Source: Planctomycetota bacterium (lineage in GTDB: Bacteria; Planctomycetota; Phycisphaerae; UBA1845). From it: a stretch of 44,346 nt of DNA. The stretch lies in assembly GCA_024280855.1 (NCBI GenBank), contig JAJRPG010000097.1, positions 1 to 44,346 on the forward strand. The letters run 5' to 3'. A model generated the notes under the pieces. That model made no database searches, was not told the DNA's origin, and saw only the letters and a program-made list of their open reading frames with translations. The stretch's first letter is position 1. Every line of letters starts with the position of its first letter. The position numbers and the translations under genes are program-made. Below, piece by piece: positions 1-44,346 of this stretch.

Positions 1-114
1 ATGCCCAAGCCTCCAGGCGCGGGCATGGAATAACCATCCGCGTGTCTGTTCTGCTTAATGGAGATGCCGACATTACCTTCGTTCCAACATGCCCGCGCCT
101 GGAGGCTTGGGCAT
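1..114. repeat. Perfect 27-bp inverted repeat (long hairpin)
   Basis: Bases 1-27 and 88-114 are exact reverse complements, separated by a 60-nt spacer. The arm is GC-rich and reads ATGCCCAAGCCTCCAGGCGC at its outer end. No ORF explains it. It could be a dispersed palindromic (REP/MITE-like) element, an inverted repeat flanking a lost insert, or a terminator for a gene to the left of the window. The spacer contains no recognisable gene, and the left edge of the window cuts off any extension. Confidence 0.8.
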
Positions 115-224
115 GCCACCCGATACAACCCCGCCAAAATGGTCATACACCCTGGTTCCGGTGCATCTTCTCCTCATTTGCCGTATGATAAAGCCTCGAA
201 TCAATAATTAACGGTCGGGTACAC

Positions 225-896
225 ATGGGTGAGCAAGCTAAAAAAAAGTAACAAGAAACCCGCCTCACCCCAGAGCCGTTAACCACCTGCCCGAAGTGTA
301 CCTACGCGCTCACCGGCCTGCCGAGCGCCCACCGCTGCCCAGAGTGCGGGTTTGAGTATGATGCTTATGCGTGGTCGTGGCTGGCTCCAGAGAAGAAATG
401 GCGTCGCTCAAGAACGTGGGAGATTATTTTTCTGATTTTGCAAATTGTTTGGGCTTGGCTGCTGTTGTCTCACACAAATTTCCATAAAGGATGGATACTC
501 AACGGAAATCTTTTAGGTGTAATAAGTATTTTTATGGCGATCTGTATTATCCTATGGTCACTACTTTCTCTCAAGCGACTGGTATTCGCCGATCCTCAAG
601 CGTTCATCGTAGCCTGTCCCGAAGGAATAATCGTATACGGTGCATGTGGCTTTAATTGTAGTGTGACGGGTTATATTAAGATGCCAGCGAACAAGCGAAC
701 CATCGCCTGGAACGAATTCGAAAATATCAGGGCTGTTGGGACAAAGCTCGTTGAATATAGATTGATGTGCGAAAACGAGGTGTGGTGCAATATCCGCCAA
801 TTCGTCAATAGCGAGGCCGAATTGAATGTATTACGGCGCGTACTTCTCGACGCCAAAGCTCATTACCTAAGCCTAGAGCAAGCGAACGAAAAATGA
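225..896 (+). pseudogene. Zinc-ribbon / two-TM protein, array copy 1, interrupted by a nonsense codon
   Basis: This is the first member of the tandem family described at 893-1534. The ATG at 225 is in frame with the zinc ribbon, but the ninth codon (249-251) is TAA. The other copies have a serine codon (TCA or TCC) here, so one C-to-A change explains the stop. Downstream the frame is intact: two CxxC pairs (cysteine codons from 288), two hydrophobic segments, a soluble C-terminal domain and the family tail (DAKAHYLSLEQANEK). The first in-frame ATG after the stop is at 438 and would drop the ribbon, leaving 152 residues. The stop codon overlaps the next gene's ATG by 4 nt. A sequencing error or readthrough is possible; pseudogene is the simplest reading. 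No clear ribosome-binding site precedes 225. Confidence 0.6.
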
Positions 897-1534
897 GTAG
901 CTCAGCCACAAAACCATCCCATGAAACCCGCCTCGCCCCAGAACCGCTAACCACCTGCCCGAAGTGTACCTACGCGCTCACCGGCTTGCCGAGCGCCCAC
1001 CGCTGCCCGGAGTGCGGGTTTGAGTTCGACGAATATTCATGGGTTTGGAAAGCTCCGAAGGAAAAGTGGAACCGAGCGAGACGACGTGCGATTACTCTAC
1101 ATTCAATCGTGGTCGCCATTTTCTCCTTGGCGATATTCAGTAACTGGTTGTTTCCTATTGGCACTGGCTTCGGCATGTATCTGAGGATTCTTTCTCTTTG
1201 GTATGTTGTTACATCAGTCCTTTTTCTTCACGAGTTGATTTTCCGTGATCGCCTGCCGGTCATTGTAGCCAACCAATATGGCGTAGCGGCCTACGGTTCC
1301 AAGTATTTTATGCGCCGACGATTTACCAAGCCATGTATCGCATGGACAGATCTAACAGATAGGAAAAAATACAAAGGAAAGCTAACAAAAGGCATTTGGC
1401 GACGAGACGAAAACCATATCTGGGACAAAATGAAGTTATTCATCCGTAACGACGTAGAGCGATCGACGTTTTGCACTGCATTACTCGACGCCAAAGCTCA
1501 TTACCTAAATCTGGAGCAAGCGAACGAAAAATGA
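893..1534 (+). CDS. Zinc-ribbon / two-TM protein of unknown function, array copy 2
   Basis: 213 residues. Residues 11-42 hold a conserved block with C22-x2-C25 and C38-x2-C41, the last part reading HRCPECGFEFDEYSW; this should bind one zinc. Two hydrophobic segments follow (about 67-88 and 94-116), so the protein is probably an inner-membrane protein with cytoplasmic ends. The C-terminal part (GVAAYG...IAWTDL) loosely resembles a bacterial PH-like domain; that is inference. The ribbon and the tail (LLDAKAHYLNLEQANEK) are nearly identical to other copies, while the middle differs strongly from copies 1, 4 and 5. The ATG overlaps the stop of copy 1 by 4 nt, so translation is likely coupled. Function unknown. 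Confidence 0.8.
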   Translation: MSSSATKPSHETRLAPEPLTTCPKCTYALTGLPSAHRCPECGFEFDEYSWVWKAPKEKWNRARRRAITLHSIVVAIFSLAIFSNWLFPIGTGFGMYLRILSLWYVVTSVLFLHELIFRDRLPVIVANQYGVAAYGSKYFMRRRFTKPCIAWTDLTDRKKYKGKLTKGIWRRDENHIWDKMKLFIRNDVERSTFCTALLDAKAHYLNLEQANEK

Positions 1535-2166
1535 GTAGCTCAGCCACAAAGCCATCCAAAGAAACCCGACTCGCGCCAGAGCCATTGACCACTTGCCCGA
1601 AGTGTACCTACGCGCTCACCGGCCTGCCGAGCGCCCACCGCTGCCCGGAGTGCGGGTTTGAGTTCGACGAGTATTCATGGGCTTGGCTTGCACCGGCTAA
1701 AAAGTGGCCACGCTTTCATTTTGTGATTTTAATTATGCTTTGGCTAGCAAATTTCATGTGGTGTACGCGTCTTTTTTATCAATGGACATCAGTAAGCTCT
1801 TATCCTGTATTTATCTTGTTCAGTATGCTATTGATGGCCATTGGGATTCTAGTTTTTATATTTAAGTTGTTTTTATTGAATCATCACCCGATGCTAGTTG
1901 TTACTGAGCAGGGGCTTACCGTACGCAAAGATTTTCGACCGCTCTTGTCACGTCTACCCACGCGAACATATGCTTGGTCAAGCATCATTAGTTTTAAGAA
2001 CGGGTCCGGGCTGCTCAGAAGTTACATGTGGGTAAATGTTAACTCGGGCTATTGGTTTCAAATAGGCCGATATGCACGAAACGAGGCCGAACGAGAAGCG
2101 CTGAAAAATTCTCTTACCGACGCTAGAGTCCACTATTTGTGCCTAATACCAACACCAGACAAATGA
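1531..2166 (+). CDS. Zinc-ribbon / two-TM protein of unknown function, array copy 3
   Basis: 211 residues from the ATG at 1531, which overlaps the preceding stop by 4 nt. The reading frame is open further upstream, to 1471, but the leader MSSSATKPSKET matches the starts of the sister copies and fixes the start. The four zinc-ribbon cysteines are at 22, 25, 38 and 41. Two strongly hydrophobic segments follow (about 63-85 and 90-115). The C-terminal domain has the family pattern of a short GLTV strand, then TYAWSSI. This is the most diverged copy at its C-terminus: the tail is DARVHYLCLIPTPDK, not the LEQANEK ending. Function unknown. Confidence 0.8.
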   Translation: MSSSATKPSKETRLAPEPLTTCPKCTYALTGLPSAHRCPECGFEFDEYSWAWLAPAKKWPRFHFVILIMLWLANFMWCTRLFYQWTSVSSYPVFILFSMLLMAIGILVFIFKLFLLNHHPMLVVTEQGLTVRKDFRPLLSRLPTRTYAWSSIISFKNGSGLLRSYMWVNVNSGYWFQIGRYARNEAEREALKNSLTDARVHYLCLIPTPDK

Positions 2167-2834
2167 GCAACTCAATCACCAACTCATCAAAAGAAACCCG
2201 CCTCGCCCCAGAGCCATTAACCACTTGCCCGAAGTGTACTTACGCGCTAACCGGCCTGCCGAGCGCCCACCGCTGCCCGGAATGCGGGTTTGAGTACGAT
2301 GCCTATTCGTGGGCTTGGTTGACGTCAGCCAAAAAGATTCGTCGTGCAAGAATGTGGTCCGTATTGTGGTTATTTTTTTTAATCTGTGTAGCTTCGTTAA
2401 TGTTGGCTGATCCACCATCCCCAACTGGCTGGTTTCTCAATGCGAAGTTAGCCGGCATCATCACTATTTTATTGCCAATCACTACGCTAATCCAAGCGTT
2501 TGTGACTATTCGTCGACTGGTGGTCTTCGATCCTCAATCCCTTATCGCAGTTTGCCCTGCAGGTATTATAATCTACGGATCATTCAACGTGTTTCAAGTA
2601 GGGAAGGGCGAAATGAAATTGCAAGATAACTGCAAGATCATAGCTTGGACTGACTTTCAAGACATCTTTGTCGTCGGAACAATGTTCGTTGAATATAGAT
2701 TGACGTGTGTAAACGAAGCGTGGTTGAATACTCGCCAATTCGTTCAAGACAAAGCAGAATTAGACATCCTCCGCCGCGCATTACTCGACGCCAAAGCCCA
2801 TTACCTAAGCCTAGAGCAAGCGAACAAACAATGA
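2163..2834 (+). CDS. Zinc-ribbon / two-TM protein of unknown function, array copy 4
   Basis: 223 residues. The start at 2163 is a 4-nt ATGA overlap with copy 3 and gives the family leader MSNSITNSSKET. Ribbon cysteines are 22, 25, 38 and 41. Hydrophobic segments lie at roughly 63-82 and 93-112. The C-terminal domain (residues about 120-223) closely resembles those of copies 1 and 5: PAGIIIYGS, IAWTDFQDI, FVEYRLTC and the tail DAKAHYLSLEQANKQ. The conserved domain probably folds as a small beta-rich, PH-like unit facing the cytoplasm (inference). Function unknown. Confidence 0.8.
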   Translation: MSNSITNSSKETRLAPEPLTTCPKCTYALTGLPSAHRCPECGFEYDAYSWAWLTSAKKIRRARMWSVLWLFFLICVASLMLADPPSPTGWFLNAKLAGIITILLPITTLIQAFVTIRRLVVFDPQSLIAVCPAGIIIYGSFNVFQVGKGEMKLQDNCKIIAWTDFQDIFVVGTMFVEYRLTCVNEAWLNTRQFVQDKAELDILRRALLDAKAHYLSLEQANKQ

Positions 2835-3505
2835 GCAACTCAGCTACCAACCCATCCCAAGAAACCTGTCTAGCCCCCGAACCGTTGACCAAGTGCGCGA
2901 AGTGTTTGTATTCGCTAACGGGCCTTCCGGATGGACATCGCTGCCCCGAATGCGGCTTTGAATATGACGCCTATTCTTGGGTGTGGATGCCATCACGGGC
3001 TGGCTGGCGGCGGTCTCGAATGTGGGCGATAGTCGCGCAGATAGCAAGCCTTATTGTCATAGTGTATCTCTTATCTGATACAGCAGTGTTAAACAAAGGT
3101 TGGATTCTAAACGGAGAATTTTTTGGAGTGGTGCGTATTTTTCTGATGACGGTCACTTTCTTATGGGGTTTATGGTTTCTGAGGCACTTACTTGTATCAG
3201 ATACTCAACCTTTCATCGTAGCCTGCCCCGAAGGAATTGTGATCTACGGCGCATTGGGAGCTGGAGCCAGTGTGTACAGATATAATTTTCTGCGAGGCAA
3301 TAAACGCACCATACCCTGGCCGGAATTCGTTGATATCGTCATAGCTGGGTCATTCTTTATCGAATATAGATTGACGTGTAAAAAACAGTTGTGGTGCAAC
3401 ACGCGCTCATACGTCAAAAGCGAAGCGGAGTTGGACATCTTGCGTAGCGCTCTTCTCGAAGCCAAAGATCATTACCTAAGTCTGGAACAAGCGCTAGATA
3501 CATGA
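2831..3505 (+). CDS. Zinc-ribbon / two-TM protein of unknown function, array copy 5
   Basis: 224 residues from the ATG at 2831, again a 4-nt overlap with the preceding stop. The frame is open upstream to 2705, but family alignment supports 2831. The ribbon keeps all four cysteines (C22, C25, C38, C41), yet the surrounding DNA is much more diverged than in copies 1-4 (CAKCLYSLTGLPDGHRCPEC). Two hydrophobic segments follow, at roughly 65-85 and 94-118. The C-terminal domain matches copies 1 and 4 (FIVACPEGIVIYGA, IPWPEFVDI, DHYLSLEQALDT). It looks like an older member that escaped the homogenisation seen in the others. Confidence 0.78.
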   Translation: MSNSATNPSQETCLAPEPLTKCAKCLYSLTGLPDGHRCPECGFEYDAYSWVWMPSRAGWRRSRMWAIVAQIASLIVIVYLLSDTAVLNKGWILNGEFFGVVRIFLMTVTFLWGLWFLRHLLVSDTQPFIVACPEGIVIYGALGAGASVYRYNFLRGNKRTIPWPEFVDIVIAGSFFIEYRLTCKKQLWCNTRSYVKSEAELDILRSALLEAKDHYLSLEQALDT

Positions 3506-3666
3506 GCATCCCAACAACCAGCTCATCCCAAGAAAACCGCGATTTAGCACAGAGTTTAGTACCGCGTGGAAATTTTTTTAACCGCTTGTCCAAGGGGCGC
3601 AGGCCACTCCAAACGCAGATAATACATCCAACAAAGCACATTTTTCACCGCGTAACGCCACGATGA
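3502..3666 (+). pseudogene. 5' remnant of a sixth array copy
   Basis: An ATG at 3502 overlaps the stop of copy 5 by the same 4 nt as every other junction, and its first dozen codons (MSIPTTSSSQENR) match the family leader. The frame then loses all similarity: there is no cysteine ribbon, and it ends after 54 codons. It may be a decayed or truncated copy, or the scar of a deletion that fused the array to unrelated DNA. It could still be translated as a short peptide through coupling. Confidence 0.55.
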
Positions 3667-3695
3667 TCTCTCTGCGCAGGTCTCTGGAGAGATCA
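3664..3695. other. Hairpin at the end of the array
   Basis: TGATCTCTC (3664-3672) is complementary to GAGAGATCA (3687-3695), a 9-bp stem with a 14-nt loop that includes the stop codon of the remnant ORF. No T-run follows, so a classical intrinsic terminator is not supported. It may protect the mRNA 3' end. I see no gene between here and 3861. Confidence 0.35.
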
Positions 3696-3861
3696 CCGGC
3701 GTTGTTCTTTACATGGAGGCCGATCATTTCCCATCGTCACAGATGGCCAATGCGATATGGCCCATTAACCAAGGCTTTTTAGAAAGGAGCTTATCATCGG
3801 ACTTATAAAAATTTGTTAGCTACGCCGAACGGGATAGACGTTACGGTTTGTTTGCGGTTCC

Positions 3862-5697
3862 TCATGCTGATTGCAGAATGCCGGGAGCTGGCCTGTTGAC
3901 TCCGATGTGGGTGAAGACGTCGTTGTATTGTCTTTGTAAGTACTCGGTAGGGGCGCCGCCTTGTAGGTGGGTCCAGGGGAATATTTCCTTTTCGCCTCGT
4001 TCGCGGTGTGCGTAGAATGCGGGGTCGATGTTGGTGTCGTCGAAGGCCTTGTCCCAGATTCGATGATCGAAACATTCGTCCCAGCCATCGAAGCGTGCGC
4101 CTAGCTCATAGGCGCGGACAATGCTTGCAGATAAGCGGCGGTCGCCTCGGGCGAATACGGCTTCGAGAACGGAACGCTCGACGGAGTGCGTTCTAATGCG
4201 AACGCCAAACTTGCCTTTTTTCGCGGGCGTGTTTCTAAGTGTTTCGTTTAAGCGGATGCGGGCTTCGTGGAAGTATCCGGCTTCTGGTTGAGCGGCCCAT
4301 TGAAAGGGCGTGTACGGTTTGGGTACTAGCCAGCCAACTGATGCGCTGACGTTGGCCGGTCCACCTTTTACCTCGCGCCTTGCTTCGCTGACACGTTTGG
4401 AAAGGTGGACGATTTCTTCGATGTCTTTGGTTCGCTCGCCGGGGAAGCCGCACATGAAATAAAGTTTTACGCGTCGCCAACCGGCTGCATAAGCCTGCTT
4501 CACGCCGTCGATGAGGTTGCCGTCGGTGACGAGTTTTCTGATGGCTGCCCGCAAGTCGTCGTTCGCTGCTTCGACGGCCATGGTTAATCCGCCCTTGCGC
4601 ACAGCGTTAGCCATGGTCGGGATGTGTTTCAACATCGCGTCGACGCGCAATGAGGGGACGGAGATGTTTACCCGTCGCGAAGTGAACTGCTTGCTGGCTC
4701 GTTCCATGAGTTCGCGCAGGTCGGGATAGTCAGCTGTGGAGAGTGATAGTAAACCTAATTCGCTCATGCCAGTCGAGGTATACATTTCCTCGGCCATGCT
4801 CAGTATTTTGTCTACGCTGCGAACGCCCAATGGCCTTTTGGTGTAACCCGCATGACAGAAACGACATCGCTGTGGACAGCCTCGCATAATCTCAACGGCG
4901 AAGCGGTCGTGTACGGCGTCCACGAAGGGGACGACGGGGTTTAGCGGAAACGGAGCGTTTTCGAAGTCTAGCGTTTTGCAACGGTGGATGGCTGACGGGA
5001 TCGTGGCATCTCTTGGGACGATGGATGCGATCGTGCCATCGTCCTGGTAGGCGACGTTGTAAAGCGACGGCGCGTAAATCCACTCAAAGCGTTTAGCTAG
5101 TTCGACGATCATGTCGCGGCGGCGCACGCCGGAGGCTTTCATTTCCTTGTAGGCCTGCAAGATGGCAGCCATAGATTCTTCCCCGTCTCCCAGCACGATC
5201 AGATCGAAGAAATCAGCCATGGGTTCTGGGTTGTCTGCTTGTGGTCCTCCGCCGATGACAAGGGGATGGCAGTCGTCGCGCTGCGAAGCGTGAAAAGGAA
5301 TGTTGGCTAAGTCGAGTAGTTGGAGTACGGAGGTGAAAGTCATTTCGTATTGTAGGGAGATAGCTAGGATGTCTGCGGTGGCGACGGGTTGTCTTGTGTC
5401 CCAAGTGAAGAGCGGGATGTTTTGTTGCCGCATTCTTTTTTCGGCGTCTAACCAAGGGCAGAAGACGCGCTCTGCGCAGCAGTCTGGTGTGTGGTTGATT
5501 AGCCAATAAAGAATTTGGCAACCAAGGTGACTCATGCCAATGGTGTACGCATCTGGAAAAGCGATAGCGACGCGAACCTGGGATTTCTCCCAATCGCCGT
5601 CTTCGACAAGCTGATTTATTTCACGCCCGATATATTGTCCCGGTTGATTCACATACGGGAGTAGTTGCGTGCTAACGATGTTTTGTAGCGAAGACAT
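3862..5697 (-). CDS. B12-binding-type radical SAM protein (TIGR03960-like)
   Basis: 611 residues, starting at the ATG at 5697. The frame is open to 5772, but 5697 is preceded by TTGAGG at good spacing and gives the expected start of the family (MSSLQNIV..LLPYVNQPGQYIGREIN). The N-terminal half has cobalamin-binding-like features (FPDAYTIGMSHLG; VIGGGPQADNPEP; LGDGEE). The radical SAM core has C274-x3-C278-x2-C281 (RGCPQRCRFC), which should hold a 4Fe-4S cluster. The family is widespread and its substrate is unknown to me. Homologues are often fused to, or next to, a DUF2344/TIGR03936 partner; none is seen here. It is transcribed away from its neighbours and appears monocistronic. Confidence 0.85.
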   Translation of the reverse strand: MSSLQNIVSTQLLPYVNQPGQYIGREINQLVEDGDWEKSQVRVAIAFPDAYTIGMSHLGCQILYWLINHTPDCCAERVFCPWLDAEKRMRQQNIPLFTWDTRQPVATADILAISLQYEMTFTSVLQLLDLANIPFHASQRDDCHPLVIGGGPQADNPEPMADFFDLIVLGDGEESMAAILQAYKEMKASGVRRRDMIVELAKRFEWIYAPSLYNVAYQDDGTIASIVPRDATIPSAIHRCKTLDFENAPFPLNPVVPFVDAVHDRFAVEIMRGCPQRCRFCHAGYTKRPLGVRSVDKILSMAEEMYTSTGMSELGLLSLSTADYPDLRELMERASKQFTSRRVNISVPSLRVDAMLKHIPTMANAVRKGGLTMAVEAANDDLRAAIRKLVTDGNLIDGVKQAYAAGWRRVKLYFMCGFPGERTKDIEEIVHLSKRVSEARREVKGGPANVSASVGWLVPKPYTPFQWAAQPEAGYFHEARIRLNETLRNTPAKKGKFGVRIRTHSVERSVLEAVFARGDRRLSASIVRAYELGARFDGWDECFDHRIWDKAFDDTNIDPAFYAHRERGEKEIFPWTHLQGGAPTEYLQRQYNDVFTHIGVNRPAPGILQSA

Positions 5698-5723
5698 AGC
5701 GATAACCTCAAACGGTTTTGTTG

Positions 5724-5763
5724 TTGTGCGTATGCACAAAACCAGTGTTGCTGACACGTCAGC
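5724..5763. promoter_or_regulatory. Two dyads in the leader of the radical SAM gene
   Basis: TTGTGC (5724-5729) and GCACAA (5734-5739) form an inverted repeat with a 4-nt spacer. GCTGAC (5750-5755) and GTCAGC (5758-5763) form a second with a 2-nt spacer. Both lie 27-66 nt upstream of the minus-strand start at 5697, where an operator or leader hairpin could sit. No regulator is identified. Confidence 0.35.
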
Positions 5764-5905
5764 GGCGTTCAATAATAAGTTTAGTAGCGATAAGCGTGTA
5801 AAAGATCAAGGATGCCGATGTTATAAGGTAGTAAATTTACAGGTTTTTTTATCCTGTGAAGTGTTGCTGTGACGGCACTGGTTGCGGATGTGTTCGTAAA
5901 AAACG

Positions 5906-5934
5906 TTGCATTCTTGTGTGATTCCGTGTAAAGT
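5906..5934 (+). promoter_or_regulatory. Candidate sigma-70 promoter of the prepilin-like gene
   Basis: TTGCAT at 5906-5911 and TAAAGT at 5929-5934, separated by exactly 17 nt. Each hexamer matches the consensus at 4 of 6 positions. Transcription would start near 5941, about 40 nt before the chosen start codon at 5982. Confidence 0.35.
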
Positions 5935-5981
5935 GTTGTCTGGTGTATGCAGTGGAGAAACCATTGGAGGGATGTCAGGCG

Positions 5982-6887
5982 ATGTCACCAAAAAATAATT
6001 TGAACTTTCAACGTAGGCGAGCGTCTAGCCTTATTGAAATGCTGATTGTGATCGGCGTTATTTCGTTGATGGCTACGATGCTTCTTCCATCGTTGAAGCG
6101 TTCGTTGACAATCGCCCGAACGACATTGTGCAAGCAAAACCTACGGAGTACTGGTCAGAGCCTGACTATGTATACCATTGAGAATAAGGGTTGGTTGCCA
6201 GTTATGCCTACTGTGGATGAGGTTTCCGCGACTTCTTCTCGCCACGCAAATTCGAGCGAAGTTTGGTTTCTAAAACTCTTTCCAACATACATGCAAGACC
6301 CCGCGGCTTTGACTTGTCCTGAGGATCCATTTCGTTACCGTATCAAGAGATCGGGTTTGGATCATCACGATCCTGCCGTATCAGATTTTTCCAGTTTTGG
6401 AATAAATAGTTTTATTATGCAAGCCGCAGGTGGTAAGCTTGCTCGCGTGGAACAGTATCGTCCGTCTCGCCCCCTTGATACCATTTTGGTTGCCGATATG
6501 GGGCCTGATGTCCCCAGTAGCAGACCTGCACAATCATCATCGCCATCACCGATCGCTGGTGTGCCAAGCTCCAGGGGCGTTTTTGGTCCCAACCGTAATA
6601 ACGGCTTGATGCCTTGGGATGATGGATACAATCCTTATAGAGGTGGTAGTACGACGCCTTGGGTTACTACCCGACACGATAATGGCATCAACATGCTTAC
6701 CCTTGGCGGCGGTGTTCGTGAAGCCCGGACTGAACGCGTTGTTCGTGCGCCTATTCGTTGGCGTTATGAGACATGCTCGAATGGTGGTTGCACTTTGTGC
6801 AATCTAGGGTATCAAAATCGGGTTTATCACTACTCATTCGCGAAGGATCAACTTTACTGGTGGTCCGGCGCTTTGAATATCGAGTAG
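5982..6887 (+). CDS. Type II secretion/prepilin-like protein (planctomycete pseudopilin family)
   Basis: 301 residues. The ATG at 5982 has GGAGGG ten bases upstream and is preferred to 5943. Residues about 10-40 are a class III prepilin signal: a basic stretch (FQRRRA) is followed by SSLIEMLIVIGVISLMATMLL. The glutamate is at +5 if cleavage is after Ala, so the usual Gly at -1 is replaced. The rest is a secreted globular domain with four cysteines. Near the C-terminus, TTRHDNGINMLTLGGGVRE resembles the H-x9-DG motif of the large planctomycete pseudopilin (DUF1559-like) family, with GG in place of DG. Likely exported and held in the inner membrane until cleaved by a prepilin peptidase. Role unknown. 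Confidence 0.75.
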   Translation: MSPKNNLNFQRRRASSLIEMLIVIGVISLMATMLLPSLKRSLTIARTTLCKQNLRSTGQSLTMYTIENKGWLPVMPTVDEVSATSSRHANSSEVWFLKLFPTYMQDPAALTCPEDPFRYRIKRSGLDHHDPAVSDFSSFGINSFIMQAAGGKLARVEQYRPSRPLDTILVADMGPDVPSSRPAQSSSPSPIAGVPSSRGVFGPNRNNGLMPWDDGYNPYRGGSTTPWVTTRHDNGINMLTLGGGVREARTERVVRAPIRWRYETCSNGGCTLCNLGYQNRVYHYSFAKDQLYWWSGALNIE

Positions 6888-6976
6888 TTGGTTTTATCTG
6901 ATCGGAAAGTCCAATCACTACTGCTCGTCGCACTGTTCGTATTGTTCAACCTCGTTCGAGCTATCGCGTAGCTACT

Positions 6977-7405
6977 ATGACCATGGCCACGGTTTGTATG
7001 GCCGCTTTCATATTATATTTTTCGTGGGTGTTTTGGAGGGGCGAGCCGATTGTGACGGCGCCAACGAGATCCTTTGGTGATGTTACGATCGATTGGCTAT
7101 GCGAGTCTGGGCACTCCTTTCAGGCTACGGGGCAAACCGATTCGCGATCATGTCCGCAATGCAGTAAGCGTAGCTATGTGGTCACCCTGTATCAGTGTGA
7201 AGTGCATGGCCGAATGGAAATCATGCTTGGTTATGACGCCGAGCAGGATGATGTTCGTGTGACACGTTGGCGTCTCCCGTCTCGTGGTTGGGTGACGAGC
7301 GAAGAGAAGCTTCGATGTCCGCGATGTCGGCGAGCTTTGCGCCGTGCGCCGCGTGATCCACTTGCGCCAATCGGGCGAAAAATCAAGACACGCACTACTG
7401 ATTAA
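6977..7405 (+). CDS. Membrane-anchored zinc-ribbon protein, unknown function
   Basis: 142 residues. One N-terminal hydrophobic helix (about residues 3-20) precedes a soluble part with two cysteine pairs, SCPQC and LRCPRC, plus further cysteines (WLCESGH, YQCEVHG). This suggests two small zinc-binding ribbons facing the cytoplasm or periplasm. ATG 6977 has no obvious ribosome-binding site; the frame is open upstream to 6902 without another ATG. It follows the prepilin-like gene by 89 nt on the same strand and may be cotranscribed. I do not recognise the family. Confidence 0.6.
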   Translation: MTMATVCMAAFILYFSWVFWRGEPIVTAPTRSFGDVTIDWLCESGHSFQATGQTDSRSCPQCSKRSYVVTLYQCEVHGRMEIMLGYDAEQDDVRVTRWRLPSRGWVTSEEKLRCPRCRRALRRAPRDPLAPIGRKIKTRTTD

Positions 7406-7569
7406 AACAAGCTTTAACAAAATGTAGTGTCAGGTGCAAGGCAGTATCGTCGTCCTCGAATTAGGGGGCGATGTTTTAACCGATAGCCCTCCGCCTTCCG
7501 GGAGTACTCGAATGGTGGGGCGTCAGTTTTTCAACTACCTAAACTATTTCGATACTATTTCGGTTAGGC

Positions 7570-8595
7570 TCATTTCGTATTTTTGAATTCTGCTGGTAAC
7601 GCGAAGTCAGCAATGAAAATTTGTGATTTTTCCATCCCGCCACGCTTTGATGCCCAAAGTAATTTCAACCCATCGGGGCTAAAGACGGGTAATCCGTCGA
7701 ATTCTGGGTTATCGGTAATTCGGACAAACGAATCTCCCTTCGGTGTTGTCATATACAGGTCGTAATTTGTCTTTTTGTTTTGAGAGAAGGCCATATGGTT
7801 TGCTTGGGTGAAGATCATGCTTTTACCGTCGGGATACCAATAAGGACACCAGTTGAATACAGGGTTGTCCGTGATGGCTCTGTTGTTGGTTCCGTCTGCG
7901 TTCATGATGCGTAGTTGAAGGTTCATGTGTCCATCGACGCGGTGGTCGGCGCGGTAGATAATGTGCTGACTATCAGGTGAAAAGAATGGTCCTCCGTCGT
8001 AGCCTGGCGTGAATGTTAATCGTCGTTGGTTTGCGCCGTCGGCGTCCATGACGTACAACTCCAAATCTCCGTCCCGCTGAGACGTGAAGACGATACGCTG
8101 GCCATCCGGTGAGTAGGCGCATTCCGCGTCGTATCCTGGCGCTCGTGTTATGCGTTTGAGATTTTCACCTGAGGGGTCAGCTTCGAAGACGTCCATGTGC
8201 TGGTTAAAATCCCATTTATATCCTCCTTTGTGATCGTTTTGTTTGGGTTGGTCTACGTTGGGGTCGAGGTGACTTGATGCGAAGATGATTTTTTTTCCGT
8301 TAGGGTGGAAAAAGGAGCAAGTGCATGCACCCTTTCCGGTGCTGACCATGGTCAATTTTTTTGATTGCAGGTTGAGCGTATAGATTTGATATTCCGATTG
8401 GCCTATGGGCGTGCCCTGGAAGATGATGGTTTTGGCGTCTGGGGAAAAATAGGCTTCGCCGGCGTTGAGAAGTCCCATGCCTTGATTCGTAAGTTGGGTA
8501 ATGTTGGAAAGGTATCGGCTTTCTTTGGAAACCGCGCACCCGGAAGCGCTAAGAACAAGGGCGACTAGGCTGGTGGCTATGGTGCGATAGTTCAT
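7570..8595 (-). CDS. TolB-like PD40 beta-propeller lipoprotein
   Basis: 341 residues. The N-terminus is a lipoprotein signal: a hydrophobic stretch ending in LSASGC with the lipidated cysteine at 20. The rest consists of repeated PD40/WD40-like blades, for example FFHPNGKKIIFAS, AYSPDGQRIVFTS, FFSPDSQHIIYRA, WYPDGKSMIFTQ and VFSPDGLKLLWAS, forming a beta-propeller as in the C-terminal half of TolB. It lacks the TolB N-terminal domain and is not next to tol-pal genes, so it should be read as a TolB-like periplasmic propeller of unknown partner. GGAG lies about 9 nt upstream of the ATG at 8595. It converges with the gene ending at 7405. Confidence 0.82.
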   Translation of the reverse strand: MNYRTIATSLVALVLSASGCAVSKESRYLSNITQLTNQGMGLLNAGEAYFSPDAKTIIFQGTPIGQSEYQIYTLNLQSKKLTMVSTGKGACTCSFFHPNGKKIIFASSHLDPNVDQPKQNDHKGGYKWDFNQHMDVFEADPSGENLKRITRAPGYDAECAYSPDGQRIVFTSQRDGDLELYVMDADGANQRRLTFTPGYDGGPFFSPDSQHIIYRADHRVDGHMNLQLRIMNADGTNNRAITDNPVFNWCPYWYPDGKSMIFTQANHMAFSQNKKTNYDLYMTTPKGDSFVRITDNPEFDGLPVFSPDGLKLLWASKRGGMEKSQIFIADFALPAEFKNTK

Positions 8596-8792
8596 TTGTT
8601 AGGTCTCCGAATCGGCGTTTTTGTATATTTTCGAATCTCAAGCGACGCCATCATAATCGAAAGCTTGCATTAGAGAAGTGATGGCTTTGGTTGTTGGCGG
8701 TTAGTGCTTGGGCTATTTCGACTATGCAGGCGTTCGATGGTTCTGGCATGATAACCTTCCGCCTGTAAGCGAAAGAACAACATGCCCTACCG

Positions 8793-8823
8793 ACTGGATT
8801 CCCGGCTGCGCGGGAATGACGGA
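8793..8823. repeat. REP-like palindromic element
   Basis: ATTCCCG (8798-8804) and CGGGAAT (8811-8817) form a 7-bp stem with a 6-nt loop, inside a sequence reading ACTGGATTCCCGGCTGCGCG. This strongly resembles the dispersed GGATTCCCGC..GCGGGAATGACGG type of palindrome found in many bacterial genomes. Its translation on the minus strand (HSRAAGNPV) is a familiar source of false ORFs. Confidence 0.6.
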
Positions 8824-8962
8824 TGGTTGATCCTTGCCTTATGTGATTTTTCCTGTGTGGCCATGGGTTTGGTGCGAAACCTGCGCTACTAATGCTGATA
8901 TTCGTCGCCATGCGGAATGGCGTGGCTGTTATGTGGGTCTGCATGAATCGCAACCTTATTAT

Positions 8963-9070
8963 TATAATATAGTTACGGCGCAAGTCCGTTCTGGTGGACG
9001 GGCGAAGGGGAACCTGCCGGGGCTAAGGATTGTTAAGTATGGGGTGGAGCAAATCGGCAAAATCTGCCGA
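8963..9070 (+). promoter_or_regulatory. Candidate promoter -10 and structured leader of the flagellar TPR operon
   Basis: TATAAT at 8963-8968 is a perfect -10 hexamer, but no good -35 is seen at 16-18 nt. The ~150-nt leader that would follow contains a hairpin CCGTTC/GGACGG (8986-8991 with 8996-9001, tetraloop TGGT) and a second, TCGGCA/TGCCGA (9054-9059 with 9065-9070). I cannot match it to a known riboswitch. Confidence 0.35.
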
Positions 9071-9124
9071 CACTGAGATACTGCATCTGGAAGATGTTGT
9101 GATTTGTACGGGAGAGGCTCAAGG

Positions 9125-11521
9125 ATGGGCAAGGATTCTAATTGGCAGGCTTTGGGTCAGCGGGTAGCCGGTAAGTGGCAAATCCCGTTGGCTCTTGCAT
9201 CTTTTGTGCTGCTGGGCGCTGCCGTATGGCGGATTCGCCCTTCGCCAAGCGCGCTGCCATTGCAGCGTGCGTACACCCATCTCGATACGATGATCTCCGG
9301 TCGTCAGTTCAATGAGGCTGTGGACGTTGTCCATGTGTTGCTTGCCCGCGAAGATTTGTCTGAAAGTGATTTGGCTCAATTGTATATAAGGCTCGGCCGG
9401 GCGGCATCAGGTATTGCTCGTCGTGACCGTCTTTTTAATTCGTTAGTCGGTAGTCAAATCGTTGGACATTATCGTTATGCGGCTACTCGTGGTGTGGCGC
9501 TTGGTGGCGAGGATTTTGTAAATCTTGGTTTGGCTTCGGAGTGGAAGAAGGACTTCAGTTCCGCTGTTCATTATTTGAAGAAGGCGGAGCAGCAGCCTTT
9601 GGAGCATTTGGCTGAGGTGCAATGGCATCGAATTACACTTGAAGATAGATATCTGGAGCCAAGCGACGAGAAGTTGCAAGTCGATCTCGACGCTTATCTG
9701 TTAGCCCTGGAGCCTCATCGTCTTGATATGCGGATCAAGGCGTTGGAGTTGCAAATGCAGGTGCTCGATGACCTTGGATTATTGCGTGAGGCTAGCACGA
9801 TGCTGGTTAAACAAAAAAACGCTTTCGAGAATTCCGATTTTGCGGCGGCGTTTGGGTATTTGGAATCCTGGCTGTTGTATAGTCAGGGGCTTGAAGATGA
9901 AGCTGAAACCTACTTACGTACCATTCGAAATGGCTTGAGTGCTGATGATCCGGTTTACGCGAAAACTGGATGGCTTTTAGGGCAGGTGGTGATGGGAGTG
10001 AAAACGCCTAAGCGTCCTATGGAGGCCTTGTCGTTTTTTGAAGATGTACTCGAACACCAGGCCAAGAGCCCATACGCGATAGCCAGTCGCGTGGGGATTG
10101 CGCAGGCGTATGCGATGTTGGCGCGTCATGATGATGCCATCAGCACATACCGTATTGCGATCGATGCGATGGATGAGCTTACACCCGCTAGGGTCGTGAA
10201 TCGAGACGTCGTGCGAACGTCACTGGGCGTGTTGGCTGAGACCCAGCGATTGGCGGGGCAACTGGAGGCCGCGACGGGATATGCACAGCTGGCTGTGTCG
10301 CTGTTGGACTACGACGACGAAGATGCTGCGGTTGCGATGTTGTCTCAGTTGGTTCAACTTCAGTCCTTGCAAGCAGAAGCGATTGAAGCGGCTGATTCCA
10401 GTGATATCAAAGCGCATCGAGGAGGCATGGATTTTATCGAAGTGTCTTCCTCGCCTGGGTCGCGGAAGATGTTTGGGCTTGCGGGTGATACCTATCGTGA
10501 CCTGGCTAGAATTAATACCTTGTCTGAGCAGCGTGCGGCGCAGGCTGCGTGGCTTTCTGCGCGTCACTATGCACGGGGCGGGTTTCGTGAACGTTCCATT
10601 GAGATGTATCGCGCGTTTACGATAGAGCGCCCACAGAACCCGCTCGTACCTCGTGCGCTGTTGCGCATTGGTCAGCAATATCAATCGATGGGTTCGTGGG
10701 GGCCTGCGATCGAAGCTTTTCAAAATTGCTATCGAAAATTTCCACGCACGCTAGATGCCGCGCGGGCATTGGTTCCGCTGGCCCAATGTTACCTAAACGA
10801 AAAACCTGGTCAGGAAGAACTTGCGGAGAAAGCGTTACGGTTGGTGTTGGAGGATTCGGACGTGTTTACGCCGGATGCGCCAGAGTTTACGTCTGCTATG
10901 TTTTTGCTTGGTGATGTGCTGGATCGTCGTCATTCTTTTGAAGAGGCGATTTCCACATTGGAAGAATCGTTGAATCGCTATGGTAAAGATAGGGCTTCTA
11001 CGCGTGCGAGGTTTTTGTTGGCGGATGCGTATCGTCGAAGTGCCTTGGCTTTGCGTGAAGAGGCCGCGGAAGTGACATTTGCAGGTGAGTTGCAGCAGCT
11101 TCGCTCAGAGGCGAAATCCCGGTTAGGGCGGGCGGCTACATTGTATCGGTTGTTGATCGATGAATTTGAAGATCGTGATCCGACTGCGCTAACCTCGCTC
11201 GAAAAATTATATTTGCGACATTCTTATTTATACGAAGCGGATTGCTATTTTGAAACGTTGGATTATCAGGCTGCGCTGAAGTTGTATGAGGATGCGGCGG
11301 GTTCCTTTCAGGATACGACGTCTTCATTGGCGGCATATGTTCAGATTATTAATTGCGATGTTTTTTTGGGTCGGCCTAACGAGGCGCAGGCGGCGCTTGC
11401 GCGGGCACTTATTTTGGTGGACGCTATGCCGCAAGCGTCGTTCGATGATTCGCTGTCTCCTGAGAAGCGAGAAGATTGGCGACGTTATTTTCAATGGTTA
11501 GATGAATCGGAACTATTTTAG
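9125..11521 (+). CDS. Membrane-anchored TPR protein at the head of the flagellar cluster
   Basis: 798 residues. The start is ATG 9125, with GGAGAGG seven bases upstream; a TTG at 9104 in the same frame is less likely. One N-terminal TM helix (about residues 22-40) is followed by a long soluble domain of tetratricopeptide-like helical pairs; clear ones are near YIRLGRAASG, LVPRALLRIGQQYQSMGSWGPAIEAFQNCYRKFP and MFLLGDVLDRRHSFEEAISTLEESLNRYG. TPR solenoids bind partner proteins, so an assembly or scaffolding role is likely, and the solenoid is probably periplasmic (inference). It lies 13 nt before the FlgN-like gene, suggesting a role in flagellar assembly or regulation, but no named flagellar family is recognised. 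Confidence 0.75.
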   Translation: MGKDSNWQALGQRVAGKWQIPLALASFVLLGAAVWRIRPSPSALPLQRAYTHLDTMISGRQFNEAVDVVHVLLAREDLSESDLAQLYIRLGRAASGIARRDRLFNSLVGSQIVGHYRYAATRGVALGGEDFVNLGLASEWKKDFSSAVHYLKKAEQQPLEHLAEVQWHRITLEDRYLEPSDEKLQVDLDAYLLALEPHRLDMRIKALELQMQVLDDLGLLREASTMLVKQKNAFENSDFAAAFGYLESWLLYSQGLEDEAETYLRTIRNGLSADDPVYAKTGWLLGQVVMGVKTPKRPMEALSFFEDVLEHQAKSPYAIASRVGIAQAYAMLARHDDAISTYRIAIDAMDELTPARVVNRDVVRTSLGVLAETQRLAGQLEAATGYAQLAVSLLDYDDEDAAVAMLSQLVQLQSLQAEAIEAADSSDIKAHRGGMDFIEVSSSPGSRKMFGLAGDTYRDLARINTLSEQRAAQAAWLSARHYARGGFRERSIEMYRAFTIERPQNPLVPRALLRIGQQYQSMGSWGPAIEAFQNCYRKFPRTLDAARALVPLAQCYLNEKPGQEELAEKALRLVLEDSDVFTPDAPEFTSAMFLLGDVLDRRHSFEEAISTLEESLNRYGKDRASTRARFLLADAYRRSALALREEAAEVTFAGELQQLRSEAKSRLGRAATLYRLLIDEFEDRDPTALTSLEKLYLRHSYLYEADCYFETLDYQAALKLYEDAAGSFQDTTSSLAAYVQIINCDVFLGRPNEAQAALARALILVDAMPQASFDDSLSPEKREDWRRYFQWLDESELF

Positions 11522-11534
11522 TGAAAATATTCTA

Positions 11535-12014
11535 ATGATTAATACCCACGAAAAACCTGAGTCAAAGCTTGGCCGTGATGCGCTGTTTTCGTTGTTTCGT
11601 AATCAGGCTTCGGCGCTGAGGCGCATGAAGCAGCTGGTGTTGCAGCAGCGGCAAGCTGTTACGCAAGATAATCCTGAGGACTTGTTGAACTTGCTGAAAC
11701 AAAGGCAAGTTGTCGTGGATGCATTGGTAGGCATGGGAGGGGAAATTAAACGGGTTCGCGGGCAATGGGACCGTCATCGTGATTCTCTCGCTCCCGATGA
11801 TCGAGCAGAGGCTTCTCAATTTATTCTTGAGATGACTAAATCTTTCGAAGAAATTATGGAATCGGATGCGCAGGATGTAAGGTCGCTGGTGGCGAAGAAG
11901 CAGTTGATTGGTAGTGCGTTACAAGCCACGCATACGACGGCTCATGTTGTGTCTGCTTACGCGGGGCAGGTGTTGCCATCTCGCGGAGTTTCTAAATTGG
12001 ATGAGGCTAGCTGA
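11535..12014 (+). CDS. FlgN-like flagellar export chaperone (putative)
   Basis: 159 residues from ATG 11535. An in-frame ATG at 11502 would overlap the previous gene, and neither has a clear ribosome-binding site. The protein is almost entirely helical, with heptad-like stretches (NQASALRRMKQLVLQQRQAVTQDN; LLNLLKQRQVVVDALVGM) and a C-terminal small-residue segment (VVSAYAGQV), the layout of FlgN, which escorts hook-filament junction proteins FlgK and FlgL. The assignment rests on pattern and position, not on a strong motif. Its stop overlaps the kinase start as TGATG, so the two are translationally coupled. Confidence 0.6.
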   Translation: MINTHEKPESKLGRDALFSLFRNQASALRRMKQLVLQQRQAVTQDNPEDLLNLLKQRQVVVDALVGMGGEIKRVRGQWDRHRDSLAPDDRAEASQFILEMTKSFEEIMESDAQDVRSLVAKKQLIGSALQATHTTAHVVSAYAGQVLPSRGVSKLDEAS

Positions 12015-12871
12015 TGGCGGTGTTGGCGACAAAAGAAAATGATCTCGTAGCTGTCATCGAAGCTTACAACGATGTGACAGAAAAGTTGAAGCATTCACAT
12101 GAAGTGCTTGGCAAAGAAGTCTATCGCCTGCGTGAAGCTTTGCATGAGAAAAATAAGGAGCTGGCGCGGCATGAGCGATTGGCTGCGCTCGGGCAGATGG
12201 CTGCTGGTCTGGCGCACGAAATTCGTAATCCGCTCGGCGGTATTGGTTTGTACTCGTCCTTGCTGGAAAAGGACTTGGCTGATCGACCTAAGCAGCAGCG
12301 TATTGCCAAATCAATTGGCGAAGGTGTATGCAATTTAGATAAGCTCGTTACGGATATTCTATCTTTTGCGAGAGGCGCTGAGCCTAACCGTCAACTGCAC
12401 CGATTGGCGCAGGCATTGGACAGTGTGAGTGTGCAAGCTGCGCCGCAGTTACGGGCGAAAGAGGTATCGCTTGAAATTGATCCGGCGTTGTATGACGTCA
12501 AGGTGTATGCCGATGTGTCGCAGCTTGAGCGGGCGATCATGAATCTTGTCTTTAATGCTGTGGATGCGGTTGATCGTGATGGTCATGTTTGGATTCGAGG
12601 TGGCGCTAGCCAAGAGAAAGCTTCGCATACTTGTATTGTTATTGAGGATGACGGGCCGGGCATTGAGCCTAGTTTGTTGAATCGTGTATTTGATCCGTTT
12701 TTTACGACTAAAGATACGGGAACTGGGCTTGGCCTGGCTATTGTGCATCGCATTATCGAGTCCAATGGTGGTTCGATTGCGGCTCGTGCGCGATCGGAGG
12801 GTGGCGCGTCTTTTCATATAGCGCTGCCCGTTTCGTGTGATGATACCCAACGTCTGGGATTGGAGGAATAA
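12014..12871 (+). CDS. Sensor histidine kinase, FlrB/FleS/AtoS type, without a sensor domain
   Basis: 285 residues, soluble. Residues 15-55 form a coiled coil. The HisKA domain has the H-box AAGLAHEIRNPL with the phosphorylated histidine at 68. The HATPase domain has N181 (NLVFNAVDAV), EDDGPGIEP, FDPFFTTKD and GTGLGLAI. No TM, PAS or GAF domain is present, so the input must come through the coiled coil or partner proteins, as for cytoplasmic flagellar kinases. It lies between a FlgN-like gene and a sigma-54 activator, 5 nt before the latter, and is the presumed cognate kinase controlling the flagellar genes downstream. Confidence 0.85.
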   Translation: MAVLATKENDLVAVIEAYNDVTEKLKHSHEVLGKEVYRLREALHEKNKELARHERLAALGQMAAGLAHEIRNPLGGIGLYSSLLEKDLADRPKQQRIAKSIGEGVCNLDKLVTDILSFARGAEPNRQLHRLAQALDSVSVQAAPQLRAKEVSLEIDPALYDVKVYADVSQLERAIMNLVFNAVDAVDRDGHVWIRGGASQEKASHTCIVIEDDGPGIEPSLLNRVFDPFFTTKDTGTGLGLAIVHRIIESNGGSIAARARSEGGASFHIALPVSCDDTQRLGLEE

Positions 12872-12876
12872 AATCG

Positions 12877-14259
12877 ATGGCTCGAATTTGTGTAGTGGAT
12901 GATAGCGATATTTTGAGAGAGTCCGTAGCTGAATCTCTTACCCGGGAAGATCATCGTGTCACGATGTTTGATGATCCTGTCGAGGCCTTGGCTTCCGTGA
13001 AACGTGTTGGCTTTGACTTGATTGTATCAGATTTGAAAATGCCACGCATGGATGGTGTGCAACTTGTTCGTGAGCTTCGTGCGGGCGGTTGCGATACGCC
13101 GGTGATTATGATGACGGCGTTTGCGACGGTGTCTACGGCAGTCGAAGCCATGAAGGCTGGGGCTTATGATTATTTACAAAAACCGTTTGATACTGCGGCG
13201 TTGAATGTTTTGGTCGATCGTGCGTTGGAGCATGATCGACTATCTCGAGAGAACGAGGCGTTGCGGAAATCTGTCGAGGATTTTCGCAAGCCGCGCATGC
13301 TGGCTGGGGATTCGCAGGTTATGCAGGCTCTCCGCGAGGAACTAACGCGGGTGGCTGCTAGTCATGCGACGGTGTTGGTTAGCGGGGAATCGGGGACTGG
13401 CAAGGAGTTGGTGGCTTCGTTTATTCATGCTCATTCGCCCAGGGCTGACCGTCCGATGTTGTGCTTAAATTGTGCGGCGCTTTCGGCGAATCTGCTGGAG
13501 AGCGAACTGTTTGGGCATGAGCGGGGCGCTTTTACTGGCGCGGACCGGACGCGAAAGGGGCGCTTTGAATTGGCTGATGGCGGCACGCTGCTATTAGACG
13601 AAATATCTGAAATGGCTCTTGGTTTGCAGGCGAAATTGCTTCGTGTGTTGCAAGAAGGTGAATTTGAGCGGGTGGGTAGTAGTACGACGCGACGGGCCGA
13701 TGTACGCATCATTGCGACGACCAATCGTAACCTGAAAGAGTGGGTGAGTAAGCGACGTTTTCGTGAAGATTTGTTTTATCGATTGAACGTGTTGCCAGTT
13801 ACGGTTGCGCCTTTGAGGGATCGTATTGAAGATGTCGCTGGTTTGGTGGCGCATTTTGCTGGCCGTTCTGGTGCGAGCCGAGACCGGAAGAGGCTGCAAT
13901 TTTCTCCGGCGGCGATGAAATTGTTGAATGAGTATCATTGGCCTGGCAACGTGCGAGAGCTTGAAAATGTTTGCGAGCGCGCGATGACGATTCGTGATGG
14001 CGATATTGTTTCTGGTGAAATGATCGAGCCTTGGTTGCGGGCGGAGGCTCGGACGATGACAGAGTTTGGTCCGCTGCGAGAAGGTCGGATGTTGCAAGAT
14101 ATGGAACGGCAGCTCATTGAAAAGACACTGGCTAGATATAGCGGTCATCGGGCGAAGTCGGCGAAGGCGCTTGGCATGGGCGTTCGGACGCTTGGTTTGA
14201 AAATTAAACAATGGCGAGAAGAGGCTGCGGCGACGCATGGCGCGGTGGCTGTTTATTAG
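12877..14259 (+). CDS. Sigma-54-dependent response regulator, FlrC/FleR type
   Basis: 460 residues in three domains. Receiver (1-120): acidic pair D8-D9, phosphorylation site D52, T80 and K102. AAA+ domain (about 141-380): Walker A GESGTGKE at 170-177 and the sigma-54-contacting loop GAFTGA at 217-222, both intact. The C-terminus is a Fis-type helix-turn-helix (AKSAKALGMGVRTLGLKIK). GGAGG precedes the ATG. With the adjacent kinase it forms an NtrC-family two-component system. Position directly before two sigma-54 promoter matches and flgB argues that it activates class III basal-body and hook genes, as FlrC, FleR or FlgR do in other bacteria. Confidence 0.9.
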   Translation: MARICVVDDSDILRESVAESLTREDHRVTMFDDPVEALASVKRVGFDLIVSDLKMPRMDGVQLVRELRAGGCDTPVIMMTAFATVSTAVEAMKAGAYDYLQKPFDTAALNVLVDRALEHDRLSRENEALRKSVEDFRKPRMLAGDSQVMQALREELTRVAASHATVLVSGESGTGKELVASFIHAHSPRADRPMLCLNCAALSANLLESELFGHERGAFTGADRTRKGRFELADGGTLLLDEISEMALGLQAKLLRVLQEGEFERVGSSTTRRADVRIIATTNRNLKEWVSKRRFREDLFYRLNVLPVTVAPLRDRIEDVAGLVAHFAGRSGASRDRKRLQFSPAAMKLLNEYHWPGNVRELENVCERAMTIRDGDIVSGEMIEPWLRAEARTMTEFGPLREGRMLQDMERQLIEKTLARYSGHRAKSAKALGMGVRTLGLKIKQWREEAAATHGAVAVY

Positions 14260-14278
14260 TTGCGGTTGTTGAGATGGG

Positions 14279-14294
14279 TGGCGCAGGTTTTGCC
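14279..14294 (+). promoter_or_regulatory. Candidate sigma-54 promoter, upstream copy
   Basis: TGGCGC-N5-TTGCC with the invariant GG and GC exactly ten bases apart. It lies 20 nt after the stop of the sigma-54 activator gene and about 160 nt before the flgB start. Confidence 0.55.
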
Positions 14295-14296
14295 GA

Positions 14297-14312
14297 TGGC
14301 GCATTTTTTGCA
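14297..14312 (+). promoter_or_regulatory. Sigma-54 promoter of the flgB operon
   Basis: TGGCGC-N5-TTGCA with the GG-N10-GC spacing, very close to the consensus TGGCAC-N5-TTGCA. Transcription would start near 14324, giving a leader of about 130 nt to the flgB ATG. It is the better of two matches in tandem, 18 nt apart. An activator of the right class is encoded immediately upstream. Confidence 0.7.
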
Positions 14313-14454
14313 TGGAGGAGAGTCACGTGATGTGGCTGATTCGTGCTGAAAAAGCGGTTGTTGGCTTTGGCATGGTTTCTGTAGATAAGAGCCGCTGATG
14401 AGTAGGTAGGTTTATGCCTTGTGCGAATGCGCTTGGCGGAAGAGAAAGGGACTT

Positions 14455-14889
14455 ATGTTTGTCTCGAACATAACAGGCCGTGGTGCTGCTCCGGCTTTGC
14501 TGGCGACAATGACCTTCAACGAGGCGCGTTTGCGCACGATTGCAGAGAACGTGGCTAATGCTTCAACGCCGGGATACCGGGCGAAGCAGCTGGATACCAA
14601 AGGTTTTCAATCGGCGCTACGGAAAGCATTTGATAATCGTGGCAAAAATGCTAGTAAGCCATTTAGTATTGATGGCGGTGATGAGGTGCGGACTGATGCG
14701 ATGGGGGCGTTGCGGGTGACGCCTAGCTTGGCTCCGGTGGAAAATGTGTTGTTCCATGACGGGACGAATATGTCCATTGAAAAGCAGATGTCGGACCTGG
14801 CTGAGACGGCGATGTCTAATGAGCTGACCTCTACCATTTTGTCGGGTTATTTTTCCGGGCTGAGAAAAGCGATTCGTGGTTCGGTATAG
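14455..14889 (+). CDS. flgB: Flagellar proximal rod protein FlgB
   Basis: 144 residues, close to the usual 130-140. Start ATG 14455 has AAGGG six bases upstream; the longer frame from 14419 is rejected. The N-terminal rod/hook motif is clear (TIAENVANASTPGYRAKQLD), and the C-terminal helix pairs with the N-terminal one as in all axial proteins. FlgB forms the part of the rod nearest the MS-ring with FlgC, FlgF and FliE, and is exported by the flagellar type III system. First gene after the sigma-54 promoters. Confidence 0.9.
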   Translation: MFVSNITGRGAAPALLATMTFNEARLRTIAENVANASTPGYRAKQLDTKGFQSALRKAFDNRGKNASKPFSIDGGDEVRTDAMGALRVTPSLAPVENVLFHDGTNMSIEKQMSDLAETAMSNELTSTILSGYFSGLRKAIRGSV

Positions 14890-14925
14890 GTCGGGTTGCT
14901 AAGGCGATAGTCGAAAGGATTGGAT

Positions 14926-15342
14926 TTGTACGGCACACTTGAAGTTAGTACGTCGGCGTTGGTGGCTCAGCGAACGAATCTAAATGTCATTGCTGGTAAT
15001 ATTGCGATGAAAGATTCTATGCGAATGGTTAATGGTGAATGGACGCCGTATCGCCGGAAGGTGGCTTTGATGGCTCCGGGGAATGCGAATGATCCCAGTA
15101 AGGCGGGGGTGCGGGTGGATGGTATTGTTGATGATCCATCGCCGTTTAGTCTCAGGCATGATCCGACACACGAACATGCGTACAAGAGTGGCAAGAATAA
15201 GGGGTATGTGCCAATGTCCAACGTCAATTATCACACGGAAATGGTAAATGCTTTGACGGCTGCTCGTGCTTTTGAGGCGAATGTGTCGGTTATAGAAATT
15301 AGTAAGTCGATGGCGTCAAGTACGCTGCGGCTCTTGGCGTAA
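14926..15342 (+). CDS. flgC: Flagellar proximal rod protein FlgC
   Basis: 138 residues if translation begins at the TTG at 14926, six bases after AGGA and giving MYGTLEVSTSALVAQRTNLNV; a TTG at 14920 is the alternative. No ATG fits. Conserved features: the N-terminal rod helix (VAQRTNLNVIAGNIA), the VNYHTEMVNALTAARAFEANVSVIE segment and the C-terminal ISKSMASSTLRLLA. The usual ANAxT motif is altered to AMKDS. FlgC is a rod subunit between FliE/FlgB and FlgG. It sits 36 nt after flgB. Confidence 0.88.
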   Translation: MYGTLEVSTSALVAQRTNLNVIAGNIAMKDSMRMVNGEWTPYRRKVALMAPGNANDPSKAGVRVDGIVDDPSPFSLRHDPTHEHAYKSGKNKGYVPMSNVNYHTEMVNALTAARAFEANVSVIEISKSMASSTLRLLA

Positions 15343-15389
15343 GTATGCGTGATCGTGATTGAATAGTTAATTGACGGAATCATAAACGA

Positions 15390-15701
15390 ATGAGCAATCC
15401 CATAAATATCACGAACCAAGTGCAGTCCCTGGCTAGTTCCCGATCGTTGTTGCAGACGCCAGGGCAGCAGCCTGTAGAAGGGAAAGATTTTAAGTCGATT
15501 TTGTTAGACAGCTTGAATGAGGTGAATCGTTTGCAGGGCGAGGCTGATGCTGGTGTTCAGAAGTTGTTGACTGGCGAGACGAACAATGTGGCCGAAGTCT
15601 TAGCGGCGGCGAATAAGGCTGGGATTGCTTTTGATTTGCTTATGGAAGTTCGCAATAAATTGTCGGATGCGTATGACGAAATTAAACAGATGCGGGTATA
15701 A
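15390..15701 (+). CDS. fliE: Flagellar hook-basal body complex protein FliE
   Basis: 103 residues, the family length. The C-terminal signature is present: EVNRLQGEADAGVQKLLTGETNNVAEVLAAANKAGIAFDLLMEVRNKLSDAYDEIKQM, read here in shorter pieces such as VAEVLAAANKA and LLMEVRNKL. FliE links the MS-ring (FliF) to the rod and is an early export substrate. It lies in the conserved flgB-flgC-fliE-fliF order. Confidence 0.93.
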   Translation: MSNPINITNQVQSLASSRSLLQTPGQQPVEGKDFKSILLDSLNEVNRLQGEADAGVQKLLTGETNNVAEVLAAANKAGIAFDLLMEVRNKLSDAYDEIKQMRV

Positions 15702-15819
15702 CTTGCATCGTTGGATGAAGTCGGACTGAGTGGGCGTATTATTTTGTTTCGGATGAATCGAGGGACATGGATGTCCAGTTGATTCACTAGCGAGTTGATT
15801 TTTTGAATAAGGCCAAGCC

Positions 15820-17508
15820 ATGGATCGGTTCAGGCAATTTCTAAGCTCTGTTTCAACGCAGTTGAATGAGTTGAATGTTTCGCAGCGCATCGCGATTGCG
15901 CTGTGTGCCGCGCTGATTGTTGGTTCGCTGTTTTGGTTATTGCAGTGGTCGACGGTTCCTGAAATGGTTCCTGTTGTGAACGAGAAATTTTCTTTTGAAT
16001 CGTTGGACGCTGCAGAAGCGGCGTTGACCGCGGACGGGATTGAATACCGAATCGACAATGGCAATCGAATTTTCGTTCGGCCTGGCGATCGTCATAACGC
16101 GATTCGAGTGTTACACACTTCGCAAAGTTTGCCTCATGACAGTTTGTTTGATATGGCTACAATCGTAGGGGATAACAATCCATTTCAATCGCCGGATGCT
16201 CGTGCGTTTGCGCAAAATGTTGCGCTGGGTAACGAATTGGCGAAGATTATTGCTACGACACCTTCGGTTGTTAATGCCAATGTTATTGTCAATCAGAAGC
16301 AGCGTCGGCGCTTGGGGCTTCCCAGCGATGTGCCCACGGCTTCGGCTAATGTGACGTTGGCGTCGGGTGTTGAGATGACGTCAAGTATGGTAGACGGGAT
16401 AGCGAGATTGGTGTCTGGGGCTGTCGCGGGTTTGAAGCCTTATAATGTGATGGTGCGAGATTCTCGTAGTGGCCAATCGTTCAATGTGCCGCATCCCGAC
16501 GATTCTTTGAGCTTTGATTATCTGGATAAAGTGAAAAAACATGAGAAACATTTGCTCTCAAAAATCGTCGCCCAACTAGCGGATATTCCGGGGATTCGTG
16601 CGACGGTGACGGTAGATTTGGATACGAATCGTCGTCGCACCGAAAAGTTTCTACACGATGATCCACAACCTAAAATTGAAAAGCGCAAATCATCAGAATC
16701 AAGTGCCTCGAGTCAACCAGCAGAGTCTGGCGTTCAGGCTAATCTCGGTACGGCTGTGACTGCTTCTGGTAGTGGGCAGAGTAGTACGACGGAAGATAGC
16801 GATGTGGAAAATTTTGCACCGCTTCTTACTGAGACTGAAATTGTCGATCAGATGCCTTTGTCACTCAAGCGGGTGACGGCGGCGGTGGCCATTCCTCGCA
16901 GTTATATTGTGGGTTTGGTGATGGCCGCGTATCCGGATAAGGAAAACGTCAAGGACGATGATGCGGAGTTCGTGGCTATTTCAGATCGTCAGGTGAGTCG
17001 GGTTCGTCAGGAAGTTGATCGGATCGTCATGGCTGAGGATCCTGATGATGTTCGCGTGAGCGTTTATCCAGACATGCAATGGACGGCGGAGGCTGGCGGC
17101 TGGCAGGTGGCTACTGGGGAAGAAGCCTTGGCCGCTAATGGCGCAAGTAGTGTCGATACTATGGCACTAATAGGCACATACGGTCCTTCCGCTGGGTTGG
17201 CGCTGATGGCGTTGGTCAGCATGTTTATGGTATCTCGGATCACGCGCAAATCCGAAACGGTTGCCGAGGACGAGCTATCGGCTGAATTGCAATTCTCTGA
17301 GAGCGATGAGCCATACCTGGCGGGTGGTGAAGCAACGGTTGGCCAGGCTGCGTTATCTGAGAGTTTGCTGATGGGGCGTGAAGTAGATGATGAATCGCTT
17401 CGTTTCCAGGAGTTAGGGAATGAGGTCACGCGACTGGTGGAAACCGATCCGAATGGCGCTGCGGCTCTCATTCGTCGCTGGGTTGAAGATGATGAAATGA
17501 AAGCATGA
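15820..17508 (+). CDS. fliF: Flagellar MS-ring protein FliF
   Basis: 562 residues. N-terminal TM (about 24-45), periplasmic ring-building motifs (FESLDAAEAALTADGIEYRI; DSLFDMATIVGDNNPFQSPDARAFAQN; NANVIVNQKQRRRLG), a Ser-rich linker (about 285-330), a second TM (about 445-468) and a cytoplasmic tail ending NGAAALIRRWVEDDE, which binds FliG. The start has AAGG seven bases upstream. FliF is the platform on which the export gate and C-ring assemble. The gap to fliG is 58 nt. Confidence 0.95.
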   Translation: MDRFRQFLSSVSTQLNELNVSQRIAIALCAALIVGSLFWLLQWSTVPEMVPVVNEKFSFESLDAAEAALTADGIEYRIDNGNRIFVRPGDRHNAIRVLHTSQSLPHDSLFDMATIVGDNNPFQSPDARAFAQNVALGNELAKIIATTPSVVNANVIVNQKQRRRLGLPSDVPTASANVTLASGVEMTSSMVDGIARLVSGAVAGLKPYNVMVRDSRSGQSFNVPHPDDSLSFDYLDKVKKHEKHLLSKIVAQLADIPGIRATVTVDLDTNRRRTEKFLHDDPQPKIEKRKSSESSASSQPAESGVQANLGTAVTASGSGQSSTTEDSDVENFAPLLTETEIVDQMPLSLKRVTAAVAIPRSYIVGLVMAAYPDKENVKDDDAEFVAISDRQVSRVRQEVDRIVMAEDPDDVRVSVYPDMQWTAEAGGWQVATGEEALAANGASSVDTMALIGTYGPSAGLALMALVSMFMVSRITRKSETVAEDELSAELQFSESDEPYLAGGEATVGQAALSESLLMGREVDDESLRFQELGNEVTRLVETDPNGAAALIRRWVEDDEMKA

Positions 17509-17566
17509 TAATGATTGAGTATATGAATTCAGAGATTTTGATTATGGTGGGCGTTAATAATATCGT

Positions 17567-18598
17567 ATGACTGATGAAGCGGTTAAATCATTTATCGCGG
17601 AAATGTCAGGATTGCGCAAAGCCGCAATCTTGATGATTTCATTGCAGCCCGAGCATTCGGCTGCTATTTTGCGTCAGCTTGACCAGGGGATGATCGAGGA
17701 TATATCCCGCGAGATTGCTCGGTTGGAAAATATTTTGCCGGCACATCGCGGTGCTATAATAGAAGAATTTTACACGCTTGCCTTGGCCAGTGATTATGTA
17801 AAGCTTGGCGGACTTGGTTACGCGAGAAATTTACTTGACAAGGTCTTGTCACCCGATCAGGCAGCTCGCATTCTCCGAATGGTCGAACATCAGGTTCATC
17901 AGAAACCGTTTGCCTTTTTGCATAAAACTGATGCCGAAAACCTGACGACTTTTATTCAAGATGAGCATCCGCAGACTATCGCTTTGATTTTGTCGCATGT
18001 GACGCCGTCGAAGGCGAGTGAGATTTTGTCTGGGCTGAGTCATTCCAAGCAGATCGAAGTTGTGACGCGCGTTGCACGAATGGAAAACACCAACCCAGAA
18101 GTGATTCGTGAGGTTGAAGATGGTCTTGAAATGCGGTTGTCTGGATTGGTTCAGCAGACATTCCAGAAAGCGGGTGGCGTGGAAACCGTCGCTGAGATGT
18201 TAAACTTGGCTGATCGCGGTACTGAAAAAAGTATTATTGAAGCGTTGGAAGCACAAGATCCTGATCTGGTCGAACAAATTCGTCGCCTGATGTTCATCTT
18301 TGAAGATTTGTTGCTGGTTAATGACAAAGGAATTCAACAGGTTCTCAAGGAAGTGGATAACGAAGAATTGTCGTTGGCGTTGAAGACGGCCAGCCAGGAA
18401 CTTACAGAAAAAATATTCCGCAATATGTCTGAGCGAGCAGCTACGATGATTCAGGAAGATATGGATTTCATGGGCCCTGTGCGGGTGAGTGATGTCGAAG
18501 CCGCGCAACAGAAAATCGTGGATATTGTGCGGCGATTAGAAGACTCCGGCGAGCTAATCATTTCCGGTCGTGGTGGCGAGAAGGAAATGATTGTTTAG
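17567..18598 (+). CDS. fliG: Flagellar motor switch protein FliG
   Basis: 343 residues. All three FliG regions are present: the FliF-binding N-domain (LRKAAILMISLQPEHSAAILRQL), the middle domain with the EHPQ motif (DEHPQTIALILSHVTPSKASEIL) and the C-domain torque helix (LALKTASQELTEKIFRNMSERAATMIQEDMDF, residues about 265-300) with charged residues that meet MotA. FliG couples stator motion to rotor rotation. The start codon has only a weak ribosome-binding site. Confidence 0.95.
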   Translation: MTDEAVKSFIAEMSGLRKAAILMISLQPEHSAAILRQLDQGMIEDISREIARLENILPAHRGAIIEEFYTLALASDYVKLGGLGYARNLLDKVLSPDQAARILRMVEHQVHQKPFAFLHKTDAENLTTFIQDEHPQTIALILSHVTPSKASEILSGLSHSKQIEVVTRVARMENTNPEVIREVEDGLEMRLSGLVQQTFQKAGGVETVAEMLNLADRGTEKSIIEALEAQDPDLVEQIRRLMFIFEDLLLVNDKGIQQVLKEVDNEELSLALKTASQELTEKIFRNMSERAATMIQEDMDFMGPVRVSDVEAAQQKIVDIVRRLEDSGELIISGRGGEKEMIV

Positions 18599-18633
18599 TA
18601 GATCGTACTTCGTTATTTGGTTAGCAGAGGTTT

Positions 18634-19347
18634 ATGTCAACGGTTATCAAAGCAGGTGAGGCAGTAGCGAAATTCGGATCACTCAGGTCGGTGAACCTGA
18701 ATGACCACATGGCTGAGGCACGCGCTATTGTTGAACGTGCCCGCAAGGATGCCGAAAAAAGTAAGCGCGAATCAGAACAAGAGGGCCAGGCATTATTCAA
18801 GCGTGTTCGAGAAAAGGCGTATGCCGAGGGGTATGAGCTTGGTTTGGTTGAAGGTCGTGAAGTGGGGCGGAAGGAAGCTTTTGCGGAGGCTACCACTCGA
18901 TTCGATGAGCAGCATGGCGGTATTGTCACTACATTTCAGCAGGCTATTGATGACATTGAATCACTTCGTAAAGACCTAGCTATAAAAGCCGAGCGAGATT
19001 TGCTTCAGTTTTCTGTAGGGCTTGCCTCACATCTTACTTATGCCATTGGCCGACTTGATGATCGGGCGACGGTGGCTAACTTGCAGCGAGCGTTGAGGGT
19101 AGTAGGTTCTAAAACGGATTTGCGCATTCATGTTAATCCCCGAAACCTTATGGCTATTCGTGATTTTGCGAACACCGTCTTAGAGAAATTTGGTCAGACA
19201 AGGCATATAGAGGTATCAGAAGATAGTGATATTAAGCCTGGTGGTTGCATGGTTCGCACGGCGGAAACTGAAGTCGATGCGACGTTAGAACATCAATTAG
19301 ATCATTTAGTCCGCTTGTTGTTGGGGGAGGAGCCTGCTGATGGCTGA
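18634..19347 (+). CDS. fliH: Flagellar assembly protein FliH
   Basis: 237 residues. A long charged helix (about 25-100; REKAYAEGYELGLVEGREVGRKEAF, with glycine spacing typical of FliH) is followed by a FliH/V-ATPase E-subunit-like C-domain (LRIHVNPRNLMAIRDFA; VSEDSDIKPGGCMVRTAETEVDATLEHQLDHL). FliH is the peripheral stalk that binds and restrains the FliI ATPase and docks it to the C-ring. The stop overlaps fliI by 8 nt. Confidence 0.9.
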   Translation: MSTVIKAGEAVAKFGSLRSVNLNDHMAEARAIVERARKDAEKSKRESEQEGQALFKRVREKAYAEGYELGLVEGREVGRKEAFAEATTRFDEQHGGIVTTFQQAIDDIESLRKDLAIKAERDLLQFSVGLASHLTYAIGRLDDRATVANLQRALRVVGSKTDLRIHVNPRNLMAIRDFANTVLEKFGQTRHIEVSEDSDIKPGGCMVRTAETEVDATLEHQLDHLVRLLLGEEPADG

Positions 19348-20722
19348 GCTTTTTGCCCAACACAAACATATGATTGATGACGTGAATTGGCACAGCGTCT
19401 CAGGCACGGTCGAGCAGGTGACTGGGCTGACGGTTGTCGTCATCGGTTTTCCAGTGGCCATGGGGACGTTGTGTAGTATTCAGCGGGTTCATGGCGACGC
19501 GATTGAGGCTCAGGTCGTTGGCATTGACGATTCTCGTGCCGTGTTGATGACACTGCAAGACCCACGTGGTATTAGCGCTGGCGATAGGGTGACGAGTTTG
19601 CCTGGTGGCCAATATGTAGGCGTGGGCAGACAAATGCTTGGCGCTATTCTTGATGGTATGGGCCGTCCGATTGGTGGGAATACGCAGTATGCCATTGAAT
19701 CTCATTATCCCATTATGCGCGACGTCATGCCGCCTCTTAATCGCACAGGTGTGGTCCAGTCGTTAAGCACTGGCATTCGCGCGATCGACGCGATGACTAC
19801 AGTGGGTAGTGGTCAGCGCATGGGCGTGTTTGCAGGCACAGGGGTTGGCAAGAGTGTGCTGATGGGCATGGTCGCTCGTAACACTTCTGCGGATGTCGCG
19901 GTAATTGCCTTGATCGGCGAGCGTGGTCGAGAAGTCGGCGACTTTATTAGAAAAGATTTAGCTGAAGCAGGATTATCTCGTAGCGTGCTGGTTGTTAGCA
20001 CTTCCGATCAGTCTCCCGTGTTGCGGGTTCGCGCTGGTTTTGTGGCGACTACTATCGCTGAGTATTTTCGTGATCTCGGTAACGATGTACTGCTGTTGAT
20101 GGATTCAACGACCAGACTTGCGATGGCCCAGCGTCAGATAGGCTTGTCTGCTGGTGAGCCGCCTACCACTAAGGGCTATCCTCCCAGTGTTTTCGCTATG
20201 CTTCCGCAATTATTGGAGCGTAGCGGACGCACCGAAAAGGGGAGCATCACCGGATTGTATACGGTGTTGGTTGAGGGCGATGATATCAATGAGCCAATAT
20301 CTGATGCGGTGCGTGGTATTCTTGATGGTCACATATGGCTGGATCGAAGTTTGGCTAATCGTGGGCATTATCCCGCGATGTCAGTGCTTGAGAGTATCAG
20401 CCGTGTCATGCCAGACATCACAGATCAGGCTCATCGTGACGCGGCAGCCATGGTAAAGCGTGTGTTAGCCACATGGATGGACATCGAGGATTTGGTCAAT
20501 GTCGGTGCTTACGCGCCTGGCGCCAATGTCGATTTTGATGTGGCTGTAAAGATGAAGCCAGTGATCGATCAGTTCCTTTGTCAAAAAGTAGATGAGCAGG
20601 CAGGCATGGATGCGAGTAAGCAATTGCTGCTCGCTTTGGCGCAGGATATTCAAAATTTGCAGGCGAAATTGAGTGCTAAATCTGGAGCAGTAGCACCAGT
20701 CATGGCTGGGGCGAAGGCGTAG
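19340..20722 (+). CDS. fliI: Flagellum-specific ATPase FliI
   Basis: 460 residues. Walker A AGTGVGKS lies at about 165-172, followed by ALIGERGREVGDF, the Walker B segment VLLLMDSTTRLAMAQRQIGL and the EPPTTKGYPPSVFAMLPQLLERSG signature of the FliI/SctN family. It hydrolyses ATP as a hexamer below the export gate, helped by FliH and FliJ. GGAGGAG precedes the start, inside fliH. Confidence 0.96.
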   Translation: MAELFAQHKHMIDDVNWHSVSGTVEQVTGLTVVVIGFPVAMGTLCSIQRVHGDAIEAQVVGIDDSRAVLMTLQDPRGISAGDRVTSLPGGQYVGVGRQMLGAILDGMGRPIGGNTQYAIESHYPIMRDVMPPLNRTGVVQSLSTGIRAIDAMTTVGSGQRMGVFAGTGVGKSVLMGMVARNTSADVAVIALIGERGREVGDFIRKDLAEAGLSRSVLVVSTSDQSPVLRVRAGFVATTIAEYFRDLGNDVLLLMDSTTRLAMAQRQIGLSAGEPPTTKGYPPSVFAMLPQLLERSGRTEKGSITGLYTVLVEGDDINEPISDAVRGILDGHIWLDRSLANRGHYPAMSVLESISRVMPDITDQAHRDAAAMVKRVLATWMDIEDLVNVGAYAPGANVDFDVAVKMKPVIDQFLCQKVDEQAGMDASKQLLLALAQDIQNLQAKLSAKSGAVAPVMAGAKA

Positions 20723-20729
20723 ATAGATC

Positions 20730-21206
20730 ATGGCAGAAACTTTTACATTTCGATTGGAATCTATTCGTCGCTTGCGCAGGCAAGCGAGAGATTCCCAGCG
20801 CCGCGTCTTGGCAAAGGCTATTGAGCATGCTTCCACCGCTCAGCGTCATGTTCAACTTCTTAATGAACAATTGCAAGGGAACGTGTCGAGGTCACGATTT
20901 GCTCGTGATACTGGCCCAATTGACATAACAGCGATGCGGACGAATGAATTTCATCAAGGTTGGTTGCAGCGGCGCATTCTCGAAACGGGTCAATCGTTGG
21001 GCGAGCGTCAGTATGAGGTTAGCCAAGAACGGGAAAATCTTGCTAAAGCTAACCAGCAGCTTCGTGTTTTGGACAAGTTGCGAGAGCGTCAGCATGACCG
21101 ATTCAAGTTGGACCAAAACAGAAGAGAGCAGGCGATTAGCGATGAAGCTGCGCTCAGTATGTATCAGCGATCTAGATCAGCTAATAACAGGAGAGAGGGT
21201 GTTTGA
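20730..21206 (+). CDS. fliJ: Flagellar export protein FliJ
   Basis: 158 residues, almost wholly coiled coil (RLESIRRLRRQARDSQRRVLAKAIEHA; LGERQYEVSQERENLAKANQQLRVLDKLRERQHDRF). FliJ is the central stalk of the FliI hexamer, like ATP synthase gamma, and contacts FlhA. Identification relies on the coiled-coil pattern and on position 7 nt after fliI. The stop overlaps the next ATG as TGATG. Confidence 0.85.
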   Translation: MAETFTFRLESIRRLRRQARDSQRRVLAKAIEHASTAQRHVQLLNEQLQGNVSRSRFARDTGPIDITAMRTNEFHQGWLQRRILETGQSLGERQYEVSQERENLAKANQQLRVLDKLRERQHDRFKLDQNRREQAISDEAALSMYQRSRSANNRREGV

Positions 21207-21883
21207 TGGCTTTGGTTGCGTCTATGCGAAAAACTTATGATGCCGTGGCGCTTTTCTCTGTGCTAAACGTGTTGGTGTTAGCCGGCTTTATTGCTTACCT
21301 GGTGGGTGGCGGCGTGCTGGATGGCGATAAGGTTCAGGCGATAGCAGCGGTGATGCGCGGCGACGCTGCCGAGCCTATGCCCGGGGAAGAAAAAGATGAT
21401 GCTGACGCGCCCCAAGAGGGAATGGGTATTCCGGACGAAGGGCCTGTGTCGTACTCCGCTTCTCAGATTGAGCGAGAGATTTTACAGCGTGAGTCACAAC
21501 GGTTTAAGGAAGAATTGAAGCAGCGACTCGCCTTAAACAATAGCATACTTCTGCGGATTTCAACGGAGCGTGAAGCGTTTCGTGCCGAACGGGAGAACGC
21601 CGCGAAACGTGATTCGGACGATGCGAAACGTCGTGAGGGTATTGGGTTTAGCAAGCAGATGGACATTTATAACCAGCTTGCCCCACGGGTGGCGGTACAA
21701 CATTTGTTAGCCATGGAAAATCCTGACGATGCAGCAAGTGTGTTGTTGCAAATACCAAGTAAGAAAGCAAAAAAGATCGTCGAAGCTGCGAAGCGTGGTG
21801 ACGATCTGACTAAAATGATGGAAGTCCTGCGTCGTGTAAGAAAAGCAGCCCCTGCACGGGCGAACGCAATAACTAAGAAATGA
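21206..21883 (+). CDS. MotE-like flagellar protein (TM + MgtE-N-like domain)
   Basis: 225 residues from ATG 21206, with AGGAGAGAGG just upstream and a TGATG overlap with fliJ. One TM (about 15-36), an acidic linker, a coiled coil (about 85-145) and a C-terminal segment APRVAVQHLLAMENPDDAASVLLQIPSKKAKKI that resembles the MgtE N-domain found in MotE-type proteins. In other bacteria such a protein sits between fliJ and fliK and helps stator or export function. Probably a bitopic protein with the soluble part in the periplasm (inference). Confidence 0.7.
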   Translation: MALVASMRKTYDAVALFSVLNVLVLAGFIAYLVGGGVLDGDKVQAIAAVMRGDAAEPMPGEEKDDADAPQEGMGIPDEGPVSYSASQIEREILQRESQRFKEELKQRLALNNSILLRISTEREAFRAERENAAKRDSDDAKRREGIGFSKQMDIYNQLAPRVAVQHLLAMENPDDAASVLLQIPSKKAKKIVEAAKRGDDLTKMMEVLRRVRKAAPARANAITKK

Positions 21884-21904
21884 TAACGCCAGAGAAAATA
21901 ACGT

Positions 21905-23194
21905 ATGCAGTCTAGCACAATTGCAAATACCGCTCCGAAGAATGCGCCAGCACCGTTGCGCAAAGGTGATGAATTGCGCAATCGGCTGGATGGCGCTGAT
22001 GAGGTCAATCAGCCGACTGCGGTTGCTTTTGATGTATTGCTGTCGGCGATGTCGCAATCACAGGCCAGGTTTAATAACGTTCAAGATATCCAATCAAGCG
22101 AGAGCATGTTTGAATCGCCCAGTGAACAAGGGGTTGCGAATAGAAGTGCTGGTTCTGATAGTAGTAGTTTGTCGTCGAGCGATTTAAGACGAGATGCACG
22201 ATTAGATCGAACGAGTCTGGATTCAAGACTGGCCGACGGCGAATCGAAATCTCAGGGTAGTCAAGCTTCGACTTCATCTAGTCGTGATGCAACTTCGTCA
22301 GATTTTGCGTCGAGATCTTTAAACTCTCAAGGCCGACTTTCTGCGGAAAGATTTTCAGTGACTGCGGAGAGAAAAACGCAGGCTGGTTATGCAAGTAGGC
22401 GTAGCGTGACAGCAACCAGTGTCGGTTCCACTAAAGGCGATCCTTCGGTCATTCAGCCACCGCGTAATAATCCAGATTCTGTAGCTGTGACTGCATCAGT
22501 TGGGAAGGCTTCACCGACGTCATCATCACCCTTGACAAACGCCGCGCAGCAGGTGGCCAAGATTTTAGCGACAGGACCATCGCAAGCTTCTACTACTAAT
22601 AAGCTGGCGACTGGCCCTGGTACTCCTCCATTAGCAAGGGAAACGGCGAACGCGCGACAGGCGAAAGGCCAAGCAACGGATCGGCCAGCAAACTATGAAG
22701 ATGTTGTCAAGACGTTGAATACGCGTCGTCCGGGTGCGGCGGCGTTTGAGCAGTTGGTGCAATCGATTCGGATGCGGTCTATAGGTGGGAAGTCCTCTGC
22801 AAATTTGCAACTGAATCCACCGGAGCTTGGCCGGATTGTAGTGAATGTAGAAATGGACGGGGATGATGTGCGTATCAATGTGCATACCGAAAATTCCGAA
22901 GCCAGAGATTTGTTGTTGGATCGCGTGGCTAATTTGCGAGAGGCGTTGCAGGATGTGGGGATACGTGTGGATCAATTTCAGGTTGATGCAGATGTCGATT
23001 CTTTGCCCGATCAGCAAGTAGGTTCTCAGGATGCCAGGCCTCAGGATGGGAATGCTACCACGAGAGACCGTGACGCCGCTTTTAATAAGAGGGCGAGTGG
23101 GATGCCCAGTCATCGGATGGTTGATGCGGTGCAATCGCCAACAGAGGTCGGCAGTGTCGTGGATGTGGCAGGTATTATAGATGTTAAGATTTAA
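21905..23194 (+). CDS. fliK: Flagellar hook-length control protein FliK
   Basis: 429 residues. A long low-complexity N-terminal region rich in Ser, Ala, Thr and Gln (about 1-270) acts as the ruler. The C-terminal Flg_hook domain (about 285-365) has SANLQLNPPELGRIVVNVEMDGDDVRINVHTENSEARDLL, seen in shorter blocks such as LNPPELGRI and VRINVHTE. FliK measures hook length and switches FlhB specificity. The N-terminal region will align poorly to homologues, as is normal. Confidence 0.9.
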   Translation: MQSSTIANTAPKNAPAPLRKGDELRNRLDGADEVNQPTAVAFDVLLSAMSQSQARFNNVQDIQSSESMFESPSEQGVANRSAGSDSSSLSSSDLRRDARLDRTSLDSRLADGESKSQGSQASTSSSRDATSSDFASRSLNSQGRLSAERFSVTAERKTQAGYASRRSVTATSVGSTKGDPSVIQPPRNNPDSVAVTASVGKASPTSSSPLTNAAQQVAKILATGPSQASTTNKLATGPGTPPLARETANARQAKGQATDRPANYEDVVKTLNTRRPGAAAFEQLVQSIRMRSIGGKSSANLQLNPPELGRIVVNVEMDGDDVRINVHTENSEARDLLLDRVANLREALQDVGIRVDQFQVDADVDSLPDQQVGSQDARPQDGNATTRDRDAAFNKRASGMPSHRMVDAVQSPTEVGSVVDVAGIIDVKI

Positions 23195-23248
23195 TATGCG
23201 TTATGTGGCGAGTGCTTAGTCAGGGTTGGGTTAGCAGGAGAGTAGATT

Positions 23249-23857
23249 GTGAGTGCAATAGGTGAAATACATTCGGGAAATGCGGCTGCACCAAGTGCGG
23301 ACACAAATGGCTTGGGCGTACTATCCAGTGAGGATTTTTTGAAGTTGTTGATTACTCAGATTTCGACGCAAGACCCACTCGAGCCTGTTGGCAATCAGGA
23401 ATTGCTGGATCAAATTTCGTCGATTCGAGATATTGAGTTATCAACTTCTCTTACGGACTCGATCCAATCGCTGACGGGGCAGCAGAACTTTGCGGCGGGG
23501 TCTGCGCTTATTGGGCAGTTTGTTACTGCGAATCCAGATGAAAGTGGAAATGCCGCATCGGGTGTTGTGGAAGGTGTGCGTTTCGAAGGCGATGGGCAGG
23601 CTGTGTTGCAGCTTTCTGGAGGCGGTGAACTACCCTTGGCTAATGTTCAAAAAATCGAGCCACCGGTTCGAGCGGCTGAGTCGTTGGTTGGCTCTACGAT
23701 AGTTGGCATGGTGACGGCAGAAGGGCGTGCGCCAGAATTGGTGGAAGGCTTGGTTAGAGCGGTGCGTAAAGAGGATGGCCGCGTTCTTCTTGAACTGGAT
23801 TCTGGTGAAGCTTTAGATTTTCAAAATGTGTTAAGTGTCGCGCCATCTAAAGAGTAG
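23249..23857 (+). CDS. flgD: Flagellar hook cap scaffold FlgD
   Basis: 202 residues, GTG start at 23249 with AGGAGAG upstream. The N-terminal FlgD motif is clear: DFLKLLITQISTQDPLEPVGNQELLDQISSI, read in parts. A beta-rich C-domain follows (ASGVVEGVRFEGDGQAVLQLSGGGELPLANVQKIE). FlgD caps the growing hook and is discarded when the hook is complete. It lies between fliK and flgE as in many flagellar operons. Confidence 0.92.
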   Translation: MSAIGEIHSGNAAAPSADTNGLGVLSSEDFLKLLITQISTQDPLEPVGNQELLDQISSIRDIELSTSLTDSIQSLTGQQNFAAGSALIGQFVTANPDESGNAASGVVEGVRFEGDGQAVLQLSGGGELPLANVQKIEPPVRAAESLVGSTIVGMVTAEGRAPELVEGLVRAVRKEDGRVLLELDSGEALDFQNVLSVAPSKE

Positions 23858-23954
23858 ATCATGGCCAAGAGTGAGTAGGGAACGGTTAGAGAAATCATTC
23901 TTGTCTTTCATGCTCAGCGGGGCCTGTGACAAGGCATAGAAGGGAATAGTCTTA

Positions 23955-25652
23955 ATGTCATTAACATCATCTATGATGGTCGGGTTCTCGGGGATTCGTA
24001 GCAACAGTGTGGGCGTTGATGTGGTGGGTGATAATCTTGCCAACCTCAACACGACGGCCTTCAAAGGTCAGCGCGTAAATTTTGAGACGCTACTCTATCG
24101 AACCATTGCAGAAGGCGAAGGGCCTAGTGCTACGAGTGGAGGGGTATTGCCGCGTCAGATTGGTACAGGTACGCAGGTCTCAGCGATTCAAAGAAATTTT
24201 GAACAAGGCGCGATTAATAATACAGGCTTTCCGACAGACTTCGCAATTGATGGCGATGGCTTTTTTGTTCTCAGCGGGGCACAAGGGCAGCCGCTTTACA
24301 CCAGAGATGGTGCGCTACGGCTTGATGCGAGTCAGACGCTGGTCTCCGCGACCGGCGATGCGTTGCAAGTTTTTACGGCGAATGCTGATGGTACAATTGA
24401 TACGGGAACATTGAGCGATCTTGCCATTCCTTTGGGCAGCGCTAGTGCGGCGGTAGCTACTGACAACGTGATTCTGGACGGGCAGCTTGACAGCGCGACG
24501 ACTGTATCTTCGGCTGGGGCGGTCGTGACTTCTCAAACACTCACCACAGCGGGCGGTGTAGCGGCGACTTCTGGAACGGCGCTGACGGCGTTGGTCGATC
24601 GTAACGGCGTGCCTTTGTTTGCTGCGGGAGATTCACTTTCGTTTGGTGGCCAAAAGGGTGGTGTCTCTCTCGCGCCGACGACGTTTGTCGTCGGGCAAGA
24701 TGGTTCGACCCTTGGTGATTTGGCCGGGCGCATGCAAGCGGTTTATGGCATAAACACGGATGCTGCGACGGGAACATCGCCGGGCGTTACGATTGGTGAT
24801 GGCAGCGATTTTCCTGCAGGCTCATTGGTCGTGCGATCTAATGTTGGCGACGTAAACGCGATTACCTTGGACGCATCTTCGATTGTGAATCAGACCGGGG
24901 CTAATGTTTCGCCGTTTAGTTTTAATACGGTAGAACCATCGGTGGGTGAGGGCGTGACTACAAGCTTTGGCGTTTTTGATTCGTTAGGGAATTTGGTCAA
25001 CGTGCGTGTCCGGGCGACGGTTGAGTCGAAGTCGGATACCGGAATTACCTGGCGATTTTTTGCAGAGTCGGTAGACGATTCGGATGTTTCTCCTTCTCTT
25101 GGGACGGGGACGGTTACTTTTGATCCCAACGGGCAATTCGTCGGTTCGACAGGTACCGATTTAACGATCGATCGGGCTGGAATTGGTTCTGGAACACCAG
25201 CTAATTTCTCGCTTGATTTTAGTGGGTTGACAGGTCTGGCAAGCGCCGATGGAGACTCCAATCTATTCATGGCCAGCCAGGATGGTTCGCCGACCGGTGT
25301 GATGAACGGATTTTCAGTCGATCGAGATGGCGTCGTTACGGCTGCTTTTTCCAATCAGGAAACGCAGGTACTTGGACAGGTTGCACTAGCTACATTTCGT
25401 AACAATGAGGGTATGGTTGCGGTATCTAACAATACATATGTAGAAGGGCCTGACTCTGGCAACGTCGAACTGGTCACCCCTCAGACTGGGTTATCGGGCG
25501 CTGTGCTGGAGGGGGCGCTGGAGCAGGCGAATGTTGAAATAGCTCGGGAATTTATTAGTTTGATTCAATCACAGACCGGCATTACCTCAGCCAGTCGGGT
25601 TGTGCGGGTTGCTGATGAGCTTCTGCAGGAATTGCTGTTGTTGGCCAGATAG
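23955..25652 (+). CDS. flgE: Flagellar hook protein FlgE
   Basis: 565 residues, longer than the ~400 of E. coli because of extra surface-domain sequence (about 170-430). N-terminal D0 helix and motif (SNSVGVDVVGDNLANLNTTAFKG), the AIDGDGFFVLSG and PLYTRDGALRLDASQTLV segments, and the C-terminal helix (LEQANVEIAREFISLIQSQTGITSASRVV) are all intact. FlgE polymerises into the hook that joins rod and filament. A 97-nt gap separates it from flgD; I see no promoter match in it. Confidence 0.94.
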   Translation: MSLTSSMMVGFSGIRSNSVGVDVVGDNLANLNTTAFKGQRVNFETLLYRTIAEGEGPSATSGGVLPRQIGTGTQVSAIQRNFEQGAINNTGFPTDFAIDGDGFFVLSGAQGQPLYTRDGALRLDASQTLVSATGDALQVFTANADGTIDTGTLSDLAIPLGSASAAVATDNVILDGQLDSATTVSSAGAVVTSQTLTTAGGVAATSGTALTALVDRNGVPLFAAGDSLSFGGQKGGVSLAPTTFVVGQDGSTLGDLAGRMQAVYGINTDAATGTSPGVTIGDGSDFPAGSLVVRSNVGDVNAITLDASSIVNQTGANVSPFSFNTVEPSVGEGVTTSFGVFDSLGNLVNVRVRATVESKSDTGITWRFFAESVDDSDVSPSLGTGTVTFDPNGQFVGSTGTDLTIDRAGIGSGTPANFSLDFSGLTGLASADGDSNLFMASQDGSPTGVMNGFSVDRDGVVTAAFSNQETQVLGQVALATFRNNEGMVAVSNNTYVEGPDSGNVELVTPQTGLSGAVLEGALEQANVEIAREFISLIQSQTGITSASRVVRVADELLQELLLLAR

Positions 25653-25697
25653 CATCTGTTGGCAGTTGTGAATGTCTGCTGATGTATCAGAGGAAAA

Positions 25698-25898
25698 ATG
25701 ACCATGATTACACTGACTCGATTGAATAAACGTGTTGTCGTGGTCAATGCTGATTTAATCAAAATGTTGGAATCGACGCCGGACACGCTCGTTACGCTGG
25801 TCAACGGCGATACGATGATGGTATTGGAGTCGGTGGAAGATGTTGTGCGACGTGCGATCGATTATCAGCGTCAGATTCGCGCGTTTAATGTGGTGTGA
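25698..25898 (+). CDS. flbD: FlbD family small flagellar protein
   Basis: 66 residues. The MITLTRLNKRVVVVNADLIKMLESTPDTLVTLVNGDTMMVLESVEDVV pattern is that of the short FlbD/SwrD family, distinct from the Caulobacter sigma-54 activator also called FlbD. Such proteins lie next to flgE and motA and in Bacillus (SwrD) promote stator torque. AGGAAAA precedes ATG 25698; the in-frame ATG 25704 would give the shorter family-like start MITL. About 170 nt of non-coding DNA follow before motA. Confidence 0.85.
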   Translation: MTMITLTRLNKRVVVVNADLIKMLESTPDTLVTLVNGDTMMVLESVEDVVRRAIDYQRQIRAFNVV

Positions 25899-26072
25899 AC
25901 GTGTGTTGATTTCGAATCAGCGAGACGTGATTTATCGGGCTAGCTAATAGCGCGTGATACATAAGCGCAGGGAAATTCGTGCTATGTGCTTGTTCACTAA
26001 CGCACCGCGAATCTAACGTCGATATGGCAGAAGGAACTGTCGCGCATTTTGTGCGACCTTGGGATAACAGCG

Positions 26073-26852
26073 ATGGATATTGCAACCATTATCGGTCTGG
26101 TCATGGGCGTTGCCTTGTTGCTCTGGGCGATTTTGTCGAAGACTGATCTTAACGCTTTCGCAGATGCGGGGTCTGTAGCTATTGTTATTGGTGGGGCGAT
26201 TAGCGCCGCGATGATTAGCTTCCCGTTAAAGAATCTTCTTGGCGTTGCGAAGGTCGTGAAGAACTGCTTTTTTGCCACGTCGCATGATCCGAATGAGGTT
26301 ATTGCGGAGCTGGTAAAATATGCTGAAGTCGCAAGGCGGGATGGTATTCTTGCATTGGAAAACGCGATCTCTGATGTCAAGGATGAGTTCCTGGTATCCG
26401 GCATTCAGATGGCTGTTGATGGTACGGACCCTGAACTAATCGAAAATATCATGATGAACGATGTTGAGGTTATTGAGGGGCGTCACAGCGATGGTAAAGC
26501 TTTGTTCGACAACATTGGAAGATACGCCCCAGCCTTCGGTATGATCGGTACGCTCGTGGGTTTGGTCATCATGCTCGGAAACATGGCTGACCCTGCTTCG
26601 ATTGGCCCGGCTATGGCGGTCGCGCTTTTGACGACGTTGTATGGCGCAGTCGTGGCTAATCTAGTTGCGTTGCCTATGGCGGATAAGTTGGCGCTTCGTA
26701 GTCGTGAGGAGATCATGATGAAAATGATCGTTGTGCGCGGCGTCATGGCTATACAGTCTGGGGATAATCCTCGTATCGTTGAGCAAAAATTGAAGACGTT
26801 TTTGCCGGCTCGGCTTCGCGGGATGGGTGAAGACGCTGAGGCTGCGGCCTGA
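26073..26852 (+). CDS. motA: Flagellar stator protein MotA
   Basis: 259 residues from ATG 26073, with GGGA upstream; a TTG at 26049 is rejected. Four TM helices: about 1-18, 28-48, and the pair in APAFGMIGTLVGLVIMLGNM and GPAMAVALLTTLYGAVVANLVALPMADKL. The cytoplasmic loop between TM2 and TM3 carries the charged segment that meets FliG. MotA surrounds MotB to form the ion-driven torque unit. Which ion is used cannot be told from the sequence. Confidence 0.94.
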   Translation: MDIATIIGLVMGVALLLWAILSKTDLNAFADAGSVAIVIGGAISAAMISFPLKNLLGVAKVVKNCFFATSHDPNEVIAELVKYAEVARRDGILALENAISDVKDEFLVSGIQMAVDGTDPELIENIMMNDVEVIEGRHSDGKALFDNIGRYAPAFGMIGTLVGLVIMLGNMADPASIGPAMAVALLTTLYGAVVANLVALPMADKLALRSREEIMMKMIVVRGVMAIQSGDNPRIVEQKLKTFLPARLRGMGEDAEAAA

Positions 26853-26866
26853 TTTGAGTATCGATC

Positions 26867-27607
26867 ATGGCTAAGAAAAAAGAAGAACCCATGGTCGGCG
26901 CACCGGAGTGGATGGTCACCTATGGTGACACCATGACGTTGCTGCTTTGTTTTTTCGTTATTCTGGTGTCGATGAGTGAGATCAAGCAGGACCAGAAATT
27001 TCATCAGGTGATGGAATCTTTGCGAAAAGCGTTTGGCGGTTATGTGGGGACGGTTGGAGATGCGCCCATAGAAAGCATACCCATCACCGGTCTGATTAAG
27101 CGTCTGATGGAAATTGAAACCGTGCAGTCGTCCAAGGAGATGGGCGATTCGGATGATGAAGGGATACACGGTAAAAAGTTCAGAGTGACCAACGTGCGTG
27201 ATGGCCTGGAAGTTGTCATAGGTGGGAAAATCACTTTTGAAAAATTTAGCGCGACGTTGAAACAGGAGGCGAGAGAATTAATTGAGGAAACGGCTCAGCG
27301 CCTCCGAGGGTACAACACGAAAATTCTCATTAGAGGTCATACGACAAGAGAGCCGTTACCGGATACGTCCACCTACGCCGACACCCGCGATCTTTCCTAT
27401 GCAAGGGCAAGATCAGTAGCTAGGGCGTTGGAAGAGTATGGCGTGCGAAGAGTGAGAATGACTATCGTTGCGGTTGGTGAAATGGAACCACTGGTACGGC
27501 AGGCCTACACGGAAGAACGGCGTGCCTTGAACCGTAGAGTTGAGATTATGGTTACGGAGGACCTTATTGAAGAATATGCCGGCTCGACGCTGGCAGACGA
27601 TTTGTAG
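26867..27607 (+). CDS. motB: Flagellar stator protein MotB
   Basis: 246 residues. The single TM begins with PEWMVTYGDTMTLLLCFFVIL and includes the essential ion-binding aspartate D21. A plug/linker region (about 45-110) precedes the OmpA-like peptidoglycan-binding domain (LIRGHTTREPL; SYARARSVARALEEYGVRRVRMTIVAVGE; ALNRRVEIMV). It anchors the stator to the cell wall. It follows motA by 14 nt. Confidence 0.94.
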   Translation: MAKKKEEPMVGAPEWMVTYGDTMTLLLCFFVILVSMSEIKQDQKFHQVMESLRKAFGGYVGTVGDAPIESIPITGLIKRLMEIETVQSSKEMGDSDDEGIHGKKFRVTNVRDGLEVVIGGKITFEKFSATLKQEARELIEETAQRLRGYNTKILIRGHTTREPLPDTSTYADTRDLSYARARSVARALEEYGVRRVRMTIVAVGEMEPLVRQAYTEERRALNRRVEIMVTEDLIEEYAGSTLADDL

Positions 27608-27618
27608 GAGTCCTCATA

Positions 27619-28140
27619 ATGGCTGAAGAAACAGAAAATCAAGCGGCATCGGCTCCAAGCGGGAGCAAAAAAATGCAAATTATCATCGTCGCCCTATTGA
27701 TGCTGGGAGAAGGGGCGGCTGTGTACTTCGTGGCGAATGCGATGAGTCCGCGCCCCATTCAGGGGTTTGCCGTTGAGGCTGATAACGCGGATGGTGAAGA
27801 CGCCAGCCCTATGGACGAGCTGGTAGAGATTGATATCGCGGATTGTAAACCCAGCAATAAAATGTCTGGAAAGTTGATTCTTTTTCAAATGCGCACCTCA
27901 GCCCTGATAGCTGCGGTCGATCTGGAGAATGTGACGACTCTACTGGAATCAAAGGGCGGGCGCATACGAGATCGCATCAATTTTGTGATTCGCAGTGCTG
28001 ATCCCAAGCACTTGAACGAACCAGGGCTGGAAACAATCAAGCGTCGTATTAAGAATGAGTTGGATCGCCTTTTGGGTGATGAGCGGCTTATCAAGGAAGT
28101 ACTGGTTCCAGAACTACTTCAATCAAACGCTGGCAATTAG
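27619..28140 (+). CDS. fliL: Flagellar basal body-associated protein FliL
   Basis: 173 residues. A short cytoplasmic N-terminus, one TM (about 20-40) and a periplasmic FliL domain ending RDRINFVIRSADPKHLNEPGLETIKRRIKNELDRLLGDERLIKEVLVPELLQSN, which has the family pattern of a charged helix then a short strand. FliL forms rings around stators and raises torque. GGAG precedes the start. The next gene in most flagellar operons is fliM; here it is fliN. Confidence 0.85.
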   Translation: MAEETENQAASAPSGSKKMQIIIVALLMLGEGAAVYFVANAMSPRPIQGFAVEADNADGEDASPMDELVEIDIADCKPSNKMSGKLILFQMRTSALIAAVDLENVTTLLESKGGRIRDRINFVIRSADPKHLNEPGLETIKRRIKNELDRLLGDERLIKEVLVPELLQSNAGN

Positions 28141-28215
28141 GTGTGGCGATCCGCCCACGATCGTCGATAGAACGTGGGTACACGGGTGGTCCGTGCGCGC
28201 ATAGGACTTTTTTGC

Positions 28216-29154
28216 ATGACAGCGCAAGAAAATGACAATCCAGCTCCTGGATCCCAGGCCGATGATAGTGGGGCTATTGACCAGGGAGACATCGATTCTA
28301 TGTTCGGATCCGATGCCCCGGCAGAAAACACCGAGACCCCAGGCGCAGATTCTGCGCAAAGTGAGCCGCCGGTAGTTGAAGAGCTTGTGGACGGTCCGCC
28401 ACCTATCGATCAGTCATCTATTGATGCCATGTTCGGCGGAGGGGATGCTTCGGAGCCTGCCGCGGAAACTGAGGCGGAAGCTGCTGGGCCTGCGGCTGTC
28501 GATCAATCAGATATCGATGCGATGTTCGGCGGAGATGCTGCGGCTAGCGAACCTGCGGCTGAACAAGCCGAAGAGTCCGGCGCGGCTGCCGTCGATCAAT
28601 CAGATATTGATGCCATGTTTGGTGGAGATGAATCCGAAGGTGATGCCGCAAGCGCTGATGTGGTCGCTACTCCTGCTGTGGATGAGCCTCCCGATGAACG
28701 CCTCGATACGCTCGGTCGCCCGTTTGATGCTGCCGCTGCTGAAATGGCCGCTGCTATCGCTGAAGAAAAAGAAGCTGCCGCCGCCGCTGCAGCCGCCGCG
28801 CCGCCTCCTCCACCGCCACCCCCACCTCCTCCGCCAGTACATACTGAAGCGGTAAGCCTGGAAGATTTTGGTAGCGAAGGCCTTGGTTCGATCGACCCGA
28901 AGCGTGTGACGATGCTGAGTGATGTGAAGCTTCGCGTTCGCGTCGAGCTTGGTCGGTCTCGCATGTTGGTGGAAGATGTATTGCAATTGGGAGAGGGCAG
29001 CGTTGTTGAGTTACAAAAGGCGGCTGGTGATCCAGTTGATATCATTGTCAATGAGCGGCTAATTGCCCGCGGTGAAGTGCTCGTGCTTAATGATAATTTT
29101 TGTGTTCGTATAAGTGAAATTGTAGCGACCGATCCGCACCGGGTTACGGTATAG
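28216..29154 (+). CDS. fliN: Flagellar motor switch protein FliN with four N-terminal DQxxIDxMFG repeats
   Basis: 312 residues, more than twice the usual ~137. Start ATG 28216 has AGGA ten bases upstream; the GTG at 28174 is rejected. Four copies of a (I/V)DQ(S/G)xID(A/S)MFG motif lie at 21-31, 64-74, 95-105 and 126-136, in acidic Ala/Pro-rich linkers. They resemble the LSQxEIDALL peptide by which FliM (and FliY) binds CheY-P. A tract of nine Ala then twelve Pro follows (about 189-209). The last ~80 residues are a SpoA/FliN domain ([55 protein letters not shown]). The C-terminal domain builds the base of the C-ring. Confidence 0.88.
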
Positions 29155-29168
29155 CCTATATATAAACG

Positions 29169-30047
29169 ATGGCCAGGATGGCAGTCGTGGATAGCGAGTC
29201 ATGGATGACTAGACAAATCAAATATTTTCAAAAGCTACGATTCTCAAATTCTCTTAGCCGAACCAGGGCGATAGGTCTTGCGGTTATTATTTTCCTGGTA
29301 CAAACAATGCTTTTAGGTTCTTGGTGTTCAGTCACCATGGCTACGCCTCCCGGCCACGAGGCTGCCACGACTGCAACGGCTACGAATCAGAGTGTGACGC
29401 TGAATAAGCCTGCTGCTGAAATCGAACCGGGACAACTCGCGGAAAATGCTGAGAATTCGATCTACGAAGAGCCAACCGAAAAAGCCAGCCAGGCAGATGG
29501 TTCGTCAGCAAAAGCGGGTTTAATGCTTCCTCCGCGTGGCGAACCTTCTCGTAGCGGTGTCGGTTCCTCTCGCCAGTTTCGTACTTCAGAGCTAGCCCCT
29601 GTGCCGTGGTATCGCAGCGGTGTTGGCGCTCTTTTTATAGTCTTAGCCGTGATCTGCGGGGCCTATTTTGCCATTCGCAAATGGGTTCCCACGATGAAAA
29701 GTGCTGACGGGAACATTATCAAAGTGTTGAGTCGGACTTCGCTATCGCCAAAGCACCAAGCTGTGTTGGTGAAAGTAGGGAAGCGTATGTTGCTGGTGGG
29801 GATGACCGCAGAAAACATGACCACGCTTACGGAATTGACGGATGATGATGAGTTGGGCGATGCCTTGGTTTTGTCTGGTGATGCTCGACGAGATAGTCGG
29901 GTGCAGTTCGAAACGATGTTAGGGCAGGAGCAGGAACGTTTTACCGATGAAGAAGTTGATGAAGACTCGCCTCAGCCTCTGAAGGGACGCCGTGAGCCGT
30001 TATCGAAATTGTTGCAAAGGCTGCGGCAGCTTCAGTCGTCATCGTAA
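29169..30047 (+). CDS. fliO: Flagellar biosynthesis protein FliO
   Basis: 292 residues, long for FliO (usually 120-250). An N-terminal hydrophobic stretch (about 36-54, probably a signal/anchor) is followed by a Thr/Ala/Glu-rich linker, a TM (about 155-172, GVGALFIVLAVICGAYFAI) and the FliO cytoplasmic domain (IIKVLSRTSLSPKHQAVLVKVGKRMLLVGMTAENMTTLTEL). FliO helps assemble FliP in the export gate. Internal ATGs at 29178 and 29205 are alternative starts. Confidence 0.85.
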   Translation: MARMAVVDSESWMTRQIKYFQKLRFSNSLSRTRAIGLAVIIFLVQTMLLGSWCSVTMATPPGHEAATTATATNQSVTLNKPAAEIEPGQLAENAENSIYEEPTEKASQADGSSAKAGLMLPPRGEPSRSGVGSSRQFRTSELAPVPWYRSGVGALFIVLAVICGAYFAIRKWVPTMKSADGNIIKVLSRTSLSPKHQAVLVKVGKRMLLVGMTAENMTTLTELTDDDELGDALVLSGDARRDSRVQFETMLGQEQERFTDEEVDEDSPQPLKGRREPLSKLLQRLRQLQSSS

Positions 30048-30118
30048 AGGATTTAGTCGTCTGGGAAATCTCGAAAGTGCGTCGGAGACGCGCTGTTTTG
30101 ATCGAGCATGGAGGCTCG

Positions 30119-30934
30119 TTGCGAAATCGAATTATATATTTCGTGTTGATCATTTTTGTCTGCCAGGCCAACGCGGCTTGGGGGCAATCTGCCACGTCTG
30201 CGCCCTCGTCGTCAGTTTTTAGTAATCCCCTTAGCATTCCTGATTTAGGAAAACTTGTTCCGACCGCGACAGATTCTAAAGGGGTTAGTTCCTCGCTGCA
30301 GATTTTGGTTTTGCTCACGGTGTTGACGCTTGTCCCGTCGATTCTGGTGATGATGACAGCCTTTCCCCGGATTATTATTGTGCTGGCGCTTCTGCGTCAA
30401 GCCATCGGTACGCCTCAGTTACCGCCCGGGCAGGTGCTGCTTGGGTTGTCGCTATTTATGACCATACTAATTATGTCGCCTGTATGGCACAAAATACAAA
30501 CCCAAGCGGCTGAGCCGTATTTTGAAAGCCGCATGGGGCAAGAGCAGGCGATGGAGATCACGGCGGGGCACCTCAAGGATTTTATGTATCGCCAAATCGA
30601 GCGAGCCGAAAACTTTGAAGATATTTACCTTTTTCTGGAGTATGCAGAAGGACGTGAAATACCTACGAATCAAGCCATTGAAGTCGCGACGGTTCCCATG
30701 ACGGTGATGATACCTGCGTTTCTGCTGAGTGAGTTAAAGACCGCATTTATCATGGGTTTTAGAATTTACTTGCCATTTCTTGTAATTGATATGGTGATCG
30801 CAACGATCTTGATTTCTATGGGCATGATGATGCTGCCGCCGGTATTGATTTCACTGCCGTTTAAGTTGCTCTTGTTTGTGTTAGCTGACGGATGGCATTT
30901 GGTCGTACAGACTTTGTTGAACAGTTTTTCGTAG
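30119..30934 (+). CDS. fliP: Flagellar export gate protein FliP
   Basis: 271 residues if read from the TTG at 30119, which lies 4 nt after GGAGG and yields a signal-peptide-like start (RNRIIYFVLIIFVCQANAAWG). A GTG at 30077 is the alternative. Family motifs are intact: LVPSILVMMTAFPRIIIVLALLRQAIG, PPGQVLLGLSLFMT, MTVMIPAFLLSELKTAFIMGFRIYLPFLVIDMVIA and SMGMMMLPPVLISLPFKLLLFVLADGW, given here in part. FliP forms the FliP5-Q4-R1 secretion pore. Confidence 0.94.
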   Translation: MRNRIIYFVLIIFVCQANAAWGQSATSAPSSSVFSNPLSIPDLGKLVPTATDSKGVSSSLQILVLLTVLTLVPSILVMMTAFPRIIIVLALLRQAIGTPQLPPGQVLLGLSLFMTILIMSPVWHKIQTQAAEPYFESRMGQEQAMEITAGHLKDFMYRQIERAENFEDIYLFLEYAEGREIPTNQAIEVATVPMTVMIPAFLLSELKTAFIMGFRIYLPFLVIDMVIATILISMGMMMLPPVLISLPFKLLLFVLADGWHLVVQTLLNSFS

Positions 30935-30960
30935 TGTGGTTCGTTGAGGAGAGAAGAAAA

Positions 30961-31221
30961 TTGGATTTTAACACCGCGTTAGAACTCGGACGCCATGCGT
31001 TTTTGATGGCGCTAATGACTTCTGCCCCTATTTTGATGATTGGGTTGGTGGTCGGTTTAATGATTTCATTATTTCAGGCGGTAACACAATTGCAAGAACA
31101 AACGCTTACCTTTGTTCCCAAAATTGCTGCGATGGTAGTCGCTGGAGGGATTTTTATCCCCTGGATAGCTAACCAGATGATTGCTTATACGCGGACGTTG
31201 TTAAGTACGCTTCCGTTTTGA
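30961..31221 (+). CDS. fliQ: Flagellar export gate protein FliQ
   Basis: 86 residues from the TTG at 30961, seven bases after GAGGAGAG, giving the expected start DFNTALELGRHAFLMAL. The frame is open to 30892, but that would overlap fliP and add non-family sequence. Two TM hairpin helices: APILMIGLVVGLMISLFQAVTQLQEQTLTF and the IAAMVVAGGIFIPWIANQM segment, both characteristic. It is a component of the FliPQR pore. Confidence 0.93.
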   Translation: MDFNTALELGRHAFLMALMTSAPILMIGLVVGLMISLFQAVTQLQEQTLTFVPKIAAMVVAGGIFIPWIANQMIAYTRTLLSTLPF

Positions 31222-31253
31222 TGTGGTGAAAAATTAACTCGGAGAGTGTGTGA

Positions 31254-32054
31254 GTGCCCTGGTCGCTATTTGAAATTCTGTCTTCGCTGCCAACTTTTGC
31301 GTTGGTGCTATTTCGCCTTGGCGGATTGATGGCTACTGCGCCTATATTTGCCAGTAGCATAGTGCCCATCCGTGTTCGCATCGGGCTGGCGATGACATTG
31401 TCGGCCATGATATTTCCATTCGTAAAACAACAAGTACCTTCGGAAATTTCTCTTGTCAGTGTACTTGTTTCGGGTACGGGCGAAGTATTGGTTGGGTTAT
31501 CCATTGGCTTAGCTATCACCATCATTCTTACATGCGCAGACATCACCGGGCAGATGGTCGCTCAGCAGGCTGGCATTGCTTTGGGGCAGGTGTTTGATCC
31601 GTCACGGCAGGATCGTACAACGGTGGTGGGGCAGATATACGGCTTGACGCTGCTGACGATGTTTCTCGTCGCGGGGGGGCATCGTGCGACTCTAGCAGCG
31701 CTATTGGATACCTACGCGGTGATACCCGTGCTGTCTTATAATTACGACGAGTCTGTGGTTCTTCTTCTGATCGAAATGTTGACGGCTGCGCTTATTTTAG
31801 GCATTCGGTTAGCGGCCCCGGTGTTAATCGCATTGTTCCTAGCCAGTGTCATGCTCGGGTTTTTATCGCGTACGATGCCTCAAATGAATATCCTCAGCGT
31901 TGGTTTTACATTGCGTGTGATGATCGCCTTAGGCACCGCTGGTCTTGCACTGGCTAGTTGTCACGAACTATTGCTCGATGGCATTTGGGCTGGCTTTGAA
32001 GATATTCGCAGCTCCTTTGGCTTGGATGTCTCGCGTATGAGGTTGGTGAACTGA
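31254..32054 (+). CDS. fliR: Flagellar export gate protein FliR
   Basis: 266 residues, GTG start with GGAG nine bases upstream. About six TM helices. Family segments include LFRLGGLMATAPIFASSIVPIRVRIGLAM, GLSIGLAITIILTCADITGQMVAQQAGI and the C-terminal MPQMNILSVGFTLRVMIALG, given here in part. One FliR closes the FliP pentamer and binds FlhB. The stop overlaps flhB's ATG by one base. Confidence 0.93.
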   Translation: MPWSLFEILSSLPTFALVLFRLGGLMATAPIFASSIVPIRVRIGLAMTLSAMIFPFVKQQVPSEISLVSVLVSGTGEVLVGLSIGLAITIILTCADITGQMVAQQAGIALGQVFDPSRQDRTTVVGQIYGLTLLTMFLVAGGHRATLAALLDTYAVIPVLSYNYDESVVLLLIEMLTAALILGIRLAAPVLIALFLASVMLGFLSRTMPQMNILSVGFTLRVMIALGTAGLALASCHELLLDGIWAGFEDIRSSFGLDVSRMRLVN

Positions 32055-33166
32055 TGGGTATTTTTGACGTAGATGAAAAGACGGAAGCGCCAACGCCGCG
32101 TAAGCGAGAGGAGTCACGCAAAAGTGGCCAGGTTGCGCGAAGTCAAGACTTATCCTCAGCTGTGTTATTGTTTGTCAGTTTCTTATCGCTTGGATGGTTT
32201 GGTCCAGCGCTTTGGCGAAGCTTGGTGATGATGCTGCAGGCTGCTTTGGGGCCTGAACATCCTACAAACGTTTCTAACATTCTCCCGCTGGGTGTGGCCA
32301 TGGTGCGAGAATCTTTAATGAGGATAGCTCCGTTTCTACTGATGATTCTGGTGTCGCTGCTGATTGTTTTATATGCCCAGGTTGGCTGGCTGATTACGGG
32401 GAAACCGTTGATGCCAAGCTTGAGCAAAATCAGTCCACTGAAAGGTTTTAAGCGTTTGATGTCAATTAAGTCATTGATGACAGGCATCATTAATTTTGGA
32501 AAGCTGCTGATTGTCGTCACGATAGCTATATTTTTTATCATGAACAATCTGCCAGCTATCATGTTTGCGTATACGCTGGAATTTTATGCCGCGTTTCAGT
32601 TAGGGGCGAGCTTGGCTTATAGTCTGGCGATGCAAATGTCAGCGGCTATGCTTCTGCTCGCGCTGCTCGATTTCGCCTGGCAAAAATATCGCCATGAGCA
32701 AGAACTTAAGATGACCAAGGAAGAGGTCAAAGATGAAATGCGAAGTATGGATGGCGATCCAAAAGTTAAAGAACGACGACGGCGTGTACAAATGCAGCTC
32801 GCTTTGCAACGGTTGCATAAAGACGTGCCGCAAGCAGATGTGATCGTTACGAACCCTACTCATTTAGCTGTAGCCATTGCCTATGACGCAGATAACATGC
32901 CGTCCCCCAAGGTCGTGGCTAAAGGGGCGGACTATATCGCGCTGCGCATAAGACAGATTGCTACGGAAGCGGGCATTCCCATTGTGGAGCGTAAACCATT
33001 GGCGCGAGCGCTCTATGAAACGGTGGAGCCTGGTGAATATATTCCTGAGCGATTTTTCTTAGCCATTGCTGAAATTCTTGCGTTTGTTTACGAACTATCC
33101 GGCGGTGGCCCACCAAAGTCGAAAGGCGGATCAACGAAAAGAAAAGCGCCGATGGCAGCGGTGTAA
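32054..33166 (+). CDS. flhB: Flagellar export switch protein FlhB
   Basis: 370 residues. Four TM helices (about 34-52, 90-115, 145-165, 185-208) and a cytoplasmic domain with the self-cleavage motif NPTH at 267-270. The N-terminus has the typical EKTEAPTPRKREESRKSGQVARSQDL. Autocleavage between Asn and Pro, with FliK, switches export from rod/hook to filament substrates. 75 nt separate it from flhA. Confidence 0.96.
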   Translation: MGIFDVDEKTEAPTPRKREESRKSGQVARSQDLSSAVLLFVSFLSLGWFGPALWRSLVMMLQAALGPEHPTNVSNILPLGVAMVRESLMRIAPFLLMILVSLLIVLYAQVGWLITGKPLMPSLSKISPLKGFKRLMSIKSLMTGIINFGKLLIVVTIAIFFIMNNLPAIMFAYTLEFYAAFQLGASLAYSLAMQMSAAMLLLALLDFAWQKYRHEQELKMTKEEVKDEMRSMDGDPKVKERRRRVQMQLALQRLHKDVPQADVIVTNPTHLAVAIAYDADNMPSPKVVAKGADYIALRIRQIATEAGIPIVERKPLARALYETVEPGEYIPERFFLAIAEILAFVYELSGGGPPKSKGGSTKRKAPMAAV

Positions 33167-33241
33167 ATATGTAGTGAACGGTCTGAGTTGTGTGTAATGA
33201 GATGTATTGGAAAAAAGCTGTAAAGCATAAGTAGTAGTTAC

Positions 33242-35347
33242 ATGGCGAAGTTTGAGATGTCAGGCGCGAAAGTTTTACAAAGCGTGTTGCGTTATCAGGG
33301 GATGGCGTTACCGGCAGTTGCGCTTTCGCTTATCCTTGTAATCCTGATCCCATTGCCGACAGCGGTGATGGATTTCATGTTGCTAGTTAATATCATGGTG
33401 TCAGGTATCGTTTTGCTGACAGTTATGTATATGAAAAAGCCGTTAGAGTTTTCATCATTTCCATCACTCCTGCTAGGCCTAACGCTATTTCGATTGGTTT
33501 TGAATACGGCTACGACGCGACTGATATTAACTAACGCCGATGCTGGATATGTTATCGAGACATTTGGTGGATTCGTAGCCCAAGGCTCTCTTGCGGTTGC
33601 GGTGATCATTTTTTCGATCATCGTCGTTATTCAGTTCGTTGTGATAACCAAAGGTGCGACAAGAATTGCCGAAGTCGCAGCTAGGTTTACGTTGGACGGT
33701 ATGCCGGGCAAGCAGATGGCTATCGACGCCGACCTTAATGCAGGGATTATTACCGATGAGGACGCGAAAGAACGACGGTCTGAAATTACGCGAGAAGCCG
33801 ACTTTTATGGTGCGATGGACGGAGCCAGCAAGTTTGTGCGCGGTGATGCCATCGCTGGTCTTATCATTACGCTCATCAACATCGTAGGTGGTGTGTATGT
33901 CGGCTTGGTGGAGAAGGGGTTTGATATCGTAGAAACCTTGCGCACTTTTACGATTCTCACTATAGGTGACGGTTTAGTCTCTCAGATTCCTGCTTTTATT
34001 GTTTCTGTCGCAGCGGCCATGATCGTGACACGGTCAGCATCCAAGAAAAATCTTGGCGAGGAATTGATCGATCAGGTGACAAGTCAGCCTATCGCGCTGG
34101 CTATGATTGCCGGTTTTTTATGCATCTTGGCGCTAACGCCATTGCCTAAGGCGCCGCTCTTTGTGCTGGCATTGTCCAGCGGGACGATGGCCTATTTGCT
34201 ACAACAGAAATCAAAAGTGGCTGTAGTTAAGGCTGCGGCTGCCAAAGTCAAACCGGCTGAGCCTGACCGTATTGAAAGTCATTTGTCGCCAGACCCTATG
34301 GAAATGAATGTGGGGTACGGCTTGATCAAACTGGTGGACCGTAAGCAGGGTGGTGACTTGCTCGATCGTATTACGAATTTACGCAAGCAAATAGCTATGG
34401 AGTTGGGCATCGTTGTGCCGCCTATTCGTATTCGAGACGACATACAGCTTGAGCCTAATGCGTTCCAGATTAATCTCAAAGGTTTCGAAATTGGGCGTGG
34501 TGAATTACTCCCCAATCATTTGATGGCTATTGATTCCGGCGCGGTATCAGAACGTATCAATGGGATGGACACGAAAGAGCCTGCGTTTGGTCTGCCGTCG
34601 CTTTGGATTGAAGAGTCACAGCGGCATGAGGCTGAGCATCGTAACTATACGGTGGTAGAGCCGACGAGCGTAGTGACAACTTACCTGACGGAGCTTATCA
34701 AACGACACGCTGACGAGTTACTGACACGAAAAGAAGTGAACCGATTGTTAGACAATCTGCGCGAACGGTCTCCAAAACTTGTTGAGGAGGTGATTCCCGA
34801 TGTACTCAAGCCAGGTGAAGTGCAGCGGGTGTTGCAGGCTTTGCTGCGTGAGCGTGTGGGTATTCGTGATTTAGAAAGTATTTTGGAAACTATTGGCGAC
34901 TGGGCTTCGCGCACGAAAGATACTGAGATACTCACAGAGTATGCTCGAAATGCACTGGCTCGTGGATTATGTCACCAACACAAGGGCGAAGATGGTCGAA
35001 TACATTGCATTACGTTTGATCCTTCGGTGGAAGAAGCCATCGCTAAGAGCATTGACCGCACGGACCGGGGCACAATTTTGACCATGCCCGGGCATATGCA
35101 AAGCCGGGTTGTCCAGGCGATAAGTGAAACTGTTGAGAAGGCGGCCTTGGCGATGAAGGGACGGCCGCCTGTCATTTTGTGTCCACCGCAAATTAGAGCG
35201 TGGGTGCGAAAAATGATTGAAGTTAAGCTCCCTGCTGTCGTGGTTCTGTCATATAACGAAGTCGTTCGTGGTTTTGAGGTCGAGTCTCATGGGATGGTTA
35301 CATTAAGGGATGATACTGAAAACGTTTCGCGCACAAACAATGGCTGA
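33242..35347 (+). CDS. flhA: Flagellar export protein FlhA
   Basis: 701 residues, standard length. Eight TM helices in residues 1-330 with the FHIPEP-family signature READFYGAMDGASKFVRGD at 184-202, then the cytoplasmic ring domain that binds chaperone-substrate complexes (FlgN, FliT, FliS). FlhA couples ion flow to export. Its 3' end overlaps flhF by 38 nt in another frame. Confidence 0.97.
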   Translation: MAKFEMSGAKVLQSVLRYQGMALPAVALSLILVILIPLPTAVMDFMLLVNIMVSGIVLLTVMYMKKPLEFSSFPSLLLGLTLFRLVLNTATTRLILTNADAGYVIETFGGFVAQGSLAVAVIIFSIIVVIQFVVITKGATRIAEVAARFTLDGMPGKQMAIDADLNAGIITDEDAKERRSEITREADFYGAMDGASKFVRGDAIAGLIITLINIVGGVYVGLVEKGFDIVETLRTFTILTIGDGLVSQIPAFIVSVAAAMIVTRSASKKNLGEELIDQVTSQPIALAMIAGFLCILALTPLPKAPLFVLALSSGTMAYLLQQKSKVAVVKAAAAKVKPAEPDRIESHLSPDPMEMNVGYGLIKLVDRKQGGDLLDRITNLRKQIAMELGIVVPPIRIRDDIQLEPNAFQINLKGFEIGRGELLPNHLMAIDSGAVSERINGMDTKEPAFGLPSLWIEESQRHEAEHRNYTVVEPTSVVTTYLTELIKRHADELLTRKEVNRLLDNLRERSPKLVEEVIPDVLKPGEVQRVLQALLRERVGIRDLESILETIGDWASRTKDTEILTEYARNALARGLCHQHKGEDGRIHCITFDPSVEEAIAKSIDRTDRGTILTMPGHMQSRVVQAISETVEKAALAMKGRPPVILCPPQIRAWVRKMIEVKLPAVVVLSYNEVVRGFEVESHGMVTLRDDTENVSRTNNG

Positions 35348-36557
35348 GGCTCTGTCTCAGGTTAAGAAGGAATTCGGCTCAGATGCTGTGATTCTCAATA
35401 CTCGAAGTCTGCCCAAACGGCTAGGCTCCGGTCGCCAATTGGTTGAATTGACAGCCGCTCGTCAGAAACAGGATTTGCCAGTAGAACTTCGCACTGGTAC
35501 GATTCCCATGAGGTCGGGGCGGGAAGATCAGTCACAAGCAGATGGAGCTGCCACAGTGATGACAGGCGCGGGCCAATCCAGAATGTCTGGCGAGTCAAGC
35601 TCGTTAGCGGCGGAGCTGTCCAGTCTGAAATCATTAGTGGGCGAGTTGGTTCAACATCATCGACGAGATGGCATGAGTGACGCCCCCAAGGCACTTTTTG
35701 ACGCGCATCAACAATTAATCACCAACGATGTTGCCGAGCAATTAGCCTCTGAGTTAATTGAAGACCTCAAGCGATCATTGCCTAAAAAGTCGCAAGAAGA
35801 TCCGCGGGCTATTCGCCGCCATTTAGCGAGTTCTATAGCCAAAATGATCCCTTCGGTTTTACCAGGTGAATTATCTTCATTGACGGGGCAGCGTGTGATT
35901 GCCTTGGTTGGTCCTACTGGAGTGGGAAAAACGACTACAATAGCTAAAATAGCCGCGAATTATAGATTGCGTCAGCATAAGCGCGTCGGGCTAATCACGA
36001 TCGATACATACCGAATCGCAGCCGTGCAGCAGTTGCAAACCTACGCCCAAATTATCGACGTGCCGATTGAAGTCGCTGCGACGCCGATGCAGTTTCGCGG
36101 GGCGCTAAGTCGTCTAAAAGATTGCGACATCATTTTGATAGACACCGCCGGGCGCAGTCAGCGCGACAAAGCGAAAAACGATGAGTTGCAGGTGTTTTTT
36201 GATATTCAAAAACCGGATGAAATTCATCTTGTGCTTTCGACAACTTCTAGTCCACAAGTTTTGAAGCAATCCATTGAGCGATTCAGGTCAACAGGTTTCG
36301 ATCGTTTGATCCTGACCAAGCTGGATGAAGCCGTTGGTTTTGGCGTTATTCTTGCTTGTTTAATCAAAGCTAAAACGAAGCTATCGTACTTAACGATGGG
36401 GCAGGAAGTGCCGGATGATATTACGGTAGGCGAAGGCAATCTTGTGGCTAGGATGATTTTGAATGGTAGTGATACGCCGGTGTCAGTTATGGGTATACAA
36501 AGTAAAGTGACACCCTCTGGCACATCGTCACTGGTTTCGCATTCGCGCGTCGGGTAG
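35310..36557 (+). CDS. flhF: Flagellar placement GTPase FlhF
   Basis: 415 residues. The start at 35310 lies inside flhA and gives the correct family N-terminus (MILKTFRAQTMAEALSQVKK). A basic/variable B domain (about 50-150) precedes the SRP-type NG domain with G1 GPTGVGKTTT at 201-210, then ITIDTYRIAAVQQLQ, LIDTAGRSQRDK and LILTKLDEA. FlhF sets the site and number of polar flagella, with FlhG as its regulator. Confidence 0.95.
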   Translation: MILKTFRAQTMAEALSQVKKEFGSDAVILNTRSLPKRLGSGRQLVELTAARQKQDLPVELRTGTIPMRSGREDQSQADGAATVMTGAGQSRMSGESSSLAAELSSLKSLVGELVQHHRRDGMSDAPKALFDAHQQLITNDVAEQLASELIEDLKRSLPKKSQEDPRAIRRHLASSIAKMIPSVLPGELSSLTGQRVIALVGPTGVGKTTTIAKIAANYRLRQHKRVGLITIDTYRIAAVQQLQTYAQIIDVPIEVAATPMQFRGALSRLKDCDIILIDTAGRSQRDKAKNDELQVFFDIQKPDEIHLVLSTTSSPQVLKQSIERFRSTGFDRLILTKLDEAVGFGVILACLIKAKTKLSYLTMGQEVPDDITVGEGNLVARMILNGSDTPVSVMGIQSKVTPSGTSSLVSHSRVG

Positions 36558-36570
36558 ATGGAAGTGTACC

Positions 36571-37455
36571 ATGGCTAATAGGCATACAACTCGCATTCGA
36601 CGTGGCGTCAAGGTGGACCAGGCATCCAGGCTTCGCGCATTGGTTGAAGGTTCGCGCCCCAGTGCATTCACCGTGGCTATTACCAGTGGCAAAGGCGGCG
36701 TTGGTAAATCGAACACGGCTGTGAACTTGTCCATCTGTCTCGCTGCTAAGGGCGTTCGCGTTGTACTTGTTGATTTGGATATGGGCCTTGCCAATGCTGA
36801 TTTGTTGATGAACATGCCTAACACGACCACGCTGGCTGATGTCTTAGCTGGTTCGCATACGCTGGAGGAGGTTTGTCAGATCGGCCCAGGCGGTATTCGA
36901 TTTGTACCAGGCGCTTCCGGCATTGAAGAGCTAGCGAATTTATCCGAATTTGACAGACAGGGCGTTATTTCGCAATTGCACCAATTGGAAACCAGTGCTG
37001 ATATCGTCATTCTGGATTGTGGTGCTGGCATCTCGCGCAACGTGGTTGGGTTCGCGCTAGCGGCTGACCAGGCAATGGTTGTCACTACCCCAGAGCCTAC
37101 TGCCTTGACGGATGCCTATGCGACAATCAAGACGTTGCATGCCCAGGGCTTCGCTGGGAAGGTCACAACTTTTGTGAATATGGCTCATAGTCGAGCCGAA
37201 GCGCGGGCGACCTATGAACGTCTTTCTGGCGTAGCTGAAAATTTTTTAAATTATTCCGTTGCATATGCTGGCTATATGCTGCATGATACGTCTGTCGAGC
37301 AGGCAGTACGGCAGCGTGTGCCATTTGTCATACGTCATCCGGACTCAAATGCCAGTGCCTGCATCGCCGCAGTAGCAGATGGTTTGGTCAAGCAGTGTAA
37401 AGGCCAACGTGCTGGCGGCGGTTTTTTTCGACGGGTTGTCGGTTTGTTCGTGTAG
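36571..37455 (+). CDS. flhG: Flagellar number regulator FlhG (FleN/YlxH), MinD-like ATPase
   Basis: 294 residues. Near the N-terminus DQASRLRAL (16-24) is the DQAxxLR motif by which FlhG stimulates the FlhF GTPase. The deviant Walker A is SGKGGVGKS (39-47), followed by VVLVDLDMGLANADLL and VILDCGAGIS. The C-terminus ends GGGFFRRVVGLFV, a probable amphipathic membrane-targeting helix. It limits flagellar number. GGAAG precedes the ATG; 13 nt after flhF. Confidence 0.95.
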   Translation: MANRHTTRIRRGVKVDQASRLRALVEGSRPSAFTVAITSGKGGVGKSNTAVNLSICLAAKGVRVVLVDLDMGLANADLLMNMPNTTTLADVLAGSHTLEEVCQIGPGGIRFVPGASGIEELANLSEFDRQGVISQLHQLETSADIVILDCGAGISRNVVGFALAADQAMVVTTPEPTALTDAYATIKTLHAQGFAGKVTTFVNMAHSRAEARATYERLSGVAENFLNYSVAYAGYMLHDTSVEQAVRQRVPFVIRHPDSNASACIAAVADGLVKQCKGQRAGGGFFRRVVGLFV

Positions 37456-37627
37456 GATGCACATAGCAACCGATGGCTGTCCTCTTTGCTTACTGATCAG
37501 CAGGACGATCAGGGCAGACAAGAGGTGAGAAGGGCCAAGGATGGTTGCCTCGCATTTTCATGGGCGCTAATCATTTCACGGTTTGTTTCACACCTTTAGT
37601 TTAGTTTGCGACAAGGATGTTGCAGGT

Positions 37628-37948
37628 ATGGTTGCACGATTTACTGGTGCCAGTTTAGGCTTATTTGCCTTTTCCATTACGCTCGTTGCGGGCGTGGTTG
37701 TGCAAAATCCGTTCGCCGTGACGCTATCTCGCGGCATCATCGCATTATTCACATTTTGTTTTATCGGTTTGGTCCTCGGTGCAGCTGCGGATAAAATTTT
37801 GAGCGAACATGAGCGAAGTAAAATTCTCGAATTGAAAGACTTGGCAGATATAAAAGAAGCAGCCAATGCTAAAGCCGAGGCCGAGGCTGAGGATGTATAT
37901 GTTGCCAATGAATCCACCGACGCTGATTTGGCCACGGAAGGCCTGTGA
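37628..37948 (+). CDS. Small two-TM protein between flhG and fliA, unknown function
   Basis: 106 residues from ATG 37628; the frame is open to 37583 but only a TTG lies there. Two hydrophobic helices (about 5-25 and 34-55) are followed by a charged, helix-prone tail rich in Ala and Glu (ADIKEAANAKAEAEAEDVYV). The preceding 170 nt hold no gene; they contain a near-miss sigma-54 match and a CTGATCAG palindrome. Position suggests a flagellar role, for example polar localisation or FlhG/FliA control, but nothing in the sequence proves it. Confidence 0.65.
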   Translation: MVARFTGASLGLFAFSITLVAGVVVQNPFAVTLSRGIIALFTFCFIGLVLGAAADKILSEHERSKILELKDLADIKEAANAKAEAEAEDVYVANESTDADLATEGL

Positions 37949-38041
37949 TTTGGTCGGATTATGTTAGACGGGACTGGTCATGGTCATTGTGAGTGACTTG
38001 TCGCATGTTCAATGTCGCAAGGAAGCGTAAGGAGCGGTTTT

Positions 38042-38818
38042 ATGCCGGCGATCAAAACAAGTAATGATATGTTGAAAGTGTGGAAGAAGTATAAAGCCTG
38101 CGGAACGCGCCGATGGCGCAATGTCTTAATGGAGACATACCTTCCGCTGGTGAAGTACAACGCTGACCGCATCGGTGCGAAACTGCCTGACGAGGTTGAT
38201 CGAGACGACTTGAACTCCGCGGGTCTTTTTGGCTTGATGGATGCGATTGATGCCTTTGATCTTGAGCGTGGCGTCAAATTTGAGACTTACTGCGCGCCAA
38301 GAATTCGTGGGGCGATTCTCGATGAATTACGAAGTATGGACTGGGTGCCTCGTCTAGTACGTAGTCGCGCCAATAAACTGGATAAGTTGACTAAGGAATT
38401 AGAAGCGACGTTAGGCCGCTCACCTTCGGCGATGGAATTGTCAGAAAAAATGCAGGTTCCGCGTGAGGATTTCGAGAAATTCGCACGGGATGCAACCGCC
38501 GTGACGCAAATTTCTTTGTCTCGTAAATATAGTGAGACGGATTCCCACAAGGAGGTCTGTGAGATTGATGTCATTCGAGATAAGCGAGGGCGGAATCCAT
38601 TGAAAGATTTGCAGCGTCGTGATGTGAAAGAGCTGATTACTCGCGGGTTATCAAGAGCGGAACGGCTGATACTCGTGCTTTATTATTATGAAGAGATGAC
38701 TATGAAGGAGATCGGGATGACGCTCGATCTTTCTGAAAGTCGTGTTTCTCAGATGCACTCCTCAATCCTACAGCGACTCAAAGAGCAGTTGACGGAGAGA
38801 CGTAAGGAGTTTGTATAG
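38042..38818 (+). CDS. fliA: RNA polymerase sigma factor FliA (sigma-28/WhiG type)
   Basis: 258 residues from ATG 38042, with AAGGAG upstream; the frame from 38012 is rejected. Region 2 (YLPLVKYNADRIGAKLP..DLNSAGLFGLMDAIDAFDLERGVKFETYCAPRIRGAILDEL), region 3 (LEATLGRSPSAMELSEKMQV) and region 4 with its helix-turn-helix (MTMKEIGMTLDLSESRVSQMHSSIL) are all present. It directs late flagellar genes (flagellin, chemotaxis). The anti-sigma factor FlgM is not visible in this window. Confidence 0.95.
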   Translation: MPAIKTSNDMLKVWKKYKACGTRRWRNVLMETYLPLVKYNADRIGAKLPDEVDRDDLNSAGLFGLMDAIDAFDLERGVKFETYCAPRIRGAILDELRSMDWVPRLVRSRANKLDKLTKELEATLGRSPSAMELSEKMQVPREDFEKFARDATAVTQISLSRKYSETDSHKEVCEIDVIRDKRGRNPLKDLQRRDVKELITRGLSRAERLILVLYYYEEMTMKEIGMTLDLSESRVSQMHSSILQRLKEQLTERRKEFV

Positions 38819-38839
38819 CCTCATGGCTCCATAGCCTTA

Positions 38840-39025
38840 GTGTTATTTTTTGAAAGGTGGCGTGAGAGCTTTCCAGATGTGAATAACGCGGTATTGGCAG
38901 GGCGTGAGGAATTGGGCCTGTCATGTGAATATATGCCGCCCCAAATGTCGATAGTAATTCAGGTCTCGCAAACGCTTGCGGGCGCGGTAAATAATGTCGG
39001 CGGGTCCAACTTTGGGCGACTCTGA
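38840..39025 (+). CDS. Small ORF after fliA, unknown function
   Basis: 61 residues from a GTG at 38840, or shorter from ATG 38933 or 38945; no clear ribosome-binding site is seen for any of them. Its stop overlaps the ATG of the next gene as TGATG, which argues that it is translated. No domain recognised. Confidence 0.35.
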   Translation: MLFFERWRESFPDVNNAVLAGREELGLSCEYMPPQMSIVIQVSQTLAGAVNNVGGSNFGRL

Positions 39026-39348
39026 TGGCTGAGATTCCTTCTCATATTGCTTCTTCTGCGGCACAGGCAGGCTACCAAGCTCGCGTGATCGGCAGGGAGC
39101 GTGACGCGGGAAAAGCGGGCCAAGCTAACATCGTGGAGCGGCAGGTCAAATCAGTTGAAGAAGCTTCAGATACAGTAGATACTTCAGATTCAGATACGCG
39201 TGTGACATCGGAGTCGGAAGGTTCCGGTAGCCAGGGCCGGGCTTTTGAAGAAGAGAAGGTTGAGGACGAATTGTCTGAAAACCAAGATTCTCCTTCAGGG
39301 GTGACCGAAGATGATGATGGGCACTTACATCTTGATCTTGAGGCATGA
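39025..39348 (+). CDS. Small acidic protein, unknown function
   Basis: 107 residues, strongly acidic (Asp/Glu-rich from residue 45 on) and probably disordered, with a distinct C-terminus DDDGHLHLDLEA. N-terminal residues 1-15 are helix-like (PSHIASSAAQAGYQAR). No cysteines or TM. It is coupled by TGATG to the ORF before it and lies at the 3' end of the flagellar cluster. The acidic composition and short conserved-looking tail would suit a binding peptide for a basic partner; that is speculation. Confidence 0.55.
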   Translation: MAEIPSHIASSAAQAGYQARVIGRERDAGKAGQANIVERQVKSVEEASDTVDTSDSDTRVTSESEGSGSQGRAFEEEKVEDELSENQDSPSGVTEDDDGHLHLDLEA

Positions 39349-39380
39349 TTCCACTTAGTCAGGCGAATCGCGGCTGAGAT

Positions 39381-39409
39381 TTAGCAAATCACAATTATTT
39401 TAGTACAAT
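39381..39409 (+). promoter_or_regulatory. Sigma-70 promoter placed for a leaderless dapF transcript
   Basis: TTAGCA (39381-39386) and TACAAT (39404-39409), exactly 17 nt apart; 4/6 and 5/6 matches to consensus. The ATG of dapF begins at 39417, only 7 nt after the -10, so transcription would start at or within a base or two of the start codon. No ribosome-binding site precedes the ATG, in agreement. Confidence 0.6.
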
Positions 39410-39416
39410 ATCTCCC

Positions 39417-40247
39417 ATGCGATTCACCAAAATGCACGGGCTGGAAAACGATTACATATATATAGAAGGCCCGCTTGCCAGCGAAGCCGCAACTTCAGAC
39501 TTGGCGCGAGCGGTTTCTAACCGGCATACAGGCATTGGTGCTGATGGGCTAATCGTGATTGAGTCATCGTCGTTGGCTGATTTGAAAATGACGATTTACA
39601 ACGCCGATGGCTCTCGAGCGCAGATGTGCGGAAACGGTTTGCGGTGTGTAGCTAAGTATGCTTTGGATCGTCAACTCGTTTCAAGTAAAACTATGACAAT
39701 AGAAACTGATGCGGGGATTCGTCATGTAGATTGTTTACGGACCAATTCGATGTTATTCATCGTGCGCGTGGACATGGGGCTTCCTATTTTGGATGCCGAT
39801 GCCATGCAGGTGCAGGCTGATGCGTCGCCGGTAGTGAATTATCCTATGGCTTTTGAAGGCGAGGAGTTTTCCGTTACCTGCGTTTCGATGGGCAATCCGC
39901 ACGCCGTGATATTCGTACCGGACTTATCAGCCATTCCTTTGAACCAGTTGGGGCCAAGGATAGAGACAGCACCCATGTTCAAACAGCGGATCAATGTTCA
40001 TTTTGTACAAGTAGAGAGTCAGGGCCATCTCAGGATGAAAACGTGGGAGCGAGGTAGCGGTGTGACCCAGGCCTGTGGCACTGGTGCTTGCGCGGTCTGC
40101 GTCGCAGGCGTCCTGACGGATCGGTGCGGGCGCACTGTTCGAGTGACGCTCCCCGGCGGAGACCTCGCGGTGGAATGGGCCGCGGACGATCACGTCTATA
40201 TGGAAGGTCCAGCCGTGGAAATTTTTACCGGAGATTGGCCGATCTAA
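39417..40247 (+). CDS. dapF: Diaminopimelate epimerase DapF
   Basis: 276 residues. The two catalytic cysteines are C71 in MCGNGLRC and C220 in ACGTGACA. HTGIGADGLIVI, GNPHAVIFV and TWERGSGVTQACGTG, all typical, are present. It interconverts LL- and meso-diaminopimelate, giving the lysine precursor and the cross-linking residue of Gram-negative peptidoglycan. Its own promoter appears to give a leaderless mRNA, and a terminator follows the stop, so it is an independent unit and not part of the flagellar operon. Confidence 0.96.
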   Translation: MRFTKMHGLENDYIYIEGPLASEAATSDLARAVSNRHTGIGADGLIVIESSSLADLKMTIYNADGSRAQMCGNGLRCVAKYALDRQLVSSKTMTIETDAGIRHVDCLRTNSMLFIVRVDMGLPILDADAMQVQADASPVVNYPMAFEGEEFSVTCVSMGNPHAVIFVPDLSAIPLNQLGPRIETAPMFKQRINVHFVQVESQGHLRMKTWERGSGVTQACGTGACAVCVAGVLTDRCGRTVRVTLPGGDLAVEWAADDHVYMEGPAVEIFTGDWPI

Positions 40248-40260
40248 TCCGATCAAGAAT

Positions 40261-40334
40261 TCGACGATATATGGCCACCAGTCGCCGAAATCTAAGCAGA
40301 AGCTTTTATTGGTGGAATGGCGGTCGATTTTTTT
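40261..40334 (+). terminator. Candidate intrinsic terminator after dapF
   Basis: Nested complementary arms TCGAC/GTCGA (40261-40265 with 40323-40327) and CCACCA/TGGTGG (40275-40280 with 40310-40315), followed directly by seven T residues (40328-40334). It starts 14 nt after the dapF stop and lies before the tRNA gene. Confidence 0.5.
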
Positions 40335-40366
40335 CATATGTTGTTGTATGGTATGCGACACGAAAC

Positions 40367-40439
40367 GGGCCTGTAGCTCAGCGGTTAGAGCCGGCGACTC
40401 ATAATCGCTTGGTCGGGGGTTCGAATCCCTCCAGGCCCA
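40367..40439 (+). tRNA. tRNA-Ile2 (anticodon CAT, lysidine-modified type)
   Basis: A 73-nt cloverleaf. The acceptor stem GGGCCTG/CAGGCCC pairs perfectly, the D arm is GCTC/GAGC, and the T arm GGGGG/TCCCTC includes TTCGAAT. The anticodon stem GGCGA/TCGCT holds the loop CTCATAA, so the anticodon is CAT. The anticodon arm and variable loop (ACTCATAATCGCTTGGTC) match the E. coli ileX type that reads AUA after TilS adds lysidine, not elongator tRNA-Met. The discriminator is A and the 3' CCA is not encoded. Confidence 0.85.
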
Positions 40440-40466
40440 ATTTCATGCCTCTAGGAAGCGATCGCT

Positions 40467-41840
40467 GTGTTTGCGGAATCATGGGACGAAACCACGAAGT
40501 CAGCCGGTAACGAAATGTCGAAAGTAACGCCCGCGAAATCAAAGGATTCAACAGCCTCGCGGGCGGATTCCCCCCCATCTTCAATCGCCGAGGTTTCCAC
40601 ACAGGAGGATAGCCGAAGTGTAAAATGGCGCGTGCAATCGCAATGGCAGCAGAAAATTTCCGGGCCGGGTTCACCAGATTGGTTTCATCTGAATACTTCA
40701 TACACCGCCCGGATAGTAAAGCAAGGCCAGGGGCGTGTGGTGTGGCGCGTAAAGCTGGGAAATGAATCGGTTTATGCCAAAGTTGCCGCCCCAACGCGAT
40801 GGTTTGATCGTATCAAAATAATGCTGGCCGGTTCTATCGCTATGAGGGAGTGGCGTTCATTGTTGGCTGCGGACTCACAAGGCGTACCTGTAGTTAATGC
40901 GATAGCAGTGGGTGAGGAATTAGCGCCTGCGAAGCGCTCAGTACTTGTCACAAGTGAATTCGATGGAGCCGTCGATCTAAGGCTGTTTTGGCTCGAATTA
41001 CGCCGCCGCAACTCGGAGCAGCCATCAACAACTGATAAGCGCGATCTGGTCACGGGACTGGCTGGTTTTATTGCCGCGAGTCACCAACGTGGTTTTATGC
41101 ACCGCGATTTACATCCTGCGAACATATTGGTTCTAAATAATCCCGGCGAGGGATTCATTTTTCGCTTCGTCGATTTACTTGGCTGTTGCCTAGGCCGAGG
41201 AGAAATTGGGCGTTCCGCTGCCATACGGTCATTGTCGCAATTGCATCAATTTTTCGGTCGCCAATCAACTAGAGCATCCCGCCTCCGCTTTTTGCGGGCC
41301 TACTTATTGCACTTGGGTGAAGTCGCTGAGGGGGAGCCAGCTCGGCGATTGCGGCGAAGCTGGGTTGGGTTGATATTGGCTCAAACTGATAATATCGCAA
41401 TGTCATTGTCACGGCAGCGCGATCGACGATTGTGTCGCAACGGGAAATATTTCTCACAGTGGCGGGGCGGTGATAGCTGGCGGGGCGTGATTTCCCTACA
41501 ATTGGAACGTCGTCATATTTTCCCGGAACCGAATATCGAAGACCGTTCTAAGCAGGATTGGACTGAGATGTTGAGCGAAATGTTACCCAAATTATCAGGC
41601 TCCGGGGATGGTGGCGGCAGCCTCGTATCAGGCGGCTTGAGGTGGGAGCATCGGCGAGCGACTGGATTGCCTGAGCGTTTCAAATGGTCGTGGCTCGGTT
41701 CGCCCGCAAAGCAGGCGTTTATCGAAAACCATCGCAAGAGACACCGTAGCCAGGATGCGCCTCTGATTTTGGCGTACTTTCATCATGTTCGATCTGGAAC
41801 GGTTGATCTGTGTGTCTCAGTTCACCCGGCAGAGCAATGA
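40467..41840 (+). CDS. Lipopolysaccharide kinase (WaaP/Kdo kinase)-like protein
   Basis: 457 residues, GTG start at 40467 with AGGAAG about 9 nt upstream; ATG 40515 is the alternative. After a Ser-rich N-terminus (1-50), a protein-kinase-like fold has the ATP-binding lysine K105 (VYAKVAA), E128 (REWRSLL), the catalytic loop HRDLHPAN (D214, N219) and the metal-binding D236 (FVDLLG). This is the WaaP/Kdo kinase family, which phosphorylates heptose or Kdo of LPS core on the inner-membrane cytoplasmic face. A C-terminal region (about 310-457) is extra and unassigned. No other LPS gene is nearby, so the substrate is inferred. Confidence 0.78.
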   Translation: MFAESWDETTKSAGNEMSKVTPAKSKDSTASRADSPPSSIAEVSTQEDSRSVKWRVQSQWQQKISGPGSPDWFHLNTSYTARIVKQGQGRVVWRVKLGNESVYAKVAAPTRWFDRIKIMLAGSIAMREWRSLLAADSQGVPVVNAIAVGEELAPAKRSVLVTSEFDGAVDLRLFWLELRRRNSEQPSTTDKRDLVTGLAGFIAASHQRGFMHRDLHPANILVLNNPGEGFIFRFVDLLGCCLGRGEIGRSAAIRSLSQLHQFFGRQSTRASRLRFLRAYLLHLGEVAEGEPARRLRRSWVGLILAQTDNIAMSLSRQRDRRLCRNGKYFSQWRGGDSWRGVISLQLERRHIFPEPNIEDRSKQDWTEMLSEMLPKLSGSGDGGGSLVSGGLRWEHRRATGLPERFKWSWLGSPAKQAFIENHRKRHRSQDAPLILAYFHHVRSGTVDLCVSVHPAEQ

Positions 41841-42208
41841 GAGATTGGTTGAACCGCGACTTTTCGGACTATGGCGGAATGGCTAGCTGCGAAAAATATG
41901 GGTGAATGTGCATAAAAATCGGTAAAAATAGCGATTTGGAGGTTATTCTTCTTCTTGGCTGGCTGCTCCTCAATCTTCAAGCTTGACACCCCATTTGGGT
42001 AAACCAACAATGCACCTTATGATAGACGGCCTATGGCTCTAACGATTTGTGTTGGCTGAAATGTCAGTACGAACGGTTGGGGCTGCCGCGCTGGCGGGTT
42101 GGTTAGCCCGTAATTGAATGAGAGGCGTAGGCGGTTTGGGCCTGTAGTGATTTTTGGGGACTCGGGGATTCTGAGGCCGGGGTTAGTAGCCAATAAGGTG
42201 ATTTAAGT
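41841..42208. other. Intergenic region upstream of the protease gene
   Basis: About 370 nt with no credible gene. It contains a short inverted repeat AAATCG/CGATTT (around 41925-41937, no T-run), the promoter entered at 41983-42011, and in the long leader a GC-rich hairpin (GGGCT..CCGC/GCGG..AGCCC) near 42080-42112. No known riboswitch is recognised. Confidence 0.6.
41983..42011 (+). promoter_or_regulatory. Candidate sigma-70 promoter of the protease gene
   Basis: A perfect -35 TTGACA at 41983-41988 and AACAAT (4 of 6) at 42006-42011, 17 nt apart. Transcription would start near 42018, leaving a leader of about 190 nt before the start codon at 42209. Confidence 0.45.
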
Positions 42209-44346
42209 ATGCGATTGAGAAAGGTAAGCACGCCCATGACGTTTCAGTTAGAGTTGCGGATTTTCAAGAGTGCCACATGGACGGCGCTAATGACCATATG
42301 TATCAGTACACTCTTGGCTATGCCCGCATTCGCAGAGAAGGGCGAGCGATGCATCGTGACACGAGAAGGTAAGCGCGTACCGTTAGTAAAATCAACGACC
42401 GAGTTTGCTATCACACTTAAGAAGATCGACTCGGCAAAGGCCTGTGCCGCAAGACTCAAGACTGGTGGATTTGGCAAGCTTTCCGACATCGATGGCAAAG
42501 CTGGCATCAAAACAAAGCTGTTGACGGTTACGTCTATGTCTTCAAAGCAGCGACAACAAATCTTGCGTGATGCTGATGTGCAAGATGTTCGAAATGTGTA
42601 TTACTATAAGGGCGACAAGTCGCCTATCATTTCTTCCGGAAAAGTGAGTGTCAGGGTGCAACCCGGAATGAGCGATGGCGCGCTCACGCAGCTTTGGGAT
42701 GACTATAGTGTTGATGTCGTGAAGCAGAATGTCGCTGGACTGGAAGATACATACTCAGTAGTACCGCGATATGGTGTGACAGATGAAGTGCTACGCGCGG
42801 AAGTGATGGCTGTTGACCCGCGAACGGTTTGGGCACAACCAGATTTTAAGATGCAGGCCCAAACTCTTCAAGTAAGTAGCCCGGAAGACCCATTATTTTC
42901 ACAACAGTGGCATCTGGAGAATTCCGGTGCAATTATTGGTATGGCTGACGCAGATATTGACGTGACCGACGCCTGGGCAGTAACGCTTGGTGAGGGGATT
43001 CGGCTTGGTATGTTTGACGACTCGTGTGATGTTCAGCACGAAGACTTGAGAGACAACTATATTGGCATAGGCGACGACGTGACTATAGCCAATGGTTCGC
43101 CCGGTGCGGATGATCCTAGCCCAAAGCTTTCCATTGATTTTCATGGTACGAGTGTCATGGGTTTGGCAGTGGCCAGTAATAATGCGCTGGGCGTGCGCGG
43201 CGTTGCTCCTGCGGCGACGTTTACGGCATCTGGTGGACTAAACGAGGCCATCCACTCAGAAATTGCCAGCGCTTATACATTTGCTCGTCAGCAAAGTGTT
43301 GATGTACACAATAACAGTTGGGGGTTTCCGACTCTCAATCAAATCCCTGAGGTTATTCAGGATGCCATAGAGAAAGCCTATAACGACGGTCGGGATTTGG
43401 ATGGCGCTGGTGGGGACCGCCCCCGTGGGATGGTAGTAGTCTTCGCTGCCGGCAACAAAGGAGTTGAGCTGCCATTTCTTGAAGACCTTTCGACGTTACC
43501 TACAGTCATTGGCGTAGGATCGAGTGATGCCTTTGACCGACTTTCATTCTTTAGTAATTTTGGTAAGGATATCGATGTTGTAGCACCTGGGGGAGATGGT
43601 TCCGGCTCAATAGTAACAACTGACCAGAGCGATTTTTCCTATCCCGGCCCTGGCTGCAATGACCAAGGAGAATTATCAAAGGTATGTTTTTCTGGTAACG
43701 ATACTATTGTCGAAATTGATTCCGGTGGTTTGTATACCAAATTCTTTAGCGGAACATCAGCCTCTGCGCCTATCGTATCAGGTATCGCAGCGCTAATCCT
43801 TTCAACCAATCCTAATTTGTCTGCCACGGATGTTCGTGTGATCCTTGAGCATACTACCGACAAAATCGATGCTAATAATGCGGCGTATCATGGTATTACC
43901 AATCGAAGCTTGCAGTATGGTTATGGCAGGGTCAATGCCGGTTCAGCCGTTCGAGCTGCCCAAGATTCTCTCACGAATGGCGGACGCACATGGCCAGAAA
44001 GAGTGGGAAACGTGAGTGTTGATAATGGGCAATTGTCTTGGCGGCAAAATGGTGACCGCCTCGAATTCCGCGTATTGGAAGAGATGGCCAGTTCGCAGGA
44101 TGATACGGAAGTCATTCTTCCTGAATTACGCACGACGGACGAATTTTTAATTCTCTCCAGCAACGATACATTTGATTTTATACCAGTTGATGGCGCGTGT
44201 TATTCTCGATTGCAGTTTGGCTGTGATTCGGGTTCTCTGGAACCGCTTCCCAATGGTGTTGTCGTTCATAGCGACGATAACCAGTCTGGTGTTGGGTGCA
44301 GTTTTTCCTGTCTGGCGGAGGGGACATCAGCTTGTGAGGTTAATTC
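42209..44346 (+). CDS. Secreted subtilisin-family (S8, kexin-like) serine protease, 3' truncated by the window
   Basis: Partial: 712 residues visible with no stop before the window end. A signal peptide with a long n-region ends near LLAMPAFAEKG (cleavage about residue 43); ATG 42236 is an alternative start. A propeptide-like region (about 45-235) precedes the catalytic domain, whose four residues are D270 (LGMFDDSCDVQHEDL), H312 (FHGTSVMG), N416 (FAAGNKG) and S517 (SGTSASAPIVSG). The DD at the aspartate site and GTSASAP at the serine suggest the kexin/furin branch (S8B). The C-terminal part is rich in cysteine (ACYSRLQFGCD; GCSFSCLAEG). Likely exported or surface-bound. No obvious cleavage target in the window. 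Confidence 0.85.
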   Translation, partial: MRLRKVSTPMTFQLELRIFKSATWTALMTICISTLLAMPAFAEKGERCIVTREGKRVPLVKSTTEFAITLKKIDSAKACAARLKTGGFGKLSDIDGKAGIKTKLLTVTSMSSKQRQQILRDADVQDVRNVYYYKGDKSPIISSGKVSVRVQPGMSDGALTQLWDDYSVDVVKQNVAGLEDTYSVVPRYGVTDEVLRAEVMAVDPRTVWAQPDFKMQAQTLQVSSPEDPLFSQQWHLENSGAIIGMADADIDVTDAWAVTLGEGIRLGMFDDSCDVQHEDLRDNYIGIGDDVTIANGSPGADDPSPKLSIDFHGTSVMGLAVASNNALGVRGVAPAATFTASGGLNEAIHSEIASAYTFARQQSVDVHNNSWGFPTLNQIPEVIQDAIEKAYNDGRDLDGAGGDRPRGMVVVFAAGNKGVELPFLEDLSTLPTVIGVGSSDAFDRLSFFSNFGKDIDVVAPGGDGSGSIVTTDQSDFSYPGPGCNDQGELSKVCFSGNDTIVEIDSGGLYTKFFSGTSASAPIVSGIAALILSTNPNLSATDVRVILEHTTDKIDANNAAYHGITNRSLQYGYGRVNAGSAVRAAQDSLTNGGRTWPERVGNVSVDNGQLSWRQNGDRLEFRVLEEMASSQDDTEVILPELRTTDEFLILSSNDTFDFIPVDGACYSRLQFGCDSGSLEPLPNGVVVHSDDNQSGVGCSFSCLAEGTSACEVN

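Follow-up and report, generated by a model that had tools for sequence, protein, structure and literature searches.

Four EIDAL-type motifs in a planctomycete FliN form a candidate multivalent docking arm for phosphorylated CheY

The FliN protein encoded in a planctomycete flagellar gene cluster carries, within its first 140 residues, four copies of a (I/V)DQxxIDxMFG motif that follows the residue pattern of the CheY-P-binding peptide of FliM, followed by a conserved block, an Ala9-Pro12 tract and a SpoA domain. Comparison of this protein with those of its relatives makes it fairly probable that the tail acts as a docking arm, flexible and multivalent, for CheY in its phosphorylated form. The gene lies in what is referred to here as the window, the whole 44,346-nucleotide stretch of DNA that was analyzed, which makes up contig C11 in a draft assembly of 4.56 Mb; all coordinates without a contig name are window positions.

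The fliN gene occupies positions 28216 to 29154 of the forward strand and encodes 312 residues when translated from the ATG at 28216. A longer ORF with a GTG start begins at 28174, but the ATG is the likely start, because the FliN proteins of two genomes of the same genus also begin with MTAQEN. The translated protein matched the TIGR02480 model for FliN (102 bits, cut-off 84.05) and Pfam FliMN_C (PF01052; 80.5 bits, cut-off 23.8), indicating a FliN-type SpoA domain, and PF01052 was the only family above cut-off in the Pfam scan. The window ORFs around fliN read as flagellar by eye, and on the same reading a fliL-like ORF lies on one side of the gene and fliO- and fliP-like ORFs on the other; a fliM gene is present elsewhere in the genome, on contig C44. 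Genes for a histidine kinase and a sigma-54 response regulator (12014-14259), presumably an FlrB/FlrC-like pair by domain order, also adjoin flagellar genes in the window. Elsewhere in the window, at 893-3505, a near-identical start (..RLAPEPLT.C.KC.Y.LTGLP..HRCPECGFE..) recurs in four consecutive ORFs; it looks zinc-ribbon-like by eye, and the two ORFs that were scanned had no Pfam match.

The four motif copies, all on the forward strand and located both by translation and by a FliM-derived matrix, lie at 28276-28308, 28405-28437, 28498-28530 and 28591-28623, beginning at residues 21, 64, 95 and 126 with a copy-to-copy spacing of 129, 93 and 93 bases. Downstream are the 23-residue conserved block identified by alignment (28699-28767), the Ala9-Pro12 tract (28774-28836, with the nine alanines at 28774-28800 and the twelve prolines at 28801-28836) and an ordinary SpoA domain delimited by the profile matches (28906-29130). 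Apart from the conserved block, this is the order given in a preliminary description of the gene, although the tract and the SpoA domain fall outside the interval 28216-28626 to which that description had assigned the whole arrangement. An AlphaFold2 model built from 25 aligned sequences predicted one short helix per motif copy (residues 23-30, 66-73, 97-104 and 128-135) and one long helix over the conserved block (residues 170-194). With a mean pLDDT of 60.1 and a pTM of 0.27, and because parts even of the SpoA domain fall below a pLDDT of 50, this model is only suggestive. A search of the repeat region against solved structures found no match up to an E-value of 10.

The preliminary description also likened the repeats to the CheY-P peptide at the FliM N-terminus, and this likeness was borne out. 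A scoring matrix built exclusively from 36 FliM N-termini, with no FliN input, found the repeats, assigning the four copies scores of 8.6, 14.2, 14.6 and 14.6, and FliM of the same genome, which starts MADVLDQSEVDALL, has the motif LDQSEVDALL. The copies also conform to the pattern by which we defined the motif, LxQ-x-(E/D)-(I/V)-D-A-(L/M)-(L/F). FliM sites themselves score 26-32 on this matrix, compared to 8.6-14.6 for the FliN copies, so that the latter appear to be relatives of the FliM motif in pattern rather than copies of it, the match being clear but not identical. When the FliN tail was shuffled 20,000 times, the best site per shuffle had its 99.9% level at 13.0, and the highest score of all was 16.9; three of the four window copies exceed the 99.9% level. 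One such site could therefore be due to chance, but three or four hardly. At the DNA level, a degenerate pattern for the motif occurred at 13 places in the genome, compared to 11 for a reversed-pattern control. The 13 places included the four FliN copies, one site in FliM, one in a second FliN-like protein, two in ORFs that appear flagellin-like by eye and one in another ORF, while the last four, whose reading frames were not established, failed a stricter protein expression.

The motif copies proved to be shared by related planctomycetes, for which the preliminary description had proposed a count. The FliN query matched in 36 of 40 genomes searched, its own included, and since the match in one of these (G010) was a second FliN-like protein, 35 FliN proteins were retained, 28 of which have at least one matrix match and 18 at least two; by a canonical motif expression, 29 have at least one copy and 16 at least two, with a maximum of four. 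A second set was drawn from the nearest named records, titled Phycisphaerae or Planctomycetota, nearly all metagenome-assembled genomes (MAGs), and shares about 15 genomes with the first; 3 of its 80 loci gave no readable FliN ORF and were dropped. At least one matrix match was present in 44 of the remaining 77 named FliN proteins and at least two in 25, with a maximum of six. Among 7,700 shuffled tails, 68 had one match and none had two. The FliN of a genome titled Planctomycetales bacterium (L177) has three divergent copies. The matrix threshold of 9 undercounts, with the first window copy scoring 8.6 and the FliN of G002 credited with one match compared to three by expression, and many of the FliN proteins were read as stop-to-stop frames that may include slight upstream sequence. 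Within a set of 107 motif copies, only about ten positions are conserved (Q in 106, I in 104, D in 105 and A in 101), a count that is partly circular given that these instances were picked by matrix score.

These comparisons bear on whether the repeats might be low-complexity, acidic and alanine-rich sequence of unrelated function that resembles the FliM peptide by chance. The FliN sequence surrounding the motifs is indeed of low complexity, and single matrix matches do arise in shuffled tails, as noted above. Nevertheless, the shuffle controls for several copies, the presence of the motif in each of the three SpoA proteins that this genome encodes and the lack of any other Pfam match above cut-off leave a chance resemblance highly improbable.

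A different question is whether all of the copies matter. It is conceivable, though we think it unlikely, that a single inherited motif is useful and that tandem duplication has added extra copies without function. Copy number is labile, ranging from zero to six, and the six-copy FliN (L119) consists of a tandem array of near-identical units, both of which speak for such an expansion. Against neutral expansion, copies 3 and 4 of the window FliN differ by four synonymous and no nonsynonymous changes in 13 motif codons, compared to five synonymous and 11 nonsynonymous differences in the 18 linker codons that precede them. Because the changes in the motif are all synonymous while the linker has diverged, the motif, but not the linker, looks to be under purifying selection between these two copies. 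Furthermore, within one clade of the FliM tree (36 rows, support 89/85), 20 of the 30 genomes with chemotaxis genes have at least two canonical copies.

The regions between the motifs and the SpoA domain differed in their conservation. The block downstream of the motifs, with the consensus (E)RLDSxGRPFDEAAAAMAAAIEEE, was present by one pattern in 42 of 85 FliN proteins and largely accompanied the motifs: both were found in 41 proteins, neither in 30, the motif only in 12 and the block only in 2. Counted by genome, the block occurs in 40 of 68 with chemotaxis and 3 of 17 without, and it is shortened in G001, a genome of the same genus. Its role may be in coupling between tail and ring. The Ala9-Pro12 tract, in contrast, is not conserved in relatives. 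The preliminary description had regarded the polyproline as a stiff spacer, but as a conserved part of the design it had to be rejected: among the 85 FliN proteins, a run of 12 prolines is private to the window genome, two others reach seven, and the longest run is 1-4 in the remaining 82, with runs of only three and two in the two genomes of the same genus. The 12-proline run (28801-28836) may require EF-P for translation; in Bacillus subtilis, an SPP motif makes FliY a target of EF-P (PMC6613710).

The motif is not confined to FliM and FliN in this genome. A second, short FliN-like protein (FliN2; L003, G000:C42:26062-26271) carries MGLSQADINALF, so that all three SpoA proteins possess the motif. 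FliN2 proteins with such a motif are common in the relatives, a single EIDAL-type copy near the start having been found in 19 of 20 FliN2 homologs fetched from 22 second-SpoA matches (L215-L234). FliN2 resembles the window FliN in having a SpoA domain and an EIDAL-type motif, but it differs in its single motif, its short linker and a score below the TIGR02480 cut-off. FliM shares the residue pattern of the FliN copies, which are predicted to form short helices, but bears it once at the N-terminus, whereas the window FliN has four internal copies and lacks the single, N-terminal placement typical of FliM. FliY proteins of the B. subtilis type likewise combine an EIDAL motif with a C-terminal SpoA domain (PMC12826062). 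They have a CheC-like domain between the two, however, and none was detected in the window FliN, which also scored below cut-off with the FliY models PRK08119 and PRK08432; FliY identity was consequently rejected for lack of a CheC domain and the protein filed as FliN. EIDAL motifs in FliN have been described as occurring "sporadically", in an analysis covering 12 bacteria from the spirochetes, Firmicutes, Epsilonproteobacteria and Gammaproteobacteria, and the section of that paper on these proteins names no planctomycete group and mentions no FliN with several copies (PMC6946799). Among the open-access papers listed in our survey, no report of several EIDAL copies in one FliN was found. A single EIDAL motif in FliN is thus already known, and the multi-copy FliN is a variant that we have not met among the papers listed.

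The window genome has two CheA matches or loci, seven CheW matches, two CheX proteins and CheY homologs, as well as CheD and CheR by eye. Its CheY homologs match solved CheY chains that include 1f4v and 4iga, which we take to be structures of CheY with a FliM peptide. In FliM and FliY, the EIDAL motif is the site to which CheY-P binds first and with high affinity (PMC9126983). The absence of chemotaxis genes from some relatives provided a natural experiment. Among the 85 genomes with FliN, 68 were scored as having chemotaxis and 17 as lacking it, although gaps in a draft MAG can make chemotaxis genes seem absent. Lack of chemotaxis was defined as no CheA and no CheW match (16 genomes), with G001, whose CheW is broken, added by judgement; G076, which has a CheW fragment at a contig edge, was counted with chemotaxis, and G025 without it despite one MCP match. 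The CheA screen covered 50 of the 80 named genomes, 15 duplicates of relatives and 15 further genomes being set aside, and the MCP search covered genomes other than those 50. CheA alone was rejected as a marker of chemotaxis, since CheW or MCP matches turned up in some genomes without a CheA match.

In comparisons uncorrected for shared descent, FliN proteins with several motifs were concentrated in genomes with chemotaxis. At least two matrix matches were found in 33 of 68 genomes with chemotaxis compared to 2 of 17 without (Fisher's test, p = 0.006), and at least two canonical copies in 29 of 68 compared to 1 of 17 (p = 0.004). For at least one canonical copy, the counts were 45 of 68 and 5 of 17 (p = 0.012), and for at least one matrix match 46 of 68 and 7 of 17, with a p-value of only 0.054. 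The tests were repeated with G001 moved, with the three genomes G001, G025 and G076 omitted, and with G007 and G029, which are less complete, omitted; those for two or more copies gave p-values of 0.0008-0.019, and that for at least one matrix match 0.017-0.075. With regard to descent, a FliM tree of the 61 genomes in which FliM was read, 21 of whose 58 inner branches are unresolved and on which G048 and G084 form long branches of unsure place, requires about 12 changes of the chemotaxis label, eight of them forced by well-supported branches, and the label clusters weakly, with 26-32 of 500 shuffles being as low. Within the 36-row clade, all but one of the 30 genomes that have chemotaxis retain a canonical copy, compared to 3 of the 6 that lack it, and a rank test on copy counts gave p = 0.006. 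The association is not absolute. Of the 68 genomes with chemotaxis, 22 have a FliN without any matrix match, among them most of the basal group and three of the four f4 genomes (FliN of the fourth, G039, has IDQAELDALA), and because of these 22 genomes the copies are an elaboration of chemotaxis, not a requirement for it. Conversely, among genomes without chemotaxis, G007, G025, G029 and G047 have one canonical copy each, and G001, which has no CheA or MCP match, retains two canonical copies besides a third that is altered. All that was found of CheW in G001 is a remnant split over two reading frames and interrupted by a stop (G001:C23:57394-57623), and this genome seems to have lost chemotaxis recently.

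A serious rival ligand, which the preliminary description had not considered, is FlhG. The window contains flhF (35310-36557, forward strand; TIGR03499, 236.4 bits, cut-off 174.15), directly followed by a gene for a MinD-family ATPase (36571-37455, forward strand) that scores below the cut-offs of MinD-like models and that we read as flhG by synteny. According to PMC12826062, FlhG binds the N-terminus of FliM in polar flagellates, whereas in B. subtilis it binds FliY. By analogy, the FliN repeats might be docking sites for FlhG, which would load FliN and FliM onto the growing C-ring and set flagellar number or position. FlhG thus binds the same kind of motif in those proteins, the flhF and flhG-like genes lie in the same cluster as fliN, and G001 has retained its FliN motifs without chemotaxis. 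The distribution of the genes is harder to reconcile with this role, which we regard as improbable for the FliN repeats. All 17 genomes without chemotaxis have an FlhG-like match (six from one search at E-values up to 1e-20 and 11 from another, in which matches near 36% identity could be other MinD-family proteins), yet 12 of the 17 have no canonical FliN copy. G045 and G048, for example, have no CheA or CheW match and no canonical copy, yet their FlhG matches are at 64-65% identity. In the opposite direction, G005, which is 99% complete and has CheA and MCP matches, has three matrix matches and three canonical copies but no FlhG match, including in a 13.9-kb stretch around flhF, and G053, without FlhG at E-values up to 1e-8, has three matrix matches and one canonical copy; divergent FlhG-like genes, such as those of G022 and G036, were missed at E-values up to 1e-20 and found by a later search. 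In G005 (contig C31, L181), a 220-residue open frame occupies the place expected for flhG, between flhF and a sigma-factor-like ORF. Because the FliN copies are mostly gone from genomes without chemotaxis though FlhG-like genes stay, chemotaxis, and hence CheY, is pointed to as the keeper of the copies; on gene content, they appear to follow chemotaxis more than FlhG, though imperfectly and without phylogenetic correction.

FliM behaved differently. In the 61 genomes where it was read, the FliM motif is intact in all 45 with chemotaxis and in 13 of 16 without, compared to at least one canonical FliN copy in 34 of 45 and 4 of 16, respectively. Since the FliM motif persists in most genomes without chemotaxis, EIDAL-type motifs need not serve CheY alone, and this pattern suggests a further reason for the FliM motif to persist, perhaps FlhG. 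The two ligands might then have divided the motifs between them, the FliM motif being held mainly by FlhG or assembly and the capture of CheY-P having passed to the FliN repeats, a possibility that we advance tentatively. The retention of the motif by FliM in 13 of the 16 genomes without chemotaxis, compared to a canonical one by FliN in only 4, is in keeping with such a division. However, the FliN copies are more labile even where chemotaxis is present, 11 of 45 such genomes having no canonical copy, and G030, G034 and G082, which lack chemotaxis and whose FliN proteins have no copies, have lost the FliM glutamine to proline (LDP[NS]EV[ND]AL) despite an FlhG-like gene. This division is compatible with a CheY-P docking arm, and the readings may overlap in other ways too, with the same sites serving both CheY and FlhG or with part of the copies being neutral.

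For the docking arm, we infer CheY-P binding, its stoichiometry and any effect on switching. Each FliN copy would form a short helix like that of the FliM N-terminus and hold one CheY-P. Borne on flexible linkers, the helices would catch CheY-P near the C-ring base, and with four of them on every FliN the ring would offer many times more capture sites. Captured CheY-P would then be passed on to a second site on FliM or FliN, in line with a two-step scheme in which CheY-P is bound first and then engages a second site (PMC9126983). An early biochemical estimate for well-studied C-rings, quoted in PMC7355467, places FliN at 3-4 fold the abundance of FliM; with four copies on each FliN, this would provide several hundred sites per motor, compared to about 34 from FliM. 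Such a tail could sharpen or buffer switching or serve as a reservoir of CheY-P, which the CheX homologs of the window genome could clear. Counting against CheY-P docking, FliY of Thermotoga maritima was found to have no higher affinity for activated CheY, according to the same source.

More speculatively, the C-ring of these bacteria may carry EIDAL-type sites on FliM (one), FliN2 (one) and FliN (zero to six), with duplicated FliN arrays acting as a high-capacity trap for CheY-P with hundreds of sites per motor, so that the number of sites, not their affinity, would set sensitivity, while the FliM motif would serve mainly in assembly through FlhG. We hold this wider picture to be possible, though doubtful as a whole. 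Central to thinking on motor switching is the view that the FliM tail works as a tether, raising the concentration of CheY-P for a second site. In these planctomycetes, the number of such putative tethers varies from none to six on the ring protein that would be the more abundant one, and the species compared are related but differ in whether they have chemotaxis genes. Nature thus offers a dose series that could be used to test whether tether number sets the sensitivity of the switch, and the same series could test for competition between FlhG and CheY for one motif.
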